From the NCBI GenBank assembly GCA_017509715.1, contig JAFWOU010000014.1:1-64000 (forward strand): 64,000 bases of DNA. The letters are read 5' to 3'. A model generated the notes under the pieces. It saw only the letters and a list, made by a program, of their open reading frames with translations, made no database searches and was not told the DNA's origin. Positions 1-64,000 of the stretch are shown one piece after another; the stretch's first letter is position 1; each line of letters opens with the position of its first letter. The position numbers were made by a program, and so were the translations under genes. The DNA comes from Paludibacteraceae bacterium (GTDB lineage Bacteria > Bacteroidota > Bacteroidia > Bacteroidales > Paludibacteraceae).

Positions 1-282
1 CCTGACGACTCGCGCACGGAACAAAATTACACATCCGCATGAAATCCGGAAACAACAAACAAAACATACGCAGGCGTCAAATGTCGGGCTAATAAACAAA
101 GGACACCGAGTATATTTGTAGTAATTTCGAGGGCACCGACACGGCAAGCCGTCTCACCTTGAATTTACGTTCTTATCTCGCATAAATATGCTCGAACGAT
201 TATTACGCATTATCGTGCAAACTCCAAATTTAGCCGTAAAACACAAATTATGCAAGCATTTTTGATTTTTTTACGTCTAAAA
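1..282. other. AT-rich intergenic region with no gene seen
   Basis: No open reading frame of convincing composition is visible. On the minus strand TAATTTTG (22-29) and TAAATTTG (226-233) resemble the Bacteroidetes -7 element and could serve a gene left of the window, but neither has a -33 TTG at the 20-nt spacing seen elsewhere here (the nearest are 23 and 19 nt). Confidence 0.4.
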
Positions 283-314
283 TTTGCAAATTTGAAAAAT
301 TTGTAGTAATTTTG
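283..314 (+). promoter_or_regulatory. Bacteroidetes-type promoter of tRNA-Gly/rnpB
   Basis: TTTG at 283-286, a 20-nt spacer and TAATTTTG at 307-314 fit the Bacteroidetes primary sigma consensus (-33 TTTG, -7 TANNTTTG). Transcription would begin a few bases before the tRNA-Gly gene. Confidence 0.75.
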
Positions 315-334
315 CACCCGTTTTTGAGACGCAT

Positions 335-408
335 GCGGCATTAGCACATCGGTAGTGCATCGGCTTCCCAAGCCGAGGAGGCGGGTTCGATTCCCGTATG
401 CCGCTCCA
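335..408 (+). tRNA. tRNA-Gly (anticodon CCC)
   Basis: The cloverleaf is complete: acceptor arm GCGGCAT (335-341) pairs with ATGCCGC (398-404), the anticodon loop reads TTCCCAA and the T arm contains GGTTCGATTCC. The discriminator is T405 and CCA is encoded (406-408). Anticodon CCC reads GGG glycine codons. It follows a clear promoter and is probably co-transcribed with the RNase P RNA that starts about 30 nt later. Confidence 0.95.
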
Positions 409-440
409 AGACAGGCAGAAAAGAGCTGCGAACGATAGAT

Positions 441-948
441 AGCGGGTCGGCTTATCGCAACGCGTCGGGAAGAAAGCGGAATGGCTTAATCCCCCGGGTT
501 GAGGAAAGTCCGGGCAGCACAGAGCACCACAGCGGTTAATGGCCGTCAGGCAGCAATGTTTGGTCCCTGCTACAGAGACGAGTTCGCCTTCGGTACTTGG
601 ATCGCACAGAATGAGCCAGGCTCATTAAAGCGACCAAGACCTCGGCTCTCCCCATGCGAAACAGCACAAGTGCTTGGTTTCTGTGGGGGCCCCGAAAGGG
701 AAAGGGTCAGGAGGCGGGGTGAAACGAGCACACTGTGGGCTGAAATTCCAAGTAAACCGGCGACTGAGCGCTGCTCGCGCGAGCCGGAGGGTAGGAAGAG
801 ACAGAAGGGCATGGCAACATGAGAGCCAAGGACCAAGGGACTAAGGACCAAGGACTAAGGACAAATCCCTCAAGATTAATGATAAGCACCTGCCGCAAGG
901 CAGGCACAGAACCCGGCTTACAGACCAGCTACGCTATCGTCGCCCGCT
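441..948 (+). ncRNA. rnpB: RNase P RNA (catalytic RNA of RNase P)
   Basis: This is the ribozyme that removes tRNA 5' leaders. The 5' universally conserved block GAGGAAAGTCCGGGC lies at about 502-516, the 3' block ACAGAACCCGGCTTACAGA near 906-924, an AGATTAATGAT segment resembling the conserved CR IV region near 873-883, and a GCAA-capped CCTGCC/GGCAGG hairpin (P18-like) near 890-905. The ends are set by pairing AGCGGG (441-446) with CCCGCT (943-948), so they are approximate. It contains a five-unit heptamer array (826-861) just before the CR IV-like segment, an insertion unlike normal rnpB. Confidence 0.93.
826..861 (+). repeat. Heptamer array inside RNase P RNA (5 units)
   Basis: Units CCAAGGA, CCAAGGGA, CTAAGGA, CCAAGGA, CTAAGGA are consecutive; the second has one extra base. 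The array lies in the 3' part of rnpB, before the CR IV-like segment. Confidence 0.85.
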
Positions 949-979
949 GCCGAAAACACCACTATAGGGCTACACCGGT

Positions 980-2302
980 ATGTCACGAATACGCAAGATC
1001 AATCATTTTCTTCGCTACGATATATGGCGGTTCACGGCCGCTGATGTAGGGTCGCGCCGTTCGCGCTTCGGCTATCAGGTGCTGCGTACCCTGCTGCTCG
1101 TCATTCGCGGATTCACGAGCAAGAGCCTGGGCGACAAAGCCAAGAGTCTTACCTACTCGCTCATCTTCACCATCATACCGCTGCTGGCTATGGTGCTGGC
1201 GATAGCCAAGGGATTTGGCGTACAGGACGTGATAGAACGCCAGCTGAACAACTCGTTTCTGGGAGAGACGAATATCGTACCCGTGATCATGGAGATGGTG
1301 CAGCGCTACCTGGAGACCGCCCAAGGCGGCGTATTCATCGGCGTAGGCATACTGATCTTGCTATGGGCGGTGTACTCGTTCTTCTCCAGCGTAGAGAGCA
1401 CGTTCAACCAGATCTGGAACGTAGAGAAGTCGCGCAGCGTACTGCGTCAGGCGGTGACCTATATCGCGATATTGTTCCTCATTCCGCTGATGATCATCGT
1501 GAGCTCGGGACTGGTGATCTATATCCAGCAGGCCCTGAGCGGACTGCATACGGGCGAGATATCGGCCTGGCACGAACAGCTGCACGAGGGCGGCATACGG
1601 CTGATACAGTTCGCGGTATGCTGGCTGCTCTTCACGTGGATGTACATGGCTATACCGAACACGCGCGTGCGCCTCATGTCCGCCCTCATACCGGGCGTGC
1701 TGATGGGTACGCTATTTCAGCTACTGCAGATGCTGTCGGTCTATATCATCGTGCTGCTGGGACGGACAAGCATCGTATACGGTGCGTTTGCATCGGTGCC
1801 CATCCTGCTGACCTGGCTGCAATGGACGTGCCTGCTGATCATACTGGGTGCGGAGCTGTCGTTCGCCATACAGAACAACGAGCAGTTTGAGTATGAGCAC
1901 GACCTGGAGAAGATGTCACGCCGCTACAAAGACTGCATCACGCTCTACCTGCTGAGCAAGATCGTACAGCGCTTTGAGCAGGAGCAGCCGCCGCTGACGG
2001 CCCACGAACTGGCTACGCCCGACCGCCTGCCGCTCCGGCTGGTCAACCAGCTGCTCGGCCGACTGATAGAGACCGGACTGATATGCGAGATACGCTCCGA
2101 CGAAGACCAGGAGCGACGCTACCAACCCGCGATGGATACCCACCGCATGACGGTAGGCATGGTGATCGGCCGGATAGACGAACAGGGCACCGAGGAGTTT
2201 CTGGCCGGTACGAGCCGCCAGATGAAAGCCTTCTGGAAGCGATTTACGGAGATTCGCAAACAGAGCGCTGCTTGCGATATTCGGATTTCCGAATTAACTT
2301 AA
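980..2302 (+). CDS. YihY/virulence factor BrkB family inner membrane protein
   Basis: A 440-residue protein of the YihY/BrkB family (once mislabelled ribonuclease BN). The family is an integral inner membrane protein of unsettled function. Hydrophobic segments begin near residue 50 (KAKSLTYSLIFTIIPLLAMV, the family's most conserved stretch) and five more follow to about residue 300. The last 130 residues are soluble and look like a winged-helix cap, as in longer Bacteroidetes members. The ATG lies about 30 nt after the RNase P RNA end with no promoter between, so it may share that transcript. The next gene follows after 12 nt. Confidence 0.88.
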   Translation: MSRIRKINHFLRYDIWRFTAADVGSRRSRFGYQVLRTLLLVIRGFTSKSLGDKAKSLTYSLIFTIIPLLAMVLAIAKGFGVQDVIERQLNNSFLGETNIVPVIMEMVQRYLETAQGGVFIGVGILILLWAVYSFFSSVESTFNQIWNVEKSRSVLRQAVTYIAILFLIPLMIIVSSGLVIYIQQALSGLHTGEISAWHEQLHEGGIRLIQFAVCWLLFTWMYMAIPNTRVRLMSALIPGVLMGTLFQLLQMLSVYIIVLLGRTSIVYGAFASVPILLTWLQWTCLLIILGAELSFAIQNNEQFEYEHDLEKMSRRYKDCITLYLLSKIVQRFEQEQPPLTAHELATPDRLPLRLVNQLLGRLIETGLICEIRSDEDQERRYQPAMDTHRMTVGMVIGRIDEQGTEEFLAGTSRQMKAFWKRFTEIRKQSAACDIRISELT

Positions 2303-2314
2303 TACTATTATACA

Positions 2315-4222
2315 ATGAGAAAACATTTCTTGCTACTTGCCCTTGCGGCAATGATGACGATGGGCGTACAGGCTATGCCCGACATTCAACGTGCGGAACC
2401 GCTCTGCTGGTGGACCGGCATGAAGACCCAGTTGACCCTGATGCTCCAGGGTAGCGACCTGGCCGACGCCAAGGTAGAGATCCACATGCTCGACAAGAAC
2501 GGCATTGCCGAGAAAGGCAAAGCCAAAGGACTCGTGCTCGTCGGTCAGCATAACGCCGAGAGCTTGAACTACCTCTTTCTGGACCTGAAAGTGAAGAAGG
2601 CCGGCACCTACCGCATCTCGTGCACCAAGAACGGTCGCACCGCCTATTGGGACTACCGGATCATGGACCGTCAACAGACCGGCGCACGTGAGTCGTTCTC
2701 GAGCAAAGACCTGATCTACCTCATCATGTCGGACCGCTTTGTAGACGGCGACGAGGGTAACAACGATACGCCCGATACGCGTGAGAAGAGCAATAAAAAG
2801 AACGTACACGGTCGCTTCGGCGGCGATTTAGCGGGCATCGCGCAGCAACTGGACCATATCCAGGATCTGGGCGCCACCGCTATCTGGCCCACCCCGATGC
2901 TGGGCGACGACGAAGCCGAGTGGAGCTACCACGGCTACGCATGCTCCGACTACTACCACATCGACCCGCGTTACGGCACGAACGAGATGTACCGCGAACT
3001 GGTACAGCAGATGCACGACCGGGGGCTGAAGATGATCATGGACATGGTCCCGAACCACTGCGGCGCCGCCCACTGGTGGATGAAAGACCTGCCGTATAAG
3101 AACTGGATCAACTGGTTTGACGACTTCACCAACACCTGCAACGCCTTCTCGACCAACTACGACATCAATGCTTCGCAGTACGACCGCAAGCTCTCGAACC
3201 GCGGATGGTTTGACCGCCCCATGCCGGACATGAACCTGGAGAACCCGGACCTGCTGAAATACTTCCAGCAGTGGGCTATCTGGTGGATCGAGTACGCCCA
3301 ACTGGACGGACTGCGCGTAGATACCTACCCCTACATAGAGAAGCAACCCGCAGCCGACTGGCTGAAAGCCATTCGCGAGGAATATCCCTGGATCAACATC
3401 GTAGGCGAGTGCTGGACGCGTCCGGCATCCAACGTAGCCTACTGGCAGGCCGGCGTGGGCAACAAAGACGGATTTGACAGCAACCTGCCCACCGTGATGG
3501 ACTTCCCCGTAGAGGAAGCTATCCGCCAGGCCCTGGAGAACGATGGCGAAGGCTGGGGCAACGGCCTAACCCGCGTATATGACGCCGTGGCACAAGACTA
3601 TCTGTATGCCGACGTGAACAAGCTGCTGATCTTTGTGGGCAACCACGACATGGACCGCTTTGCCGACGTAGTGAAAGACGCTGACCCGCGCCGTGTGAAG
3701 CTGGGCAACGTGATGCTGGCTACGATGCGCGGTATACCGCAGGTGTTCTACGGCGACGAGTACGGCCTGCGTAGCTCCGACCGCAGCCTGGGCCACTCCA
3801 CCCTGCGTATGCCGTTGCCGTTGGAAGGAGAGTTGACCACGGAGATGAAGGATATGTATGAGTTCCAGCGTACGCTGTTCCAGTGGCGCAAACAGGAGCC
3901 CGTGATTCACACCGGACGCACCATGCACTTCATCACGCGCGACAACACCTACGCCTACTTCCGCTACAACGACGACTGCGCCGTATTCGTATACCTGAAC
4001 GCATCGGAGCATACCCGCTTTATCCCCACCAAGACCTACGAGGAGATCCTGAGCAAGTACAACCCCGTGGGCATAGACATCCTGACCGGCCGGACCTACG
4101 ACCTGAGCCGCGAGATGCCGATCGAGGTAGCACCACTGACTGCACTCATTATCAAACTGAACAAACAAGATGAAACATCCGCTGCTGCTACTAAGCCTGG
4201 CGCTGCTGGTAAGCGCCTGTAA
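2315..4222 (+). CDS. Secreted GH13 alpha-glucan hydrolase (neopullulanase/cyclomaltodextrinase-like)
   Basis: A 635-residue alpha-amylase family enzyme that should cleave alpha-1,4 (perhaps also alpha-1,6) glucans in the periplasm. Signal peptide residues 1-20 (cleavage after VQA), an N-terminal beta-sandwich domain to about 125, then the (beta/alpha)8 barrel. GH13 motifs are visible: DMVPNHCG, GLRVDTY with nucleophile Asp336, GECW with acid/base Glu365, and VGNHDMD with Asp445. The N-terminal domain followed by this barrel fits neopullulanase/SusA-like enzymes, though the exact substrate is not shown. The last about 17 codons are shared in another frame with the next gene, so the tail (TSAAATKPGAAGKRL) is low-complexity and probably without function. 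Confidence 0.9.
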   Translation: MRKHFLLLALAAMMTMGVQAMPDIQRAEPLCWWTGMKTQLTLMLQGSDLADAKVEIHMLDKNGIAEKGKAKGLVLVGQHNAESLNYLFLDLKVKKAGTYRISCTKNGRTAYWDYRIMDRQQTGARESFSSKDLIYLIMSDRFVDGDEGNNDTPDTREKSNKKNVHGRFGGDLAGIAQQLDHIQDLGATAIWPTPMLGDDEAEWSYHGYACSDYYHIDPRYGTNEMYRELVQQMHDRGLKMIMDMVPNHCGAAHWWMKDLPYKNWINWFDDFTNTCNAFSTNYDINASQYDRKLSNRGWFDRPMPDMNLENPDLLKYFQQWAIWWIEYAQLDGLRVDTYPYIEKQPAADWLKAIREEYPWINIVGECWTRPASNVAYWQAGVGNKDGFDSNLPTVMDFPVEEAIRQALENDGEGWGNGLTRVYDAVAQDYLYADVNKLLIFVGNHDMDRFADVVKDADPRRVKLGNVMLATMRGIPQVFYGDEYGLRSSDRSLGHSTLRMPLPLEGELTTEMKDMYEFQRTLFQWRKQEPVIHTGRTMHFITRDNTYAYFRYNDDCAVFVYLNASEHTRFIPTKTYEEILSKYNPVGIDILTGRTYDLSREMPIEVAPLTALIIKLNKQDETSAAATKPGAAGKRL

Positions 4223-4967
4223 TCCGGTAGTGGACTCACCCGTCAAGATGGTGAGCCACACCTACACGCTGCATACCCACGACACGCTCAACCCGCTGAC
4301 CATGCTCTACATGGACTTCAAGGTAGAGTGGCCGTGCCGCGAAGATAGTGTAATAGAGGCTATCCGCAAGGACATTACCGCTCGTATCTTTGGGGTAGAT
4401 GCCGTTGGACGAACCGTCGAGGAGGCTATCCTGCTCTATTCCGATACACTCCGCCGCCAGTACCGCGAGGAGTTTGCTATCGACGAGACCTCCACACCTG
4501 AAGAGGAAGATTATGGCAAGATCTTCCATACAATGCGGCTCTCGATAGACGACCCATGCGAGTGCTTCCTGAACTTCGAACTATATGAAGAGGAGACCAA
4601 CAGCTTCGCCCCGCACGGCACGCACGACACGCGCTACTACTGCTACAACCGACTGACCGGTGAGTACATCACCGAAGACCGACTCTTCCAGGGCGACTAC
4701 CGCCCCACGCTGACGCGCCTCATCACCGAAGCTATCTGGCGATCCTACCGCACCCGCGGCGCTGTGCGCAGCCTGGAGTATATCGGACTGGACGTAGAGG
4801 AAGCCGAACCCAACGGCAACTTCTACATCTCGGGCAACCAAATCACCTACCTCTACCAGGAGAACGAGATAGGATGCTACGCCGCCGGAACGCAGACGGC
4901 CGTAGTACAACTGGAAGATATGCGCGAATACCTGCGCGACACCACTATTATACACGAACATGAATAA
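4170..4967 (+). CDS. Lipoprotein with a DUF3298/RsiV-like domain
   Basis: A 265-residue predicted lipoprotein: the leader MKHPLLLLSLALLVSAC has a lipobox with Cys17. The C-terminal half (YYCYNRLTGEYITEDRLFQG, then residues to about 255) resembles the DUF3298 domain found in RsiV-type and Bacteroidetes periplasmic proteins; this is recognition by pattern and its ligand is unknown. It overlaps the GH13 gene by 53 nt and the next gene by 8 nt, so translation is probably coupled. No Shine-Dalgarno is visible at the ATG. An unrelated periplasmic lipoprotein is the main alternative. Confidence 0.7.
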   Translation: MKHPLLLLSLALLVSACNPVVDSPVKMVSHTYTLHTHDTLNPLTMLYMDFKVEWPCREDSVIEAIRKDITARIFGVDAVGRTVEEAILLYSDTLRRQYREEFAIDETSTPEEEDYGKIFHTMRLSIDDPCECFLNFELYEEETNSFAPHGTHDTRYYCYNRLTGEYITEDRLFQGDYRPTLTRLITEAIWRSYRTRGAVRSLEYIGLDVEEAEPNGNFYISGNQITYLYQENEIGCYAAGTQTAVVQLEDMREYLRDTTIIHEHE

Positions 4968-5310
4968 GGATTTTGAACTCAACCTGATGGACGCCGAGGA
5001 GCGCCAGATGGTGGACTATATCTGGGACCTGATCCCGCGTGAAGACCAAGTAGGCATGACCCAAAGCGATGTGCTGCTGGTGCTGGACCTGGTGGACGAC
5101 TACCTGGAAGAAAAAGGACTGCTGATCTACCACGGCGACGAGGCCGAGTACCTGGACGGCGACATCGACGAGATAGACCAACTGCAGTATATCATAGAGG
5201 GCGTCAAACGCGAGGGACGCAAACTGAGCGGCCTGCAAGTGCAACTGATCCTGGACGGCGAACTGCAATATGGCATCAAAGAAGGATACTATGAGGAGAT
5301 AGAGGAGTGA
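4960..5310 (+). CDS. Conserved-looking small acidic protein, unknown function
   Basis: A 116-residue soluble, strongly acidic protein (many Asp/Glu, for example EAEYLDGDIDEIDQ) with no signal peptide or membrane segment. Predicted helices alternate with short turns. I do not recognise a named domain. It is locked between the lipoprotein gene (8-nt overlap) and cdsA (7-nt gap), and its last codons carry the GAGGAG and AAGGAG sequences that form the ribosome binding site of cdsA. The compact spacing and codon use match its neighbours, so it is a real gene. Confidence 0.75.
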   Translation: MNKDFELNLMDAEERQMVDYIWDLIPREDQVGMTQSDVLLVLDLVDDYLEEKGLLIYHGDEAEYLDGDIDEIDQLQYIIEGVKREGRKLSGLQVQLILDGELQYGIKEGYYEEIEE

Positions 5311-5318
5311 AGGAGTTA
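5300..5318 (+). repeat. 19-bp dispersed word, copy 1
   Basis: TAGAGGAGTGAAGGAGTTA spans the stop of the small acidic gene and the ribosome binding site of cdsA. An identical 19-mer is at 8076-8094, and a related octamer array is at 50677-50708. Confidence 0.7.
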
Positions 5319-6157
5319 TGAATAATTTTACACAACGAACATTGAGCGGCGCGGCGTATGTAGCCGTGGTGGTAGGCAGTATACTATTTTGGCACAAGGG
5401 GCTGTTCTTTGCCCTTTCGGCCGTGATGGCCATACTGGCCGTCAGGGAATACAACCGACTGACACATCCGCGTTGCCCGGTAGACATACTGAGCGAAATC
5501 AGCGCATTGCTGCTCTGCGGCGCCGTAGAAGCATGGTTGCTACTCGAGATGCCACCCTTCAACTATTTCACAGCGGCCTATATCCTGGTGCTGCTGGCAG
5601 CCATCCTGATCGAACTTTGGCAGAAAGAGTCGAACCCCTTCATCTACTGGGGCAACCTGCTGATCAGTCAGGTGATGATCGCCCTGCCGTTTGCGCTGAT
5701 GAACATGCTCAACTATATGAGCAACTATCTGCTGCTGGCGGTATTTGTACTGATCTGGGTGAACGACTCGGGCGCCTACTGCGTAGGCGTACTGACCGCC
5801 AAGCGAGCCAAGGGCAACCATAAGATGTTTCCGCGCGTAAGCCCCAAGAAGAGTTGGGAAGGACTGATCGGCGGTATTGTGCTGGCCATGGGTGCCGGTG
5901 CGCTGCTGGCCCACTTCGGATGGTTTGAAGCCCTACATACCGGACTGAATCGATACGTAGTAGGCATACTGATCGCCCTGATCGTAGCCGTAGCGGGTAC
6001 GCTGGGCGACCTGGTAGAAAGCCTGATGAAGCGCAGCGTAGGCGTAAAGGACTCGGGTAAGTTCTTGCCCGGACACGGAGGCGTGCTGGATCGCTTCGAC
6101 TCCATATTGCTGGCTGCACCGGTCACGCTGCTCTTTGTACTGATGCTAACTCTATAA
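5318..6157 (+). CDS. cdsA: Phosphatidate cytidylyltransferase
   Basis: Makes CDP-diacylglycerol from phosphatidate and CTP in the inner membrane, the branch point of phospholipid synthesis. The 279 residues contain about eight hydrophobic segments and the family signature near the C terminus: MKRSVGVKDSGKFLPGHGG followed by VLDRFDS, with the KDSG and HGG..DR.D residues intact. Length matches the family (about 270-285). A good AAGGAG ribosome binding site precedes the ATG by 4 nt. It sits in a run of envelope genes and is followed after 4 nt by a lipid A-type acyltransferase. Confidence 0.95.
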   Translation: MNNFTQRTLSGAAYVAVVVGSILFWHKGLFFALSAVMAILAVREYNRLTHPRCPVDILSEISALLLCGAVEAWLLLEMPPFNYFTAAYILVLLAAILIELWQKESNPFIYWGNLLISQVMIALPFALMNMLNYMSNYLLLAVFVLIWVNDSGAYCVGVLTAKRAKGNHKMFPRVSPKKSWEGLIGGIVLAMGAGALLAHFGWFEALHTGLNRYVVGILIALIVAVAGTLGDLVESLMKRSVGVKDSGKFLPGHGGVLDRFDSILLAAPVTLLFVLMLTL

Positions 6158-6161
6158 ACGC

Positions 6162-7067
6162 ATGGAGATAGGTCTGCGCATACTGCATCGCACGGTGGAC
6201 TGGTTGCTCTACCCCACGCTCTATTACGTGGTGCGCTACCGTCGTCGGCTGGTAAGAAAGAATCTGCGTAACAGTTTTCCGGATAAGCCGGAGAAAGAAC
6301 TACGCCAGATAGAACGCGCATTCTATCGCCAGTTCTGCGACACGATGGTAGAGGCTATCTACGGCTACCGGATGGACGAGACGGAAATGCGCCGGCACGT
6401 AGTGTTCCACAACACAGAGGAGGTCAACCGCCTCATCGACCAGGCCGGAGGCGGCCTATTCATGTTGGCTCATTACGGCAACTGGGAATGGATGGCCAGC
6501 ATCCAGTCCTGGGTATCGCCCGGCGTGACGGAACTGAATGTCTATCGCCGACTGAATAGCAAAGTGTTCGACCGCCTGATGCTGGCCCTGCGCAGCAAGC
6601 GCGGCGGTATGTGCGTAGAGAAGCAACGTATCCTACGCGAGATGGTACGCATGCGGGCGGAGAAGAAGCCCGTGACCGTAGGCCTCTTGAGCGACCAAAA
6701 ACCCCGTCCGGAGGTGACGCGCACCTGGACCGAGTTTCTGCACCAAGAGACCGGCTGGCTGGATGGCGGCGAGGTGCTGGGCAAGAAATTCGGGTACCCC
6801 GTAGTATACCTATACATACGCCGCGTGCGCCGAGGCTATTATGATGTAGACCTGCGCGTACTGGCCGCCGACCCGAAGCAAACCGGCGAGGGCGAGATCA
6901 CGCGCGCCTATGCCCGGATCCTGGAGCAGAACATACAGGAGCAACCCGAGCTCTGGCTCTGGACACATAATCGGTGGAAATGGGGGAAGCCGTCAGCCAT
7001 CAGACAGGTCAGACCTGCGTCAGGTGCTTCCGAGCACTCCGGTAAAGGGCCGAATGCTGAATGCTGA
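6162..7067 (+). CDS. LpxL/HtrB-type lysophospholipid (lipid A) acyltransferase
   Basis: A 301-residue membrane-associated acyltransferase of the lipid A biosynthesis (LpxL/LpxM) family, expected to add a secondary acyl chain to lipid A. The catalytic HX4(D/E) motif is seen as HYGNWE near residue 106, the conserved SDQ...P block near residue 175, and the C-terminal WLWTHNRWKW that normally closes the family. About 25 further codons follow that motif. They are encoded by a small hairpin element (7023-7041) and part of a heptamer array (7052-7079), so this tail is probably a non-functional extension. The next gene starts 22 nt later. Confidence 0.88.
   Translation: MEIGLRILHRTVDWLLYPTLYYVVRYRRRLVRKNLRNSFPDKPEKELRQIERAFYRQFCDTMVEAIYGYRMDETEMRRHVVFHNTEEVNRLIDQAGGGLFMLAHYGNWEWMASIQSWVSPGVTELNVYRRLNSKVFDRLMLALRSKRGGMCVEKQRILREMVRMRAEKKPVTVGLLSDQKPRPEVTRTWTEFLHQETGWLDGGEVLGKKFGYPVVYLYIRRVRRGYYDVDLRVLAADPKQTGEGEITRAYARILEQNIQEQPELWLWTHNRWKWGKPSAIRQVRPASGASEHSGKGPNAEC
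7023..7041 (+). repeat. UNCG-loop hairpin element, copy 1
   Basis: GGTGCTTCCGAGCACTCCG: GTGCT pairs with AGCAC around a TCCG loop. A second copy at 27828-27846 differs at two positions that pair with each other. Confidence 0.65.
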
Positions 7068-7079
7068 AAGCTGAAAGCC
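7052..7079 (+). repeat. Heptamer array (4 units) at the acyltransferase/GT2 junction
   Basis: Units GAATGCT, GAATGCT, GAAAGCT, GAAAGCC run across the stop codon of the acyltransferase gene and end 10 nt before the next ATG. Confidence 0.85.
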
Positions 7080-7089
7080 CCAAAAATGT

Positions 7090-8100
7090 ATGAAATGTAG
7101 TATCGTTATATTGAATTGGAACGGGGAGAAGATGCTCCGTGAGTACCTATCGTCGGTGGTGCAGCATAGCGCGTTGCCGGACTGCGAGGTAGTGGTAGCC
7201 GACAACGGATCGTCGGACAACTCCGTGGATTTCATACAGAAGGAGTTTCCATCCGTACGTATCATCCGTCTGCGCCATAACTACGGCTTTGCGGAAGGCT
7301 ACAATCGGGCCATCAAGCAGCTGAAAGAGAGTGAGTACGTGGTGCTGCTCAATTCGGACGTAGAGGTGACGGAGGGATGGCTACAGCCCGTACTGGACTA
7401 CATGGATGCCCATCCGGAGGTGGCAGCCGCGCAACCCAAGATACGCAGCCTGCGTCAGCGCGACAGGTTTGAGCATGCCGGCGCTGCCGGAGGCTACCTG
7501 GACCGCCTGGGCTATCCCTTCTGCCGCGGCCGTATACTGAGCCACGTAGAGGAAGACCGCGGGCAGTATGACACCATGGTCGATATCTTCTGGGCCAGCG
7601 GGGCGTGTATGTTCGTGCGCCGCGAGGTGTATATGAAGGAGGGCGGACTGGACGAGCGCTTCTTTGCGCATATGGAGGAGATCGACCTCTGCTGGCGTCT
7701 GAACTGCCGGGGCTACCGACTGGTATGTATCCCGGATTCGACGGTCTATCACCTGGGAGGCGGTTCGCTGCAGTATGAGAGCCCCAGGAAGACCTACCTG
7801 AATTTCCGCAACAACCTGCTGATGATCTATAAGAACATGCCGCGCAGCCGCTTCTGGCGCGTAGCTATATGGCGCTGGCTATTGGACTATGCGGCGATGG
7901 CGCACCTGGTGGTGACCGGCAAGGGAAAGAACGCCTGGGCCGTGGTACGTGCCCGCTGGGACTACCACCGCATGAAGCCCAAATACAAAGCAACGAGGCA
8001 GGAGAATCGAGCCAAAGCTACGGTCTCCTACCCCGCTACGATTTCCAATAGGAGTATTCTCTGGGACTACTATTTTAGAGGAGTGAAGGAGTTAGGCTGA
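7090..8100 (+). CDS. Glycosyltransferase family 2 (rhamnosyltransferase-like)
   Basis: A 336-residue GT-A glycosyltransferase. The N terminus IVILNWNGEKML and VVADNGSSDNS are the nucleotide-sugar binding elements; LLNSDVEV near residue 80 is the DXD-like segment. MEEIDLCWRLNCRGYRLVCIPDSTVYHLGG near 195-225 is the acceptor/catalytic ED region typical of the WcaE/rhamnosyltransferase-like branch (quoted in short: MEEIDLCWR and HLGGGS). No membrane anchor is certain. It lies after lipid genes and probably acts on surface polysaccharide; donor and acceptor are unknown. It ends in convergent overlap (9 bp) with fbp, with no terminator visible. Confidence 0.88.
   Translation: MKCSIVILNWNGEKMLREYLSSVVQHSALPDCEVVVADNGSSDNSVDFIQKEFPSVRIIRLRHNYGFAEGYNRAIKQLKESEYVVLLNSDVEVTEGWLQPVLDYMDAHPEVAAAQPKIRSLRQRDRFEHAGAAGGYLDRLGYPFCRGRILSHVEEDRGQYDTMVDIFWASGACMFVRREVYMKEGGLDERFFAHMEEIDLCWRLNCRGYRLVCIPDSTVYHLGGGSLQYESPRKTYLNFRNNLLMIYKNMPRSRFWRVAIWRWLLDYAAMAHLVVTGKGKNAWAVVRARWDYHRMKPKYKATRQENRAKATVSYPATISNRSILWDYYFRGVKELG
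8076..8094 (+). repeat. 19-bp dispersed word, copy 2
   Basis: Exact copy of TAGAGGAGTGAAGGAGTTA (also 5300-5318), here inside the last codons of the GT2 gene and reaching the convergent fbp stop. Confidence 0.7.
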
Positions 8101-10101
8101 TTCTTCTATTTGGCCGGTGGCATAGGCGGTGAGCAACTGCTGGAGTGCATCCACCTGCTGCTGCAGTTCATGGCCGCGGTCGGTATCGCGAACGCGCATA
8201 CGGCGCTGCGAGAAATCCTCCAGCATAGCGCGGCTATGGATGTCGCTACCGCTGAGCACTGCCTGCTCGCGGCTCTCAAACGACTCGTGCTCTACGAGTT
8301 GTATACCATGACTATTATAGATGAGCGTATAGCCGGCAATGCCGGTCTTTTCCTGGTAGGGCTTGGAGAAACCGCCGTCGATGACGAAGCGTCGGCCCTC
8401 GGCACGTATCGGCGTCTCGCCCTTGATGGTGCGAACGGGTATATGGCCGTTGATGATACGCCCCGTATCAGGCGAGAGGCCAAACTCGATGAGGATGCGT
8501 TGGCATACGTCGCGGCGATTTGCCAGTTCGTAGTAGGCACCCTTGCGTTCGTGCCAGGTAGTCTGGTCGGCTAGGAAGTAGCGCTCGAAGGTGGTCATCT
8601 TATCCTTGTCGTAGAGCGGCGAGTTCTCGCCCTCCCATAGATATAGCATATAGTCGATAGCATCGCGTTGCTCCTGACCGCTGCCATAGTAGGCCTGGCG
8701 TACCACCTCGTCGATACGCTCCATCAGTCGGCGACCGGAGCAGCGCACGCCGCATACGTCCACCTCGCGGAACGATCCGTCGTCGTTGAGCGGGATAGCG
8801 GCATGGTAGAGCAAGAAGCCGTTGCGCACCAGGTGGAGCGATCCGTGGCGATAGAACATACGGAGGTGCTTCTGCATCTTCTCCGACTTACGGAACGAGC
8901 GCGTGAGCTGGTTCATCAGGTCCTGCTCCTCCTGGCTGAGACGATACGGATCGTCGGGATCGAGCGTAGGCAGGTAGGTATCCAGGAGCGGATACTCGGT
9001 ACCGTCGAGCGTGATGATACCACGACGGAGGTCGATCAGGTGGAGCAGCGCACGATGGTCCATACCCCACTCCGGGTGGCGACGTACGGTCTGCCCCTCC
9101 AGCTTGAACTGGATGATGGAGATGGCCTTGTGCATCTTAGCCATCAGTTGGGCACTCCGCGTCAGGCGGGGGTTGTTCTCAAAGTCGCGCGTCTGCCATA
9201 TGGAGCAGTCGTCGTTGCCGTAGGTCTCCATGGCGAAGTTGGCAAGCGGCAGCAGGTTGATACCATAGCCCTCTTCGAGCGTCTCGATATTGGCATAACG
9301 GATGGAGACACGCAGGACGGTAGCGATGAGCGCCTGGTTGCCCAGCATAGCGCCCATCCACTCGATGTCGTGGTTGCCCCACTGGATGTCGTAGTCGCGC
9401 ACGGTGGAGAGCACGTCCAATATCTTGCTGGCGCCCGGTCCACGGTCGAAGATGTCACCTACGATATGCAAGGTGTCGATGGTGAGCGAATGGATGAGAT
9501 AGGATATCTCGATGAGCAACTGTTCGGCGCAGCCGGTCTGGATGATGGCGTCGATGATGGCGTTGTAGTAGTTAGCACGGTCGCGCTGCTCCAGGTTGGA
9601 CTCATGGAGCAACTCCTCGATAATATAGCTATACTGGCGGGGCAGCAACTTGCGCACCTTGGAGCGGGAGTACTTGACCGTCACGGCACGCGCTACCTCT
9701 ACCACCTGGTGGAGCCGATAGCGGTACCAGTCCTCCAGGGTACGGATACCCGAGAGTTGGCACGTGAGCGTACGGGTCTCCGGGCTATCCTCGCCGGCAT
9801 ATAGGCGCTTGACCAGGTCGATACGCTCGTCGGGATAGTAGATCAGGGCGCATAGGGCACGCTTCTCCACCTCGCTCAGCGTATCGCCGTAGATATCGTC
9901 CACCTTGCGGCGCACTACGCCGGAGGCATTCTTGATCATATGGATAAACGCACTCGACTCACCGTGCAGGTCGGACACAAAATGCTCCGTACCCTTGGGC
10001 AGGCTCAAGATAGCACTGAGGTTGATGATCTCGGTACGTACCGCGTTGCTGTTGGGAAACTTCTCGGCCAACAGGCGAAGATAGCGCTCTGACAGTTGCA
10101 T
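8092..10101 (-). CDS. fbp: Fructose-1,6-bisphosphatase, class III
   Basis: Hydrolyses fructose-1,6-bisphosphate to fructose-6-phosphate in gluconeogenesis. The 669-residue length matches the class III family (about 640-670) first known from Firmicutes and common in Bacteroides. A calcineurin-like metallophosphatase core is visible: LHIVGDIFDRGPG near residue 220 and WGNHDIEWMGA near 250, with further His residues toward the C terminus (INGHIPVRTIKGE). It has its own promoter in the divergent region shared with the GH53 gene. This enzyme makes sense in a cell that lives on sugars and C4 acids by turns. Confidence 0.95.
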   Translation of the reverse strand: MQLSERYLRLLAEKFPNSNAVRTEIINLSAILSLPKGTEHFVSDLHGESSAFIHMIKNASGVVRRKVDDIYGDTLSEVEKRALCALIYYPDERIDLVKRLYAGEDSPETRTLTCQLSGIRTLEDWYRYRLHQVVEVARAVTVKYSRSKVRKLLPRQYSYIIEELLHESNLEQRDRANYYNAIIDAIIQTGCAEQLLIEISYLIHSLTIDTLHIVGDIFDRGPGASKILDVLSTVRDYDIQWGNHDIEWMGAMLGNQALIATVLRVSIRYANIETLEEGYGINLLPLANFAMETYGNDDCSIWQTRDFENNPRLTRSAQLMAKMHKAISIIQFKLEGQTVRRHPEWGMDHRALLHLIDLRRGIITLDGTEYPLLDTYLPTLDPDDPYRLSQEEQDLMNQLTRSFRKSEKMQKHLRMFYRHGSLHLVRNGFLLYHAAIPLNDDGSFREVDVCGVRCSGRRLMERIDEVVRQAYYGSGQEQRDAIDYMLYLWEGENSPLYDKDKMTTFERYFLADQTTWHERKGAYYELANRRDVCQRILIEFGLSPDTGRIINGHIPVRTIKGETPIRAEGRRFVIDGGFSKPYQEKTGIAGYTLIYNSHGIQLVEHESFESREQAVLSGSDIHSRAMLEDFSQRRMRVRDTDRGHELQQQVDALQQLLTAYATGQIEESA

Positions 10102-10141
10102 TTTAAATTTCTAATTTAAAAAAATATTTCGTAATTTGGTG

Positions 10142-10172
10142 CAAAGGTAGTAAAAAGTTTTGAAACCTGCAA
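10142..10172 (-). promoter_or_regulatory. Promoter of fbp
   Basis: On the minus strand, TTG (10172-10170), a 20-nt spacer and TACCTTTG (10149-10142). The -33 element lies 6 bp from the -33 element of the opposite promoter. Confidence 0.8.
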
Positions 10173-10178
10173 GTTTTT

Positions 10179-10210
10179 TTTGCGTAATTCAAAAAAAAAT
10201 CGTACCTTTG
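10179..10210 (+). promoter_or_regulatory. Promoter of the galactan operon
   Basis: TTTG (10179-10182), a 20-nt spacer and TACCTTTG (10203-10210), 33 nt before the GH53 ATG. Back to back with the fbp promoter. Confidence 0.8.
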
Positions 10211-10243
10211 CACACAAATGGAATTTTTAGAAACAGCAACCCT

Positions 10244-11587
10244 ATGCGAAAAATCATTCTCTCCTTATTCTTATGCGCATGCGTAGGTATGCAAGCGCAG
10301 ACGCGCTACGTAGGCGGCGACATCTCCATGTTGCCCCGTTTTGAGCAGTACAGTTCGGGCTACAAAGACGTGAGCGGCCAGAAGATCAACGACCTCATCA
10401 GCTGGTGCGTCACCAAATGCGGCTGGAACACCTTCCGCGTACGTCTCTTTGTCAATCCGAAGCAGAAAGAGCCCAACTACCAGACGGCCGACTACGCAGT
10501 ATGTCAAGACCTGCCGTACGTGACCGCTCTGGGTCAGCGTATCAAGGCCGCAGGGGCGTACTTCATGCTGGACTTCCACTACTCCGACTCGTGGGTGGAT
10601 GCCGGACACATCCAGGCACCGCAAGCATGGAAGGGACTGAGCGACCAGCTGATGGCCGACAGCCTGAGCCGGTATACCCACAGGGTGCTGCAGACGCTGA
10701 AAGATGCGGGCGCCGAGCCCGACCTGGTGCAAGTGGGCAACGAGATCATGTACGGCCTGTGCGGCATGCAGGTGCACCCCTACGACAAAAGCGGCGACAA
10801 CTGGGAGGGCTATCTGGGGCTGCTTCGCGCGGGTTGCAACGCCGTACGTGAAGAGTGTCCGGAGGCAAAGATCATTATCCATACCGACCGCCCGAGCAAC
10901 ACGGGGTATAACAGTTACTACTACAACAAACTGGTGAATGGCAACGTGGACTTCGACATCATCGGACTGAGTTACTACCCCTTCTGGCACGGCTACCTGA
11001 ATTCGGAGCAAGTGGCCGACAAGCAGGACAAGAACAACCTGGTGAATGCCCTCAACAACCTGCGTACGCTATTCCCGACAAAGCGCGTACACATCGTAGA
11101 GTGCGCGTATAACTACCAGTACTGGCCTACCCAGGGCGTCAACTACGACACCCAGGATGCATGGCCCTGCTCGGTACAGGGACAATACCAGTTTGTGCGC
11201 GACCTGGTGGACAACCTGCGCGAGCTGGAGAACGTAGATGGTATCTCGTACTGGTACCCCGAGGATGCCGGCAACGGCGACTACGTGAACTGGACGACGA
11301 AGGAGGGACTGGTGGAGGAGACCTGGTCGAACCGCGGCTTCTGGGACGAAAATAAGAGCACGTCCGGCCATGCCATCAACCGCACTGCGGCGCCGAGCGC
11401 CAGCAAACCGGCTTCGGACGTATGTGCGCCGTACTATATGCGGAAGTTCTACCGCGACTCGGAGGGGATAGAGGCTGTCAGCCATCAGCAGTCGGCTGTC
11501 AGCCGCAAAGTGCTACGAGACGGACAGCTGCTCATCGAGCGGAACGGGGAAACGTACACCATACATGGTGTACAAATAAAAAATTAA
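10244..11587 (+). CDS. GH53 arabinogalactan endo-beta-1,4-galactanase with T9SS-type tail
   Basis: A secreted 447-residue endo-galactanase that cuts beta-1,4-galactan side chains of pectin. Signal peptide 1-19 (cleavage after GMQA). GH53 features: RYVGGDISMLP at the mature N terminus, catalytic acid/base Glu in VQVGNEIMYGL, nucleophile Glu in HIVECAYNYQ, and SYWYPED. The C-terminal end (KVLRDGQLLI..NG..YTIHG) looks like a T9SS type A sorting domain, implying export to the cell surface. A degenerate heptamer array (11475-11502) encodes the linker before that tail. The ATG at 10244 was chosen because an upstream in-frame ATG (10160) precedes the promoter. First gene of a galactan operon. Confidence 0.92.
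   Translation: MRKIILSLFLCACVGMQAQTRYVGGDISMLPRFEQYSSGYKDVSGQKINDLISWCVTKCGWNTFRVRLFVNPKQKEPNYQTADYAVCQDLPYVTALGQRIKAAGAYFMLDFHYSDSWVDAGHIQAPQAWKGLSDQLMADSLSRYTHRVLQTLKDAGAEPDLVQVGNEIMYGLCGMQVHPYDKSGDNWEGYLGLLRAGCNAVREECPEAKIIIHTDRPSNTGYNSYYYNKLVNGNVDFDIIGLSYYPFWHGYLNSEQVADKQDKNNLVNALNNLRTLFPTKRVHIVECAYNYQYWPTQGVNYDTQDAWPCSVQGQYQFVRDLVDNLRELENVDGISYWYPEDAGNGDYVNWTTKEGLVEETWSNRGFWDENKSTSGHAINRTAAPSASKPASDVCAPYYMRKFYRDSEGIEAVSHQQSAVSRKVLRDGQLLIERNGETYTIHGVQIKN
11475..11502 (+). repeat. Degenerate heptamer array (4 units) in the GH53 linker
   Basis: Units CTGTCAG, CCATCAG, CAGTCGG, CTGTCAG encode the serine/glutamine-rich linker between the GH53 domain and the T9SS tail. Confidence 0.55.
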
Positions 11588-11603
11588 AAATTAAAATTCA
11601 ATA
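11576..11603 (+). repeat. Heptamer array (4 units) between GH53 gene and galK
   Basis: Units ATAAAAA, ATTAAAA, ATTAAAA, TTCAATA run from the GH53 stop codon to 5 nt before the galK ATG. Confidence 0.65.
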
Positions 11604-11608
11604 TCATT

Positions 11609-12790
11609 ATGACAACACAAGAGATGAATCTTGCTTTTGAGCAAGCCTACGGCAAGAAGGCCGAGAAGATGTATTTTTCACCGGGTCGCGTGAACCTGAT
11701 CGGTGAGCACACCGACTACAACGGCGGCTGTGTATTCCCCTGCGCACTGAGTTTCGGTGCATGGCTGCTGATCGCAAAGAACAACGACCAGGTGCTGCGT
11801 TTCCATTCGCTGAACATGCCGCAGACCTACAGCATTCCCGTAGCGGACATCAAGCCCCAACCGGATCGCGCATGGTGCAACTACGCACTGGGTTGTATCG
11901 ACATCATCCGTCGCCGTCATCCGGAGGCTAAACTGGAGAGCGGCTATGACCTGCTGTATTACGGCAACGTACCGGCCGGTGCGGGATTGAGCAGTAGCGC
12001 GGCCATGGAAGTGGTGACGGCAAGAGCGTTCACCGAGGAGATGAACTGGAAGGACACCGACGATAAGAAATACCGCACCGAGTTGGCCCTGATCGGTCAG
12101 GCTTGCGAGCACGAGTATGCTGGCGTGATGTGCGGCGTGATGGATCAGTTTGCAAGTGCACAGGGCAAGAAAGACCATGCTATCCACCTGAACTGCGATA
12201 CGCTGGAGTTTGAACACGTGCCGGTGAAGTTGGAGGGCATCAAGGTGGTGATCTCGAATACGCATAGTCCGCACCACCTGGACTCGGGTGCCTACAACGA
12301 CCGCGTACGTCAGTGCAAGACGGCCGTAGAGCAGATCTCGACCGTGAAGCCCATCAAGCACCTGGCCGAACTGACGCCGGAGGACTGGAAAGAGGTAGAG
12401 GGCGTCATCACCGACCCGATCGCCAAGAAGCGTGCGCACCACGTAGTAGGCGAAGTAGCCCGTACGGCCGAGGCAGTAGAGGCGTTGAAACGGGGCGACA
12501 TCAAGCGCTTCGGCGAATTGATGACCCAGAGCCATGTATCGCTGCGCGACGACTATGAGGTGACCGGCAAGGAACTGGACACGATGGCCGAGGCGGCTTG
12601 GGAGGTAGAAGGTGTGCTGGGTAGCCGTATGACCGGTGGCGGTTTCGGCGGTTGCACCGTGAGCCTGGTGAAGGACGAAGCCATCGAAACGTTCAAGGCC
12701 CATGTAGGCAAAGTATATGAGGAGAAGACCGGCCTGAAGCCCGACTTCTACGTAGCAGAGATCGGCGATGGCGTTTCGCGACTGGCGTGA
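11609..12790 (+). CDS. galK: Galactokinase
   Basis: Phosphorylates alpha-D-galactose to galactose-1-phosphate, the first step of the Leloir pathway. The 393 residues carry the galactokinase signature GRVNLIGEHTDYNGG near residue 23, the GHMP ATP-binding motif AGLSSSAAMEV near 130, and GGGFGGCTVSL near 345. Full length for the family. It sits between the galactanase and mutarotase genes, so galactose released from galactan is phosphorylated by the product of the same operon. Its stop codon forms the start of a nonamer array. Confidence 0.97.
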   Translation: MTTQEMNLAFEQAYGKKAEKMYFSPGRVNLIGEHTDYNGGCVFPCALSFGAWLLIAKNNDQVLRFHSLNMPQTYSIPVADIKPQPDRAWCNYALGCIDIIRRRHPEAKLESGYDLLYYGNVPAGAGLSSSAAMEVVTARAFTEEMNWKDTDDKKYRTELALIGQACEHEYAGVMCGVMDQFASAQGKKDHAIHLNCDTLEFEHVPVKLEGIKVVISNTHSPHHLDSGAYNDRVRQCKTAVEQISTVKPIKHLAELTPEDWKEVEGVITDPIAKKRAHHVVGEVARTAEAVEALKRGDIKRFGELMTQSHVSLRDDYEVTGKELDTMAEAAWEVEGVLGSRMTGGGFGGCTVSLVKDEAIETFKAHVGKVYEEKTGLKPDFYVAEIGDGVSRLA

Positions 12791-12842
12791 TCAGAAGGAT
12801 CAGAGTAATCAGAAGAATCAGAGTAATCAGATTAATCAGAGT
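12789..12842 (+). repeat. Nonamer array (6 units) between galK and galM
   Basis: Units GATCAGAAG, GATCAGAGT, AATCAGAAG, AATCAGAGT, AATCAGATT, AATCAGAGT begin inside the galK stop codon and end 6 nt before the galM ATG. The core ATCAGANN is constant. Confidence 0.9.
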
Positions 12843-12848
12843 AATCCG

Positions 12849-13844
12849 ATGAAGAATATTCAATTTTATACGATTAAGAGCAGCGGCGGACTGAAGGTGG
12901 AGGTATCGAACCTGGGCGCTAAGATCACCAAGTTGCTCGTCGCAAACCGCCAAGGCGAGGTGAAGGACATCGTGCTGGGGTTCCGTACGGCCGAGGAGTG
13001 GCAAACGAAGGAGACCTACTTCAATGCTATCTGCGGACGCGTAGCGAACCGTATTGGTGGCGGCCGGTTTGAACTGGACGGCGAAACGTATACCCTACCC
13101 GTCAACAACGGTCCGAACAGCCTGCATGGCGGCCTGGAGGGCTGGAATGCCAAGCTATGGGAGGTGACGGCACAGAGTATGTATGAGATCACGCTCCACT
13201 ACCGCAGTCAGGATGGCGAAGAGGGCTATCCCGGCAATGTAGATGTATGGGTGACCTATACGGCGACGAAGGACAACGTGCTGCGCATCCACTATGAGGC
13301 TAAGACCGACCTGCCGACGCTGGTGGCGATGACCAACCATGCCTACTTCAACCTGGCGGGCGAAGCGAGCGGCAAAGTGGATGAGCACGTGCTGCAGGTG
13401 AATGCGGACAAGTTTACGCCCTTTGACGAGTGGACCTGCCCCACGGGTGAGATACAGGACGTCACGGGTACGCCGATGGACTTGCGCAAACCGACCCGTC
13501 TGGGCGACAGGATGTACGATAAGTTCTTCGAGCCCTGGCGCGGCATAGACAACAACTGGTGCCTATGCGCCGCCGATGCCGAGAAAAAGTTGCGTCATGC
13601 CTGTACGCTGGAGGCCGACGGCCGACGGATGGAGTGCTGGACGACGCTCAAGGGGCTGCAGGTCTATACCGGCAACTTCATCGAGCGCAACGAGGGCAAG
13701 AGTGGCACGATGTATGACGAGAAACATGCCGTATGCCTGGAGGCACAGCAGTGGCCGGACAGCATCCACCATGCCGATTTCCCCAATATCGTACTGCGTC
13801 CCGGCGAGAAATTAGACGAAATAACAGAATACAGGTTCTTGTAA
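12849..13844 (+). CDS. galM: Aldose 1-epimerase (galactose mutarotase)
   Basis: Interconverts beta- and alpha-galactose so that galactokinase receives its alpha-anomer. 331 residues; conserved GRVANRIGGGRF near residue 73, NNGPNSLHGG near 93, the catalytic His in NHAYFNLAG near 170, and the catalytic base Glu in CLEAQQWPD near 298. The chosen ATG gives the usual N terminus; the in-frame extension upstream only translates the nonamer array and is rejected. Third gene of the galactan operon. Confidence 0.95.
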   Translation: MKNIQFYTIKSSGGLKVEVSNLGAKITKLLVANRQGEVKDIVLGFRTAEEWQTKETYFNAICGRVANRIGGGRFELDGETYTLPVNNGPNSLHGGLEGWNAKLWEVTAQSMYEITLHYRSQDGEEGYPGNVDVWVTYTATKDNVLRIHYEAKTDLPTLVAMTNHAYFNLAGEASGKVDEHVLQVNADKFTPFDEWTCPTGEIQDVTGTPMDLRKPTRLGDRMYDKFFEPWRGIDNNWCLCAADAEKKLRHACTLEADGRRMECWTTLKGLQVYTGNFIERNEGKSGTMYDEKHAVCLEAQQWPDSIHHADFPNIVLRPGEKLDEITEYRFL

Positions 13845-13845
13845 A

Positions 13846-13873
13846 GTTTAAAGTTGAAAGATGAAAGTTCCAT
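13846..13873 (+). repeat. Heptamer array (3-4 units) covering the GH2 start codon
   Basis: Units GTTTAAA, GTTGAAA, GATGAAA, GTTCCAT; the start codon of the beta-galactosidase gene (13861) lies in the third unit. The fourth unit is degenerate. Confidence 0.6.
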
Positions 13874-16335
13874 TCAATATCATGTACACCATGCTGCTGA
13901 TCAGCAGCATGGTGCTTTATTCATGCTCTACGAAGCAGCCGGTGCGTACAGATACATTGCTGCGTGAATGGCAGTTCACGCAAGACACGACCGACAACCC
14001 GGTTTGGGAAGACGTGACTATTCCGCACGACTGGGCTATCAGCGGACCTTTTGACCGTGCCAATGACCTGCAAGAGGTCATCGTCGTGCAGAACGGCGAG
14101 AGCGAGCCGACCTGGAAGACCGGCCGAAGCGGTGGCCTACCCTGGATGGGCAGGGGGCACTACCACACGCGCGTGGCAGTGAAGAAAGACCGGTTCTACA
14201 CACTGGTATTCGACGGCGCGATGAGTCATGCCGACGTGTATGTGAACGGCGAGGAGATGGTATACTGGCCGTACGGGTATAATACCTTCGACTGCTATAT
14301 CCTGCCGGAACTCATCACGGGCGATAGCGTAGATATCGACGTCTATCTGGAGAACAAACCGCAACAGAGCCGCTGGTATCCGGGAGCAGGTCTGTACAGA
14401 AACGTCCACCTGGTAGAAACCAATCCGATCCACATCCCTACGTTTGGCACGCTCGTTCGCACATCGGAAGTAAGCCGTGAAAAGGCTATTGTAAGCTTTG
14501 CCGCAGAGCTGCAAAATGGTGTAGACTCTACTTCTGCCGAAGCAGAGGGTGTTACCATCGAGACCGACATACTCTATGACGGCAAGGTGGTAGCCACGAT
14601 AGAAGGTCAAGAGGGGCAAACGGAAGTGGCGAAACCGCATCTTTGGAGTCCGGAGACGCCAAATCTATATATCGCCCGTACACGCGTGTATAAGGAGTCG
14701 AAAGTCGAAAGTCAAAAGTCGAAAGAACTGCTTGATGAAGTAGAGACGCGCTTCGGTATTCGGAGTATCTCGTATACACCGGAGCATGGTTTTCAGCTAA
14801 ACGGCGAGACCCGTAAGTTCAAGGGCGTATGCAACCACCACGACTTAGGACCGCTGGGCGCCGCCGTGAATCGTGACGCGCTGAAGCACCAGTTGACCAT
14901 GCTCAAGGAAATGGGATGCGATGCGATTCGTACGAGTCATAACATGCCGGCACCGGAACTGGTAGAGCTATGCGACGAGATGGGTATGATGATGATGATT
15001 GAACCCTTTGACGTATGGAACCACGGTAAGACGGAGAACGACTATAACAAGGAGTTCAACGACTGGTGGCGCCAGGATATCACCAACATGGTGAAGCACT
15101 ACCGCAATAATGCCTGCGTGATGCTCTGGTCAAGCGGCAACGAAGTGTGGAACCAAGTGCTGGAGGACGGTATTGAGATCGTCACAAACCTGCAGGCGCT
15201 CTTCCACGAGCTCGACCCCACCCGCCCCGTAACGAACGGCATGGACCAGGCGATGCACGTGATCCACAACGGATTTGGTGCAGCGGTAGAATTGCCGGGA
15301 CTGAACTACCGTACCGGCCGCTACGAAGAGGCGTTTGAGAACCTGCCGCAGAAAATGGTCTTGGGTAGTGAGACAGCCAGCACCGTTTCCAGCCGAGGCG
15401 TATATAAGACCCCTGCTGTTATTCAGCCGGATGCGCACTATGCCGATAATCAATCTTCCGGTTACGACGTGGAATACTGCGCCTGGTCGGGTCTACCGGA
15501 GCAGGACTTCCAGTTGCAGGACGACTATCCATGGACCTTGGGACAGTTTGTTTGGACCGGTTTTGACTACCTGGGCGAACCCTCGCCGTATGATACCGAC
15601 GCATGGCCGAGCCACAGCAGCTATTTCGGTATTATCGACCTGGCTTCGCTGCCGAAGGACCGCTACTGGCTCTACCGCAGCCAGTGGAACAAGAAATCGC
15701 CTACCCTGCACGTTCTGCCCCACTGGAATTGGCAGAAGGGCGACTCGGTGCCGGTATTCTGCTATACAAGTTATCCCAGTGCAGAGCTGTTCGTAAATGG
15801 TAAGAGCTATGGCAAGTTGCGCTTTGCGACCAAGGAAGAGACCGAGCGTCTGGCGCAGGGCGAAACGATAGAGGGCGTTAGCCGTATGCCCAAGGTAGCC
15901 GAGTTTGAGGTGCCCGAATGGGGCAGCGCGCCGCGTCCGGAACTGCTGCCCAGATACCGACTGATGTGGTTTGACGTACCGTATGAAGCCGGCGAGATGA
16001 CCATTGTAGCTTATGATGCGAATGGCAAAGAAGCTGCACGCGAGACCATCAAGACGGCTGGCGAACCGGATCATTTGGAGGTAGTTTGGGCCAACGAAGA
16101 GGAGAATCCCGAGGAACTGTGCTACTACACAATACGCGTGGTAGATAAAGACGGCAACCTCTGTCCGAACGCCAACAACCTGATTCGCTACGAAGGAGAG
16201 GGCTTTATCGCCACAGCTAATGGCGACGCCGCTTGTCTGGAGAGCTTCGTAAAGCCGCAGATGCATGCCTTTGCCGGACAATGTACGTTCATCATTCGAA
16301 AAGGTGCTAAAGGTTCATTCCTGATGGACCGCTAA
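13861..16335 (+). CDS. GH2 beta-galactosidase lipoprotein
   Basis: An 824-residue glycoside hydrolase family 2 enzyme, predicted to release galactose from galacto-oligosaccharides produced by the GH53 enzyme. The leader ending MVLYSC has a lipobox, so it is probably membrane-anchored in the periplasm or on the surface. Sugar-binding domain (about 30-190, DWAISGPF), immunoglobulin-like domain, then the TIM barrel: RTSHNMPAPE, acid/base Glu in SSGNEVW near residue 427, nucleophile Glu in VLGSETAS near 502, and WTGFDYLGEP. A C-terminal sandwich domain follows. A GTCGAAA array (14697-14724) encodes a loop in the second domain (SKVESQKSK). Last gene of the operon; strong terminator follows. Confidence 0.93.
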   Translation: MKVPFNIMYTMLLISSMVLYSCSTKQPVRTDTLLREWQFTQDTTDNPVWEDVTIPHDWAISGPFDRANDLQEVIVVQNGESEPTWKTGRSGGLPWMGRGHYHTRVAVKKDRFYTLVFDGAMSHADVYVNGEEMVYWPYGYNTFDCYILPELITGDSVDIDVYLENKPQQSRWYPGAGLYRNVHLVETNPIHIPTFGTLVRTSEVSREKAIVSFAAELQNGVDSTSAEAEGVTIETDILYDGKVVATIEGQEGQTEVAKPHLWSPETPNLYIARTRVYKESKVESQKSKELLDEVETRFGIRSISYTPEHGFQLNGETRKFKGVCNHHDLGPLGAAVNRDALKHQLTMLKEMGCDAIRTSHNMPAPELVELCDEMGMMMMIEPFDVWNHGKTENDYNKEFNDWWRQDITNMVKHYRNNACVMLWSSGNEVWNQVLEDGIEIVTNLQALFHELDPTRPVTNGMDQAMHVIHNGFGAAVELPGLNYRTGRYEEAFENLPQKMVLGSETASTVSSRGVYKTPAVIQPDAHYADNQSSGYDVEYCAWSGLPEQDFQLQDDYPWTLGQFVWTGFDYLGEPSPYDTDAWPSHSSYFGIIDLASLPKDRYWLYRSQWNKKSPTLHVLPHWNWQKGDSVPVFCYTSYPSAELFVNGKSYGKLRFATKEETERLAQGETIEGVSRMPKVAEFEVPEWGSAPRPELLPRYRLMWFDVPYEAGEMTIVAYDANGKEAARETIKTAGEPDHLEVVWANEEENPEELCYYTIRVVDKDGNLCPNANNLIRYEGEGFIATANGDAACLESFVKPQMHAFAGQCTFIIRKGAKGSFLMDR
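14697..14724 (+). repeat. GTCGAAA heptamer array (4 units) inside the GH2 gene
   Basis: Units GTCGAAA, GTCGAAA, GTCAAAA, GTCGAAA, read as SKVESQKSK in a loop before the conserved ETRFGIRSI strand. Confidence 0.92.
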
Positions 16336-16355
16336 CGCTGACAGACCATCAACAG

Positions 16356-16384
16356 AATAGCCCGGGCGAGATGCCCGGGCTATT
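16356..16384. terminator. Bidirectional terminator between convergent operons
   Basis: A perfect 12-bp inverted repeat (AATAGCCCGGGC, 16356-16367, with its complement at 16373-16384) around a 5-nt loop; TTTG and TTTT follow on the plus strand. It separates the GH2 gene from the opposing SusE-like gene. Confidence 0.85.
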
Positions 16385-16393
16385 TGTTTTCGG

Positions 16394-16413
16394 ATCAGCC
16401 ATGCATGGCTGAT
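16394..16413. repeat. Perfect 20-bp palindrome
   Basis: ATCAGCCATGCATGGCTGAT is fully self-complementary and stands 9 nt from the terminator hairpin. It could be a second terminator element or a protein site. Confidence 0.6.
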
Positions 16414-16428
16414 ACCTATGGGTTCGGA

Positions 16429-17775
16429 TTAGCGAACTTGTGTACCTTGGATGTTGAAGAGCTTGTTGTCACGGATGATGTACATAACGCCGTCAACCAT
16501 TACCTTTTGAGCCTTCTCGGTCAGAACTACGTTCTCGATACCCTCTTCGTAACCGCTCCAGCGACCCGCACTGAGGTCCAACTCGATCGACTTGCAAGGA
16601 GTGCCTTTGTAGGTGTCATCCTGCCAGAGTTGACCGAAGGTGAGTTGACCGTCTGCGATCGTGCTCCATACGTCGTCCTCAGCGTTGTAGAGCTCCAGCT
16701 CGTGATCCCACGAACCAGCGCCACGGAACTTGAAGAACATACCTTGCTTAGCATCGATCTCTGCGAAGAACCAACCATTGTCCAGTTTCTCCATTGCGGT
16801 ACCTTCCCAAGCGTCGAAACCACCGATGATCTCAACAGCCTCCGGGCAGTTCTCTGCCGGCAGGTTAACCCACAGAACTACGTGCTCCAGCGGCGAATCA
16901 TCGCAACGAGCCCAACGGAGATCCTCAGCGCGGAGGTCGTACAGGATGTTAGCATCCTCGTGAGTCAGGGTGTTGTCACCTTCCTCACCCGGGTAGCGAA
17001 CCCACTGACCTTCTACATTCTTCTGCAGGTAAGCGTCGTCAGCCCATGCCGGAGCAGTCTCGATCTCACCGGTCTCACCCATCAAACCGCTAACGATCTG
17101 GTACGGAGTACCCTCAGCAGCCTTGAAGTTGATGTAGTAAGTCGGAGCACCGTTTGCGATCGAAGCCTCAGCGTCGAGTTGCATCTGGGTGAAGGTCCAG
17201 CCGTTCATTGCACCTACGATGAAAGGAACTACATAGCCACCGCAACCATCGCTGATAACGGTGATCTTGTAGTTGTGATAAACAGCGGTACACGGATTGC
17301 TCTTCCATGCATCAACAGTGAATACGTTCGGAGCGTCAGCGCCGTAGTTGATCATGTCGATCTCACCGGCGTAAGCACCTTGTACAACCTGTACACCACC
17401 GCGGATAGCGGTAGCAGCACCGATTTGATACTCCCAGTTGAAGTTACCATCTACGTCCAGCATAATCGGTTTAGCCTGCATACCCTTCGCAGCGTCCGGC
17501 TCTGCCTCTGCCTCGAAAGAAGCTACATACCAACCGTCGTAACCCACAACAGGCTCTACGGCAACACACTCAGCAGCATTGCTTTTCCAACCATTGAACG
17601 AACCGGTAAGAACGATGTCGTTACAAGCCATGTCAGCCGGAACGAAGAAGCAAACGCAAACGTCACCCTGATTGTAGTAATCAGCAAGAACAGCGTCCGA
17701 AGGAACTACGTCTGCCGATGCAAATACGCTAACACTCATCAGCGCAGCTGCCAAAAAAGCATAAATCTTACGCAT
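16429..17775 (-). CDS. Secreted SusE-position glycan-binding-like protein with T9SS-type tail
   Basis: A 448-residue protein with signal peptide 1-20 (FASA). Its position directly after SusD is that of SusE/SusF-type surface glycan-binding proteins. Three repeats resembling CBM48/SusE-like beta-sandwiches are suggested by the phrases VLTGSFNGWK (about 57), FIVGAMNGWTF (about 185) and EIIGGFDAWEG (about 330). No enzymatic motif is seen. Instead of a lipobox it ends in KVMVDGVMYIIRDNKLFNIQ, which resembles a T9SS type A sorting domain, so surface exposure probably comes by type IX secretion. Binding function and ligand are inferred. The leader region holds an octamer array. Confidence 0.72.
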   Translation of the reverse strand: MRKIYAFLAAALMSVSVFASADVVPSDAVLADYYNQGDVCVCFFVPADMACNDIVLTGSFNGWKSNAAECVAVEPVVGYDGWYVASFEAEAEPDAAKGMQAKPIMLDVDGNFNWEYQIGAATAIRGGVQVVQGAYAGEIDMINYGADAPNVFTVDAWKSNPCTAVYHNYKITVISDGCGGYVVPFIVGAMNGWTFTQMQLDAEASIANGAPTYYINFKAAEGTPYQIVSGLMGETGEIETAPAWADDAYLQKNVEGQWVRYPGEEGDNTLTHEDANILYDLRAEDLRWARCDDSPLEHVVLWVNLPAENCPEAVEIIGGFDAWEGTAMEKLDNGWFFAEIDAKQGMFFKFRGAGSWDHELELYNAEDDVWSTIADGQLTFGQLWQDDTYKGTPCKSIELDLSAGRWSGYEEGIENVVLTEKAQKVMVDGVMYIIRDNKLFNIQGTQVR

Positions 17776-17830
17776 AATTTTAAAAATTTGGTTAATAATA
17801 AATGTTAATTAAATAATTTGGTTTTTTATG

Positions 17831-17870
17831 ATCGATAAATCGATATGTCGATAGTTCGATATTTCGATAT
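17831..17870. repeat. Octamer array (5 units) between susD and the SusE-like gene
   Basis: Units ATCGATAA, ATCGATAT, GTCGATAG, TTCGATAT, TTCGATAT, all with core TCGATA, lie in the 106-bp intergenic gap. Confidence 0.88.
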
Positions 17871-17881
17871 TTATCTTCGGA

Positions 17882-19642
17882 TTAATAATTATAACCGTCA
17901 CCACCTTGTGCAGCGAAAGTATTCTGAGCATCACCCTCTACGTCGGTCTTGAAGTTCGGGTTCGAACGTTTATCCTCGGAGGGAACGGGGAACCAGTTCA
18001 TGTACTCCGGCGTACCGGTAGTGAAGAACGGATCGGTATCACTCCAGTTCGTACGTTGATCGTTCTTACCCATACGGCCTTCCCAACCGTAACGATATTG
18101 ATCCGATTTCGGACCGAAGAAACGGTTGAAACGAATAAGGTCGATACGACGACGGCCTTCGTAGTAGAACTCGCGGCACCACTCGTCGAGCATCATCTCT
18201 TCGGTAAGCGAAGTGAAGGCGTCTGCGTGTGCACGTGCACGGATAATATTCACATCAGTCAATGCGTCATTCCAGTTACCCGACTTACGAGCCAAAGCCT
18301 CACCATGGATCAGGTAAGCCTCAGCCAGACGGAGCATCGGAATGTCGGTATCCGGCCAAGAGGGGCTCTGACGCGGCGAGAGTTTCGGCAGCGAAGCGGT
18401 GGAATATACACCGGTGAACTTACAGCCTGCCCAGCAGTCGAACATGTACTTGGTATCACCCAGATCCTGGTTTCCTTTGATAGTGAAGGTATAACCGGTC
18501 TGCAGACCATCGGAGCAGAGGATGGCACGGTCATCATGGAGTTTAGCCGGCATCTCATATTCGTTGTACACCATGTTCTTGGCTGTCTCACGCTGAATAT
18601 TCATCGGCTTGAGGAACTTATCTACCAGCGTCGGCGAAGTACGCATGGAGTGCCACTCCGACTCGATACCCCAGGCGATCATACCCTGGCAACGGTTTGC
18701 ACCGATGAGCATCATGGAGCTGGCATAACTCTGTGCATAGAGACCGTCCTGATAGATCTGGAAGATCGACTCCTTGATCACGTCGTCACGGTCGTTATCG
18801 CCCATGAAGAGCTGCTGATAAGCGGTATAAACGAAGTTGGAGTCGGTAGTGATATTATTCTCTACCAGTTGGTGAGGGCCGTTAATGACTTCATTAGACA
18901 TATCGATAGCACCTTGCAAAGCCGATTTTTCAACCCAATTGGGGTTGTATGCATTGTAAACATCGGCATTGAGGTAGATACGAGCCAAGAGCAGTTGTGC
19001 AGCCGATTTACCTACACGGTATTTGGATACGCGCGTTGCGGGCAGTTCGTTCGTCAAGTCTTTGAGTTCGTTAACGAGCCAAGCATAGATCTCGTGACGC
19101 GGCAGGAAGTGAGGATAATCGGTGGACTCTTCGGTGATAAGCGGTGCATAGAGGTACATATCCATGAGATAGAAGATATGGAATGCACGGATCCAGCGCA
19201 CCTCAGCAATACGGTTCTGATCCTCAACCGACTCACGGGATGCATACTTGAGGTAGTGGTTACAGTACTTGATATTGAGGTTGAGACGCGTATAGATGGC
19301 CCGGATCATGGTGTTGGTACCGGTCCAGTTAGTGGTATTCATCTCTTTGGACTCTGCGTCGTTCCAGATCCACCAAGCCTCGTCGGTAGTGAGCTCGTTG
19401 CAGTACCAGATGGTACGATAGAAACCGGACGTACCGGCATCAATATCCTCAACGTCAGAGTTCTCACCGGGACCGGACTGACCGATAAGTGCCATACAGG
19501 AATAGCACTTGGTGAACATACGATCCTGGTTGAAGGAGGTCGAGGAGTTCGGATCGATCGGCTCAGTATTCAGGTCTTGAACGCAGGAGGCCATGCCCAG
19601 TGCGATACAAGCCAACGCTACATAATTCAAAAATCGTTTCAT
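17882..19642 (-). CDS. SusD/RagB family nutrient-binding lipoprotein
   Basis: A 586-residue outer-membrane lipoprotein that captures glycans and forms the lid of the SusC channel. The leader ends in LGMASC (Cys20). Family features: an alpha-helical TPR-like core with RWIRAFHIFYLMDMYLYAPL near residue 150, SAAQLLLARIYLNA near 210, and the C-terminal block RLAEAYLIHGEALARKSGN and EWCREFYYEGRRRIDLIRF near 430-510. Full length for the family. It follows SusC after 40 nt. The preferred glycan cannot be told from sequence. Confidence 0.96.
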   Translation of the reverse strand: MKRFLNYVALACIALGMASCVQDLNTEPIDPNSSTSFNQDRMFTKCYSCMALIGQSGPGENSDVEDIDAGTSGFYRTIWYCNELTTDEAWWIWNDAESKEMNTTNWTGTNTMIRAIYTRLNLNIKYCNHYLKYASRESVEDQNRIAEVRWIRAFHIFYLMDMYLYAPLITEESTDYPHFLPRHEIYAWLVNELKDLTNELPATRVSKYRVGKSAAQLLLARIYLNADVYNAYNPNWVEKSALQGAIDMSNEVINGPHQLVENNITTDSNFVYTAYQQLFMGDNDRDDVIKESIFQIYQDGLYAQSYASSMMLIGANRCQGMIAWGIESEWHSMRTSPTLVDKFLKPMNIQRETAKNMVYNEYEMPAKLHDDRAILCSDGLQTGYTFTIKGNQDLGDTKYMFDCWAGCKFTGVYSTASLPKLSPRQSPSWPDTDIPMLRLAEAYLIHGEALARKSGNWNDALTDVNIIRARAHADAFTSLTEEMMLDEWCREFYYEGRRRIDLIRFNRFFGPKSDQYRYGWEGRMGKNDQRTNWSDTDPFFTTGTPEYMNWFPVPSEDKRSNPNFKTDVEGDAQNTFAAQGGDGYNY

Positions 19643-19656
19643 AGTATTTTTTAAAT

Positions 19657-19684
19657 TTCAATATTCAACTTTCAATTAACAATT
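19657..19684. repeat. Heptamer array (4 units) between susC and susD
   Basis: On the plus strand TTCAATA, TTCAACT, TTCAATT, AACAATT; it begins at the susC stop codon and fills most of the gap to susD. Confidence 0.6.
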
Positions 19685-22600
19685 AGAACTGCAGGTTAAT
19701 ACCGAGTACGGTAGTCATCGAACGCGGATAGATGGAGTTGTCGACACCACCGAGACCTACCTCAGGATCGAGTCCGGTGTAACCGGTAACTACGAACGGG
19801 TTGGAAACGGTGCAGTATGCACGGCCGGAGATCTTGCTCTTCTGGAACGAGTAGCCGAGCGTGATATTGTCGCAGCGGAGGAACGAAGCGTTCTCCAGGA
19901 AGCGGTCGGTAATACTATACTCTGCGTTGCCGATGATAGACGTACCTGCCTCGTTGTAGATCGTCATGTTGTAGCCATCTACGTAGTAGGTATTGAATAC
20001 GTCAACCGGGAGGTTCTTGTAGTAGCCGTCGCGAGCGAGGTTACCGGCAGGAACGTTCTGCAGACGCGTAGCGATCACGTTGTTGAATACGTAGTTGCCG
20101 ATATTAGCACGGAAGGACATACCGAGGTCGAAGTTGTAGAACTGGAACTTCATCTGGAAGCCCATCGTTACAGGAGCTACCGGGCTGTGCTTGAAGACCT
20201 TGTCGGTCTCATCGATGGCGCCGTCCTGGTTCTGGTCGATGATGTACCAGTACTGCGTACCATCAGCACGTGTGTTCTTGCGTGCCTCGTAGAGGTAGAA
20301 GGTGTTGGTAGCATAGCCAACAGCATACTTGGTAATAGACTTACCGCTCAGACCGTCGCCACCATAACCGCTACCGTCGATCATGGTCTCTTCGCCGTTG
20401 ATCTTGGTGATCTTGTTCTGGTTCCAGGTCACGTTGTAACCGAAGTCCCATTTGAACTTCTTGCCGTAGTCGAGGATGACTGCGTTGATAGCGAACTCAA
20501 CACCTTGGTTCTGGAGCGAACCGATGTTGGACATCACGCGCTTACGGAAGTTGGTACCCATAGCTACGTTGACGTTGTTGAGCAGGTCGGTCGTATTACG
20601 GAAGTAGTAGTCCAACGAACCCGAAATACGGTTGTTGAGGAACGAGAAGTCGATACCGGCGTTGTAGGTCGTGGTCTTCTCCCAAGTCAGGTGGGGGTTG
20701 AAGGCATTCGGACGATCGGAGATATAGAGGGTATTACCATTGGCATCCACTACTTTATCTACGATATTGGCATCGTTGTCCTCGGTAGCGAAGTTGCTAC
20801 CACCGACAGGATAGTACGAGGTATGACCGGTGGTCTGCGAGTAGGTCGGCATGTACGAGTAGTCGCCGATACCCTCCTGCTGACCGGTGATACCATAACC
20901 GAGACGGAGCTTCAGGTCATTGAGCCAGGCAACGTCTTTCATAAAGGTCTCTTTGATCTTCCAACCGAGTGCTACAGACGGGAATACGCCCCAGCGGTTG
21001 TCCTTAGAGAAGCGGCTGGATCCGTCACCACGGACGGTGGCGGTAATCATCAGCTGGTTCCATCCGATATAGTTAACACGGCCGAAGAAGGAAACGAGGT
21101 AGTTCTCGCCCTTACCGGTAGAGGTAGAAGCGTAGGCAGGTTGGCCGGCCTTGGCGGGATCGCCCATATAGGTCAGCGGGTAGTGACCTGAACCCTCGCT
21201 ATAGAAATCGTTGTAGAAGTGCTGCCACTCATAACCGGCCATGATGTCGAAGTGCTGGTGTGCTTGCTCCCAGTCATGACCATACTGTGCATAGCAGTTG
21301 AACTGGAGGTTGTATTTCATCTTCTGGGAATAGCCATACCATCCGGTATAGTGGCTTGCCGTACCGAGCATGCTATTCTCGTTGACCTGCTTACCGAAGG
21401 AGTAGTCGGCACCGAAGTTAGCGTGGAGCACGAGGTCCTCGAAGCCATGCACCTTGTAGGTAGCATCCAGGTTGCCGACAAACTGTCCGGCGTTGGAGGT
21501 ATTGGACTGGTGCTTGAGCTGTGCCAGCGGGTTGGACGACGACTTGAGGCTGTACATCCAGTTGGGGTCGTCGTACGGACCATTGACGCTGGAAGATGTT
21601 CCGAGCGGCTGGAAGAAGCCGTCCCAGTGGGCATCCAACTCGTCTTTGGTCAGATAGTAGTCAACACCATTGGTCTGACCGGCCAGGATGGCATTGCCAT
21701 AGATATTGGTCAGGTCGCCGGTAGAATAAATCGGCTGGGTAGGATCCTTGTCCAGGTAAGCGCCGGAGATACCGGGCTCATACTGGTTGTAGATATACAT
21801 ACCCTTGGCGTTCAGGTTGAACATCAAGTGGTTGTCCAGGAACGAGGGGGTCAGGTTGAGCGATGCGGTAACACGTTGCATCTGTGAACCCTTGACAGCA
21901 CCGTTGTTGAGGGTATAACCTACGGATGCACGGTAAGGCATATCCACTACCTTGTTCTTCACACCACCCATGAGGGAGATGTTGTGGTCGGTAGAGATAG
22001 CGGTACGATAGATCTGGTTGAACCAATCTATGTTGTCGTTCATCAGGTAGTAGTTCGACTGAGCGGACTGACCGGCAGCAGTAGCATAAGCGCGAAGTTG
22101 GTCGCCTGTGAAGACCTGCATATGCTTGAGCACAGTACCGAAACTGACGTTACCATCGTAGGTCACTTTCAGTTTCTGACCGGATTTACCCTTCTTGGTC
22201 GTAATGAGGATGACACCATTAGACGCGCGCGAACCATATATAGCAGTAGCAGACGCATCCTTCAGCACGGTGAAGGTCTCGATATCGTTCGGGTTAACGA
22301 GCGACAGCGGGTTGGACACACCCTGGATACCATTGTTATCCATTGCCAGACCGTCGATGACGATCAGCGGGTCGTTGGAAGCGTTCAGCGACGATCCACC
22401 ACGGATACGGATAGATGCTCCACCACCCGGGGTACCACCGTCGGTAGATACGTTCACACCGGCGATCTTACCCTGGATCATGTCCTGGGCGTTGGTCTGG
22501 AGGCTCTTGTTCATATCATCGGGCTTGATAGCCGTTACAGAACCGGTAGCGTCGTTTTTCTTCACAACACCGTAACCTACTACAACGACCTCGTCGAGCA

Positions 22601-22910
22601 TCTCGGCATCCTCGCGGAGCTGGACTTTCATCACAGGCTGTGCTGCGAGTTCCTGCTTTTTGTATCCCATATAGGAGATAGCAAGTTTGGCACCATTCTG
22701 CACCTTGAGCACGAACTGACCGTCGAAGTCGGTCACCGTACCGTTGGTAGTACCAATCTCAAAGATGGAGGCACCAATGATCGGTTCTCCATTCGAAGCA
22801 TCAATTACTTCACCTTGCACGGTCATCTGCGCAAAAGCAGCAGCCGTTCCCAGCATCATCATGAGCGCAAAGGCTAAAGTACGAAACATATTTGTGTTCA
22901 TCGTTTTCAT
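19683..22910 (-). CDS. SusC/RagA family TonB-dependent outer membrane transporter
   Basis: A 1075-residue TonB-linked importer of oligosaccharides. Signal peptide to about residue 27 (AAFAQ), then a carboxypeptidase-D-like regulatory domain (VQGEVIDASNGEPIIGASI), the TonB-box-like segment (EVVVVGYG), the plug (IRIRGGSSLNASNDPLIVIDG is the family hallmark, about 165-185; written here as IRIRGGSSLN and PLIVIDG) and a 22-strand barrel ending in an aromatic strand LGINLQF. It pairs with SusD downstream and is preceded by a lipoprotein gene (33-nt gap, heptamer array). Confidence 0.96.
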   Translation of the reverse strand: MKTMNTNMFRTLAFALMMMLGTAAAFAQMTVQGEVIDASNGEPIIGASIFEIGTTNGTVTDFDGQFVLKVQNGAKLAISYMGYKKQELAAQPVMKVQLREDAEMLDEVVVVGYGVVKKNDATGSVTAIKPDDMNKSLQTNAQDMIQGKIAGVNVSTDGGTPGGGASIRIRGGSSLNASNDPLIVIDGLAMDNNGIQGVSNPLSLVNPNDIETFTVLKDASATAIYGSRASNGVILITTKKGKSGQKLKVTYDGNVSFGTVLKHMQVFTGDQLRAYATAAGQSAQSNYYLMNDNIDWFNQIYRTAISTDHNISLMGGVKNKVVDMPYRASVGYTLNNGAVKGSQMQRVTASLNLTPSFLDNHLMFNLNAKGMYIYNQYEPGISGAYLDKDPTQPIYSTGDLTNIYGNAILAGQTNGVDYYLTKDELDAHWDGFFQPLGTSSSVNGPYDDPNWMYSLKSSSNPLAQLKHQSNTSNAGQFVGNLDATYKVHGFEDLVLHANFGADYSFGKQVNENSMLGTASHYTGWYGYSQKMKYNLQFNCYAQYGHDWEQAHQHFDIMAGYEWQHFYNDFYSEGSGHYPLTYMGDPAKAGQPAYASTSTGKGENYLVSFFGRVNYIGWNQLMITATVRGDGSSRFSKDNRWGVFPSVALGWKIKETFMKDVAWLNDLKLRLGYGITGQQEGIGDYSYMPTYSQTTGHTSYYPVGGSNFATEDNDANIVDKVVDANGNTLYISDRPNAFNPHLTWEKTTTYNAGIDFSFLNNRISGSLDYYFRNTTDLLNNVNVAMGTNFRKRVMSNIGSLQNQGVEFAINAVILDYGKKFKWDFGYNVTWNQNKITKINGEETMIDGSGYGGDGLSGKSITKYAVGYATNTFYLYEARKNTRADGTQYWYIIDQNQDGAIDETDKVFKHSPVAPVTMGFQMKFQFYNFDLGMSFRANIGNYVFNNVIATRLQNVPAGNLARDGYYKNLPVDVFNTYYVDGYNMTIYNEAGTSIIGNAEYSITDRFLENASFLRCDNITLGYSFQKSKISGRAYCTVSNPFVVTGYTGLDPEVGLGGVDNSIYPRSMTTVLGINLQF

Positions 22911-22918
22911 TGTTGCTA

Positions 22919-22946
22919 ATGATTTATGATTTTGATTTAAGTGTTA
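22919..22946. repeat. Heptamer array (4 units) between the lipoprotein gene and susC
   Basis: On the plus strand ATGATTT, ATGATTT, TGATTTA, AGTGTTA; it touches the stop codon of the lipoprotein gene and fills the gap to susC. Last units are degenerate. Confidence 0.55.
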
Positions 22947-23891
22947 AGGATTCACTACGGGCTTGAACGTCAGACCATTGAGCAGGAATTCTGCTGCATT
23001 GCCTGCGTCATCGACTTTGTACTTGGAGATATTGAGTTTCTCACCATCACCACCAGCAACGCCTTTAAGTTCAATCACGAACTTCGCATCGGAGGATACT
23101 TCGGTGAAGAACCAATTGTAGTCAAACTCACGAACCTTCTGCGTTACGATCGTCGTCTGCTTGGTGGCACGATCATACGTAGAGCGTACGCTCTTCTGAT
23201 AGAAATGACCGGTAGTAGCATTCGTAGCCGGATTGTGGGTAAACTCGATGGTGTAGTAGCACGTAGTATCGGCGCTCAGCGTATCCATCTTGCCGCTGAA
23301 GATCTTGATGGTATCCTTCTTGTAAGTCATCGGCGGGATGAAGATGGTACGGATAGAGTCGCGGAAGATACTATCCATCACGAACTCAGCACCGTAGGTA
23401 GCTTCCCACTTGGTGTTGGGCAGGGTTGCAAGGGTTTTCTCCCATTTCTCAACGCGAGCTGCGTTGTTAAGTCCCTCACCGCCGAGCACGTGTCCTGCGG
23501 GCGTGATGAGCGAGTTACCATTGTACAGGAGCTTGTAAGGCTCGCCTGTCTTCGGGGTAACGATGAGCGTGAAGGTGGTGTTCTGGTCTTGCCACTCGCC
23601 GTACTCATAGGTCAGCGTGTCCACCGTTTTTGCTTTGTAAACACCATTACCGAACGAGAGGGTACGGTAGATGAGTCGGTTGTCATTGATGCCACCGGCG
23701 AATTCGAGCTCCTCGATCGTGAGCACTTCTCCGTCGAGGGACACAAGGCTACGCGCCGATTTGTGGAGGCTCTCCTTGACCATGTCGGTGCAAACCTCTG
23801 TAACGTCGGCAGCTGTCTTGTTCTCGCACGCGGTGAAAGCCAAAGCAGCTATCGCCGTTGCGAACACAGATACAAGTAGTTTGTTTCTCAT
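22944..23891 (-). CDS. Lipoprotein of unknown function upstream of susC
   Basis: A 315-residue predicted lipoprotein (MRNKLLVSVFATAIAALAFTAC; Cys22). The mature protein is rich in beta-strand-forming Thr, Tyr and Phe and seems all-beta; no catalytic motif or named domain is recognised. It is encoded between the MFS transporter and SusC genes with short gaps (26 and 33 nt), so it belongs to the locus. A surface or periplasmic role in glycan handling is a positional inference only. Confidence 0.75.
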   Translation of the reverse strand: MRNKLLVSVFATAIAALAFTACENKTAADVTEVCTDMVKESLHKSARSLVSLDGEVLTIEELEFAGGINDNRLIYRTLSFGNGVYKAKTVDTLTYEYGEWQDQNTTFTLIVTPKTGEPYKLLYNGNSLITPAGHVLGGEGLNNAARVEKWEKTLATLPNTKWEATYGAEFVMDSIFRDSIRTIFIPPMTYKKDTIKIFSGKMDTLSADTTCYYTIEFTHNPATNATTGHFYQKSVRSTYDRATKQTTIVTQKVREFDYNWFFTEVSSDAKFVIELKGVAGGDGEKLNISKYKVDDAGNAAEFLLNGLTFKPVVNP

Positions 23892-23917
23892 AATAGATTT
23901 TGTTGTTTATGTTTGTT

Positions 23918-25294
23918 TTAGTTTTTCTTCTCTTTAATAAGGAATACGGAAGCGGCACCGAGCAACAACAGCACTCCGGCAACAACCAACATTCCTGCCT
24001 GCACGTTCGAGCAGACATACTTCAGGAGCAGTCCACCGCACAGCGCAGCCACAATCTGCGGCACACAAATCGTGCAGTTGAACAGACCGAGATAGTATCC
24101 CATGTTACCACCCTTAATGGCGTTGGTCACGATCGTAAACGGCAATGCGAGCATAGCAGCCCATGCAGCACCGATAAGCAGATAGCTTACAAACAGCCAG
24201 ATATTCGGCAGCACCTTGCCAAACAATACGAAATTGCCATGTACAAAGAATACCGAGATAAATCCGATGGCACCTACTACCAGCGAAACGGCATAAGCGC
24301 CCTTGTTGCCTGTCCAGTGCTCCAGCTTCGGCAGGAAAGCAGCCCAAAGCAACGAGCCAACGGCCTGCACACAGAAAGCTACGCCTACCCATCCACCAGC
24401 TGTCTGGAAGGCTTCATCAGCGGCATTGACACCAGCCCAATCGAAGCAGTTCACTGCAATCATACCGTTGGAATAGGTCCACATATACATGAAGGCTGCC
24501 CAGCAGAAGAACTGCACCAAACCTACGGTCCAGAAAGCAGAGGGAGCCTCAACGAGCAATTTAACAAAGCCGGGATCCTCTTTCTTTTCCTCCTCTTTAT
24601 CAGCCTTAATTCCGTGGAACTCAGCATATTCCTGCGGATTGAGCTCCTTAACGGTAGCAAAGGTATAGAGCGAGCAGAGAATCAGGATAGCCGCACCAAT
24701 ATAGAACGACCACTTCACACTGTCAGGGATCACACCCTCCGGAGCCGTATTGGCAATACCGATCCACGTGAAGAAGATCGGGAGCAGGTAGCCCACTACA
24801 GAACCAGCGTTGCATAGCGCCGATTGAATAGCATATGCCGTACCCTTCTGCTCCTCGTTGACCATATCACCCACCATCATCTTAAACGGCTGCATAGCGA
24901 TGTTAATCGAGGTATCGAGGAACATGAGACTGAACAGACCAAACCACATGGCAGCATTCAGCCCGAGAAAAGCGGCCTGGGCAAACGAGAAGTTACCGGC
25001 ATTCGGCAACAGGATCATCACAGCGACTGCAATCAGTGCTCCTACGAGCAAATACGGTTTACGACGACCCATGCGAGTCCAGGTCTTGTCACTATATTTT
25101 CCCACAAGCGGCTGCACAATCATACCCATCAACGGCGGCAGGATCCAGAAGAAACTGAGGCTGTGCGGGTCGGCACCAAGCGTAGCAAAAATACGGGAAA
25201 TGTTCGCGCTCTGCAGCGCATAGGCAATTTGGACGCCAAAGAAACCAAAACTGAGGTTAAACAACTGTCCAAAAGATAGATTGCGTTTTTCCAT
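23918..25294 (-). CDS. MFS sugar transporter (SLC45/GPH-like, maltose/sucrose type)
   Basis: A 458-residue, 12-helix inner membrane transporter. The N terminus (NLSFGQLFNLSFGFFGVQIA) and the loop DKTWTRMGRRKPY are typical of the SLC45-like sugar:proton symporters that are annotated as maltose transporters in Bacteroidetes. A cytoplasmic loop rich in Lys and Glu (about residues 228-240) splits the two halves. As the first gene of the operon it would bring the released sugar across the inner membrane. The clear promoter at 25343-25373 lies 49 nt upstream. Substrate is not certain; alpha-glucosides are the usual family cargo. Confidence 0.85.
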   Translation of the reverse strand: MEKRNLSFGQLFNLSFGFFGVQIAYALQSANISRIFATLGADPHSLSFFWILPPLMGMIVQPLVGKYSDKTWTRMGRRKPYLLVGALIAVAVMILLPNAGNFSFAQAAFLGLNAAMWFGLFSLMFLDTSINIAMQPFKMMVGDMVNEEQKGTAYAIQSALCNAGSVVGYLLPIFFTWIGIANTAPEGVIPDSVKWSFYIGAAILILCSLYTFATVKELNPQEYAEFHGIKADKEEEKKEDPGFVKLLVEAPSAFWTVGLVQFFCWAAFMYMWTYSNGMIAVNCFDWAGVNAADEAFQTAGGWVGVAFCVQAVGSLLWAAFLPKLEHWTGNKGAYAVSLVVGAIGFISVFFVHGNFVLFGKVLPNIWLFVSYLLIGAAWAAMLALPFTIVTNAIKGGNMGYYLGLFNCTICVPQIVAALCGGLLLKYVCSNVQAGMLVVAGVLLLLGAASVFLIKEKKN

Positions 25295-25342
25295 TGTATA
25301 TGATTAAGAGTTAATTATCATTAAATTCACTAAAATCGAGTG

Positions 25343-25373
25343 CAAAATTACAACTTTTTTTTCACATACGCAA
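25343..25373 (-). promoter_or_regulatory. Promoter of the SusCD-type operon
   Basis: Minus strand TTG (25373-25371), a 20-nt spacer and TAATTTTG (25350-25343), 49 nt before the MFS start codon. Confidence 0.8.
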
Positions 25374-25532
25374 GTTTTTTTGACATTTTTTTCACATTTT
25401 ATATATTTTTTGCACGCTCTGGCGCAAGGGCAAAATTAGACAAACAGCAAAAAAAGCCCACAAATTATCACACATTGGGACGGAGAATAAATGAGGTGCT
25501 GAAAAAATAATTTGAAAAAAAAGTACGAAAAA

Positions 25533-25564
25533 TTTGCACATGTCGATTTTTTTCTGTACTTTTG
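25533..25564 (+). promoter_or_regulatory. Promoter of recQ
   Basis: TTTG (25533-25536), a 20-nt spacer and TACTTTTG (25557-25564), 35 nt before the chosen ATG. Confidence 0.8.
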
Positions 25565-25599
25565 CATGTTTTTTCAAAGAAAAATACGGAACAACCTAT

Positions 25600-27786
25600 A
25601 TGAAAGTTACACATGAAGAGCTTGTAAAGGCGCTACAGACGAATTTTGGTTTCGACAGTTTCAAGGGAAACCAGGAGGCGATCATCAACAACTTGATGGA
25701 TGGCAAGGACACGTTTGTGCTGATGCCTACCGGTGGAGGAAAGAGTCTGTGCTACCAGTTGCCGTCGCTGTTGATGGAGGGTGTAGCGATCGTAGTATCG
25801 CCGCTCATAGCGCTGATGAAGAACCAGGTGGATGCCATGCGCAACTACTCGGAAGAGGATGGTGTGGCGCATTTTATCAACTCGTCGCTCTCGCGTCCTG
25901 AAATCACGGCCGTGAAAGAAGACGTGTTGGCCGGTAGAACCAAACTGCTGTATCTGGCGCCGGAGAGTCTGCAAAAAACCGAGAACGTGGACTTCCTCAA
26001 AGGCGTGAAGATCTCGTTCTACGCAGTAGATGAGGCGCATTGTATCTCGGAATGGGGTCACGACTTCCGTCCCGAGTACCGCCAGATACGCGATATGGTG
26101 ATGCGTATCGGCAAGGCGCCAATCATCACCCTGACAGCTACCGCCACGCCGAAGGTGCAGCATGATATCCAGAAGAACCTGGACATGATGGATGCCACGG
26201 TATTCAAGAGCAGTTTCAACCGTCCGAACCTATACTACGAGGTACGCCCGAAGACCGAGAACGTGGACAAGGACCTGGTGAAGTACATCAAGAGCATGGA
26301 AGGCAAGAGCGGTATAGTTTATTGTCTCGCGCGTAAAGAGGTGGAAGACCTGGCCAAGACGCTGCAAGTGAACAATATCTCAGCCCTCCCCTACCATGCC
26401 GGTATGGATGCGCAGACGCGTAGTGCGAATCAGGATGCATTCTTGATGGAGAAATGCCAGGTGATCGTAGCTACTATCGCCTTCGGTATGGGTATCGACA
26501 AGCCCGACGTACGCTTTGTGGTGCACTACGACATACCGAAATCGCTCGAAGGCTATTACCAGGAGACCGGTCGTGCCGGACGTGACGGCGGCGAGGGACA
26601 ATGTATCTGCTACTACTCGCCCAAGGACCTGGAGCGTCTGCGTAAATTCCAGCAAGGTAAGCCGGTGGCCGAGATCGAAATCGGCAACCAGTTGCTCTTT
26701 GAGACCCAGGCCTATGCCGAGTCCACCAACTGCCGCCGACAATTGCTGCTCAACTACTTTGGTGAGGATTACACCGAGGAGAACTGCGGCAACTGCGACA
26801 ACTGCAAGAAGACCTACCATACCATCGATGCCACCGAACTGCTGGAGTTGATCCTGGAGACGATCGTGCAGCTCAACGAGAAATTCAAGACCGAGCATAT
26901 CGTGGATATCCTCCACGGCAACGCCACCAACGACGTGGTCAGCTACAAGCACAACGAGATAGAGAACTTCGGTGCAGCCGAGGATGAGGACGAGACAACC
27001 CTGCTCGCTATCATCCGTCAAGCCCGTTTGAGTGGCTTCCTTGTAAAAGAGGTAGAGACCTACGGCGTACTGAAACTCTCACCCGAGGGCAAGAAGTTCC
27101 TCAAGAAGCCGCATAAATTCGAAGTCAAGATCGAGGTGCACGACGAGGACGAGGGTGACGGCATGGAAGGTCCGATAGCAGCTTGCGCCGCAGCGGACGA
27201 TGTGCTGTTCTCGATCCTGAAGGATGTACGTAAGAAGCTGAGTAAGCACCTGGAAGTGCCGCCGTTCGTCATCTTCCAAGACCCGAGTCTGGAAGCGATG
27301 GCTACCACCTACCCGATCACAATGGAGGAACTGCAGAACATTCCTGGCGTGGGTGTCGGCAAGGCAAAACGTTACGGCGAAGAGTTCCTGCGTATCATCA
27401 AAGAGTATGTCGAGGAGAACGAGATCATTCGTCCCGAGGACCTGCGTGTACGTACCGTAGCCAAAGACTCTACCCGCAAGATAAGCATCATCCAGGCCAT
27501 CGACCGCCGCGTAGAACTGGACGAACTGGCCGAATCCAAGGGTATGTCCATGGAGGAGATGCTCAGCGAGATAGAAGCCATCGTGTATTCGGGCACAAAA
27601 CTGAATATCGACTATTTCATCGACGAGGTCATCGATCCCGACGAAAAAGAGGAGATCTACGACTACTTCAAGAACGCGGATAACGACAACCTCCACCTGG
27701 CCATGGACGAACTCGGCGAAGACTACTACGACCCCATTCACGTCCGCCTGGTGCGTATTAAGTTCCATTGCGATCTTGGAAATTAG
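25600..27786 (+). CDS. recQ: ATP-dependent DNA helicase RecQ
   Basis: A 3'-5' helicase of recombination and fork repair, 728 residues. Walker A TGGGKSLCYQLP near residue 47, DEAH box in DEAHCISEWGHDFRPEY near 144, helicase motif VI QETGRAGRDG near 320, the zinc-binding Cys in CRRQLLLNYF and CGNCDNC near 380-405, a winged-helix domain, and an HRDC domain near 530-610. A further C-terminal extension of about 120 acidic residues is common in Bacteroidetes. The ATG at 25600 was chosen because the longer ORF starts upstream of the -7 element. Confidence 0.96.
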   Translation: MKVTHEELVKALQTNFGFDSFKGNQEAIINNLMDGKDTFVLMPTGGGKSLCYQLPSLLMEGVAIVVSPLIALMKNQVDAMRNYSEEDGVAHFINSSLSRPEITAVKEDVLAGRTKLLYLAPESLQKTENVDFLKGVKISFYAVDEAHCISEWGHDFRPEYRQIRDMVMRIGKAPIITLTATATPKVQHDIQKNLDMMDATVFKSSFNRPNLYYEVRPKTENVDKDLVKYIKSMEGKSGIVYCLARKEVEDLAKTLQVNNISALPYHAGMDAQTRSANQDAFLMEKCQVIVATIAFGMGIDKPDVRFVVHYDIPKSLEGYYQETGRAGRDGGEGQCICYYSPKDLERLRKFQQGKPVAEIEIGNQLLFETQAYAESTNCRRQLLLNYFGEDYTEENCGNCDNCKKTYHTIDATELLELILETIVQLNEKFKTEHIVDILHGNATNDVVSYKHNEIENFGAAEDEDETTLLAIIRQARLSGFLVKEVETYGVLKLSPEGKKFLKKPHKFEVKIEVHDEDEGDGMEGPIAACAAADDVLFSILKDVRKKLSKHLEVPPFVIFQDPSLEAMATTYPITMEELQNIPGVGVGKAKRYGEEFLRIIKEYVEENEIIRPEDLRVRTVAKDSTRKISIIQAIDRRVELDELAESKGMSMEEMLSEIEAIVYSGTKLNIDYFIDEVIDPDEKEEIYDYFKNADNDNLHLAMDELGEDYYDPIHVRLVRIKFHCDLGN

Positions 27787-27799
27787 TCGTTAGTAGAGA

Positions 27800-27827
27800 G
27801 TCGAAAGTCGCAAGTCGAAAGTCAAAA
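27800..27827 (+). repeat. GTCGAAA heptamer array (4 units) between recQ and rimO
   Basis: Units GTCGAAA, GTCGCAA, GTCGAAA, GTCAAAA, followed directly by the UNCG-loop hairpin element. Confidence 0.92.
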
Positions 27828-27846
27828 GGTGCCTCCGGGCACTCCG
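27828..27846 (+). repeat. UNCG-loop hairpin element, copy 2
   Basis: GGTGCCTCCGGGCACTCCG: GTGCC pairs with GGCAC around TCCG, a C(UNCG)G-type tetraloop. Counterpart of 7023-7041 with a paired C-G to T-A change. Confidence 0.7.
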
Positions 27847-27867
27847 ATAAATAGCTAACGTTGAAAA

Positions 27868-29187
27868 GTGAAAAAAGGTGTCGTTGATTTCATAACCCTT
27901 GGGTGCTCGAAAAATCTGGTGGATACCGAGCGCGTGATGCGACAGTTGGAAGCTGTCGGCTGGTCGTGTGTGCACGACCCCGAAGAGCCCACCGGCGAAA
28001 TAGCCGTCATTAATACTTGCGGCTTCATCGGTGATGCGAAGGAGGAAAGTATCAATACTATACTGCAATTCGCGGAGCGAAAGAAGCAAAAAAAGCTAAA
28101 CCGCCTCTACGTCATGGGTTGCCTGAGCGAACGCTACCGAGCCGAACTGGAAGAAGAATTGCCGGAAGTGGATGCCTACTTCGGAAAGTTTGACTTCCAA
28201 GCCATCATAGAGCAGGTTAAGTCAGATGCAAGTAAGGGTAATCCTAGACCATACCCATGGTTTGAACGTACCCTCACCACTCCCAAACACTATGCATACC
28301 TCAAGATTTCGGAGGGCTGCAACCGCATGTGTTCCTACTGTGCGATACCGCTGATCACAGGACGACATACCAGCCGCCCAAAACAGGAGATCATCCAGGA
28401 AGTGCAGTGGCTGGTATCCCAAGGTGTGAAAGAACTGAACGTCATTGCCCAGGACTTGAGCAGTTACGGCCTGGACTTGGAGCACCGCCATATGTTGCCG
28501 GAACTGGTGGATGAAATCGCCCAAATACCCGGCGTGGAATGGATACGACTACATTATGCCTACCCCACGGATTTTCCGGAGGACTTGCTGGACGTGATGG
28601 CCAAGCACCGGAACGTGTGCAAGTACCTGGATATCGCCCTGCAGCATTGTACAGATCATATGCTGAGCGTGATGCGCAGACATATTACACGCGCTGAGCA
28701 GGATGCCCTGATTCGCAAGATACGTGAACGAGTGCCGGGCATATGTATCCGCACTACCCTATTGGTCGGCCATCCGGGTGAGACAGCAGAGGATTTCGAG
28801 GAACTGAAAGCATGGGTACGGGAGATGCGATTCGACCGCATGGGTGCGTTTGCCTATTCGGATGAAGAGGGCACATATGCCAACAAACACTATAAGGACG
28901 ATATCCCGGATGAAGTCAAGCAGCAACGTCTGGAGGAACTCATGGCTATCCAACAGGAGATATCCGGCGAACTGATGCAACAGAAAGTAGGCCAACGGCT
29001 ACGCGTAGTGATCGACCGCCAAGAAGGCGACTACTATGTGGGACGAACGGAACAAGATAGTCCGGAGGTGGATTGCGAAGTGCTGATACCAGTCGAAAGT
29101 CGAAAGTCGAAAGTCAAAAGCGGAGACTTCGTGGAGGTGGAAATTGTCAGAGCAGAAGAATTTGATTTATACGCAATACTATGTTAA
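27868..29187 (+). CDS. rimO: Ribosomal protein S12 methylthiotransferase
   Basis: A radical SAM enzyme that adds a methylthio group to an aspartate of ribosomal protein S12; 439 residues. The N-terminal MTTase domain has Cys residues in TLGCSKN, NTCGFIGDAKEESI and MGCLSERY; the radical SAM cluster is CNRMCSYC near residue 151; a TRAM domain closes the protein. The start is GTG (27868); no in-frame ATG gives the expected KKGVVDFITLGCSKN. A GTCGAAA array (29092-29119) encodes a TRAM loop (VESRKSKVKS) where other RimO proteins have a short polar turn. Its stop overlaps the start of the HU gene by 7 nt. Confidence 0.95.
   Translation: MKKGVVDFITLGCSKNLVDTERVMRQLEAVGWSCVHDPEEPTGEIAVINTCGFIGDAKEESINTILQFAERKKQKKLNRLYVMGCLSERYRAELEEELPEVDAYFGKFDFQAIIEQVKSDASKGNPRPYPWFERTLTTPKHYAYLKISEGCNRMCSYCAIPLITGRHTSRPKQEIIQEVQWLVSQGVKELNVIAQDLSSYGLDLEHRHMLPELVDEIAQIPGVEWIRLHYAYPTDFPEDLLDVMAKHRNVCKYLDIALQHCTDHMLSVMRRHITRAEQDALIRKIRERVPGICIRTTLLVGHPGETAEDFEELKAWVREMRFDRMGAFAYSDEEGTYANKHYKDDIPDEVKQQRLEELMAIQQEISGELMQQKVGQRLRVVIDRQEGDYYVGRTEQDSPEVDCEVLIPVESRKSKVKSGDFVEVEIVRAEEFDLYAILC
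29092..29119 (+). repeat. GTCGAAA heptamer array (4 units) inside rimO
   Basis: Units GTCGAAA, GTCGAAA, GTCGAAA, GTCAAAA encode VESRKSKVKS in the TRAM domain. Confidence 0.93.
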
Positions 29188-29459
29188 CCAAAGATTTGAT
29201 CAACAACATTGCCGAGGCGACAGGTATGACCAAGCGCCACGTGACCGACCTGTTGTCGGCCACTAACTCGGTGATCATCGAGTCGCTGATGAGCGATAAG
29301 GCGGTGCCATTACAGGGTTTTGGTACACTGGAATTGAGACAAAAAAATGAGCGCGTCATTGTACACCCTCGCACGGGTGAGCGCAATATCGTGCCGGCCA
29401 AGAAGCAGATCAGTTTCCGTCCGTCTGCAAACCTGAAAGACACCCTTAAAAACCAGTAA
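29181..29459 (+). CDS. HU family DNA-binding protein
   Basis: A 92-residue HU/IHF-fold protein that bends and compacts DNA. Helices 1-2 (LTKDLINNIAEATGMTKRHV), the beta-saddle and the GFGTLELR strand are visible; the arm contains RTGERNIVPAKKQISFRPS, with the Pro that intercalates in HU proteins. It starts inside the rimO stop and is followed after 3 nt by a gene whose N terminus has the same fold, suggesting a tandem duplication. Confidence 0.93.
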   Translation: MLTKDLINNIAEATGMTKRHVTDLLSATNSVIIESLMSDKAVPLQGFGTLELRQKNERVIVHPRTGERNIVPAKKQISFRPSANLKDTLKNQ

Positions 29460-29462
29460 GTT

Positions 29463-30755
29463 ATGGCAGAGAAGATGACATGGATAGAGCTTCGCCGCGC
29501 CATAATGGTTCGTTCGGGAGGCAATCAGAAAGAGATCAGCAGCTTCATGGATGAATTGGTGAAGCAGCTCATAGCAGGTTTGCGTACGGATAAGGTAGTC
29601 CGCATCTCGGGTCTTGGCAGCTTCAAGATGCAGACGGTTGCTCCGCGTAAGAGCGTGAACGTAGCCACGGGAGAGGATATCGTAATACCTGGCTATGAGA
29701 AGGTGGCCTTTGTGCCGGAGTCGGGTGTCAAGGAGCTTGTGATGAACCTGAAAGAGGCAACGGAAGAGAAGCCCGAACCGGCAACACCCTTGCAGAAACT
29801 GGGGGCACAAGCCGATGAGATCGTAGGACTTTTGGCCGATCTGGGTCAAGCACCCAAGAAGGTGGATGAGCCTGCAATCCCACAAACTCCGGAAACTCCG
29901 GAAATTCCAGAGACTCCGGAAAAACCAGATCCTAAGGTTGAGCCGGAACCCATAGTAGCTCCCGAGCCCGTCAAAGCCCCGGAGCCTGTTGCGCCAGTAG
30001 TGACACCAGTAGTGGAGCCGGTGGTTGCACCTGTTGTAGCCCCGGAGCCTGTTGCTCCTGTTGTTACACCCGTCGTAGAGCCCGTAAAGGAGCCCGAGAA
30101 GGAGCCTGTAAAAGAACTGGAGAAAGAACCGGAGAAAGAACCGGAGAAGCCGAAATATCATTTCCTCCGCGATACGCTCATTACGCTGACCATCTTACTC
30201 TTGCTACTGGCCGGTGCATTCTATTTCTTCCGTCAGGAGTTGACCAAATGGGTGGACTCATTGCGTGAGAAGATGCAGACGCCTGTGGAACAAGTGGTAG
30301 AACCGGTAGTGACCGACACGACCGCCGTAGTGGATATACCGCAAGAACCGGATACGATTGCAACGGACACGATAGCAGTAGAAGAAGTACATGCAGAAGA
30401 GGCCGTAATAGAAGAAATGCCGGTAGTAGAAGAGCAAAAGGAAGAACCGGTAAAGGCAGAAGAAGTGAAAGCCGCACCGGAAGAACCGCAGTACAAGGAA
30501 GGTGACGTTATTGCAACGGTTCGTTTGCGCAAAGGCGAGGACCTATCCAAGATTGCCCGAAGATACTATGGTCATGGTGACCTCTGGGTATTTATCTACC
30601 AGTTCAACGAGGACCATCTGGGCGATCCGGACAATGTCGCAATAGGATCACGTATCAAAGTACCCTACCTGACACCGGAACAGCGCGACATCACCAATCC
30701 GAAGACGAAGCAGCAGATACACGAATTGTATCAGCAGTATTTGCAGAAGAATTGA
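29463..30755 (+). CDS. HU domain - Pro/Glu-rich linker - membrane segment - LysM protein
   Basis: A 430-residue fusion. Residues 1-95 are an HU-type DNA-binding domain ([31 protein letters not shown]). Residues 110-232 are rich in Pro, Glu and Val (repeats of [10 protein letters not shown]). One membrane helix follows ([18 protein letters not shown], about 240-257), then an acidic stretch and a LysM domain at 350-410 ([20 protein letters not shown]). HU is cytoplasmic and LysM binds peptidoglycan, so the protein could link the nucleoid to the wall; that role is inference. Its stop overlaps the start of uvrA. Confidence 0.88.
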
Positions 30756-33490
30756 CACAAGGCAAGATACACATACAGGGAGCCAACACCCACAACCTGA
30801 AGCACGTAACGGTGGATATTCCACAAGAGCGGCTGACGGTAGTAACGGGTGTGAGCGGTAGCGGCAAGTCGTCGCTGGCGTTTGATACGTTATATGCCGA
30901 GGGACAAAGACGTTATGTCGAGAGTCTCTCGGCCTATGCGCGTCAGTTCCTGGGCAGGATGCAAAAGCCCGATGTCGAGCGTATCGACAATATCCCTCCG
31001 GCCATCGCTATTCAGCAGAAAGTGACGAACCGTAATCCGCGCAGTACGGTAGGTTCGGTGACGGAGATATACGAGTATCTGAAGTTGCTTTTCGCGCGCG
31101 TAGGACGCACGTACTCGCCCGTGAGCAATAAGGAAGTAAGACGACATACCATCCGGGATGTAGTCGGATTTATGGAGCAGCAGGCGATAGGTACGCGTCT
31201 GTACCTGCTCTCCCCTATTGTGCTGCACGACCGGACGCTAAGTGAGCAACTGGATCTATGGCGTGCCGAAGGTTTTGTACGACTGTTGCATGCCGGAGAG
31301 ACCATTCGTCTAACGGACGAAACGATAGATAGCATCACGGATGCGATGGGTCAGTTGCTGCCCGAGACCTACCTGATGGTAGATCGTGTCGTTGTGGATC
31401 ATGAGCCGGCAACAAGCAACCATTTTGCCGACTCGGTACAAACGGCTTTCTTTGAGGGGCACGGGGAGTGTATCATATGGATAGAGGGAGAGAAACATAT
31501 CTTCTCCGAGCGTTTTGAGATCGACGGCATCCAGTTCCAGGAACCTTCGGAACACCTGTTTGATTTTAACAACCCGATGGGTGCATGTCCTGAGTGTAAC
31601 GGTTTTGGCAACGTGATCGGTATTGATCCTGACTTGGTGGTACCGGACAAGTCGAAGTCGATCTACGAGGAGGCTATCGCGTGCTGGCACGGGGAGAAGA
31701 TGAGCGAGTGGAACAAGGCCTTGATATACAGTGCGCACGAGTTTGACTTCCCGATTCACACACCTTTCTACGCCTTGACAGAGCAGCAAAAACAGTTAAT
31801 ATGGACAGGCAATGCGTATTTCCGCGGACTGAATGATTTCTTCCACGAACTGGAAAGCAAGCAGCACTCTAAGATACAATACCGCGTCATCCTGGCGCGT
31901 TACCGCGGTAAGACTCTATGTCCTACCTGCATGGGACTACGGCTACGCCGCGAAGCGGGCTATGTGAAAGTGCATGGCATGGCTATTACAGATTTGGTAC
32001 AAATGCCTATAACACGACTCGCAGATTGGTTTGAGCACGTGGAATGGACGCCGCAGGAACAAGAGATCACGCGCCATCTGCAGGCTGAGATACGTTCGCG
32101 TCTGCAATTTATGCAGGATGTAGGCCTTGGCTATCTGACCCTGAACCGAGGCAGCAATACCCTGTCAGGCGGCGAAAGTCAGCGTATCAGTTTGGCTAAG
32201 TCGCTGGGCAGCAGCCTGGTAGGTTCATTATACGTATTGGACGAACCATCAATCGGTTTGCATGCAAGGGATACGGAGCGGTTGATCGGGGTGCTGAAGC
32301 AACTACGAGATCTGGGGAATACTATCGTGGTCGTGGAGCATGACGAAGAGATCATCCGTGCGGCGGATCATATCATAGAGATTGGTCCGGCAGCAGGTCG
32401 CCATGGCGGAGAGATCGTATATGAGGGCAAGCCGCAAAAGGAGCGTTTTGACTACGCTATACCTTCCCACAGGCGGAAGTGGAACAACTATATCGAGTTG
32501 ACGAATGCCTGCGAGAACAACCTCAAGGATCTAAATGTCAAGTTCCCCTTGGGTGTGTTGACGGTGGTGACCGGTGTGAGCGGAAGCGGCAAGTCGTCGC
32601 TCATCAGCAAAGTACTCTACCCCGCCATGAAGAAGCACTATGGCGGCATGGCAGAACGTACTGGCAATTACGGATCCTTGACCGGTAGTCTGCACCTCGT
32701 GAAAAACATCGAGTTTGTGGACCAAAATCCGCTGAGTCGATCGAGCCGCAGCAATCCCGTCACCTACCTAAAGGCTTACGATGAGATACGTCGTTTGTTT
32801 GCCGAACAACCTTTGGCTAAACAGTTGGGACTCACTCCGGCGCATTTCAGCTTTAACACGCCCGGCGGACGATGCGAGGAATGTGAAGGCGAAGGCACGA
32901 TCACGATAGAGATGCAGTTTATGGCCGACCTGACGATCACCTGCGAACAATGTCACGGCAAGCGATTCAAACAGGATATACTGGACGTACACTATCGCGG
33001 TAAGTCGATCTACGACGTACTGACAATGACCATCAATCAGGCGATCGATTTCTTTGGCGAAGATCCGGACTGCAAGAAGATCGTGCAGCGCCTAAAGCCG
33101 CTACAAGATGTCGGTATCGGATATATCCAGTTGGGTCAGTCCAGTAGTACCTTGTCGGGCGGCGAGAGCCAACGTGTCAAGCTGGCAAGCTTCCTGGCCC
33201 AGGAGAATCAGTCGGCCACGGTATTTGTTTTTGACGAACCTACAACAGGATTGCACCACAAGGATATCCAAGTGCTCCTAAAAGCACTCAACGCACTAAT
33301 AAGCAAGGGACATACGGTCATCGTCATCGAGCATAACGCCTCTGTCATTTTGGCTGCTGACCACGTGATCGACCTGGGTCCGGAAGGCGGCGAAGAAGGC
33401 GGATACCTGGTGTTTGAAGGTACGCCGGAGGACTTGGCACAATGTGAAAAGAGTTATACGGGGAAATACATCCGTGAATTGATAAAATAG
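30752..33490 (+). CDS. uvrA: UvrA-family excinuclease ABC subunit A
   Basis: A 912-residue damage-recognition ATPase of nucleotide excision repair. Two ABC ATPase halves each have Walker A ([19 protein letters not shown] and [15 protein letters not shown]) and signature motifs ([30 protein letters not shown]). Zinc modules are present: CPECNGFG with CPTCMG, and CEECEGEG with CEQCHGKR. It is slightly shorter than the usual 940 residues, and some sites ([11 protein letters not shown]) are unlike the textbook housekeeping UvrA, so it may be a second paralogue as found in many Bacteroidetes. It starts with TTG, overlapping the previous stop (ATTGA). Confidence 0.9.
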
Positions 33491-33498
33491 AATTATAC

Positions 33499-35451
33499 AT
33501 GATAAGCAAACGAAACGAAATCCGCAATTCGGACATTTTTGCCCACATACCCGACGCCAGTTATATGCCGCGTTGGGGTGTGCTGCTGATTGATATCGTG
33601 CTGGTGGCTGTGGCCTTTTGGACGAGTCTGTGGATAGGATATGGGGCTTTCTCCTATGAGATATTGCCCGGAGGTGTGTTGGCGGCATGGCAACAATTCC
33701 TGATCGTAGTGAGTGTGCAGACAGCCTGTTTCTGGCTGTTTCACACCTACTCGGGTATTTTGCGTTACTCCACGTTTATAGATACCATCAAATCGCTGTT
33801 TGCGGTGGTTTGTTGCGGTGTGGTGCTGCTGATCTTCAACTATGCATACAACCATCTGGCAAATCATCAGTTGCTGCTCAACTCGCTGATAGCCATCTAC
33901 ATGCCTATCGCATTTGTGCTGCTCTTCTGCCTTCGCGTGGGCGTAAAAACCCTGTATGAGATGTTGTATCAGCATGCTTCCGGTAGTCCGAAGGTGATGA
34001 TCTACGGCACCAAGTCGGCAGGCATCGCAATCGCCAAAATGTTGCGTTCGGCCGGCAATGCGCCGTACCGTCCTGTCGGCTTCATCGACGATGCAGAGAA
34101 GCGCAAGAACTACGACCTGATGGGCCTGCATGTGCATCCGCTGAACGACAAACTATTTGAGTGGATGAAAATTCGAAATATCCACCATGTCATCGTCTCA
34201 CCGATCAAGATGCGCGAGATACAACCGGCTCGTGACTTACAAGTATTTATCAACCATAACATACGCATCCTGACAACCCCCTATTTCACGCAACTGGAGA
34301 ATGGTCAGGAGGTGGACATGAAGCGTATCGGACGTATTGATTCGATACAGATTGAGGACCTATTGGAGCGTCCTACCATACAGATTAATACTGACAACGT
34401 GCTGCATACGATGCAGAAGAAAGTGGTGCTGATCAGTGGTGCGGCCGGTAGTATAGGTAGCGAACTGGTGCGCCAGGTGCAGAAATTCCAACCGCGTGCC
34501 ATCGTACTGCTGGAAGTGGCCGAGTCGCCTCTGCACGATTTGGTGCTCGACTTAAAGAACCAGTACCCGCAGGCTCGTTTCATTCCGGTAATAGCCGATG
34601 TACGGGACCGTCAACGTATCGAGCAGGTGTTCAATGAGTTTCGTCCGGATATCGTCTTCCATGCAGCCGCCTACAAGCATGTGCCGCTGATGGAGAACTA
34701 CCCCAACGAGGCCATCATTGCTAATGTACTGGGCACCAAGAATATGGCCGATCTGGCCGTACAATACAAGACCGACCGATTTGTCATGATCTCGACGGAC
34801 AAAGCGGTAAATCCAACCAACATCATGGGTGCAAGCAAGCGCATCGCTGAGATTTATGTGCAGTCGTTGTTTAACAAGTTGCACGCGACGGATCCGGAGT
34901 GCACGAAGTTCATCACGACGCGTTTTGGTAACGTCTTGGGCTCCAACGGCTCGGTAATACCCTACTTCAAAAAACAGATTGCTGCAGGAGGACCGGTCAC
35001 CGTAACGCATCCGGATATCATCCGCTACTTCATGACCATTCCAGAGGCCTGTACGCTGGTGCTGGAGGCATCCACGCTAGGTAAGGGCGGCGAGATATTT
35101 GTATTCGACATGGGACAACCGGTCAAGATTCTGGATCTGGCCAAGAACATGATTCGCCTGGCCGGTTATACGCCGAGTGAGGAGATACCTATTGTTTTCA
35201 CGGGTCTGCGTCCGGGTGAGAAACTGTACGAAGAACTGCTGAATCAGAAAGAGACTACACTGCCCACCGAAAACGAGAAGATCCTGGTGGCACGTGTTCG
35301 CGAAGAGCAGTACGACGAGGTAAAACCGCGTATCGAAGCCCTGATTGAGATTGCCCACAGCAACAAGCCTTTTATGACCGTACAAATGATGAAACAGCTT
35401 GTACCTGAATATATTAGTAATAATTCCATCTACGAACAACTCGACAAATAA
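33499..35451 (+). CDS. Membrane UDP-sugar 4,6-dehydratase (WbpM/PglF/CapD family)
   Basis: A 650-residue polysaccharide biosynthesis protein. Four membrane helices (about 25-125), a CoA-binding-like Rossmann domain (MIYGTKSAGIAIAKML), then the SDR catalytic domain: NAD motif ISGAAGSIGSE near residue 313 and the active-site region STDKAVNPTNIMGASKR near 433, as in UDP-GlcNAc 4,6-dehydratases. It would make the keto-sugar precursor of a deoxyamino sugar such as QuiNAc or bacillosamine. The following gene begins directly after its stop. Confidence 0.9.
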   Translation: MISKRNEIRNSDIFAHIPDASYMPRWGVLLIDIVLVAVAFWTSLWIGYGAFSYEILPGGVLAAWQQFLIVVSVQTACFWLFHTYSGILRYSTFIDTIKSLFAVVCCGVVLLIFNYAYNHLANHQLLLNSLIAIYMPIAFVLLFCLRVGVKTLYEMLYQHASGSPKVMIYGTKSAGIAIAKMLRSAGNAPYRPVGFIDDAEKRKNYDLMGLHVHPLNDKLFEWMKIRNIHHVIVSPIKMREIQPARDLQVFINHNIRILTTPYFTQLENGQEVDMKRIGRIDSIQIEDLLERPTIQINTDNVLHTMQKKVVLISGAAGSIGSELVRQVQKFQPRAIVLLEVAESPLHDLVLDLKNQYPQARFIPVIADVRDRQRIEQVFNEFRPDIVFHAAAYKHVPLMENYPNEAIIANVLGTKNMADLAVQYKTDRFVMISTDKAVNPTNIMGASKRIAEIYVQSLFNKLHATDPECTKFITTRFGNVLGSNGSVIPYFKKQIAAGGPVTVTHPDIIRYFMTIPEACTLVLEASTLGKGGEIFVFDMGQPVKILDLAKNMIRLAGYTPSEEIPIVFTGLRPGEKLYEELLNQKETTLPTENEKILVARVREEQYDEVKPRIEALIEIAHSNKPFMTVQMMKQLVPEYISNNSIYEQLDK

Positions 35452-36534
35452 ATGCTCAATTTCTTTTATAATCATCTCTATTTGGTAGGCATTTTTTCCT
35501 TCCTGTTAGGATTGGCTTTCATGCCACTCGTGATACGTATCGCCAAGCAAAAAGACTTTGTCGTGCGTCCCAACAAGCGCATGTCCCACACGGGTAGTAT
35601 CCCCAATATCGGCGGTATAGACATATGCGGCAGTTTTCTGTTGACCTACCTCCTGTTTGAGTTCAACACCTTGCAGCAGAGTCAGTTCCTGCTGATTGGT
35701 GTGTTTACTATCGTTGCTGTCGGACTGGTAGATGATATCCTGGTGCTCTCGCCGCTGGGCAAGCTGCTGGGCGAGATGCTGGCCGGCATAGCTATGGTGG
35801 GATTTGCGGATATGCGCATCACCCATCTGCATGGTTTTCTGGGATTTGAGCAGATTGGTATTCTGCCGTCATACCTGATCTCACTCTTTGTGCTGATAGC
35901 TATTATCAATGCCATCAACCTCATCGACGGTATTGACGGACTAGCCAGCGGACTCGGTATGATCTACTGCTTGTTCTTTGCCATCTATTTCGGCCTGGTA
36001 GGAGAGACGGCATGGTCAATCATGGCAATCAGCCTGATAGGTAGTCTGGCCGTGTATTTTATCTTCAACGTATTCGGACATAAGCAGAAGATTTTCATGG
36101 GTGATTCAGGGGCTTTGCTACTGGGCTATGTGCTATGTGCTTTTGTATTCCATTTCTGCGAATTGAATGCCTATCACGAGGTGCCGACAGCCTTCCAGAT
36201 GTCCGGTGCTCCGGCGGTAGCCATCTGCGTACTGACCGTACCGCTCTTCGACACGATCCGTGTCAGCCTGACCCGCATCAAGCACCATAAGTCGCCTTTC
36301 CTCCCCGACAAGAACCATATCCACCATCTGCTGTTGCGCACCGGGCTTAATCATATCCAGACCACGTGTGTGCTGCTCAGCGTATCGCTTTGCTTCATCG
36401 CTTTGGCAGTAGTGGGGCGGAATTGGAACATGTGGTTGCTGGTGGGCGTGGACTTCTTGATAGCCACTATCCTGACCGTCATCCTTTGGCGTGTCATCGA
36501 TCGTAAAAATATGCAAAACGAAACGGATGCTTAG
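35452..36534 (+). CDS. WecA/MraY-like undecaprenyl-phosphate sugar-1-phosphate transferase
   Basis: A 360-residue polytopic membrane enzyme that loads the first sugar phosphate, probably GlcNAc-1-P, on undecaprenyl phosphate. Motifs: VRPNKRMSHTGSIPNIGG near residue 36, NLIDGIDGLASGLG near 160 (metal-binding Asp residues), and FMGDSGALLLGY near 216, then HLLLRTGL. This set is typical of the WecA/TagO branch. The ATG follows the previous TAA without a gap. It works with the dehydratase before it and the glycosyltransferase at 39483 in making a surface glycan. Confidence 0.92.
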   Translation: MLNFFYNHLYLVGIFSFLLGLAFMPLVIRIAKQKDFVVRPNKRMSHTGSIPNIGGIDICGSFLLTYLLFEFNTLQQSQFLLIGVFTIVAVGLVDDILVLSPLGKLLGEMLAGIAMVGFADMRITHLHGFLGFEQIGILPSYLISLFVLIAIINAINLIDGIDGLASGLGMIYCLFFAIYFGLVGETAWSIMAISLIGSLAVYFIFNVFGHKQKIFMGDSGALLLGYVLCAFVFHFCELNAYHEVPTAFQMSGAPAVAICVLTVPLFDTIRVSLTRIKHHKSPFLPDKNHIHHLLLRTGLNHIQTTCVLLSVSLCFIALAVVGRNWNMWLLVGVDFLIATILTVILWRVIDRKNMQNETDA

Positions 36535-38323
36535 TATCGAACACCTGTCCATAGAATTTGCTTCGCGTCCCATACTGGATGACATCTCGCTGCTGGTCAA
36601 CCGCCGCGAGCGTATTGCGCTGGTGGGTAAGAACGGTGCCGGCAAGACGACCTTGCTCCGACTCATAGCCGGTGAGTACCAGCCTACGTCCGGTCGCATA
36701 TCACGCGAGACGGATATGACCATCGGCTACCTGCCCCAAGTGATGCTTCATCAGGACGGCTGTACGCTGCGAGAAGACGTGATGTCGGTGTTTGCCCATG
36801 AGGATGAGTCTGAACAGGCTCGCCGCATCGCCGAGATGGACAGGACGATCATCGGTTTAGGGTTTGAACGCCGAGATTTTGACCGGCAATTGTCAGAGTT
36901 CTCCGGCGGATGGCGCATGCGTATTGAGTTGGCCAAGATTCTGCTCCGTCATCCCGATCTGCTGTTGCTTGACGAGCCTACCAACCACCTGGATATCGAG
37001 TCCATTCAATGGCTTGAAGACTTCCTGCGGCAGTCACCGAGTGCGGTCCTTCTGGTAAGTCACGACCGCGCATTTATCGACAATGTTACAACCCGCACCA
37101 TTGAAATTACGTTGGGACGCATTTACGACTACAACGTCCCCTACTCTCAGTTTGTCACGCTGCGTCAGGAGCGCCATGAGCAGCAGGTGCGCGCCTATAT
37201 GAATCAGCAGAAAATGATTCATGATACCGAGGAGTTTATCGAGCGTTTCCGCTACAAAGCCACCAAGGCCGTACAGGTGCAAAGTCGCATCAAGCAATTG
37301 GAACGGCTGGAGCGGCTGGAAGTGGACTTAGAGGATACAGCACGGTTGAACCTACGTTTCCCGCCCGCACCTCGTAGCGGCGATTTCCCGCTCATCGTAG
37401 AGGAACTGCGCAAAGACTTTGGCGAGCACAACGTCTTCCATGACGTCACGTTCACCATCCGCCGCGGCGAGAAAGTGGCATTTGTCGGCAAGAACGGCGA
37501 AGGTAAGACCACGCTGGTACGGTGTATCATGAACCAACTCGACTACCTTGGTACACTCAAAATCGGTTATAACGTAAAGATAGGCTATTTTGCGCAGAAT
37601 CAAGCAGCCTTGCTGGACGAGAACTTAACCGTATTTGAGACCATCGACTACGTAGCCGTAGGAGATATCCGCACCAAGATACGCGACATACTGGGCGCCT
37701 TTATGTTCGGAGGCGAAGCATCCGACAAGAAAGTAAAAGTACTCAGCGGCGGCGAGCGCAGCCGACTGGCCATGATACGTTTGCTACTGGAGCCATGCAA
37801 CCTCCTCATATTGGACGAGCCGACCAATCACCTGGATATGCCGTCTAAGGACGTTCTGAAAGCCGCTCTAAAAGACTTTAACGGAACGGTCATATGCGTC
37901 AGCCACGACCGCGATTTCCTGGATGGATTGGTAGAGAAAGTATATGAGTTTGGCGGCGGCCGCGTACGGGAACACCTGGGCGGCATATACGATTTCTTGC
38001 GCCATAAGAAGATTGGTAGTCTCCAAGAATTGGAGAAAAAAGTCGAAAGTCAAAAGTCGAAAGTCGCAAGCATAGAGACTCCGACTTCTTCCAAGTTGGA
38101 CTACGCAGCCCAGAAAGCCGAAGCGGCAGCCAGACGTAAGAAAGAAAAACAAATTGCTGAGACCGAAACCGAAATTACCCGTCTGGAGGCACAACAAGCC
38201 GAGATAGAGGCACTTCTCAACCTGCCGGAAAACCAGACAGCCGAACTGTTTCAGAAATACGAGTCGGTGAAGCACCAGATAGAGCAGAAAATGTACGAGT
38301 GGGAACTACTGAACGAAGCATGA
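36527..38323 (+). CDS. ABC-F family ATPase
   Basis: A 598-residue soluble protein with two ABC ATPase domains and no membrane segment, as in ribosome-acting ABC-F translation factors. Walker A GKNGAGKTTLLRL and GKNGEGKTTLVRC; signatures LSEFSGGWRMRIELAK and VLSGGERSRLAMIRL; DEPTNHLD twice. A PtIM-like linker lies between the domains (about 240-300). The C-terminal coiled coil (about 500-595) begins with a GTCGAAA array-coded stretch, KVESQKSKVAS. The ATG at 36527 overlaps the wecA-like stop by 8 nt; an ATP-binding strand (LSIEHLSIEF) follows at once. Confidence 0.92.
   Translation: MLSIEHLSIEFASRPILDDISLLVNRRERIALVGKNGAGKTTLLRLIAGEYQPTSGRISRETDMTIGYLPQVMLHQDGCTLREDVMSVFAHEDESEQARRIAEMDRTIIGLGFERRDFDRQLSEFSGGWRMRIELAKILLRHPDLLLLDEPTNHLDIESIQWLEDFLRQSPSAVLLVSHDRAFIDNVTTRTIEITLGRIYDYNVPYSQFVTLRQERHEQQVRAYMNQQKMIHDTEEFIERFRYKATKAVQVQSRIKQLERLERLEVDLEDTARLNLRFPPAPRSGDFPLIVEELRKDFGEHNVFHDVTFTIRRGEKVAFVGKNGEGKTTLVRCIMNQLDYLGTLKIGYNVKIGYFAQNQAALLDENLTVFETIDYVAVGDIRTKIRDILGAFMFGGEASDKKVKVLSGGERSRLAMIRLLLEPCNLLILDEPTNHLDMPSKDVLKAALKDFNGTVICVSHDRDFLDGLVEKVYEFGGGRVREHLGGIYDFLRHKKIGSLQELEKKVESQKSKVASIETPTSSKLDYAAQKAEAAARRKKEKQIAETETEITRLEAQQAEIEALLNLPENQTAELFQKYESVKHQIEQKMYEWELLNEA
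38042..38069 (+). repeat. GTCGAAA heptamer array (4 units) inside the ABC-F gene
   Basis: Units GTCGAAA, GTCAAAA, GTCGAAA, GTCGCAA, read as VESQKSKVAS at the start of the C-terminal coiled coil. Confidence 0.92.
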
Positions 38324-39486
38324 AAGCGCTGATTGATTATATTATCACATGGCTATGTTACGGCAACGAAGAGGCGGCTCATCGGGTTGCCTATTCGGCT
38401 GATACACAACAGTTGGATACATACGATGTCCTCATCATTCCCAACGGACACATGGGTAAGGACATCGTCCTTCCGGACATGCAGAAAGCCGTAGTCAATC
38501 AGGTCGCAAAAGGGAAATACGTCATCTATACCGACATCGTCTATGCCACGTTCTTCTTTGCTTCGCGAGCCGAGGAAATCATCCATAAAGACCGAGACGA
38601 ACATGATCGTTTCTTGGCACGGCACTCCATCTTAGGCCGTGGCAACCGCTTGCTCATCCCCCTTTTGGATGAGTATGCCCGCGTACTGATGAAATGCCTG
38701 GAGTTGCCTCTGCTTTCCCCGGGATTCTCGCAGATTTATCTCACGCACGACATCGACGCCCTCACCCAATACCGTTCGCTACGCGGAACGCTTGGCGGAC
38801 TCCGACGCGGCGAGTGGCGACAAGTAGTTCGGGCATGGAAAGACATTCATCACGATCCTCTTTATACCTTCCCGTGGCTCGTAGAGCAGGACAGTCAAGT
38901 AGCTGATGCGCAAGCCATCTATTTCATCAAGATGGCCTTTGGTCATGGCTACGACTACCCGCAATACCGTCTGCGTGGACGTGATTTTCAGCAACTGAAT
39001 AAATGGCTTCTTTCCCAGGGTGCATTCACCGGCATTCACAACAGCTATTACGACCTGGCGCAACGCATCATCCCGGACCAGACGGCCGCACATCCCGTGG
39101 TGTTCCAGCGCTGCCACTACTTGCGATGCCCCATTCCTAAGATGCGCGCCCTCTGCGAGTTAGGTTACACCGACGATTTCACGATGGGCTTTGCAGACCG
39201 TGCCGGTTTTCGTCTGCAGACCACGCGTCCGATACGCTGGATTGACCCGGAGAGTTGGACGCTCACAGGCCTGATGCTCCACCCGCTTATGATCATGGAT
39301 ACGACGCTCAGCGAGGAGAAATATATGCACCTGACGGAAGATGAAGCCTACTTCCTATGCCAACAAATCATCGAAAAGGTGCGCATGCATCATGGCGAAT
39401 TGAATTTGCTATGGCATAACAGCAACATCAACGCGCAAAGCTATCATAAATCGTTATACCCCAAGGTATTGGCCATGCTCAAATGA
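38320..39486 (+). CDS. Polysaccharide deacetylase-like protein (DUF7033 type)
   Basis: A 388-residue protein. After an N-terminal domain of about 145 residues (DVLIIPNGHMGKDI) comes a NodB-like region with YLTHDIDAL near residue 148, where the Asp pair of the polysaccharide deacetylase motif lies, and later HNSYYDLA and HNSNINAQSYHKSLY. In Bacteroidetes such proteins sit in surface polysaccharide clusters. Enzymatic activity is not certain because the later NodB motifs are weak by eye. It overlaps the ABC-F stop (ATGA) and the next start (ATGA), so the three are translationally coupled. Confidence 0.72.
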   Translation: MKALIDYIITWLCYGNEEAAHRVAYSADTQQLDTYDVLIIPNGHMGKDIVLPDMQKAVVNQVAKGKYVIYTDIVYATFFFASRAEEIIHKDRDEHDRFLARHSILGRGNRLLIPLLDEYARVLMKCLELPLLSPGFSQIYLTHDIDALTQYRSLRGTLGGLRRGEWRQVVRAWKDIHHDPLYTFPWLVEQDSQVADAQAIYFIKMAFGHGYDYPQYRLRGRDFQQLNKWLLSQGAFTGIHNSYYDLAQRIIPDQTAAHPVVFQRCHYLRCPIPKMRALCELGYTDDFTMGFADRAGFRLQTTRPIRWIDPESWTLTGLMLHPLMIMDTTLSEEKYMHLTEDEAYFLCQQIIEKVRMHHGELNLLWHNSNINAQSYHKSLYPKVLAMLK

Positions 39487-40583
39487 AAAACATTCTGGTA
39501 ATATCCGATCCGCCGGCAGCCCCGGGCTATTTGCCGCGTCTGCGCTATCTGTGCGACTTTCTCGTACGGCAAGGATATGGTGTCACCCTACTGACCGAGC
39601 AATATGAGCCGCTGGAATATGCACACACCTACCCCATTCTGACCATTCCGATGTACTCGGGCAGCCTCATAGATTGGACCGTAAAAACTGCATGGACGTT
39701 GCTCACGGATTGGCATAACCGAGTGTTTGCGCAAAAGAGCCTGCGAGCAGCAGAAATCCGGCGGCAGACATTCGATGCCGTACTATGTACGGCTTTCAGC
39801 GATTTCCCCTTGGGAGCGGCTGCACGTATTGCTCACCGGCTCAACCTACCGCTGATTTGCGATATTCGCGACCTGGCTGAACAAGTCGATGGCTCCGATT
39901 ATCAGTACCGGCACCAACAATGGTGGACCCGTCCTGTGCGTCAACTATACCGTACCATCCATATCCGCCGACGCAATCGCGTACTACGCATGGCACAAGC
40001 CATCACCACCGTCTCACCTTGGCATGCGGCATTTATACGCCAATACAATCCGAATGTGCAGGTTGTTTACAATGGCTATGACCCGCAGCAGTTTTATCCG
40101 AAGAAGCATCCATACGAACGGTTTACGATTCGGTACATCGGATCGCTACACGAGTGGCAAAAACCAGGTCTAGAGAAAGTTAAACAAGTCATTGCTGCGC
40201 TAGACATCCCCATCGAACTGGATATTCATACTCCGCAGCATCATCCGATCTCGCATACCGAACTGGGCGATGCGATTCGCGAAAGCAGCATGATGTTGGT
40301 ACTCACATCTGAACATACGCACGGCATGCTCACGACCAAGTTCTATGAGGCACTTGGTTGCCAACGTCCAATCCTATGCGTACCATCCGACCGGGGAGAC
40401 TTGGCCGAACTGATTCGATACACCAACGCCGGTATCGCCACGGATGATACGGAAGAGATCAAGCGGTTTATCCTAGAGAAATATCAGGAATGGACATCTT
40501 GCGGCTATACATCGCAAGCCGTTCGTCACGCGGAAGAATTTACGCGTGAAGCGCAATCTGCGCAATTTTTGGCCCTGCTATAA
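39483..40583 (+). CDS. Glycosyltransferase, GT-B fold (GT4-like)
   Basis: A 366-residue glycosyltransferase. N-terminal Rossmann half: NILVISDPPAAPGYLPRLRYLCDFL, with ICDIRDLAE near residue 125 (short: DIRDLAE); C-terminal half: IRYIGSLHEWQKPG near 218, then TKFYEALGCQRPILCVPSD, the donor-phosphate/sugar-binding E-x7-E-like region. Probably assembles the surface polysaccharide begun by the upstream dehydratase and transferase. Donor and linkage unknown. It ends 66 nt before the nqr promoter with no hairpin in between. Confidence 0.87.
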   Translation: MKNILVISDPPAAPGYLPRLRYLCDFLVRQGYGVTLLTEQYEPLEYAHTYPILTIPMYSGSLIDWTVKTAWTLLTDWHNRVFAQKSLRAAEIRRQTFDAVLCTAFSDFPLGAAARIAHRLNLPLICDIRDLAEQVDGSDYQYRHQQWWTRPVRQLYRTIHIRRRNRVLRMAQAITTVSPWHAAFIRQYNPNVQVVYNGYDPQQFYPKKHPYERFTIRYIGSLHEWQKPGLEKVKQVIAALDIPIELDIHTPQHHPISHTELGDAIRESSMMLVLTSEHTHGMLTTKFYEALGCQRPILCVPSDRGDLAELIRYTNAGIATDDTEEIKRFILEKYQEWTSCGYTSQAVRHAEEFTREAQSAQFLALL

Positions 40584-40625
40584 CTGCAACAACACTTTAC
40601 AAAATAAAAAAATATGCGCGCGCGC

Positions 40626-40656
40626 TTGCGTATATCGGAAAAAAGTTGTAACTTTG
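40626..40656 (+). promoter_or_regulatory. Promoter of the nqr operon
   Basis: TTG (40626-40628), a 20-nt spacer and TAACTTTG (40649-40656). A four-unit array follows in the leader, which is about 65 nt long. Confidence 0.8.
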
Positions 40657-40671
40657 CACGCTTTTGCAAAA

Positions 40672-40706
40672 CTAGCACACTAGAACAACTAGAAACACTA
40701 GAACAC
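40672..40706 (+). repeat. CTAG-type array (4 units of 8-9 bp) in the nqrA leader
   Basis: Units CTAGCACA, CTAGAACAA, CTAGAAACA, CTAGAACAC lie between the promoter and the nqrA ATG. Confidence 0.8.
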
Positions 40707-40729
40707 AAAAAATAAATTTATTAACAAAC

Positions 40730-42082
40730 ATGCAAACAATCAAACTGAAACGTGGTTTGGACATTCCGTTTGAGGGACAAGCGGCTGAGACGCTGGGTAG
40801 CGTACGGAGGCCGGAGGTCTTTCACGTAGTGCCCGACCAGTTCGCCGGCATCACTCCGAAACTGGATGTCAAGGTCGGCGACCGTGTGAAGACGGGTAGC
40901 CCGCTCTTCCACGACAAAGCGTTTGAGAGCTTGTTCTTTACCTCGCCGGTGAGCGGCGAAGTCAAAGAGATCGTACGTGGAGACCGTCGTAAGATCCTCT
41001 CCATTGATATCGCGGCAGATCCCGTGATTGCGTACGAGAAATTTGACACCGCAGGCGATGTGAAGGAGCTGCTGCTGAAAAGCGGCCTCTGGGCATTGAT
41101 GAAGCAACGTCCGTACGATTGCATCGCGATGCCGAACAAGACTCCTCGCGCTATTTTTATTTCGAGTTTTGACAGTGCGCCTTGTGCCCCGAACTACGAG
41201 TTCGTGCTGAAGGGTCAGTTGCCCACTTTGCAGGCTGCCGTTACGGCTCTCGGCAAGTTGGCACCGGTATTCATCGGTATCAAAGGTGGCGCTAAAGCAA
41301 CCGAGTTCCGTGAGTTGAAGGACTGCACCCTCTATGAGGTCTTTGGTCCGCACCCTGCGGGCAACGTAGGCGTACAGCTCAACAACCTCGCGCCGCTGGC
41401 TAAGGGTGAGACGGTCTTCACCGTCAACATCCAGGACCTCGCTATCATCGGCCGCCTCTTCCAGAAAGGTATCGTGGATTACCAGAAGAAAGTGGCGCTG
41501 ACCGGTCCGTTGGCGTACGGCAAGCAGTATTACAACGTCCTGCCGGGAATGCCTGTGAGCACAATCCTCACGAGCAACATACACACCGAGTGCCCCTGCC
41601 GTTACGTCGCAGGCAACGTGCTCTCCGGACGCCAAATCAGCCTTGACGACATCATCTCTGTCTATGACAACCAGTTCACGGTGCTGGACGAAGGCTCCGA
41701 GAACCACGAGTTCATGGGATGGATGCTGCCGCGCTTCTCGTCGTTCCATTTCGGCAAGACCGACCCCGCTGCCATGCTCGACAACTGTTTCACCCGCTGG
41801 CTCTTCGGCAAGAAGCACTACCAGTGGGATGCCCGTCTCAAAGGCGGACGCCGTGCGATCATCGTCTCCGGCGAGTACGACAAGGTCTTCCCGATGGATA
41901 TCTACCCAGAGTACCTCATCAAAGCCATGATTGCCGGCAACATCGACAAGATGGAAGCCCTGGGCGCATATGAGGTGGCTCCCGAAGATTTTGCGCTCTG
42001 CGAGTATGTCTGCACCTCCAAAATGCCGCTGCAGGCTATCGTTCGCGAAGCGTTGGACAATTTAAAAAAGGAGATTGAGTGA
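40730..42082 (+). CDS. nqrA: Na+-translocating NADH:quinone reductase subunit A
   Basis: The cytoplasmic subunit of the Na+-NQR complex, 450 residues, needed for quinone reduction. Recognised by the N terminus (IKLKRGLDIPFEGQA), PEVFHVVPDQFAGITPKLDVKVGDRVKTGSPL (the biotinyl-lipoyl-like fold, here cited as VKVGDRVKTG), and the ordered operon nqrABCDEF that follows. The gene begins 74 nt after a promoter. Its stop codon shares one base with the nqrB ATG. Confidence 0.96.
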   Translation: MQTIKLKRGLDIPFEGQAAETLGSVRRPEVFHVVPDQFAGITPKLDVKVGDRVKTGSPLFHDKAFESLFFTSPVSGEVKEIVRGDRRKILSIDIAADPVIAYEKFDTAGDVKELLLKSGLWALMKQRPYDCIAMPNKTPRAIFISSFDSAPCAPNYEFVLKGQLPTLQAAVTALGKLAPVFIGIKGGAKATEFRELKDCTLYEVFGPHPAGNVGVQLNNLAPLAKGETVFTVNIQDLAIIGRLFQKGIVDYQKKVALTGPLAYGKQYYNVLPGMPVSTILTSNIHTECPCRYVAGNVLSGRQISLDDIISVYDNQFTVLDEGSENHEFMGWMLPRFSSFHFGKTDPAAMLDNCFTRWLFGKKHYQWDARLKGGRRAIIVSGEYDKVFPMDIYPEYLIKAMIAGNIDKMEALGAYEVAPEDFALCEYVCTSKMPLQAIVREALDNLKKEIE

Positions 42083-43275
42083 TGGAATGGTTATATAGAA
42101 ATTGGAAGAAGTTCGGCAAGAACTTCGAGGAAGGCGGCAAGCTGAACTGGCTCAGTTCGTTCTACGACGCTTTCGATACCTTCCTCTTCACGCCTCAGAC
42201 TACCGCCAAGCGTCTTGGCACGCATATCCATGACGGTTCGGACTCCAAGCGTACGATGATTATTGTCGTGCTGGCTTTGGTTCCCGCGCTGCTCTTCGGT
42301 ATGTTCAACGTAGGTTACCAGCACCTGCTGGCTACGGGCCAACTGGCAGCCGGCATGACCGCCGCTCTCTGGTGGAAAGCGTTCGGTTTCGGCTTCTTGG
42401 CTGTACTGCCGTATATCTTGGTAAGTTACATCGTCGGTCTGGGTATCGAGTTCACCGTAGCGCAGATCAAACACGAAGAGGTGGCCGAGGGTTTCCTCGT
42501 CACGGGATTCATCATTCCGCTGATTGTGCCGATTAACACGCCGCTGTGGCAGGTAGCGATTGCAACGGCTTTCGCGGTCATCTTCGCCAAAGAGGTGTTC
42601 GGCGGAACGGGTTATAACATCTTCAACGTAGCGCTTATCACGCGTGCGTTCCTCTTCTTTGCTTATCCGAGCCACATGACCGGTGACGAACCGTTCGTGC
42701 GCACCGGCGGCACATGGGGCTGGGACGGCGGTCACGCGCTCGTAGATGGTTTCTCCGGCGCAACGCCGCTCACGCAGATGAGTACAGGCTCTGCCGTAGA
42801 ACTGGGTTTCTGGGACCTCTTCAACGGTCTTATCCCGGGTTCGGTGGGCGAGACCTGCTGCTGGGCTATCCTGCTCGGCGCATGTCTGCTGCTCTGCACC
42901 GGCGTAGCAAGCTGGAAGACGATGCTGTCTGTCTTTGTTGGTGGCGGTCTGACCGCTTGGCTCTTTAACATGTTCGGCTCCGAGGCTAACCTCGCAGCGC
43001 AGTACCCGTGGTACATGCACCTCGTTTCCGGCGGTTTCGCTTTCGGTGCTGTCTTCATGGCTACCGATCCTGTGACCTCCGCCCGTACCGAGTGCGGTAA
43101 GTATATCTACGGTTTCCTCATCGGTCTGGTAGCAGTGCTCGTGCGCGTCCTCAACCCGGGTTATCCAGAGGGAATGATGCTCGCTATCCTGCTCATGAAC
43201 GCCTTTGCACCGCTCATCGACTGGTGTGTTGTTCAAGCAAATATTAACCGTCGCGCTAAACGCGTTGCTAAATAA
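42082..43275 (+). CDS. nqrB: Na+-translocating NADH:quinone reductase subunit B
   Basis: Membrane subunit with about ten helices (397 residues) that carries a covalent FMN on a threonine and takes part in Na+ transfer. The FMN site motif SGATPLTQ is visible near residue 232. An AAGGAG site lies 10 nt before the ATG (42082); a GTG one codon upstream is a less likely start. It overlaps the nqrA stop by one base (TGATG). Confidence 0.96.
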   Translation: MEWLYRNWKKFGKNFEEGGKLNWLSSFYDAFDTFLFTPQTTAKRLGTHIHDGSDSKRTMIIVVLALVPALLFGMFNVGYQHLLATGQLAAGMTAALWWKAFGFGFLAVLPYILVSYIVGLGIEFTVAQIKHEEVAEGFLVTGFIIPLIVPINTPLWQVAIATAFAVIFAKEVFGGTGYNIFNVALITRAFLFFAYPSHMTGDEPFVRTGGTWGWDGGHALVDGFSGATPLTQMSTGSAVELGFWDLFNGLIPGSVGETCCWAILLGACLLLCTGVASWKTMLSVFVGGGLTAWLFNMFGSEANLAAQYPWYMHLVSGGFAFGAVFMATDPVTSARTECGKYIYGFLIGLVAVLVRVLNPGYPEGMMLAILLMNAFAPLIDWCVVQANINRRAKRVAK

Positions 43276-43286
43276 GGAGGGCTACT

Positions 43287-43949
43287 ATGAAACTGAATAC
43301 GAACAGTAATCTTTATACCTTCATCTATTCAGCGGTGATGGTAATCATCGTAGCTGTGCTCTTGGCGGTTGTCAGCCAGGCACTCGCTCCGAAGCAGCAG
43401 GCGAACATCCTGCTCGACAAGCAGAAACAGATCCTCGGTGCGCTCAAGGTGGACTACTCCGCCGGCAACCCCGCAGAGATTTACATGGTGCTTGTCAACG
43501 ACACGCTGACCTACGGCGACAAGGAAGTCTATGTAGCGAACCTCAACGGCGAAACCAAATACATTCTGCCGCTCAGCGGTAAGGGTCTTTGGGGCGGCAT
43601 CGGCGGTTACCTCGCACTCGATGCGGACAAGAACACCATCTATGGTGTCAACTTCAACCATGAGTCCGAGACTCCGGGTCTGGGTGCCAAGATTGTTGAA
43701 CTGCCGTTCCGTGAGCAGTTTGAGGGCAAGCACATCCGCAACGCCGCAGGCGAAGTGGTGTCTGTAGCAGTCCTCAAATCCGGCAAGCATGCCGACGGAC
43801 AGGAGCAGGTAGATGCCATCTCCGGCGCTACCATCACCTCCTCCGGCGTCAGCACCATGTTGGAAGTCAACCTCGCAGAGTATGCAGAGTTTTTGAAAGT
43901 AGAATCTAATGAAGGAAAGGAGGAAGACCATGTTGAGTCAGAAAACTAA
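43287..43949 (+). CDS. nqrC: Na+-translocating NADH:quinone reductase subunit C
   Basis: 220 residues: one N-terminal membrane helix (YTFIYSAVMVIIVAVLLAVV) and a periplasmic FMN-binding domain. The flavinylated Thr is in SGATITSSGV near residue 180. An AAGGAGG site precedes the ATG by about 6 nt. It overlaps nqrD by 20 nt; its C-terminal codons provide the AAGGAGGAAG ribosome binding site of nqrD. Confidence 0.96.
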   Translation: MKLNTNSNLYTFIYSAVMVIIVAVLLAVVSQALAPKQQANILLDKQKQILGALKVDYSAGNPAEIYMVLVNDTLTYGDKEVYVANLNGETKYILPLSGKGLWGGIGGYLALDADKNTIYGVNFNHESETPGLGAKIVELPFREQFEGKHIRNAAGEVVSVAVLKSGKHADGQEQVDAISGATITSSGVSTMLEVNLAEYAEFLKVESNEGKEEDHVESEN

Positions 43950-44550
43950 GGACACATTGCTTGGTCCTCTTAACGCCAATAACCCTGTCGTAGTGCAGAT
44001 TCTGGGTATCTGTTCGGCGCTTGCCGTAACGGTCCAACTGAAGCCTGCCCTCGTCATGGGTATTGCTGTGACGATCATCGTTGCTATGTCGAACGTCATC
44101 GTGTCGCTTCTGCGTAACACCATCCCGATGCGTGTGCGTATCATCGTGCAGCTCGTGGTTGTCGCTGCGCTGGTAACGCTCGTCAGCGAGGTGCTCAAAG
44201 CGTTCGCTTACGACGTGGCGATGCAGCTATCCGTCTATCTCGGTTTGATCATCACCAACTGTATCCTCATGGGTCGCCTCGAGGCGTTCGCCATGACCAA
44301 TAACGCGTGGGATTCGCTCCTCGACGGTCTGGGCAACGGTCTGGGCTATGCCATCATTCTGGTCATCGTAGCTTTCGTGCGCGAGTTGTTCGGTTCGGGA
44401 CAACTGCTGGGCTTCCAGATCATCCCGCAATCGTTCTACGACGCCGGCTACGAAAACTGCGGTATGATGCTCATGCCTGCCATGGCCCTCATCCTCGTCG
44501 GCTGTGTCATCTGGGTACATCGTTCAATTAATGATAAGGAGGCTAAGTAA
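43930..44550 (+). CDS. nqrD: Na+-translocating NADH:quinone reductase subunit D
   Basis: A six-helix membrane subunit of 206 residues, partner of NqrE; the pair holds an Fe site between them. [18 protein letters not shown] near the N terminus and [13 protein letters not shown] mid-protein are family features. The ATG at 43930 was chosen for the ribosome binding site AGGAGG about 8 nt upstream; the ORF is open 7 codons further 5'. The last base is the first base of nqrE. Confidence 0.95.
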
Positions 44551-45158
44551 TGGAACACGCTTTAAGTTTATTTGTCCGCTCGATTTTTGCGGATAACATG
44601 ATCTTCGCGTACTTCTTGGGAATGTGCTCTTATCTCGCCGTTTCAAAGAACGTGAAGACCTCAGCCGGTCTGGGTGTAGCCGTTACTTTCGTGCTCGTCG
44701 TTACCCTGCCGGTTAACTACCTCTTGCAGACGCTCGTGCTTGAGCCGCTGCATCTGGAGTACCTCAGTTTCATCCTCTTCATCGCCGTCATTGCCGCTAT
44801 CGTGCAACTGGTGGAGATGGTTGTGGAGAAATACAGCCCGTCGCTCTATGCGAGTCTGGGTATCTTCTTACCGCTGATTGCGGTGAACTGCGCTATCATG
44901 GGTGGTTCGCTCTTCATGCAGCAGCGTATCGGCCTGCCCGCAGTGGATGCCAAGGCCATCACCAGCCTGCTCGACGCGTTCATGTACGCGCTCGGTTCGG
45001 GTCTGGGATGGTTCTTAGCCATCGTCTGCCTCGCAGGTATTCGTGAGAAAATGGAGTATAACGACGTACCGAAGCCGCTGCAGGGCCTTGGAATCACATT
45101 CATCACCGTGGGCCTCATGGCGATGGCGTTCATGTGCTTCAGCGGACTGGAAATCTAA
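44550..45158 (+). CDS. nqrE: Na+-translocating NADH:quinone reductase subunit E
   Basis: A six-helix membrane subunit, 202 residues, homologous to NqrD/RnfA. Visible family stretches: [25 protein letters not shown] (cited in part: [11 protein letters not shown], with its conserved Cys) and [12 protein letters not shown] with the second conserved Cys. AAGGAGG precedes the ATG by 6 nt and lies in the end of nqrD. nqrF follows after 15 nt. Confidence 0.96.
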
Positions 45159-45173
45159 TAGGAGGACAACACT

Positions 45174-46457
45174 ATGAATATGACTGCAATTTTATATGCT
45201 GTAGGAGTGTTCCTCATTGTGATCCTCCTGCTCGTGGCTATCCTCTTGGTGGCTAAGAAATACTTGGTGTCTTCGGGTAATGTAAAAGTTACAATTAACG
45301 GAGATAAAGTGTACGATGTTGCCGCGGGGGGGAGCCTCCTCAACCAACTCGGCGAAGCCGGCGTTCACCTGCCTTCTGCCTGCGGCGGTAAGGGTTCTTG
45401 CGGACAGTGCAAGTGCCAGGTACTCTCCGGTGGCGGCGAGATTCTGCCTACCGAGACCGTCCATTTCTCCCGCAAACAGCAGAAAGAAGGCTGGCGTCTG
45501 GGTTGCCAGGTCAAAGTCAAAGAAGACATCACCATGAAGGTCGATGAGGCTGTTCTGGGCGTCAAAGAATGGGAATGCGAAGTCATCTCCAACAAGAACG
45601 TCGCTACCTTCATCAAGGAGTTCAAGGTACAACTGCCCCCGGGCGAGCACATGCACTTCGAGCCGGGTTCGTACGCACAGATCATCATCCCCGAGTACGA
45701 CATCGACTACGACCGCGACATGGATAAGTCCCTCATTGGCGACCTCTACCTGCCCGCTTGGCAGAAGTTCGGGCTCTTCAAACTCAAACAGAAGAACACC
45801 CAGGCTACGGTACGTGCGTATTCGATGGCTAACTACCCCGACGAGGGCGACATCATCACCCTCACCGTCCGTATCGCTACTCCGCCTTTCAAACCGAAAG
45901 AGCAGTGCCCCAACGGACCGGAGTTCATGGATGTGCCCTGCGGTATCGCTTCCACGTATATCTTCTCGCTCAAACCGGGCGATAAGGTACGCATGAGCGG
46001 TCCTTACGGTGAGTTCCGCCCTGTCTATGACAGTAAGAAGGAGATGATCTGGGTTGGTGGTGGAGCCGGTATGGCGCCGCTGCGTGCACAGATCATGCAC
46101 ATGCTCAAGACCCGCAACTGCCGTGACCGTGAGATGCACTATTTCTACGGCGCACGTGCGATCGACGAAGTCTTCTTCCTCGACGATTTCCTCGCGCTGG
46201 AGAAGGAGTTCCCGAACTTCCATTTCCACCTCGCGCTGGATCGTCCGGACCCGAAGGCGGACCAACTGGGTATCAAGTATACCGCAGGCTTCATCGCTCC
46301 TGTTATGGGCGACACCTACCTCAAGCAGCATGACGCTCCCGAGGATGTCGAGTACTACCTCTGCGGACCTCCTATGATGGCCAAGACCGTCCTTGACCTC
46401 CTCCACTCGCTGGGCGTAGACGATGCCGATATCCGCTTCGACAACTTCGGCGGATAA
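45174..46457 (+). CDS. nqrF: Na+-translocating NADH:quinone reductase subunit F
   Basis: The NADH-oxidising subunit, 427 residues: one N-terminal helix (2-25), a [2Fe-2S] ferredoxin domain with CGGKGSCGQCKC and a fourth Cys in GCQVKVKED, then FAD (RAYSMANYP) and NADH (GGGAGMAPLRAQ) domains and the terminal DIRFDNFGG. Electrons pass from NADH through FAD and the Fe-S centre to the flavins of NqrC and NqrB. AGGAGG precedes the ATG. Last gene of the operon; several hairpins follow. Confidence 0.97.
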   Translation: MNMTAILYAVGVFLIVILLLVAILLVAKKYLVSSGNVKVTINGDKVYDVAAGGSLLNQLGEAGVHLPSACGGKGSCGQCKCQVLSGGGEILPTETVHFSRKQQKEGWRLGCQVKVKEDITMKVDEAVLGVKEWECEVISNKNVATFIKEFKVQLPPGEHMHFEPGSYAQIIIPEYDIDYDRDMDKSLIGDLYLPAWQKFGLFKLKQKNTQATVRAYSMANYPDEGDIITLTVRIATPPFKPKEQCPNGPEFMDVPCGIASTYIFSLKPGDKVRMSGPYGEFRPVYDSKKEMIWVGGGAGMAPLRAQIMHMLKTRNCRDREMHYFYGARAIDEVFFLDDFLALEKEFPNFHFHLALDRPDPKADQLGIKYTAGFIAPVMGDTYLKQHDAPEDVEYYLCGPPMMAKTVLDLLHSLGVDDADIRFDNFGG

Positions 46458-46462
46458 GGACG

Positions 46463-46503
46463 CATGAGGCTCATGTGACATTACACAAACGGGGCTTTAG
46501 CCC
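46463..46503 (+). repeat. Two small hairpins after nqrF
   Basis: CATGAGGCTCATG (46463-46475; 6-bp stem) and GGGCTTTAGCCC (46492-46503; 4-5 bp stem) precede the larger terminator. Confidence 0.45.
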
Positions 46504-46512
46504 TTATATGAC

Positions 46513-46557
46513 AACACTCGGTTTATCTGGTGCTTGCACATGGATAGACCGAGTGTT
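46513..46557 (+). terminator. Probable terminator of the nqr operon
   Basis: A 15-bp inverted repeat with one G-U pair (arms 46513-46527 and 46543-46557) around a 15-nt loop, followed by TGTTGT. The U tract is weak, so it could instead be an RNA-stabilising 3' hairpin. Confidence 0.65.
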
Positions 46558-46723
46558 TGTTGTATGGACACCGTATGGTGGTTTGTGTTATGCCACAATC
46601 GTCTCATGCGCAAAAGTGAGTGGATCGAACTTCGGGGGAATTACGGAGGTCTAATCGACATAGCCATGCTATGGAGAATTGTCTTCGTAAGGCGGCGTCC
46701 GAACTTTGGAGGTTAACTAGTTC

Positions 46724-46763
46724 CCTAGTTCTACCTAGTTCTACCTAGGACGACCTAGGACGA
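46724..46763 (+). repeat. CTAG-type decamer array (4 units)
   Basis: Units CCTAGTTCTA, CCTAGTTCTA, CCTAGGACGA, CCTAGGACGA in the intergenic region after nqrF. Confidence 0.9.
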
Positions 46764-46775
46764 CCTATTTATAAT

Positions 46776-46807
46776 TAAAGAACGCGCGCGCACACGTGCG
46801 TTCTTTA
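46776..46807. terminator. Strong GC-rich hairpin, probable bidirectional terminator
   Basis: TAAAGAACGC (46776-46785) pairs with GCGTTCTTTA (46798-46807); the loop can pair further. It lies between the plus-strand nqr operon and the minus-strand hypothetical gene. Confidence 0.7.
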
Positions 46808-46829
46808 TATTTTATACATCGTTCATTGT

Positions 46830-46846
46830 CCGGCATGCTATGCCGG
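46830..46846. repeat. Small perfect hairpin CCGGCAT-GCT-ATGCCGG
   Basis: A 7-bp perfect stem with a 3-nt loop, followed by a pyrimidine run. It resembles the CCGGAATG hairpin at 49740-49756. Confidence 0.55.
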
Positions 46847-46884
46847 CTTCTTTTCTCCCTTCCACCTGTTTTCCACCTGCTCCC

Positions 46885-46928
46885 AATATATGCTGAATAT
46901 ATGCTCAATATATGCCGAATATATGCTT
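46885..46928. repeat. 11-mer array (4 units)
   Basis: Units AATATATGCTG, AATATATGCTC, AATATATGCCG, AATATATGCTT, just downstream of the minus-strand hypothetical gene. Confidence 0.92.
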
Positions 46929-46943
46929 CATCAGACATCACCA

Positions 46944-47303
46944 CTACGGCTCTACGCTCTCGCCTTTTTTGAGCATCACGCTCACCTCATGCCGCACATA
47001 ATCGCACAACCGCCCTTGAATCGGCTTCCCGTACTTCCGTGCTTTCCGCATAGCCTCGTCATACTTTGCCTGCCATGCCGCCCTGCGCTCCGAATCATGG
47101 AGAATCTCCTTGCATGTCGCAATCAGCACGCCAAACTCCTTCACATGCGGCAGACTTGCTTTCATTTTCTTGGTTTTCTTGCTCAACTCCGGCTTCTGGC
47201 ACACAGCCGCCCATTCTCCGTTTCCGGGGATATGCCTTGCATAGTGCCTACTGTCCACACTTCCCTGCAAATCATCCACTATACTTGTCCACTTCGCCTT
47301 CAT
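46944..47303 (-). CDS. Hypothetical basic protein
   Basis: A 119-residue Lys/Arg-rich soluble protein (SKKTKKMKASLPHVKEF, YDEAMRKARKYGKP) with no signal peptide or membrane segment. I recognise no domain. It has its own well-formed promoter (47344-47374) and a 5' leader of about 35 nt, which supports a real gene. It lies in an AT-richer stretch next to the phosphoethanolamine transferase. Nucleic acid binding is possible from its charge, but nothing shows it. Confidence 0.7.
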   Translation of the reverse strand: MKAKWTSIVDDLQGSVDSRHYARHIPGNGEWAAVCQKPELSKKTKKMKASLPHVKEFGVLIATCKEILHDSERRAAWQAKYDEAMRKARKYGKPIQGRLCDYVRHEVSVMLKKGESVEP

Positions 47304-47343
47304 AATTTCGCAATTCTTTATATCTTCTTTTCAAAATTCTGTG

Positions 47344-47374
47344 CAAATATACAACAAAAAATTCATATTTCCAA
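47344..47374 (-). promoter_or_regulatory. Promoter of the hypothetical gene
   Basis: Minus strand TTG (47374-47372), a 20-nt spacer and TATATTTG (47351-47344). Confidence 0.75.
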
Positions 47375-47423
47375 ATTTCTGCCCTCCATTTTGTTAATAA
47401 AATGATATTTCTTCCCATTTTTC

Positions 47424-47454
47424 TTGCATATATCAGAAAAAAGCAGTAACTTTG
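47424..47454 (+). promoter_or_regulatory. Promoter of the small ORF and tRNA-Ala
   Basis: TTG (47424-47426), a 20-nt spacer and TAACTTTG (47447-47454), 18 nt before the ATG of the small gene. Confidence 0.78.
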
Positions 47455-47472
47455 CAACGAATTTGCAAAGAC

Positions 47473-47640
47473 ATGAACGAAGAGCAATTCATAGAAGCAA
47501 TTAATCGAAGTATGCGGGAAACCGAAATTCGATTGAGGGCGATGGGACGAAAACCATATTACGTAACGCGAGAAGAGGCAGAAAAACAAGTCGCTATGCT
47601 TCTAAAAGCAAAGGAAGAGTTCTTTGTAGAGCAAAAATAA
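47473..47640 (+). CDS. 55-residue protein encoded directly upstream of tRNA-Ala
   Basis: MNEEQFIEAINRSMRETEIR... is a short, charged, helical protein with a second part KPYYVTREEAEKQVAMLL. No domain is recognised. The ATG at 47473 lies 18 nt after the -7 element, and the stop codon ends 2 nt before the mature 5' end of tRNA-Ala. Both are almost certainly on one transcript, so RNase P processing of the tRNA would cut the mRNA just after its stop codon. A good promoter and sensible residue composition support a real gene. Confidence 0.65.
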   Translation: MNEEQFIEAINRSMRETEIRLRAMGRKPYYVTREEAEKQVAMLLKAKEEFFVEQK

Positions 47641-47642
47641 TC

Positions 47643-47716
47643 GGGGTATTAGCTCATCTGGCTAGAGCGCAACACTGGCAGTGTTGAGGTGAGCGGTTCG
47701 AGTCCGCTATACTCCA
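47643..47716 (+). tRNA. tRNA-Ala (anticodon GGC)
   Basis: Acceptor GGGGTAT (47643-47649) pairs with ATACTCC (47709-47715), discriminator A47716. The anticodon loop CTGGCAG gives GGC, which reads GCC and GCU. The T arm contains GGTTCGAGTCC. CCA is not encoded. Two hairpins follow at 47728-47747 and 47756-47771. Confidence 0.94.
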
Positions 47717-47727
47717 CTAAATAATCT

Positions 47728-47771
47728 ATCGGTCAAACTTGACCGATTAACTATAGCGCAAAGCGTTGCGC
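47728..47771 (+). terminator. Two consecutive hairpins after tRNA-Ala
   Basis: ATCGGTCAA/TTGACCGAT (47728-47747, 9-bp stem) and GCGCAA/TTGCGC (47756-47771, 6-bp stem). They could end the tRNA transcript, although no U tract follows. Confidence 0.5.
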
Positions 47772-47798
47772 AGACATATTAACAAGCATTACTATTAT

Positions 47799-47985
47799 TC
47801 ACATTCAAAGAAAAAGTCCGGAAAACTAATTCTTATTGAATTGGGTAAATGCATTTCACGGAAAACCTAATAAGGTATTCCTTGCTACACACAAAGTAAT
47901 GTTCACACGTTTTGGTGTGGGCTTATCTCGTGTGTAGGCGGGTTTATCTTTCCGGACTTCCCGTGAATGTGAGAGAATGGCTCAC
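47799..47985 (+). ncRNA. Candidate structured RNA or mRNA leader with terminator-like end
   Basis: A region of about 187 nt with many complementary segments. Closing stems: TCACATTC (47799-47806) with GAATGTGA (47965-47972), and AAGTCCGG (47814-47821) with CCGGACTT (47952-47959). Inner hairpins include AATTC/GAATT, CACAC/GTGTG and ACACAC/GTGTGT. TTCACGG (47855-47861) can also pair with CCGTGAA (47961-47967), competing with the outer stem. GTGAG/CTCAC (47969-47985) is followed by GCCTTTTTC, like an intrinsic terminator. I match it to no known RNA family; 6S RNA or an attenuator are both possible. Confidence 0.5.
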
Positions 47986-48008
47986 GCCTTTTTCTTACCC
48001 ATTTGCGA

Positions 48009-48040
48009 TTGATAGTAAGCACAAAAACAATTACTATCAA
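48009..48040 (+). promoter_or_regulatory. Perfect 10-bp hairpin just before the start codon
   Basis: TTGATAGTAA (48009-48018) and TTACTATCAA (48031-48040) pair around a 12-nt A-rich loop, 2 nt before the ATG at 48043. It would mask the translation start of the transferase gene. Confidence 0.55.
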
Positions 48041-48042
48041 TT

Positions 48043-49686
48043 ATGAAGAATAAAGATCTTATCTTTCGTTGGTTAAGTCTCGTGTGCTTGACAATTATCC
48101 CTGTATATCCCAATGTGGTTTATGCACTCATAAACAACTCTGGTTTCAGTTATATGCTAACCGGCTTGATTTTCTCCTTGCCTGTAATAGCGCTTCTATC
48201 GCTTTGTCGGCACAAATGGCTCTATTGTATCCTAACATCTATCCTTACCATCCTCGCACTTACAGATCTGACTATGGTCGATATATACAAAGACTACCTG
48301 CTTCCTGGAGGAATCATATCTACCATCAAAACGAATCCGCAAGAAGCCTCTGAGTTCTACAATACCAACCTTCGTGAGGTATTCCATTGGATACCATTAT
48401 TGCTCATTTGCATCGCGAGTTGCATTTTGTACAAACCTTCGCAAAACTGCAAAATATCTGCATACATAGTAATCGCCACACTTCTTGTTGCACCGATATT
48501 TGTGACATATAAATTAGTCGGCTTCTACAAAGGACAAACAACGCTCCGTTATTATGTGGACAACCGAATTTGGAATCGTCCTCCGTATAACGTGCCTTTC
48601 CAATGTCTCAACGCCCACAAGAATTTACAACGTAAGAAACAATGGGAGAATATGAAAAATATCAATATGGGTGCTCATCGTACCATTGTTCCTGCCGAAC
48701 AAAAAGAGATATACATCTTTGCTATCGGTGAATCATTGCGTTATGACAATGTGTCGCTTAACGGTAAATACCGTCGTTCAACCACTCCGCGCTTAGAAGC
48801 AAAAGAAAATAACATTATGATTTTTGATGACTACTTCTCACAAGCATGCCTTACGATGTATTCCGTGCCGCAATTAGTAACTCGCGCGACTCCCGACAAT
48901 TATGAACTCAACTATGCTGAACGCTCTATTATTGAGCCCTTTAGAGAGTGCGGTTTCAAAGTCTTTACTATTGTCAGCAATACCAATCTGCTCTCCTACG
49001 AGACCTACCTTTCGGATGGTGTTGATTCGCTTATCATCGTGCCGAACATAGTTAAAGACGGAGAAATCTTATCGGGTGATAAGACGATGATCCATATAGT
49101 AGATTCATTAGCACAACAACATGACAAGTTATTTATTATGATGCAATTTATGGGCAATCATAGTTTCTTTACGAACTATGAAAAAGAGTTTGAACTTTAC
49201 AACCCGAATTCCAATAATTGCGAATCTGAGTTAGTTCGCGATAGTACCATGCTCATCAACGCGTACGACAATAGTATTCTCTATACCGACTACATTCTCT
49301 CGTCTATAATAGACAAGATCAACAGACCAAATACCGTTTCTGCATTTATGTTTGTTTCCGATCATGGAGAAGCAATAGGCCACGGAGGCGCAGGACACGG
49401 AGGTAATTGCACTCCTGTAATACAAGAATATCACGTACCATTTATCTTTTGGTGGTCAGATTCCTACAACTCACTATATGCCGATAAAGTTAACAACGCT
49501 CTCTCACGCAAGCAAGCGAAACTTAATGGAGATAATATCTACTATACTTTATGTGACTTAGCAGACATCCAATTATCAGAGCAATACAACAATCCCGCTT
49601 GGAGCGTTCTCTCACCTTCATTCTGTGAGCACGAACGTCTCATCCTCGTCCCTGATGGCGTCACATGTATTCAGCCAGATAGATAA
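48043..49686 (+). CDS. Phosphoethanolamine transferase (EptA/sulfatase family)
   Basis: A 547-residue inner membrane enzyme expected to move phosphoethanolamine from phosphatidylethanolamine to lipid A or a core sugar. Five N-terminal membrane helices (to about 165), then the periplasmic alkaline-phosphatase-like domain: FAIGESLRYDNVSLNGKYRR with metal ligand Glu230, catalytic Thr271 in ACLTMYSVP, GNHSFF with His374, and FVSDHGEAIGHGG with Asp441 and His442. Length is usual for EptA. Base composition is clearly more AT-rich than most of the window, which suggests separate ancestry. Such a gene can give resistance to cationic peptides; the acceptor here is unknown. Confidence 0.9.
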   Translation: MKNKDLIFRWLSLVCLTIIPVYPNVVYALINNSGFSYMLTGLIFSLPVIALLSLCRHKWLYCILTSILTILALTDLTMVDIYKDYLLPGGIISTIKTNPQEASEFYNTNLREVFHWIPLLLICIASCILYKPSQNCKISAYIVIATLLVAPIFVTYKLVGFYKGQTTLRYYVDNRIWNRPPYNVPFQCLNAHKNLQRKKQWENMKNINMGAHRTIVPAEQKEIYIFAIGESLRYDNVSLNGKYRRSTTPRLEAKENNIMIFDDYFSQACLTMYSVPQLVTRATPDNYELNYAERSIIEPFRECGFKVFTIVSNTNLLSYETYLSDGVDSLIIVPNIVKDGEILSGDKTMIHIVDSLAQQHDKLFIMMQFMGNHSFFTNYEKEFELYNPNSNNCESELVRDSTMLINAYDNSILYTDYILSSIIDKINRPNTVSAFMFVSDHGEAIGHGGAGHGGNCTPVIQEYHVPFIFWWSDSYNSLYADKVNNALSRKQAKLNGDNIYYTLCDLADIQLSEQYNNPAWSVLSPSFCEHERLILVPDGVTCIQPDR

Positions 49687-49698
49687 AACCTTCGTTCG

Positions 49699-49785
49699 TT
49701 AGCCCCGAATCTTATTCGGGCTAAATCGTTGTTAATTATCCGGAATGTCATTCCGGTCGTCTCATTTGGCGGCATTCTTGCCGCC
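49699..49785. repeat. Three successive near-perfect hairpins
   Basis: TTAGCCCCGAAT/ATTCGGGCTAA (49699-49724, one bulge), CCGGAATG/CATTCCGG (49740-49756) and GGCGGCA/TGCCGCC (49768-49785). They follow the transferase gene and may end its transcript. Confidence 0.65.
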
Positions 49786-49878
49786 ATTAGCAGCAGTGTG
49801 TTTCTTTCTATCGAACTCCTCTATTTTTTCCTATTACACAAGAAAAATCTTCTGATTTTTCAAATATAAAGTAAAACA

Positions 49879-49910
49879 TTTGCACACGTCAATTATTTTT
49901 TGTAACTTTG
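49879..49910 (+). promoter_or_regulatory. Promoter of the ADH-ALDH fusion gene
   Basis: TTTG (49879-49882), a 20-nt spacer and TAACTTTG (49903-49910), 20 nt before the ATG. Confidence 0.8.
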
Positions 49911-49930
49911 CGAGCAAAATTGAATGAAAT

Positions 49931-52591
49931 ATGGATACGTATCGATTCAGGAAACAGATTCACCGATTGCCAGGGAAGGTGATACACGCCATCCCACTGC
50001 CGGAACCGGAAGTGACAGCAGGTCAAGGCGCGCGTCGTGAGATCGGCGCAATGTGCAAGAAGGCAGGTTACAAGCAAGTGCTGGTAGTAACCGACGAGAC
50101 CTTGCACCGCCTGGGCTATGACGAGGCCATACTGGCGTCGTTGCAGGAGGCAGGTGTCAGCGCTTCGCTCTTCTGCGACATCCACTCCGAACCGACCATC
50201 GCCATCATTGATGCTGGCCGCAGGCAGGCACTGGAGACGCAGGCCGAAGCTATCATAGCGCTGGGTGGCGGATCCGTCATGGACAGCTGCAAGATGATTG
50301 CAGCGGGTTGCAAGATGCCGCACGTGCCGGTGAAAGCACTGCTGCTCAAGTTCTTGCCTGTTCCCGGAGAGACGCTGCCGCTCATCATGGTACCCTCTAC
50401 CGCCGGAACAGGTGCTGAACTGACGGTAGGAGCTGTGGTAACGAACGACCACGGCGCCAAAGGATCGACCGTCCTGATTGGTCTAAACGTGACGCACGTG
50501 GTGCATGATAGCGAACTCACCATCCACGCACCGAAAGCCGTTACCGCCGCATGCGGTATCGATGCCCTGAGTCATTGTATCGAAGGGGCGGTGAGTGATA
50601 CGGAGGTTGATGAAGAAGATATGCGCATGTCCATGGAAGGCGTGAAGTTGATTCTGGAGAATCTGCCGTTATTAACGAGTGAAGGAGTGAAAGAATTAAC
50701 GAGTGAAGGAGCAGAGCAAGCCCGGTTGAATATGGCGAAGGCAGCGATGTACGGTGGTAACGCCATCAACACGCAGTTGGCGGGATATGTACACGCATTC
50801 GCACACAGTATAGGGGCTATGTACCATCTCTCGCACGGGCAAGCTATCTCGCTGATGCTGTTGCCCGTACTGGAATTCCAAAAAGAAGCCTGCTTGCACC
50901 ACTACGCAGAATTGGCGCGCTATTGTGGACTGGTCGAAAAACCATTGTCGGTGAATGACGTGCAGGCCGCCGAACTCTTTCTGCAAGCGATACGCGACCT
51001 CATCGCCGCATGCGGCATGGACCAAATCGAGTCGCCGGTGCGCGCGTGCGACCACGAGCAACTGATCCCGATGATTGCTGCCGATTCTATCAATTACTCG
51101 GCACCGGTGACACTCAGTAACGCCGATATCAAGGATATCCTGGTAAGGGTTACGGGTTACGGGTTACCGGTTACGGGATATTCAGAAGAATCGATACGCG
51201 AGATCGTGGCTGCACAACGCCGTTTCTTCCGCACAGGCGAGACGCTACCGATCAAATGGCGCATCAAGCAACTCCGACGCCTCAAAGAAGCCGTACTGGC
51301 ACATCAGGACGAACTGATCGGAGCATTGCGCGAGGACTTGGGCAGAAGTGAGATGGAGGCATATCTATGCGATATAGGACCTATCATCACCGAGGTGAAC
51401 GAGATGATAGCGGGCCTGCGTCGATGGAGCCGACCGGAGATTCACTTCAGCGGCCTCATGTGCTGGCCAAGCATCATCACCCGGGTCTATAAGATGCCCT
51501 ACGGCGTGTCGCTCGTCATCAGTCCGTTCAACTTCCCTATCCTGCTGACGATAGGCGTGGTAGCCGCAGCTATGTGCGGCGGTAACACCGTGGTCATCAA
51601 GTCAAGTTCGAAGTCGGCTGCCAGCACAGCGGCATTGAAACGCTTCTTTGCCGAAGTATTCCCGCCGGAGTACATCACGCTCATCGACGGCGGACACGAC
51701 GTGGCCGATATGTGTCTGGCGCAACGCTTCGACAAGATCTTCTATACCGGCAGTCCGTCGGTAGGCAAGCACGTACTGGCCGAAGCGGCCAAAAACCTGA
51801 CGCCGGTAGCCCTTGAACTGGGCGGCGAGACCGGTAACTGGTGCGTCATCCGCAAAGATGCCGACCTCAAGGACGCAGCTCGCAAGATAGCCTTCTTCAA
51901 GTTGCTCAATGCCGGACAGATATGCATCAATATCAATCAGATAGCGGTTGCCGAAGAAGTAGCCGACGAGTTCCTGAAAGAACTGAAAGCAGCCTTCATA
52001 GCCCAGATAGGCGAACATGCGGAACGTAATCCCGAGTACCCGAAACTGATTACAGACACGGCGTACGATAAGTGCGCTAAGTTGGCGGACGAGTACCGCG
52101 AGCGTATTGTGTTCGGCGGAACAGGCGACAAATCCGCACGCAAATACGCCCCGACAATCATCTATCCGGTGGATAGCAACGAACACATCGTGCAACACGA
52201 ACTCTTCTGTCCGCTGTTGCCAATCGTACCCTATAAAGATGCTGAAGTGGATAGCCTCATGGACGTGATAGCCGACCGCGAACATCCCTTAGCGATGTAC
52301 CTCTTCACGCGCGATATGCGCTGGGCGAATCGCGTGATGCAAACCCAGCAGTTTGGCGGCGGTTGCATCAACGAAGTGTGTGTACATATGATGGTGAAGG
52401 GTGTTCCATTCAACGGTACCGGTCATTCGGGCATGGGCGCGTACCACGGCGAATGGGGTTTCCGTGAGTTCACGCACCCGCAGACCGTACTAAAAGGAAG
52501 TTCGCGCTTCAATCTCTCGTTGCGCGAACATCCTTATACCGGTAAAGCCGGTGAAACGAAAATGCGTCTGTTACGTCTGTTTGAACGCTAA
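49931..52591 (+). CDS. Fused iron-type alcohol dehydrogenase - aldehyde dehydrogenase
   Basis: An 886-residue two-enzyme protein. Residues 1-405 are an iron-containing (type III) alcohol dehydrogenase: IIALGGGSVMDSCK for NAD, PSTAGTGAEL, and metal ligands in GIDALSHCIE and HAFAHSIGAMYHLSHG. Residues 416-886 are an aldehyde dehydrogenase of the class 3 type: ISPFNFPILLTIG, ELGGETGN and catalytic Cys (about 665) in NAGQICININ. The order is the reverse of AdhE (ALDH-ADH), so this is a separate fusion. The linker RVTGYGLPVTGY is encoded by a four-unit GGGTTAC array; a second array (50677-50708) encodes LTSEGVKELTSEG. Role: aldehyde/alcohol interconversion, substrates unknown. Confidence 0.9.
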   Translation: MDTYRFRKQIHRLPGKVIHAIPLPEPEVTAGQGARREIGAMCKKAGYKQVLVVTDETLHRLGYDEAILASLQEAGVSASLFCDIHSEPTIAIIDAGRRQALETQAEAIIALGGGSVMDSCKMIAAGCKMPHVPVKALLLKFLPVPGETLPLIMVPSTAGTGAELTVGAVVTNDHGAKGSTVLIGLNVTHVVHDSELTIHAPKAVTAACGIDALSHCIEGAVSDTEVDEEDMRMSMEGVKLILENLPLLTSEGVKELTSEGAEQARLNMAKAAMYGGNAINTQLAGYVHAFAHSIGAMYHLSHGQAISLMLLPVLEFQKEACLHHYAELARYCGLVEKPLSVNDVQAAELFLQAIRDLIAACGMDQIESPVRACDHEQLIPMIAADSINYSAPVTLSNADIKDILVRVTGYGLPVTGYSEESIREIVAAQRRFFRTGETLPIKWRIKQLRRLKEAVLAHQDELIGALREDLGRSEMEAYLCDIGPIITEVNEMIAGLRRWSRPEIHFSGLMCWPSIITRVYKMPYGVSLVISPFNFPILLTIGVVAAAMCGGNTVVIKSSSKSAASTAALKRFFAEVFPPEYITLIDGGHDVADMCLAQRFDKIFYTGSPSVGKHVLAEAAKNLTPVALELGGETGNWCVIRKDADLKDAARKIAFFKLLNAGQICININQIAVAEEVADEFLKELKAAFIAQIGEHAERNPEYPKLITDTAYDKCAKLADEYRERIVFGGTGDKSARKYAPTIIYPVDSNEHIVQHELFCPLLPIVPYKDAEVDSLMDVIADREHPLAMYLFTRDMRWANRVMQTQQFGGGCINEVCVHMMVKGVPFNGTGHSGMGAYHGEWGFREFTHPQTVLKGSSRFNLSLREHPYTGKAGETKMRLLRLFER
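50677..50708 (+). repeat. Octamer array (4 units) inside the ADH domain
   Basis: Units GAGTGAAG, GAGTGAAA, GAATTAAC, GAGTGAAG encode part of LTSEGVKELTSEGAE. The same word occurs at 5300-5318 and 8076-8094. Confidence 0.7.
51147..51174 (+). repeat. GGGTTAC heptamer array (4 units) at the fusion junction
   Basis: Units GGGTTAC, GGGTTAC, GGGTTAC, CGGTTAC encode the linker between ADH and ALDH. The same heptamer, in the other orientation, forms the nine-unit array at 63617-63679. Confidence 0.93.
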
Positions 52592-53218
52592 TCAAGCAGC
52601 CATGCTTTTGATATAAGCGAGGATGAGGTCAACGGCCGCGTCCTCGTTTATTTCGTCCATGTTGATGACGAGTTGGTAGTTACGGGTGTCGTAACGGGAC
52701 GTGCCGGTGAACTCCTGCACGTAGTTCTCACGCATTTTATCGACCTTTTCGATGGTGAGACGCGCTTCCTCTTTGCTCATGTTCTGCTCACGCGCCACAC
52801 GCGCCATGCGGCACGGCATCGAAGACTGAATGAAGATACTCAGATGGTTCGGGTGCTCACGGAAGACATAGCACGCCGTACGGCCGGCAATGACGCAGGA
52901 TTGATCCTTTGCAAGTGCCTTGAGCACTTGGGTCTCTGCACGGAACACGTCCTCGGTCTCGATGTTCGTTTGGTTGAGCTCGTACTCGGACTCGGAGAAG
53001 GTCATCTTGCGCTTGAACTGCTCCCACCAACTCCTCTCCTGACCTTTGAGCTGCTCGATTTGCTCTACGGACAGGTTATAGCGCTCCTGCAGCGCGTTGA
53101 TGACCGACTTGTCGAAGTACTCGACATTCAATTTCTCGGCAAGCTTACGACCGACCGTGCGGCCGCCGCTACCTAATTCACGATTGATCGTGATGATAAA
53201 TTTATTATTCGGATTCAT
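52592..53218 (-). CDS. Cytidylate kinase-like protein
   Basis: A 208-residue P-loop protein of the cytidylate kinase-like family. The nucleotide-binding loop is NRELGSGGRTVGRKLAEKL (about 12-30), then YFDKSVI, and the middle has AGRTACYVFREHPNHLSIFI with a lid-like Arg cluster. These proteins are common in anaerobes next to transporters; the true substrate is not settled. It is 3 nt after the Dcu gene and so in its operon, and ends directly against the convergent ADH-ALDH gene. Confidence 0.85.
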   Translation of the reverse strand: MNPNNKFIITINRELGSGGRTVGRKLAEKLNVEYFDKSVINALQERYNLSVEQIEQLKGQERSWWEQFKRKMTFSESEYELNQTNIETEDVFRAETQVLKALAKDQSCVIAGRTACYVFREHPNHLSIFIQSSMPCRMARVAREQNMSKEEARLTIEKVDKMRENYVQEFTGTSRYDTRNYQLVINMDEINEDAAVDLILAYIKSMAA

Positions 53219-53221
53219 TAT

Positions 53222-54547
53222 TTAGAAGATTAACAAGGTTAAAAGATAAGCAATAATAGTTGATACGGTCACGCAGATGAGACCCGGCATCATGAACGAG
53301 TGGTTCAAGAGGTACTTACCGATGACGGTCGTACCCGAGCGGTCGAAGTTAACGGTCGCAATATCCGACGGATAATTCGGAATGAAGAAATAACCGTATA
53401 CCGACGGCAGTACGCCCAGCAATACGACGCCCGGGATTCCGAGGCTGTACGCAAGCGGGAGCATGGCTACGACTACGGCTCCTTGCGAGTTGATCAGCAC
53501 CGACACAGCAAAGAATACCAAGGCGATTGTCCACGGATAGTCCTTAACGATACCTTCCAGCATCGACTGGATCTCCGGCATGTAATGACCGAAATAGGTG
53601 TCAGCCATCCACGCAATACCATAGATTGCTACAACCGCCACCATACCCGATTGCCATACCGGACCGGCTACGGCTTTCTTCGGACTTGCCTTGCAGAAGA
53701 TGATCATCAGCGCTGCCGCCGTGATCATAATGATTTGGATGACTTGATTCATCTTCAATCCCTCAAGGTAGGTCATTTTCGGCAAGAATATAGCGAATAG
53801 CACGACCATCACCAGTGCACCGAGGAAGATGAAGACGCTGTTCTTGGCGGATTGCGGGATCTCACGATCGAGGGTCGTGGCGGTATTACCATATATATAT
53901 GCGCGTTGCTCGGGATCAGCGATCTTAGCCTGGAAGACCGGATCTTTATCGAGGTCCAGACCGCGTTTGTAGGATGCTGCTGCCGCGGCCATCAGTCCGC
54001 ACAAGCAGGCCGGGATGGTGATCATCAGCACTTGCGGGATGGTGATATCAAAGCCGTTGGCATTCGATATGCTCACGAACGCTACCACCGCAGCTGCAAT
54101 CGGCGAACAGGTGATACCCACCTGCGAAGCGATAGAGGCTACGCCGCACGGACGCTCGGGACGGATACCTTTCTTCAGCGCGATGTCACAGATGATCGGC
54201 ATCAGCGTATAGACCACGTGACCTGTGCCTACGAGGACGGTCAGGAAGAAAGTGGTCAGCGGGGCGAGGAACGTGATGCTGTTCGGGTGCTTACGAAGCA
54301 TTTTCTCCGCCAACTGGATGAGCCAATCCATACCGCCGGAAGCCTGCATGATACCCGCACAAGTCACAGCCGCGATGATGATGTAGATGACGTCTGTCGG
54401 AGGAGTTCCGGGTTTCATTCCGAAGCAGAAAACGAGGATCGCCAGACCGATACCGGAGATCGCGCCAAGCGCCAAGCTACCATACCGCGAACCGACCCAC
54501 AAGGCTCCCAACACAATGAGGAGCTGAAGAATCATGATCCAACTCAT
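53222..54547 (-). CDS. Anaerobic C4-dicarboxylate transporter (DcuA/DcuB family)
   Basis: A 441-residue inner membrane protein with about ten or more helices, the usual Dcu length. Family stretches: WVGSRYGSLALGAISGIGL near the N terminus, HVVYTLMPIICDIALKKGIRPERP near residue 120 (short: TLMPIICDIA) and ASQVGITCSPIAAAV. It exchanges fumarate, malate or aspartate for succinate, in line with succinate-producing Bacteroidales. The start at 54547 was chosen because the longer ORF reads back through the promoter. Confidence 0.94.
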   Translation of the reverse strand: MSWIMILQLLIVLGALWVGSRYGSLALGAISGIGLAILVFCFGMKPGTPPTDVIYIIIAAVTCAGIMQASGGMDWLIQLAEKMLRKHPNSITFLAPLTTFFLTVLVGTGHVVYTLMPIICDIALKKGIRPERPCGVASIASQVGITCSPIAAAVVAFVSISNANGFDITIPQVLMITIPACLCGLMAAAAASYKRGLDLDKDPVFQAKIADPEQRAYIYGNTATTLDREIPQSAKNSVFIFLGALVMVVLFAIFLPKMTYLEGLKMNQVIQIIMITAAALMIIFCKASPKKAVAGPVWQSGMVAVVAIYGIAWMADTYFGHYMPEIQSMLEGIVKDYPWTIALVFFAVSVLINSQGAVVVAMLPLAYSLGIPGVVLLGVLPSVYGYFFIPNYPSDIATVNFDRSGTTVIGKYLLNHSFMMPGLICVTVSTIIAYLLTLLIF

Positions 54548-54571
54548 AGTATTAAATTTTGTTTTTCGCTG

Positions 54572-54602
54572 CAAAGGTACAACATTTTTTTGAAATACGC
54601 AA
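54572..54602 (-). promoter_or_regulatory. Promoter of the dcu operon
   Basis: Minus strand TTG (54602-54600), a 20-nt spacer and TACCTTTG (54579-54572). Its -33 is 6 bp from that of the opposite promoter. Confidence 0.8.
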
Positions 54603-54608
54603 AAAAAA

Positions 54609-54640
54609 TTTGTGTATGTGCAAAAAAAGCAGTAATTTTG
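54609..54640 (+). promoter_or_regulatory. Promoter of the hemolysin III gene
   Basis: TTTG (54609-54612), a 20-nt spacer and TAATTTTG (54633-54640), only 8 nt before the ATG at 54649, so the leader is very short or absent. Confidence 0.8.
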
Positions 54641-54648
54641 CGTTCGCA

Positions 54649-55260
54649 ATGAGTAACGAAGAAAAAGCGAACACATTAACCCACCTATTCCCTGCCCTTG
54701 CGACACTTGCTATCGCGTGGCCGCTGATACGCATGGCTACAGACGTGAAGAGCATCGTCGGCACAAGCCTGTTTGTGGTAGGTATGGTGCTGATGTTCAC
54801 CTCCTCTACCCTCTACCACGCGGTGACGGATCCCACGCACAAAGCGCGGCTACGGGTCTTTGACCATATATCGATCTACGTCATGATAGCGGGTTCCTAC
54901 TCGCTGATCTGTCTGTCGGTAGTAGGCGGATGGATGGGTATCTCCCTGTTTATTTTTCTCTGGGCATGCGTACTCGCGGGCGCGATTGGTAAGTTCATTG
55001 CCCTGGGTAAACACCCGCGTCTGTCCTTGGCCCTCTACCTGGCTATGGGCTGGGTAGCCTTGCTGATACTCTACCCGATGTGGACGAATATGCCGCATGC
55101 AGCGTTTGCATGGGTATTCGCAGAGGGAGCGTTCTACACCATCGGTTCGTATTTCTTTTACCATGACGAGGAGCACGCGTATTACCACGCCATCTGGCAT
55201 GTGTTTATCACGCTCGGCGCCATCAGTCACACCATAGCCACCTGGATGATTCTCTCATGA
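54649..55260 (+). CDS. Hemolysin III/PAQR family membrane protein
   Basis: A 203-residue seven-helix membrane protein. PAQR/HlyIII motifs: SSTLYHAVTDP near residue 55 (the Ser-x3-His motif), FDHISIYVMIAGSY near 75, and the C-terminal HAIWHVFITLGAISH with zinc-ligand His residues. The name comes from a Bacillus hemolysin; in most bacteria the role is unknown. The start at 54649 is fixed by the promoter; the -7 element ends 8 nt upstream, so the mRNA may be nearly leaderless. The stop overlaps the next start (ATGA). Confidence 0.9.
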   Translation: MSNEEKANTLTHLFPALATLAIAWPLIRMATDVKSIVGTSLFVVGMVLMFTSSTLYHAVTDPTHKARLRVFDHISIYVMIAGSYSLICLSVVGGWMGISLFIFLWACVLAGAIGKFIALGKHPRLSLALYLAMGWVALLILYPMWTNMPHAAFAWVFAEGAFYTIGSYFFYHDEEHAYYHAIWHVFITLGAISHTIATWMILS

Positions 55261-55967
55261 TCAGTATTATTGTTCCCATATACAATGCAGCCGACTATCT
55301 GGAGCAGTGCATCCGGAGTTTGGTACAGCAGACCGAAAGCGATCTGCAGATCATCTTGGTAGATGACGGCAGTACCGACCGCAGCCGGCCTATCTTGGAA
55401 ACGTTTGCCAAGCAGGACGAGCGTATCATCTTGCTACAACAGCCGCATGCCGGTCAATCGGCGGCGCGCAACCGCGGCCTACAGCATGCTACAGGCGAGT
55501 ACATCGCCTTTGTAGATGCCGATGACAGCCTGGAGCCGGACTGGTGCGCCCGGCATCTACAGGCGATAGCTGACGTAGATTATGTGCAAAGCGGCTACCA
55601 GAGAATTCAGAATTCAGAATTCAGCTCTCAGAAAACACCTCTCCATCGTCTCCAGTTCACCTCGCCCTGTATGCGTCTGTATCGGCGCGAAGCCATCGCC
55701 GCCATGCAGTTTACCGAGGGCATGATCTACGAGGATGTGGTATGGTCGGTGGATCTATGGCTGCGCGACCTGCGCTATCGTCGCATCCCCTATGCCGGCT
55801 ACCGCTACACACTCAATCCCCGTAGCACGACCTCCCAGCGTCATCCGGAAGCGGAGCAACGGGTATTTGCGGAACTCAAGAAGCGGATGGCGCAAGCCAA
55901 TCGCAAAGGCAAAATAATATTGATATACACCATTATACGACTAAAACTCCATTTTATAAAACAATGA
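55257..55967 (+). CDS. Glycosyltransferase family 2
   Basis: A 236-residue GT-A glycosyltransferase. MISIIVPIYNAADYLEQCI and LVDDGSTDRS mark the nucleotide-sugar site, AARNRGLQHATGEYIAFVDADD the DXD region (near residue 88; short: FVDADD). A catalytic Glu-Asp pair is visible in MIYEDVVW near 160. A four-unit GAATTCA array (55603-55630) encodes a loop, QNSEFSSQK, near residue 120. It overlaps both neighbours by 4 nt (ATGA), so it is translated with the hemolysin III and pectate lyase genes. Donor and acceptor unknown. Confidence 0.9.
   Translation: MISIIVPIYNAADYLEQCIRSLVQQTESDLQIILVDDGSTDRSRPILETFAKQDERIILLQQPHAGQSAARNRGLQHATGEYIAFVDADDSLEPDWCARHLQAIADVDYVQSGYQRIQNSEFSSQKTPLHRLQFTSPCMRLYRREAIAAMQFTEGMIYEDVVWSVDLWLRDLRYRRIPYAGYRYTLNPRSTTSQRHPEAEQRVFAELKKRMAQANRKGKIILIYTIIRLKLHFIKQ
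55603..55630 (+). repeat. GAATTCA heptamer array (4 units) inside the GT2 gene
   Basis: Units GAATTCA, GAATTCA, GAATTCA, GCTCTCA encode the loop QNSEFSSQ. Confidence 0.9.
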
Positions 55968-58126
55968 AAAAATCGCTTCTCATCCTGGCAGCTACGCTGC
56001 TTCTTTCACCTTTCACCTTTCACCTCTCACCCTTAGGTGCAGCCGTTTATTATGCCTCGCCGAATGGCCTCGGGGACGGCAGTTCCTATTTCTCGCCGAC
56101 CACTTTCGCTACGGGTGTCAGCATGCTTCATAACCCGGGCGATACGTTGTATCTACTGGGCGGAACGTACGAGTTTACGGATAAGTTCAGCATCAACAAA
56201 CAGGGTTCGGCAAAAAAGCGTATCGTCATCGCCGGTGTTCCGGGTGAGACGCCGATACTCGATTTTCATAAAGTGGCCTACGGCACCCGTGGCATCACCA
56301 TCCATGCCGATGCCTTGTACATCCATCTGCGCGACCTCACCATCGCCTGGTCGGGCAAGAATAACCTGTACTGCGAGGGCTCGTACTGCCTCTTCGAGCG
56401 ACTGGACATATACGGCTCGGCCGATACAGGTTGCCAGATGAAAAAAGGCGGCAACAACATCATCCTCAACGTAGACAGCCACGACAATTTCGACTACAAG
56501 ACCATGTCCGGCAATACCGCCAACTTCGGCGGCAATGCCGATGGCTTTGCTGATAAGCAGTTTACCGGTGCAGGCAACCACTATATCGGATGCCGTGCCT
56601 GGAACAACTCCGACGACGGATGGGACTTCTTCCAGCGCGTCAGCACGTCGAAGACCATCATCGAGGATTGTATCTGCTTTATGAACGGTTGCCCGTACTA
56701 CGACATGAGCCATAACCCGCGTGCGCTGGGCGTTGATAAGTCGTGGTTCGACAGCAAGGTGGGCACCCAGATGACCGACCGCTACGGCCAGACCATCACC
56801 ATCTCGCTCAATCGCTATCCCTGCCAGGGCAACGGCAACGGTTTTAAGATGGGCGGTCAATATACGGATCATAAGATCCTCATCCATCACTGCCTGGCAG
56901 TTGGCAATTATGCACGCGGCTTCGACCAGAACAACAACGGTGGCACCATGTGGGTCTATAACTGCTCAGCCTACCAGAACGCGTATAACTACGGCTTTAC
57001 CACCGCCTACGGCACCAATACTATCCAGAACTGCATCAGCCTGGCCGGTCAGAATGCTGATGCCTACAAGTCGCAAAATGTCGTCACGATCGACCATAAC
57101 TCCTGGAACAACGGCTTTAGCGTCTCTTCTAACGACTTCCAGTCGCTCGATACCACGCTCATTCTGGCGCCGCGCCAGGAGAACGGCGACCTGCCGGACG
57201 TTAGTTTTATGCGCCTCAAGGCAAATTCCGCACTGATTGATGCCGGCATCGATGTCGATCTGTGGTACAACGGCTCAGCACCCGATCTGGGTTGCTACGA
57301 AGCGCCCGGCGAAGAACATCGTCCGGATACCGTGCCGGAAGATACCGTTCCCAGCGTACAACCTGAAGGCACACATGCCGTAGCCTTTGTTACTATTCCC
57401 GGCTGCGCGGAAGATAAGCCGCTGCTGAAATACCTGCGTCAGAACGACTCGCTCTGGATTGTAGAGACCGAGGCCATGGACCAGACGGTGGATTATAGTC
57501 CGTACGAGGTCATCGTGCTGGGTATGAAGCCGGCTTCGTCGGCCGCAGGATTCGGTCCGCTGAAGGGCTACGACAAACCCATGGTGCTGCTCAAGCCCTG
57601 GCTGCTCAAGCAGGGCATATGGTCGTGGGGCACGGCTATTAATACCCAGGACCTAAGTATCGCCGTGAGCGATCCAACCCACCCGCTCTTTGAAGGACTG
57701 GAGATCACCGACGGTCAGTTACCCCTCTTCTCGCAATGCAACACCAATGCCGTCACAGCCATCTCGGAATGGACGAATACCGCGGGTGTAGAGACCTTAG
57801 CAACGCCCGTAAGCAACACTGCGGCCAACTCGGTCGCTATCCTGCCGGCCGGAACGGACTGCAACGGTACCGTACTGCCCCAACGCATGATCATGATCGG
57901 CGTGTCGGAGTACTCCACGGCATATCTCACCGAGCAGGGCAAGCAGTTGATAGAGAATGCTATCCTGCTGCAACTGGGCGTTCAGATGCCTACCGAGGCT
58001 ATCAGCCAACAGGCAGAAGAAACAACCGCTCCACAGAAAATACTGCAGAACGGTCGGATCATGATCCTGCGCAACGGCAAGATATACAGCATCAGCGGAC
58101 AGACCACATCAGGCGTAGGAATGTAA
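55964..58126 (+). CDS. Secreted PL9 pectate lyase with extra C-terminal domain and T9SS-type tail
   Basis: A 720-residue polygalacturonate-cleaving lyase. Signal peptide to about residue 27, then a right-handed beta-helix. The PL9 hallmark is present: NADGFADK, then CRAWNNSDDGWDFFQ, with the Asp residues that bind Ca2+. After the helix ends (DLGCYEAP, about 445) comes a domain of about 210 residues (VAFVTIPGCAEDKPLLKYL, VIVLGMKP, HPLFEGLEI) that resembles ThuA/GATase-like folds. The end KILQNGRIMILRNGKIYSIS resembles a T9SS sorting domain. A TTTCACC array encodes part of the signal peptide. It converges on ccsA with an 18-bp overlap. Confidence 0.9.
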   Translation: MKKSLLILAATLLLSPFTFHLSPLGAAVYYASPNGLGDGSSYFSPTTFATGVSMLHNPGDTLYLLGGTYEFTDKFSINKQGSAKKRIVIAGVPGETPILDFHKVAYGTRGITIHADALYIHLRDLTIAWSGKNNLYCEGSYCLFERLDIYGSADTGCQMKKGGNNIILNVDSHDNFDYKTMSGNTANFGGNADGFADKQFTGAGNHYIGCRAWNNSDDGWDFFQRVSTSKTIIEDCICFMNGCPYYDMSHNPRALGVDKSWFDSKVGTQMTDRYGQTITISLNRYPCQGNGNGFKMGGQYTDHKILIHHCLAVGNYARGFDQNNNGGTMWVYNCSAYQNAYNYGFTTAYGTNTIQNCISLAGQNADAYKSQNVVTIDHNSWNNGFSVSSNDFQSLDTTLILAPRQENGDLPDVSFMRLKANSALIDAGIDVDLWYNGSAPDLGCYEAPGEEHRPDTVPEDTVPSVQPEGTHAVAFVTIPGCAEDKPLLKYLRQNDSLWIVETEAMDQTVDYSPYEVIVLGMKPASSAAGFGPLKGYDKPMVLLKPWLLKQGIWSWGTAINTQDLSIAVSDPTHPLFEGLEITDGQLPLFSQCNTNAVTAISEWTNTAGVETLATPVSNTAANSVAILPAGTDCNGTVLPQRMIMIGVSEYSTAYLTEQGKQLIENAILLQLGVQMPTEAISQQAEETTAPQKILQNGRIMILRNGKIYSISGQTTSGVGM
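56004..56031 (+). repeat. TTTCACC heptamer array (4 units) in a signal peptide
   Basis: Units TTTCACC, TTTCACC, TTTCACC, TCTCACC encode SPFTFHLSP near the cleavage site of the pectate lyase leader. Confidence 0.92.
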
Positions 58127-59140
58127 ACCTCCCAGCAGGTACGACACCCCGAAATAGGTGAACAGCACCAGCGCGAAATCTACCACACAGCAAACGTGGT
58201 AGATGATTCTCCATTTCGCCTTTTGACTTTCGCCTTTCGCCTTTATTAACCAGGGGAAGTGGAGCAGCAGGGCATACACCAGCATGGTGATCAGTGCCCA
58301 GGTCTCCTTGGGATCCCATCCCCAATACCTACCCCATGACATGTTGGCCCATACCGCGCCGATAAAGATACCTGCCGTCAGGCAGAACAAGGCCGGATAC
58401 AGCAGCAACTGAGATAGATGCATCAGTTGTTCGCGTTTCTGCGCCCAACAGAGTCCCAGAATGCCATTCACCATGATGACCGCAAACAGCGTGTAGGCCA
58501 ACATAATAACCGACACATGAATACCCAGCAGCGGCGTCTGCAATACGGGCTGTAGGGGCGGTTTAGGCGTCACGACCTTGGTCATCACGATCGCCAGCAC
58601 CACGGCCGCAATGCCGAGTCCCACCATCAGCCAGGAATGTTGTTTCTTCACCAGCGAGCGGAAATAGGTCTGTTTCTGGAAGAAGAACGCGATCATAGCC
58701 ACGAGCAGCAAGGCGTAACCGGTATAGGTGATGCCAATGCCCCACGGGTCGTAGTTGTAGGTGAGCACAACACCCTGCTGGTCGCTATCGTAGTCCGACT
58801 GACAGAAACGATAATTACAGAACTTCAGGGGCTTGTTCATACGCAGTTTGCCTTCTTCGACGGTGAGGGGCTTGCGGCTACGGTCCAGCAGACGCAGTTC
58901 GGTGATATAATCCACGGGATTGCCATCCTTATCCTGTACCACCTGGAAATCCCATAGGAAAAGGCTAATGGGCGAATGGTGGACGTTAAGTGTTTGCGCC
59001 TGATCGGCACGCAGATGTATTTCACCCTGTACGCCGAAGAAATGGGTCACACAAGCCCCCACGACAATCGTCGCGAGGGCAATGTGTAACAGACCGGTAA
59101 AGAGGTGTTTCTTTACTCGAAAGGGGCGTATCCAATCCAT
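58109..59140 (-). CDS. Small fused ResB-CcsA cytochrome c biogenesis protein
   Basis: A 343-residue membrane protein for haem attachment to c-type cytochromes (System II). Residues 15-165 look like a shortened ResB/CcsB: MNKPLKF, YRFCQSDYDSDQQGV, NYDPWGI. The rest is CcsA-like, with the tryptophan-rich haem-handling motif WGRYWGWDPKETWALI near residue 265 and conserved His residues (GIHVSVI). Bacteroidetes fusions are usually about twice this long. An array (58215-58242) encodes KGESQKAK between two helices. The start at 59140 is 1 nt after the stop of the di-haem protein gene, whose product needs this maturation. Confidence 0.85.
   Translation of the reverse strand: MDWIRPFRVKKHLFTGLLHIALATIVVGACVTHFFGVQGEIHLRADQAQTLNVHHSPISLFLWDFQVVQDKDGNPVDYITELRLLDRSRKPLTVEEGKLRMNKPLKFCNYRFCQSDYDSDQQGVVLTYNYDPWGIGITYTGYALLLVAMIAFFFQKQTYFRSLVKKQHSWLMVGLGIAAVVLAIVMTKVVTPKPPLQPVLQTPLLGIHVSVIMLAYTLFAVIMVNGILGLCWAQKREQLMHLSQLLLYPALFCLTAGIFIGAVWANMSWGRYWGWDPKETWALITMLVYALLLHFPWLIKAKGESQKAKWRIIYHVCCVVDFALVLFTYFGVSYLLGGLHSYA
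58215..58242 (-). repeat. GTCGAAA/GGCGAAA heptamer array (4 units) inside ccsA-like gene
   Basis: On the minus strand GGCGAAA, GGCGAAA, GTCAAAA, GGCGAAA, read as KGESQKAK in a loop between membrane helices. Confidence 0.9.
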
Positions 59141-59141
59141 A

Positions 59142-60731
59142 TTAAATAGCGTTGATAAATGCCACAACGGCATCACGCTCTTCTTTGTTCAGGTTGTAGA
59201 ACTGCTGGGTAGGCCAGTAGGCATCCGATTGCGAGCTATAGCCATGCCACATGATAGCCTCTATCACGTTGCGCGCACGGGTGTCGTGCATACGTGCCTC
59301 GTACTGATCACCGGTGGCTTTCTTGTGCAGACCTCTACCCCACAGCGGTGTGGTGCGGCACCAACCGGTACGGATATCGTTCTCCATGCAGAGTTTGTGC
59401 TGTACCATATCGGTATACGGCCAGATCTTCTGGTTCGGGTAACGCGGCATCTTGGCGGTGGTCTGGAAATGGTTCGGGTCGCGCACCTCGTCGCTACCGG
59501 TCGTCCATGTCGGACGATGGCAGTAGTCGCAACCGATCTGCGAGAACAGTTCCTTTCCCTTCAGCACCTGCGGGTCCTTCACGTTACGGGCTGCAGGCAC
59601 GGCCAGGCCGCGGTGCCAGATCATCACTTGCGTAAACTCATCATCGCTCATCTCAACCGGCAGTTCCTTGCTCGTCAGGTAGTTATATATCTCCTGCTCC
59701 GTACCGAATGCCTCTTGCACCTCCGGATCCTTGCTGGCATACTCGGCGTAGATGGTACCGTTCAGGTCCAGGTAGTGGTACTTACGATCGCTACGCGTCA
59801 CGTTCGTGATGTTCCAGATAGCATTGGCTCCTGCAGCGTCCATGATCGGACCGCGTGTGAGGGCGTACGTAAAGCGTTTCGGTCCCCACTGCGGGTCGTT
59901 CTTATAGTAACCGCTGGTCTGGAAACCGCCGTTCCAGAAAGCAGGGTTCAGACCGTTCTTCAGTTTGCCGTCAGCCGCCTCCTTAGCGTACTGATCGATG
60001 ATGTCCTGATCGGGAATAGCATCCAGCAGACCCGAGCCATATACACCGATCGTGTTCTCCAGCTTCACCTCATAGCCTTCCGACTCCAACAGACCGTCCG
60101 GGTCACGATAGCCCTGGTTATAGACATACACCGCCGTATTGGGCATATGTACCTCCGGGTAACGCAGTTCGTAGGTCTCGCCATCGGGGAACTTATTGCC
60201 GTGCTCATCCTGCGCGGTCTTCCACTCTACGGTGATCTGATCGGGATCCAGCGGTGCCTTGAACGGCGCAGCGCCGAACAACTGCGGCATACCGGCCAAC
60301 CAGGGCACATAGGCCTGGGTCTCCGGGTTGATGACTACCAGCAGCGTTCCGTTACCTACGTTCTGAGCATCGTACCTACCCTCCGGCACCGATGTACCGT
60401 GCGAGTAGTTGGGGTGGCAGTGCTGACAGCTGGCGCGTACATACACCGGTCCCAAACCATGCTGACGTCCTTCGGTGTTGGTCACAAAGGGTTTCTCGGC
60501 AATCTGGTCGCCCTGGGCGAACATCGTTCCGAGTCCGGCCTCCTCCGTAGCCGGCGTAGGCTGACGGAAAGTCATCGACGTAAGGTTGGTGGTCGTTCCC
60601 AGTTTACCTCCGGTGTAGTACCACTCGGGCATGTCGTCCTGAGCCGTTGGTTCCGGATCGGGCTTACAACTAACTAAGCCTCCTAGGATTCCTAGGATAA
60701 CTAGGCCGTCTAGTAATAAATTCTTTTGCAT
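59142..60731 (-). CDS. DUF1111 di-haem oxidoreductase-like lipoprotein
   Basis: A 529-residue protein of the DUF1111 (di-haem, peroxidase-like) family. Two CXXCH haem sites: CQHCH near residue 102 and CDYCH near 401. Other blocks: FRQPTPATEEAGLGTMF at the N terminus and TTPLWGRGLHKK near 460. The leader LDGLVILGILGGLVSC ends in a lipobox and is encoded by four CTAG nonamers. The family often lies beside imelysin genes in iron-uptake loci. Here it is 4 nt after the imelysin gene and 1 nt before ccsA, so the three form one operon. Substrate unknown. Confidence 0.9.
   Translation of the reverse strand: MQKNLLLDGLVILGILGGLVSCKPDPEPTAQDDMPEWYYTGGKLGTTTNLTSMTFRQPTPATEEAGLGTMFAQGDQIAEKPFVTNTEGRQHGLGPVYVRASCQHCHPNYSHGTSVPEGRYDAQNVGNGTLLVVINPETQAYVPWLAGMPQLFGAAPFKAPLDPDQITVEWKTAQDEHGNKFPDGETYELRYPEVHMPNTAVYVYNQGYRDPDGLLESEGYEVKLENTIGVYGSGLLDAIPDQDIIDQYAKEAADGKLKNGLNPAFWNGGFQTSGYYKNDPQWGPKRFTYALTRGPIMDAAGANAIWNITNVTRSDRKYHYLDLNGTIYAEYASKDPEVQEAFGTEQEIYNYLTSKELPVEMSDDEFTQVMIWHRGLAVPAARNVKDPQVLKGKELFSQIGCDYCHRPTWTTGSDEVRDPNHFQTTAKMPRYPNQKIWPYTDMVQHKLCMENDIRTGWCRTTPLWGRGLHKKATGDQYEARMHDTRARNVIEAIMWHGYSSQSDAYWPTQQFYNLNKEERDAVVAFINAI
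60678..60713 (-). repeat. CTAG nonamer array (4 units) coding a lipoprotein leader
   Basis: On the minus strand CTAGACGGC, CTAGTTATC, CTAGGAATC, CTAGGAGGC; each nonamer is three codons beginning with Leu and together they encode LDGLVILGILGG. Confidence 0.92.
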
Positions 60732-60735
60732 AGGA

Positions 60736-61911
60736 TTATTTGCTTAATAAGGGTAATACTTCTTTGTCCAGGATCTCCTCCAGGGCCGATACCTGGTCGA
60801 TAGCGGCCTTCACCTGTGCGTTGTTCTGTGCCGTACTCTCGAAATTCTGAATAGCCTCAATCTTTGCAATCGACTCATTGATAGCCGTGCGTACGCGCTC
60901 ATCCAGGTCTTTGTCCTGGCTCTTCACGTAGTCCGATACGCTGGCATCGCCGTCCTTCGCACCGCAGTAAGCGTGCTGGATCGAGCGGATATTGTCCGCG
61001 AAATCGATAGTAGAGGTGCAGCTGTACGGCGACTCGATGTAATCACGCTGTTCGGCGGTGCTGCTGATGTAGGGGTTACCCATCTTCAGGTCAGCCACCT
61101 CACTGGCGATATCGATCGCACCGGCAATGATCTCCTCGACGGCTTCCTGGTAGGTCACAAAGATAGAACCGGCCTTACCGGCATTGATCATCTGCCAGCC
61201 GTAGCGGTCTTCGTAGGGCTCGATCTCAGCCTCGTCCAGCAGGGCTTTCTTCTCGGCACTCACTTCGCCGGCCCAGGCGTACTCCAGCAGGATAGCCTGT
61301 TGGGTCAGGTCCTCAACAATAGCGTTCAGATACACGGCCTCGGCGTGCGTCAGGTTAGCGGCATGCGGATTACCCGTACCGACAGCACGGCCGTTCTGAA
61401 TTACCGACTCAAAGAGCAGGTACTCAGCAGCGTGGAAACCCTTGAGCGCATAGCCCAGTTTGTCACCTACGTATGCACCACCCTCTTCTTCGATCTGAGC
61501 CATCTGTGCATCGTTGTGCAGCAGGGCATTCATAGCGTTGAAGTCGAGCGGCCACGAGTCGATGTGCGGGTCAATGTTGTGCGCACCGGCCGGTCCGTAG
61601 AGGAAGGCCTCGCTCTGCTCCCAATGCTTACGCATCAGTCGCCAAGCCGCATCAGCTTCTACCATCAGGTCAGCATAGTCCTGACCGGCTTCCACTTTGG
61701 CCAAGATAGCCTCAGTCTTACCGAGCAGCGTCATGCCGGCATCGGCCATCTGGCTGTAGGTAGCTACAACGGTGTTGTTTACATAAGGTGCTACTGCTTT
61801 CTGCAGCGCAGCCTCCTTGTCGGTAGTAACTGTTGTGTTGCTTTCGCAACTGACTAGGCATCCTAGGCATCCTAGGACAACTAGGGATTTTAGTAAGATT
61901 TGCTTTTTCAT
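60736..61911 (-). CDS. Imelysin family (M75-like) lipoprotein
   Basis: A 391-residue imelysin-type protein, a family tied to iron acquisition (IrpA/EfeO relatives) rather than proven proteolysis. The GxHxxE motif is GFHAAEYLLFE near residue 156, and HNIDPHIDSWPLDF near 115 is the second conserved block. The leader KSLVVLGCLGCLVSC ends in a lipobox and is encoded by four CTAG nonamers. The ATG at 61911 gives the normal MKKQ start. It is 24 nt after the porin gene and 4 nt before the di-haem protein gene. Confidence 0.93.
   Translation of the reverse strand: MKKQILLKSLVVLGCLGCLVSCESNTTVTTDKEAALQKAVAPYVNNTVVATYSQMADAGMTLLGKTEAILAKVEAGQDYADLMVEADAAWRLMRKHWEQSEAFLYGPAGAHNIDPHIDSWPLDFNAMNALLHNDAQMAQIEEEGGAYVGDKLGYALKGFHAAEYLLFESVIQNGRAVGTGNPHAANLTHAEAVYLNAIVEDLTQQAILLEYAWAGEVSAEKKALLDEAEIEPYEDRYGWQMINAGKAGSIFVTYQEAVEEIIAGAIDIASEVADLKMGNPYISSTAEQRDYIESPYSCTSTIDFADNIRSIQHAYCGAKDGDASVSDYVKSQDKDLDERVRTAINESIAKIEAIQNFESTAQNNAQVKAAIDQVSALEEILDKEVLPLLSK
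61849..61884 (-). repeat. CTAG nonamer array (4 units) coding a second lipoprotein leader
   Basis: On the minus strand CTAGTTGTC, CTAGGATGC, CTAGGATGC, CTAGTCAGT encode LVVLGCLGCLVS, the hydrophobic core and lipobox of the imelysin leader. Confidence 0.92.
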
Positions 61912-61935
61912 ATTGATTATCATTAAGAATTTTGT

Positions 61936-63462
61936 TTAGAAATCATAGAATCCTGCATAAACGATGCCTACGGCTATCTGAGGTTCGTCGTTATAGAGTT
62001 TGCCCTTGGTGCCATCGGCCAGTGTGCCGGGCTTGAGGATGCCGTACGAGAACTCGGCCTTGACACCTATCTGCGGAATGGGGAAATAGTTGATACCCAC
62101 CGCCGCACGGTGACGTCCGCACCAGGCGTACATGTCGGTCGGCTTGTTGTCGTAGCGGAACATGGAGTCGTAGTAGTCGTAGCGGCCGAATAAATAAAGC
62201 TTTTGACTTTGGACTTTCGACTTTCGACTAAGGCTAAAGAAATCATAACCTGCCTCGATTCCTGCTGCCAACGCATCCGATGCCACCCACTGCTTGCTGC
62301 TCACCGAACCCTTGCGCATCGCGATATTATATTGAGTAATAGCCGCTGCATCGCTCAGGTGGCCGTAGGTGATACCACCGCGGAGCACCAGGCCATAATC
62401 CTTATACGCAAAGTCGAACGAACCGATCGAGACGGTACCTTTCACGTCCTTGTAGGCGCTGGCATCCAGTTCGCTGTTGCTCTTGCTCAGCGTGTTGCGG
62501 AACGAATTGCCGCAATAGCCTGAGAGCGACAACCGCAGGCCCTTGACGCCCGTATAATCCACGCGGGCAGCACCGGCAAAGACGTTGGCGAGTTTGAACT
62601 CGTAGGGGCTACCGGCACCCGGTTTGATCCAGTTCTTGCGGTTGAAGCGGTCGCTATCCAGTCCGGGCAGAAACATGGCCTGGTAGTGCCAGCCGTTGGG
62701 CGTCGAGCCCATGAAGGTGAGGGCCACTTCGTGCCAGGTGCTGGGGATGATGGTGAACTCACCCTCGTTGCGATAGACGCTAAAGTACTCTGTCGGTTCG
62801 TGGTGGGCGTTCAGTCCTCCTACGGGGATGACCTGCATACCGGCACGTAGGATGGCGTAGCGGTTGAACTCCTTCTGCAACCAGAACTGCTCCAGCGCTA
62901 CTTCACCGCCGCGTTCTATCTCGCCTTCGTACTCACCACCCTCTTCTTCCTCAATCTCGATGGCCGATTCCGTGCCGCCATGCTCGAACTCAATCTCGGT
63001 ACCTACACTCCAGCCCTTGCCGAAGTCGTAACCCATATACACAACCACGTGCGGCAGGTCGAACTCGCCATAGTGGTCGTTGGCATATTTCTCGGGGTTC
63101 TTTCCGTAACGCAGATAGTTGTTGGAGTAGAAGCAGTGCTTGGCCGTCACCTCGCCGTAACCGCCGATGGTGAAGCGTCCTTTCCGGTCATTCGATGCTT
63201 TCTCGGCTCCGGAGCCACTCCGGTTTTGGCTTTCGACTTTATGGGCGGTATCGGTAGCGGTGGTATCTTTCGGTACTTGCCTCGTGGCGCCCGACACGGC
63301 ATCCACTCCCAATTTATTGGGATGGTCCGTTTTTTGCTCCAGACGCTCGATGCGCTGGATGAGCTGCTGCAGTTCGGCAGCACTCACCTTGATACTATCG
63401 TCGGCATACACACTTAACGTGCAAAAAATCAATGAAATAACTACAATCAGTTGTTTTCTCAT
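61936..63462 (-). CDS. OprO/OprP-like outer membrane porin
   Basis: A 508-residue porin: signal peptide MRKQLIVVISLIFCTLSVYA, a short coiled coil (SAAELQQLIQRIERLEQK) as in phosphate-type porins, a charged Ser/Thr linker, and a beta-barrel from about residue 95 (GRFTIGGYGEVTAKH) to the terminal aromatic strand VGIVYAGFYDF. An acidic external loop (IEIEEEEGGEYEGEIERGGE, about 170-190) may bind cations. A GTCGAAA array (62201-62228) encodes SRKSKVQSQK between two strands. As the first gene of the operon with imelysin and a di-haem protein, transport of an iron-related solute is inferred, not shown. Confidence 0.85.
   Translation of the reverse strand: MRKQLIVVISLIFCTLSVYADDSIKVSAAELQQLIQRIERLEQKTDHPNKLGVDAVSGATRQVPKDTTATDTAHKVESQNRSGSGAEKASNDRKGRFTIGGYGEVTAKHCFYSNNYLRYGKNPEKYANDHYGEFDLPHVVVYMGYDFGKGWSVGTEIEFEHGGTESAIEIEEEEGGEYEGEIERGGEVALEQFWLQKEFNRYAILRAGMQVIPVGGLNAHHEPTEYFSVYRNEGEFTIIPSTWHEVALTFMGSTPNGWHYQAMFLPGLDSDRFNRKNWIKPGAGSPYEFKLANVFAGAARVDYTGVKGLRLSLSGYCGNSFRNTLSKSNSELDASAYKDVKGTVSIGSFDFAYKDYGLVLRGGITYGHLSDAAAITQYNIAMRKGSVSSKQWVASDALAAGIEAGYDFFSLSRKSKVQSQKLYLFGRYDYYDSMFRYDNKPTDMYAWCGRHRAAVGINYFPIPQIGVKAEFSYGILKPGTLADGTKGKLYNDEPQIAVGIVYAGFYDF
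62201..62228 (-). repeat. GTCGAAA heptamer array (4 units) inside the porin gene
   Basis: On the minus strand GTCGAAA, GTCGAAA, GTCCAAA, GTCAAAA, read as SRKSKVQSQK between two barrel strands. Confidence 0.92.
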
Positions 63463-63465
63463 ATT

Positions 63466-63500
63466 CCTTTCACCTTTCACTTTTCATCTTTCTCGTTTCA
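63466..63500 (-). repeat. Heptamer array (4-5 units) in the porin 5' leader
   Basis: On the plus strand CCTTTCA, CCTTTCA, CTTTTCA, TCTTTCT, CGTTTCA; on the mRNA it reads as GTGAAAG-like units that end 3 nt before the porin ATG. Confidence 0.8.
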
Positions 63501-63505
63501 CAGTG

Positions 63506-63536
63506 CAAAATTACCGCTTTTTTTCCATACGTTCAA
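63506..63536 (-). promoter_or_regulatory. Promoter of the porin-imelysin operon
   Basis: Minus strand TTG (63536-63534), a 20-nt spacer and TAATTTTG (63513-63506). Confidence 0.8.
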
Positions 63537-63566
63537 TACCTAAAAATGGGGAAAATGGCTTGCGGA

Positions 63567-63598
63567 TTTGCTCATATCGATATTTTTTTGTAATTTTG
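63567..63598 (+). promoter_or_regulatory. Promoter of the RIC/hemerythrin-type gene
   Basis: TTTG (63567-63570), a 20-nt spacer and TAATTTTG (63591-63598). The leader of about 85 nt is mostly the nine-unit GTAACCC array. Confidence 0.8.
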
Positions 63599-63616
63599 CA
63601 GCAAATTTTGAAACCG

Positions 63617-63683
63617 GTAACCCGTAACCCGTAACCCGTAACCCGTAACCCGTAACCCGTAACCCGTAACCCGTAACCCGTAA
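63617..63683 (+). repeat. Nine-unit perfect GTAACCC array in a 5' leader
   Basis: Nine identical GTAACCC heptamers (63617-63679) followed by GTAA, ending 4 nt before the ATG at 63688. Longest and most uniform array in the window. Confidence 0.96.
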
Positions 63684-63687
63684 ATAT

Positions 63688-64000
63688 ATGTACAAGTCAA
63701 CGGATAAGATATGCGACCTCATGTCGCACGAGGAGGATGCCATCCAGATCATCAGCCGCTTCGGGCTGGAGATGGGTGTTGGAGAGCAGACCATCGAGCA
63801 GGTCTGCGAGGCGCATGGCGTACATACGCCTACGTTCCTGGCCGTGGTGAACTACAAGGTGTTTCATCAGCGGGCCATCCCAAAAGATATTGATGTCCCT
63901 ACCCTGCAGCAGTACCTGCAGAATGCGCATACCTACTTCCTCGATTTCCGCTTGCCGCGTCTGCGCCGGGCACTCATCGAGGCCATCATCCCGGCCGATC
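63688..64000 (+). CDS. RIC/ScdA-type DUF542-hemerythrin protein, partial at the window end
   Basis: The ORF is open to the last base, so only about 104 residues are seen. MYKSTDKICDLMSHEEDAIQ and ISRFGLEMGVGEQTIEQVCEAHGV resemble the N-terminal DUF542 of RIC/ScdA/YtfE iron-sulfur repair proteins; here MGVGEQ replaces the usual Cys pair of that domain. DVPTLQQYLQNAHTYFLDFRLPRLRRAL begins a hemerythrin-like helix with a His suited to the di-iron site (short: NAHTYFLDF). Members protect or repair Fe centres under NO or oxidative stress. It is divergent from the iron/haem-type operon. Confidence 0.78.
   Translation, partial: MYKSTDKICDLMSHEEDAIQIISRFGLEMGVGEQTIEQVCEAHGVHTPTFLAVVNYKVFHQRAIPKDIDVPTLQQYLQNAHTYFLDFRLPRLRRALIEAIIPAD

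Follow-up and report, generated by a model that had tools for sequence, protein, structure and literature searches.

A reverse-order ADH–ALDH fusion with a heptamer array in its inter-domain linker in rumen Bacteroidales

Results

Fused gene and its two domains

The 64,000-nucleotide stretch of Paludibacteraceae DNA that was analyzed (hereafter, the window) contains a gene in which an iron-containing ADH (Fe-ADH) is followed in the same reading frame by a class-3-like ALDH, with a GGGTTAC heptamer array lying between the two (Table 1). The best reading is that this gene belongs to a third ADH/ALDH fusion family, which has the reverse domain order and a different ALDH class and is widespread in rumen Bacteroidales. 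The reading as a whole, namely, a bifunctional enzyme formed from fused neighboring genes, acting in aldehyde clearance and carrying a neutral array in its linker, is given a probability of about 0.8.

The ORF was uninterrupted over 886 aa (ORF calling), and its product showed Pfam matches in the order Fe-ADH (residues 27–178), ADH_Fe_C (205–405) and Aldedh (417–853), which bears out the ADH-then-ALDH order proposed in the first-pass annotation. The metal ligands of the ADH half (D211, H215, H288/H292 and H302) were invariant in all 45 aligned domains, and the GGGS motif was conserved; the Pfam match and the Asp/His ligands place this half among the iron-containing ADHs (PF00465), and its matches included the ADH domains of AdhE, methanol dehydrogenase and lactaldehyde reductase. 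In the ALDH half, C665, E629 and N534 were invariant in 44 of the 44 aligned domains, and Glu757 was conserved as well. The best sequence matches of this half were class 3 enzymes (S. aureus AldH, ALDH3A1, and benzaldehyde and fatty aldehyde dehydrogenases), which, together with the catalytic Cys, Glu and Asn, assigns it by sequence to the class 3-type ALDHs. A search of the genome with PF00171 found no protein other than the product of this ORF. The sequence pair noted upstream of the ATG is putatively promoter-like, judging by eye against the general Bacteroidales consensus.

Table 1. Features of the fused locus and of a related array in the window.
Feature	Coordinates	Strand	Basis
TTTG...TAACTTTG pair, ~20 nt 5' of the ATG	49879..49910	+	by eye
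Fused gene, Fe-ADH then class-3-like ALDH, 886 aa	49931..52591	+	ORF list, Pfam, fused homologues
Iron-containing ADH domain (Pfam 27–405)	49931..51145	+	Pfam, alignment, AlphaFold2
24-nt in-frame near-duplication in a variable ADH loop	50672..50719	+	TRF (period 8, score 42)
Inter-domain linker, residues 406–416	51146..51178	+	Pfam gap, linker dN, low pLDDT
GGGTTAC heptamer array, three perfect units + CGGTTAC + GGG, read as RVTGYGLPVTGY	51147..51177	+	TRF, lag-7 match
Class-3-like ALDH domain	51179..52588	+	Pfam, sequence matches, alignment
Further GGGTTAC array of ~10 units, 5' of an ORF with ATG at 63688	63612..63683	-	TRF

Comparison with five relatives gave dN/dS values of about 0.03–0.08 in the ADH and ALDH domains alike (dN 0.04–0.10 and dS 0.55–1.9 in both), whereas dN in the linker reached 0.6–1.0. 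Thus, at the level of sequence, both halves are held by purifying selection and the linker is unconstrained. In the AlphaFold2 model, the ADH part had pLDDT values mostly above 85 and the linker was a coil with low pLDDT; the arrangement of the domains relative to each other is unreliable (pTM 0.65), and a fold search matched single domains only.

Heptamer array of the linker and heptamers in the genome

The array at the junction covered approximately residues 406–416, that is, precisely the gap separating the two Pfam domains, and the peptide spanning the linker was VTGYGLPVTGYSEESIR. Its perfect GGGTTAC units started at 51147, 51154 and 51161; TRF reported 4.4 copies, the lag-7 match was 20/21 (p < 0.001), no such array appeared in 100 shuffles, so that the chance expectation is nil, and G-runs were visible by eye. 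The four-unit array described at 51147–51174 in the first-pass annotation is thus real and fills the domain gap, although its fourth unit (51168–51174) is mismatched, being CGGTTAC. An array of nine units reported there at 63617 was recovered as well, with a somewhat greater extent (10.3 copies in TRF); here the minus strand is the G-rich one. The supposed second array within the ADH part, in turn, proved to be not a heptamer repeat but a 24-nt near-duplication, in which TTAACGAGTGAAGGAG at 50672 recurs at 50696; it is common to the window gene and its relative L066, and the loop is shorter in most relatives.

Period 7 was the commonest class of short tandem repeat, with 9 arrays in the 64-kb window, an unbiased count, and 46 in 200 kb of sampled stretches, a count biased upward, since some of these stretches were picked around GGGTTAC matches; 200 kb from other families contained 0 heptamer arrays. 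Three consecutive GGGTTAC units gave 54 overlapping matches in the whole genome, on several contigs. Heptamer arrays of all units were not wholly within ORFs in 36 of 55 cases at an ORF coverage of about 85%. Together with the GGGTTAC matches, this gives the G-rich repeats the character of dispersed G3N4 tandem repeats enriched outside genes. In the sampled stretches of the window genome (L172–L181, G000), blocks of GGGTTAC alternated with blocks of GGGTTAT, mostly between co-oriented genes (for example, L180, 17864–18029). In-frame heptamers were also observed in other ORFs of the window (14696–14713, 29091–29115, 55602–55624, 56003–56025 and 62212–62229), and in three of these ORFs units of the AGTCGAA type were translated as SKVESQK-like peptides.

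Among long simple repeats, heptamers are reported to be the most abundant class in many bacteria, and G3N4 heptamers are known in Xanthomonas and Nostoc (PMC4679880, PMC4692102). The repeats described here resemble the dispersed heptanucleotide repeats GGGAATC of Xanthomonas (PMC4692102) and TAACTGA (PMC4679880) in the 7-nt length, the G3N4 type, the dispersed and mostly intergenic position and the small number of units, but they differ in the units GGGTTAC/GGGTTAT, in the many further heptamer units of the same genome and in the occurrence of some arrays in coding linkers and loops.

Distribution of fused, separate and ADH-less forms

A total of 54 distinct fused ORFs were collected, every one of them stop-free and in frame. 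Within the genus, the fusion was present in 39 of 178 genomes (that of the window and 38 further ones, one copy being cut by a contig end), separate adjacent ADH and ALDH genes were present in 9, and others had the ALDH alone, without the ADH. Named matches came from rumen Paludibacteraceae and other Bacteroidales MAGs, and fused-to-split ratios among them are biased by a retrieval that favored full-length homologues. Separate pairs in the same ADH-then-ALDH order, with short gaps or an overlap, were found in another Bacteroidales family, Oscillospiraceae, Lachnospiraceae and Syntrophobacterales, and distant pairs in this order occurred in further families at 30–32% identity. In L022 (G024:C117), an intact ALDH was preceded by the linker and by no more of the ADH than its 29 N-terminal residues. 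Frequent retention of the ALDH in the absence of the ADH suggests that the ALDH is the core half. Flanking genes across 80 loci showed no conservation that would indicate a substrate. The pair occurred three times in one MAG (G098), once fused and twice separate, which may reflect contamination or transfer.

Most of the genomes compared are MAG consensus sequences, and arrays of 7-nt units may be mis-assembled; hence an assembly or consensus error, in which a stop codon or frameshift between two genes was missed, was also considered. The loss of a stop codon by assembly error, named in the first-pass annotation as a possible objection, is ruled out by the 54 distinct fused genes. These in-frame ORFs come from many independent assemblies, and linkers free of repeats are fused too, which makes any explanation by error scarcely credible.

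Phylogeny of the fused and separate states

On the concatenated tree of 87 rows, rooted with distant paralogous pairs, the fused/separate state required 7 changes. The outgroup branch (2.88) is very long and saturated and thus gives these changes no firm direction; separate genes are favored as the older state because the clade with other phyla consists almost wholly of separate genes. According to the opposite view, the fused form is ancestral here, and fission at the free linker gave rise to separate genes on several occasions. Groups of separate genes are indeed nested among fused ones (L139/L142/L146, L144/L150/L152/L154, L149 and L134), L139 has the downstream kinase neighbor of the window locus, which points to one site that is either fused or split, and the fused rows lie closest to the root with the outgroup used. 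That outgroup is, however, the saturated one, and, besides the clade with other phyla, the distant paralogous pairs of the genus are separate too; an ancestral fusion is thus a serious candidate that we nevertheless hold to be less probable than not. With separate genes taken as the older state, the nested separate forms suggest that fission also occurs, although they may instead be survivors that never fused. The fusion is labile, since separate and ADH-less forms recur in one genus.

Heptamers across the fused linkers and the origin of the fusion

Significant period 7 (p < 0.01 at lag 7) was detected in 19 of the 54 distinct fused linkers, whereas at lags 5, 6 and 8–11 the same linkers gave 0–2 significant cases. 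A scan of the 54 whole fused ORFs located all 16 strong lag-7 arrays in the linker and none elsewhere; since the species are related, these 16 should not be counted as independent events. The units varied by species, being of the ATCACCA/ATTACGA/GTTACGG type, AACGGAA or AAAGTCG. L011 and its closest relatives L066–L068 had linkers of similar length with different units (GTTACGG and ATCACCA, respectively), as if the unit had been swapped while the period and the reading frame were kept. L081 and L085, fused species of different clades, had the same non-repeat linker PAFGxExSDE, perhaps owing to recombination.

The first-pass annotation had proposed that an array in an intergenic gap became the linker or that arrays promote fusion, and it looked to relatives for separate adjacent genes with an array in the gap. 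Separate adjacent genes exist (see above), and in a few of these pairs period 7 is present in the gap or at the 3' end of the ADH gene (AATTATG in L120, AGGTTAC-like units in L117, L119 and L138), with marginal period 7 in L107 and L116. The first part of the proposal stands insofar as a former gap is the simplest reading of the linker, because relatives carry the same genes separately in the same order. The second part would mean that a change in the length of a gap array abolished the stop codon and thereby produced the fusion, present linkers being descendants of that array. Beyond the split relatives just named, this account is favored by the linker peptide [IV]T[NG]xxLP[IV]T[NG], common to several scattered fused species with heptamer units a few bases apart, and by the frequency of arrays in fused and split rows (19/54 vs. 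4/33, Fisher p = 0.02 before correction for kinship). In a comparison of independent pairs, few in number and of low power, arrays and fusion were not significantly associated, and the tree required at least 12 changes in array state vs. 7 in the fused/split state. Moreover, 35 of the 54 fused linkers had no significant period 7, the units AACGGAA and AAAGTCG bear no relation to the ATCACCA/GTTACGG type, and the fused gene of L129 (DTU079, named Clostridiaceae) retains the old ATG of the ALDH and lacks a significant array. The same fusion with a non-repeat linker elsewhere, which the annotation regarded as evidence against its proposal if the linker was conserved, was likewise found, although these linkers are variable. 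An array as the cause of the fusion is therefore unlikely, and the best reading of the heptamer array is that of a neutral occupant, or passenger, of the linker.

Gain or loss of one unit in silico truncated the product to 459 or 475 aa, shortly beyond the ADH, with loss of the tethered ALDH; three units would restore the frame. This behavior would be expected of a fusion/fission switch, with populations mixing fused and ADH-only cells. The frame is kept in all 54 fused genes, however, and such a switch is regarded as very improbable.

Discussion

AdhE and BdhE both originated by fusion of neighboring genes and have the ALDH-ADH order (PMC12454647), and InterPro listed 8467 ALDH-ADH proteins vs. 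5 ADH-ALDH proteins in November 2022, the latter having been counted and not studied (PMC12454647). These five have the domain order of the gene described here and are known by count alone. Searching the literature for an enzyme of the ADH-ALDH type in rumen Paludibacteraceae yielded nothing specific. AdhE, too, is a single polypeptide of about 890 aa that combines an Fe-ADH with an ALDH, and among solved structures its ADH domains are the closest by sequence to the ADH half. The order in AdhE is nevertheless the opposite, with ALDH first and Fe-ADH second, its ALDH is CoA-acylating whereas the one described here is predicted to be class-3-like, and the score against the AdhE equivalog NF010378 was 181 bits, below the cut-off of 951. 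BdhE is also a convergent fusion of neighboring ALDH and ADH genes outside AdhE (PMC12454647), but it has the ALDH-ADH order and an ALDH from a different sister group, and the ADH half matched it more weakly (104 bits to 9ldl). The class 3 ALDHs (ALDH3A1, FALDH, benzaldehyde dehydrogenase and S. aureus AldH, 6k0z) share the conserved Cys/Glu/Asn with the ALDH half, which differs from them in being fused behind an ADH, in its identity of about 30% and in two extra residues after ELGG.

The fusion probably arose by the loss of a stop codon between adjacent co-oriented genes, ADH and then ALDH, and a short intergenic gap would thereby have become a linker of 11–15 residues. We infer the chemistry, the direction of evolution and the benefit, the activities being predicted from those of the respective families. 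The Fe-ADH would interconvert alcohol and aldehyde with NAD(P)H, and the tethered class-3-like ALDH would oxidize the aldehyde to the acid. Such an enzyme most likely serves to clear aldehydes, and the tethered ADH may supply the aldehyde or reduce a second molecule; paired reduction and oxidation would balance NAD(H) within one protein. Units of 7 nt presumably expand readily in this lineage, mostly between genes, and within the gene a strong array would be tolerated only in the linker.

AdhE and BdhE show that ALDH-ADH fusion took place at least twice in one order, and the present family, on the reading preferred here, represents the rarer order. The presence of fused, separate and ADH-less states in one genus offers a natural test of channelling and of the reversibility of fusion. 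The location of the strong arrays indicates, in addition, that short tandem repeats in a conserved gene settle only in a free linker.
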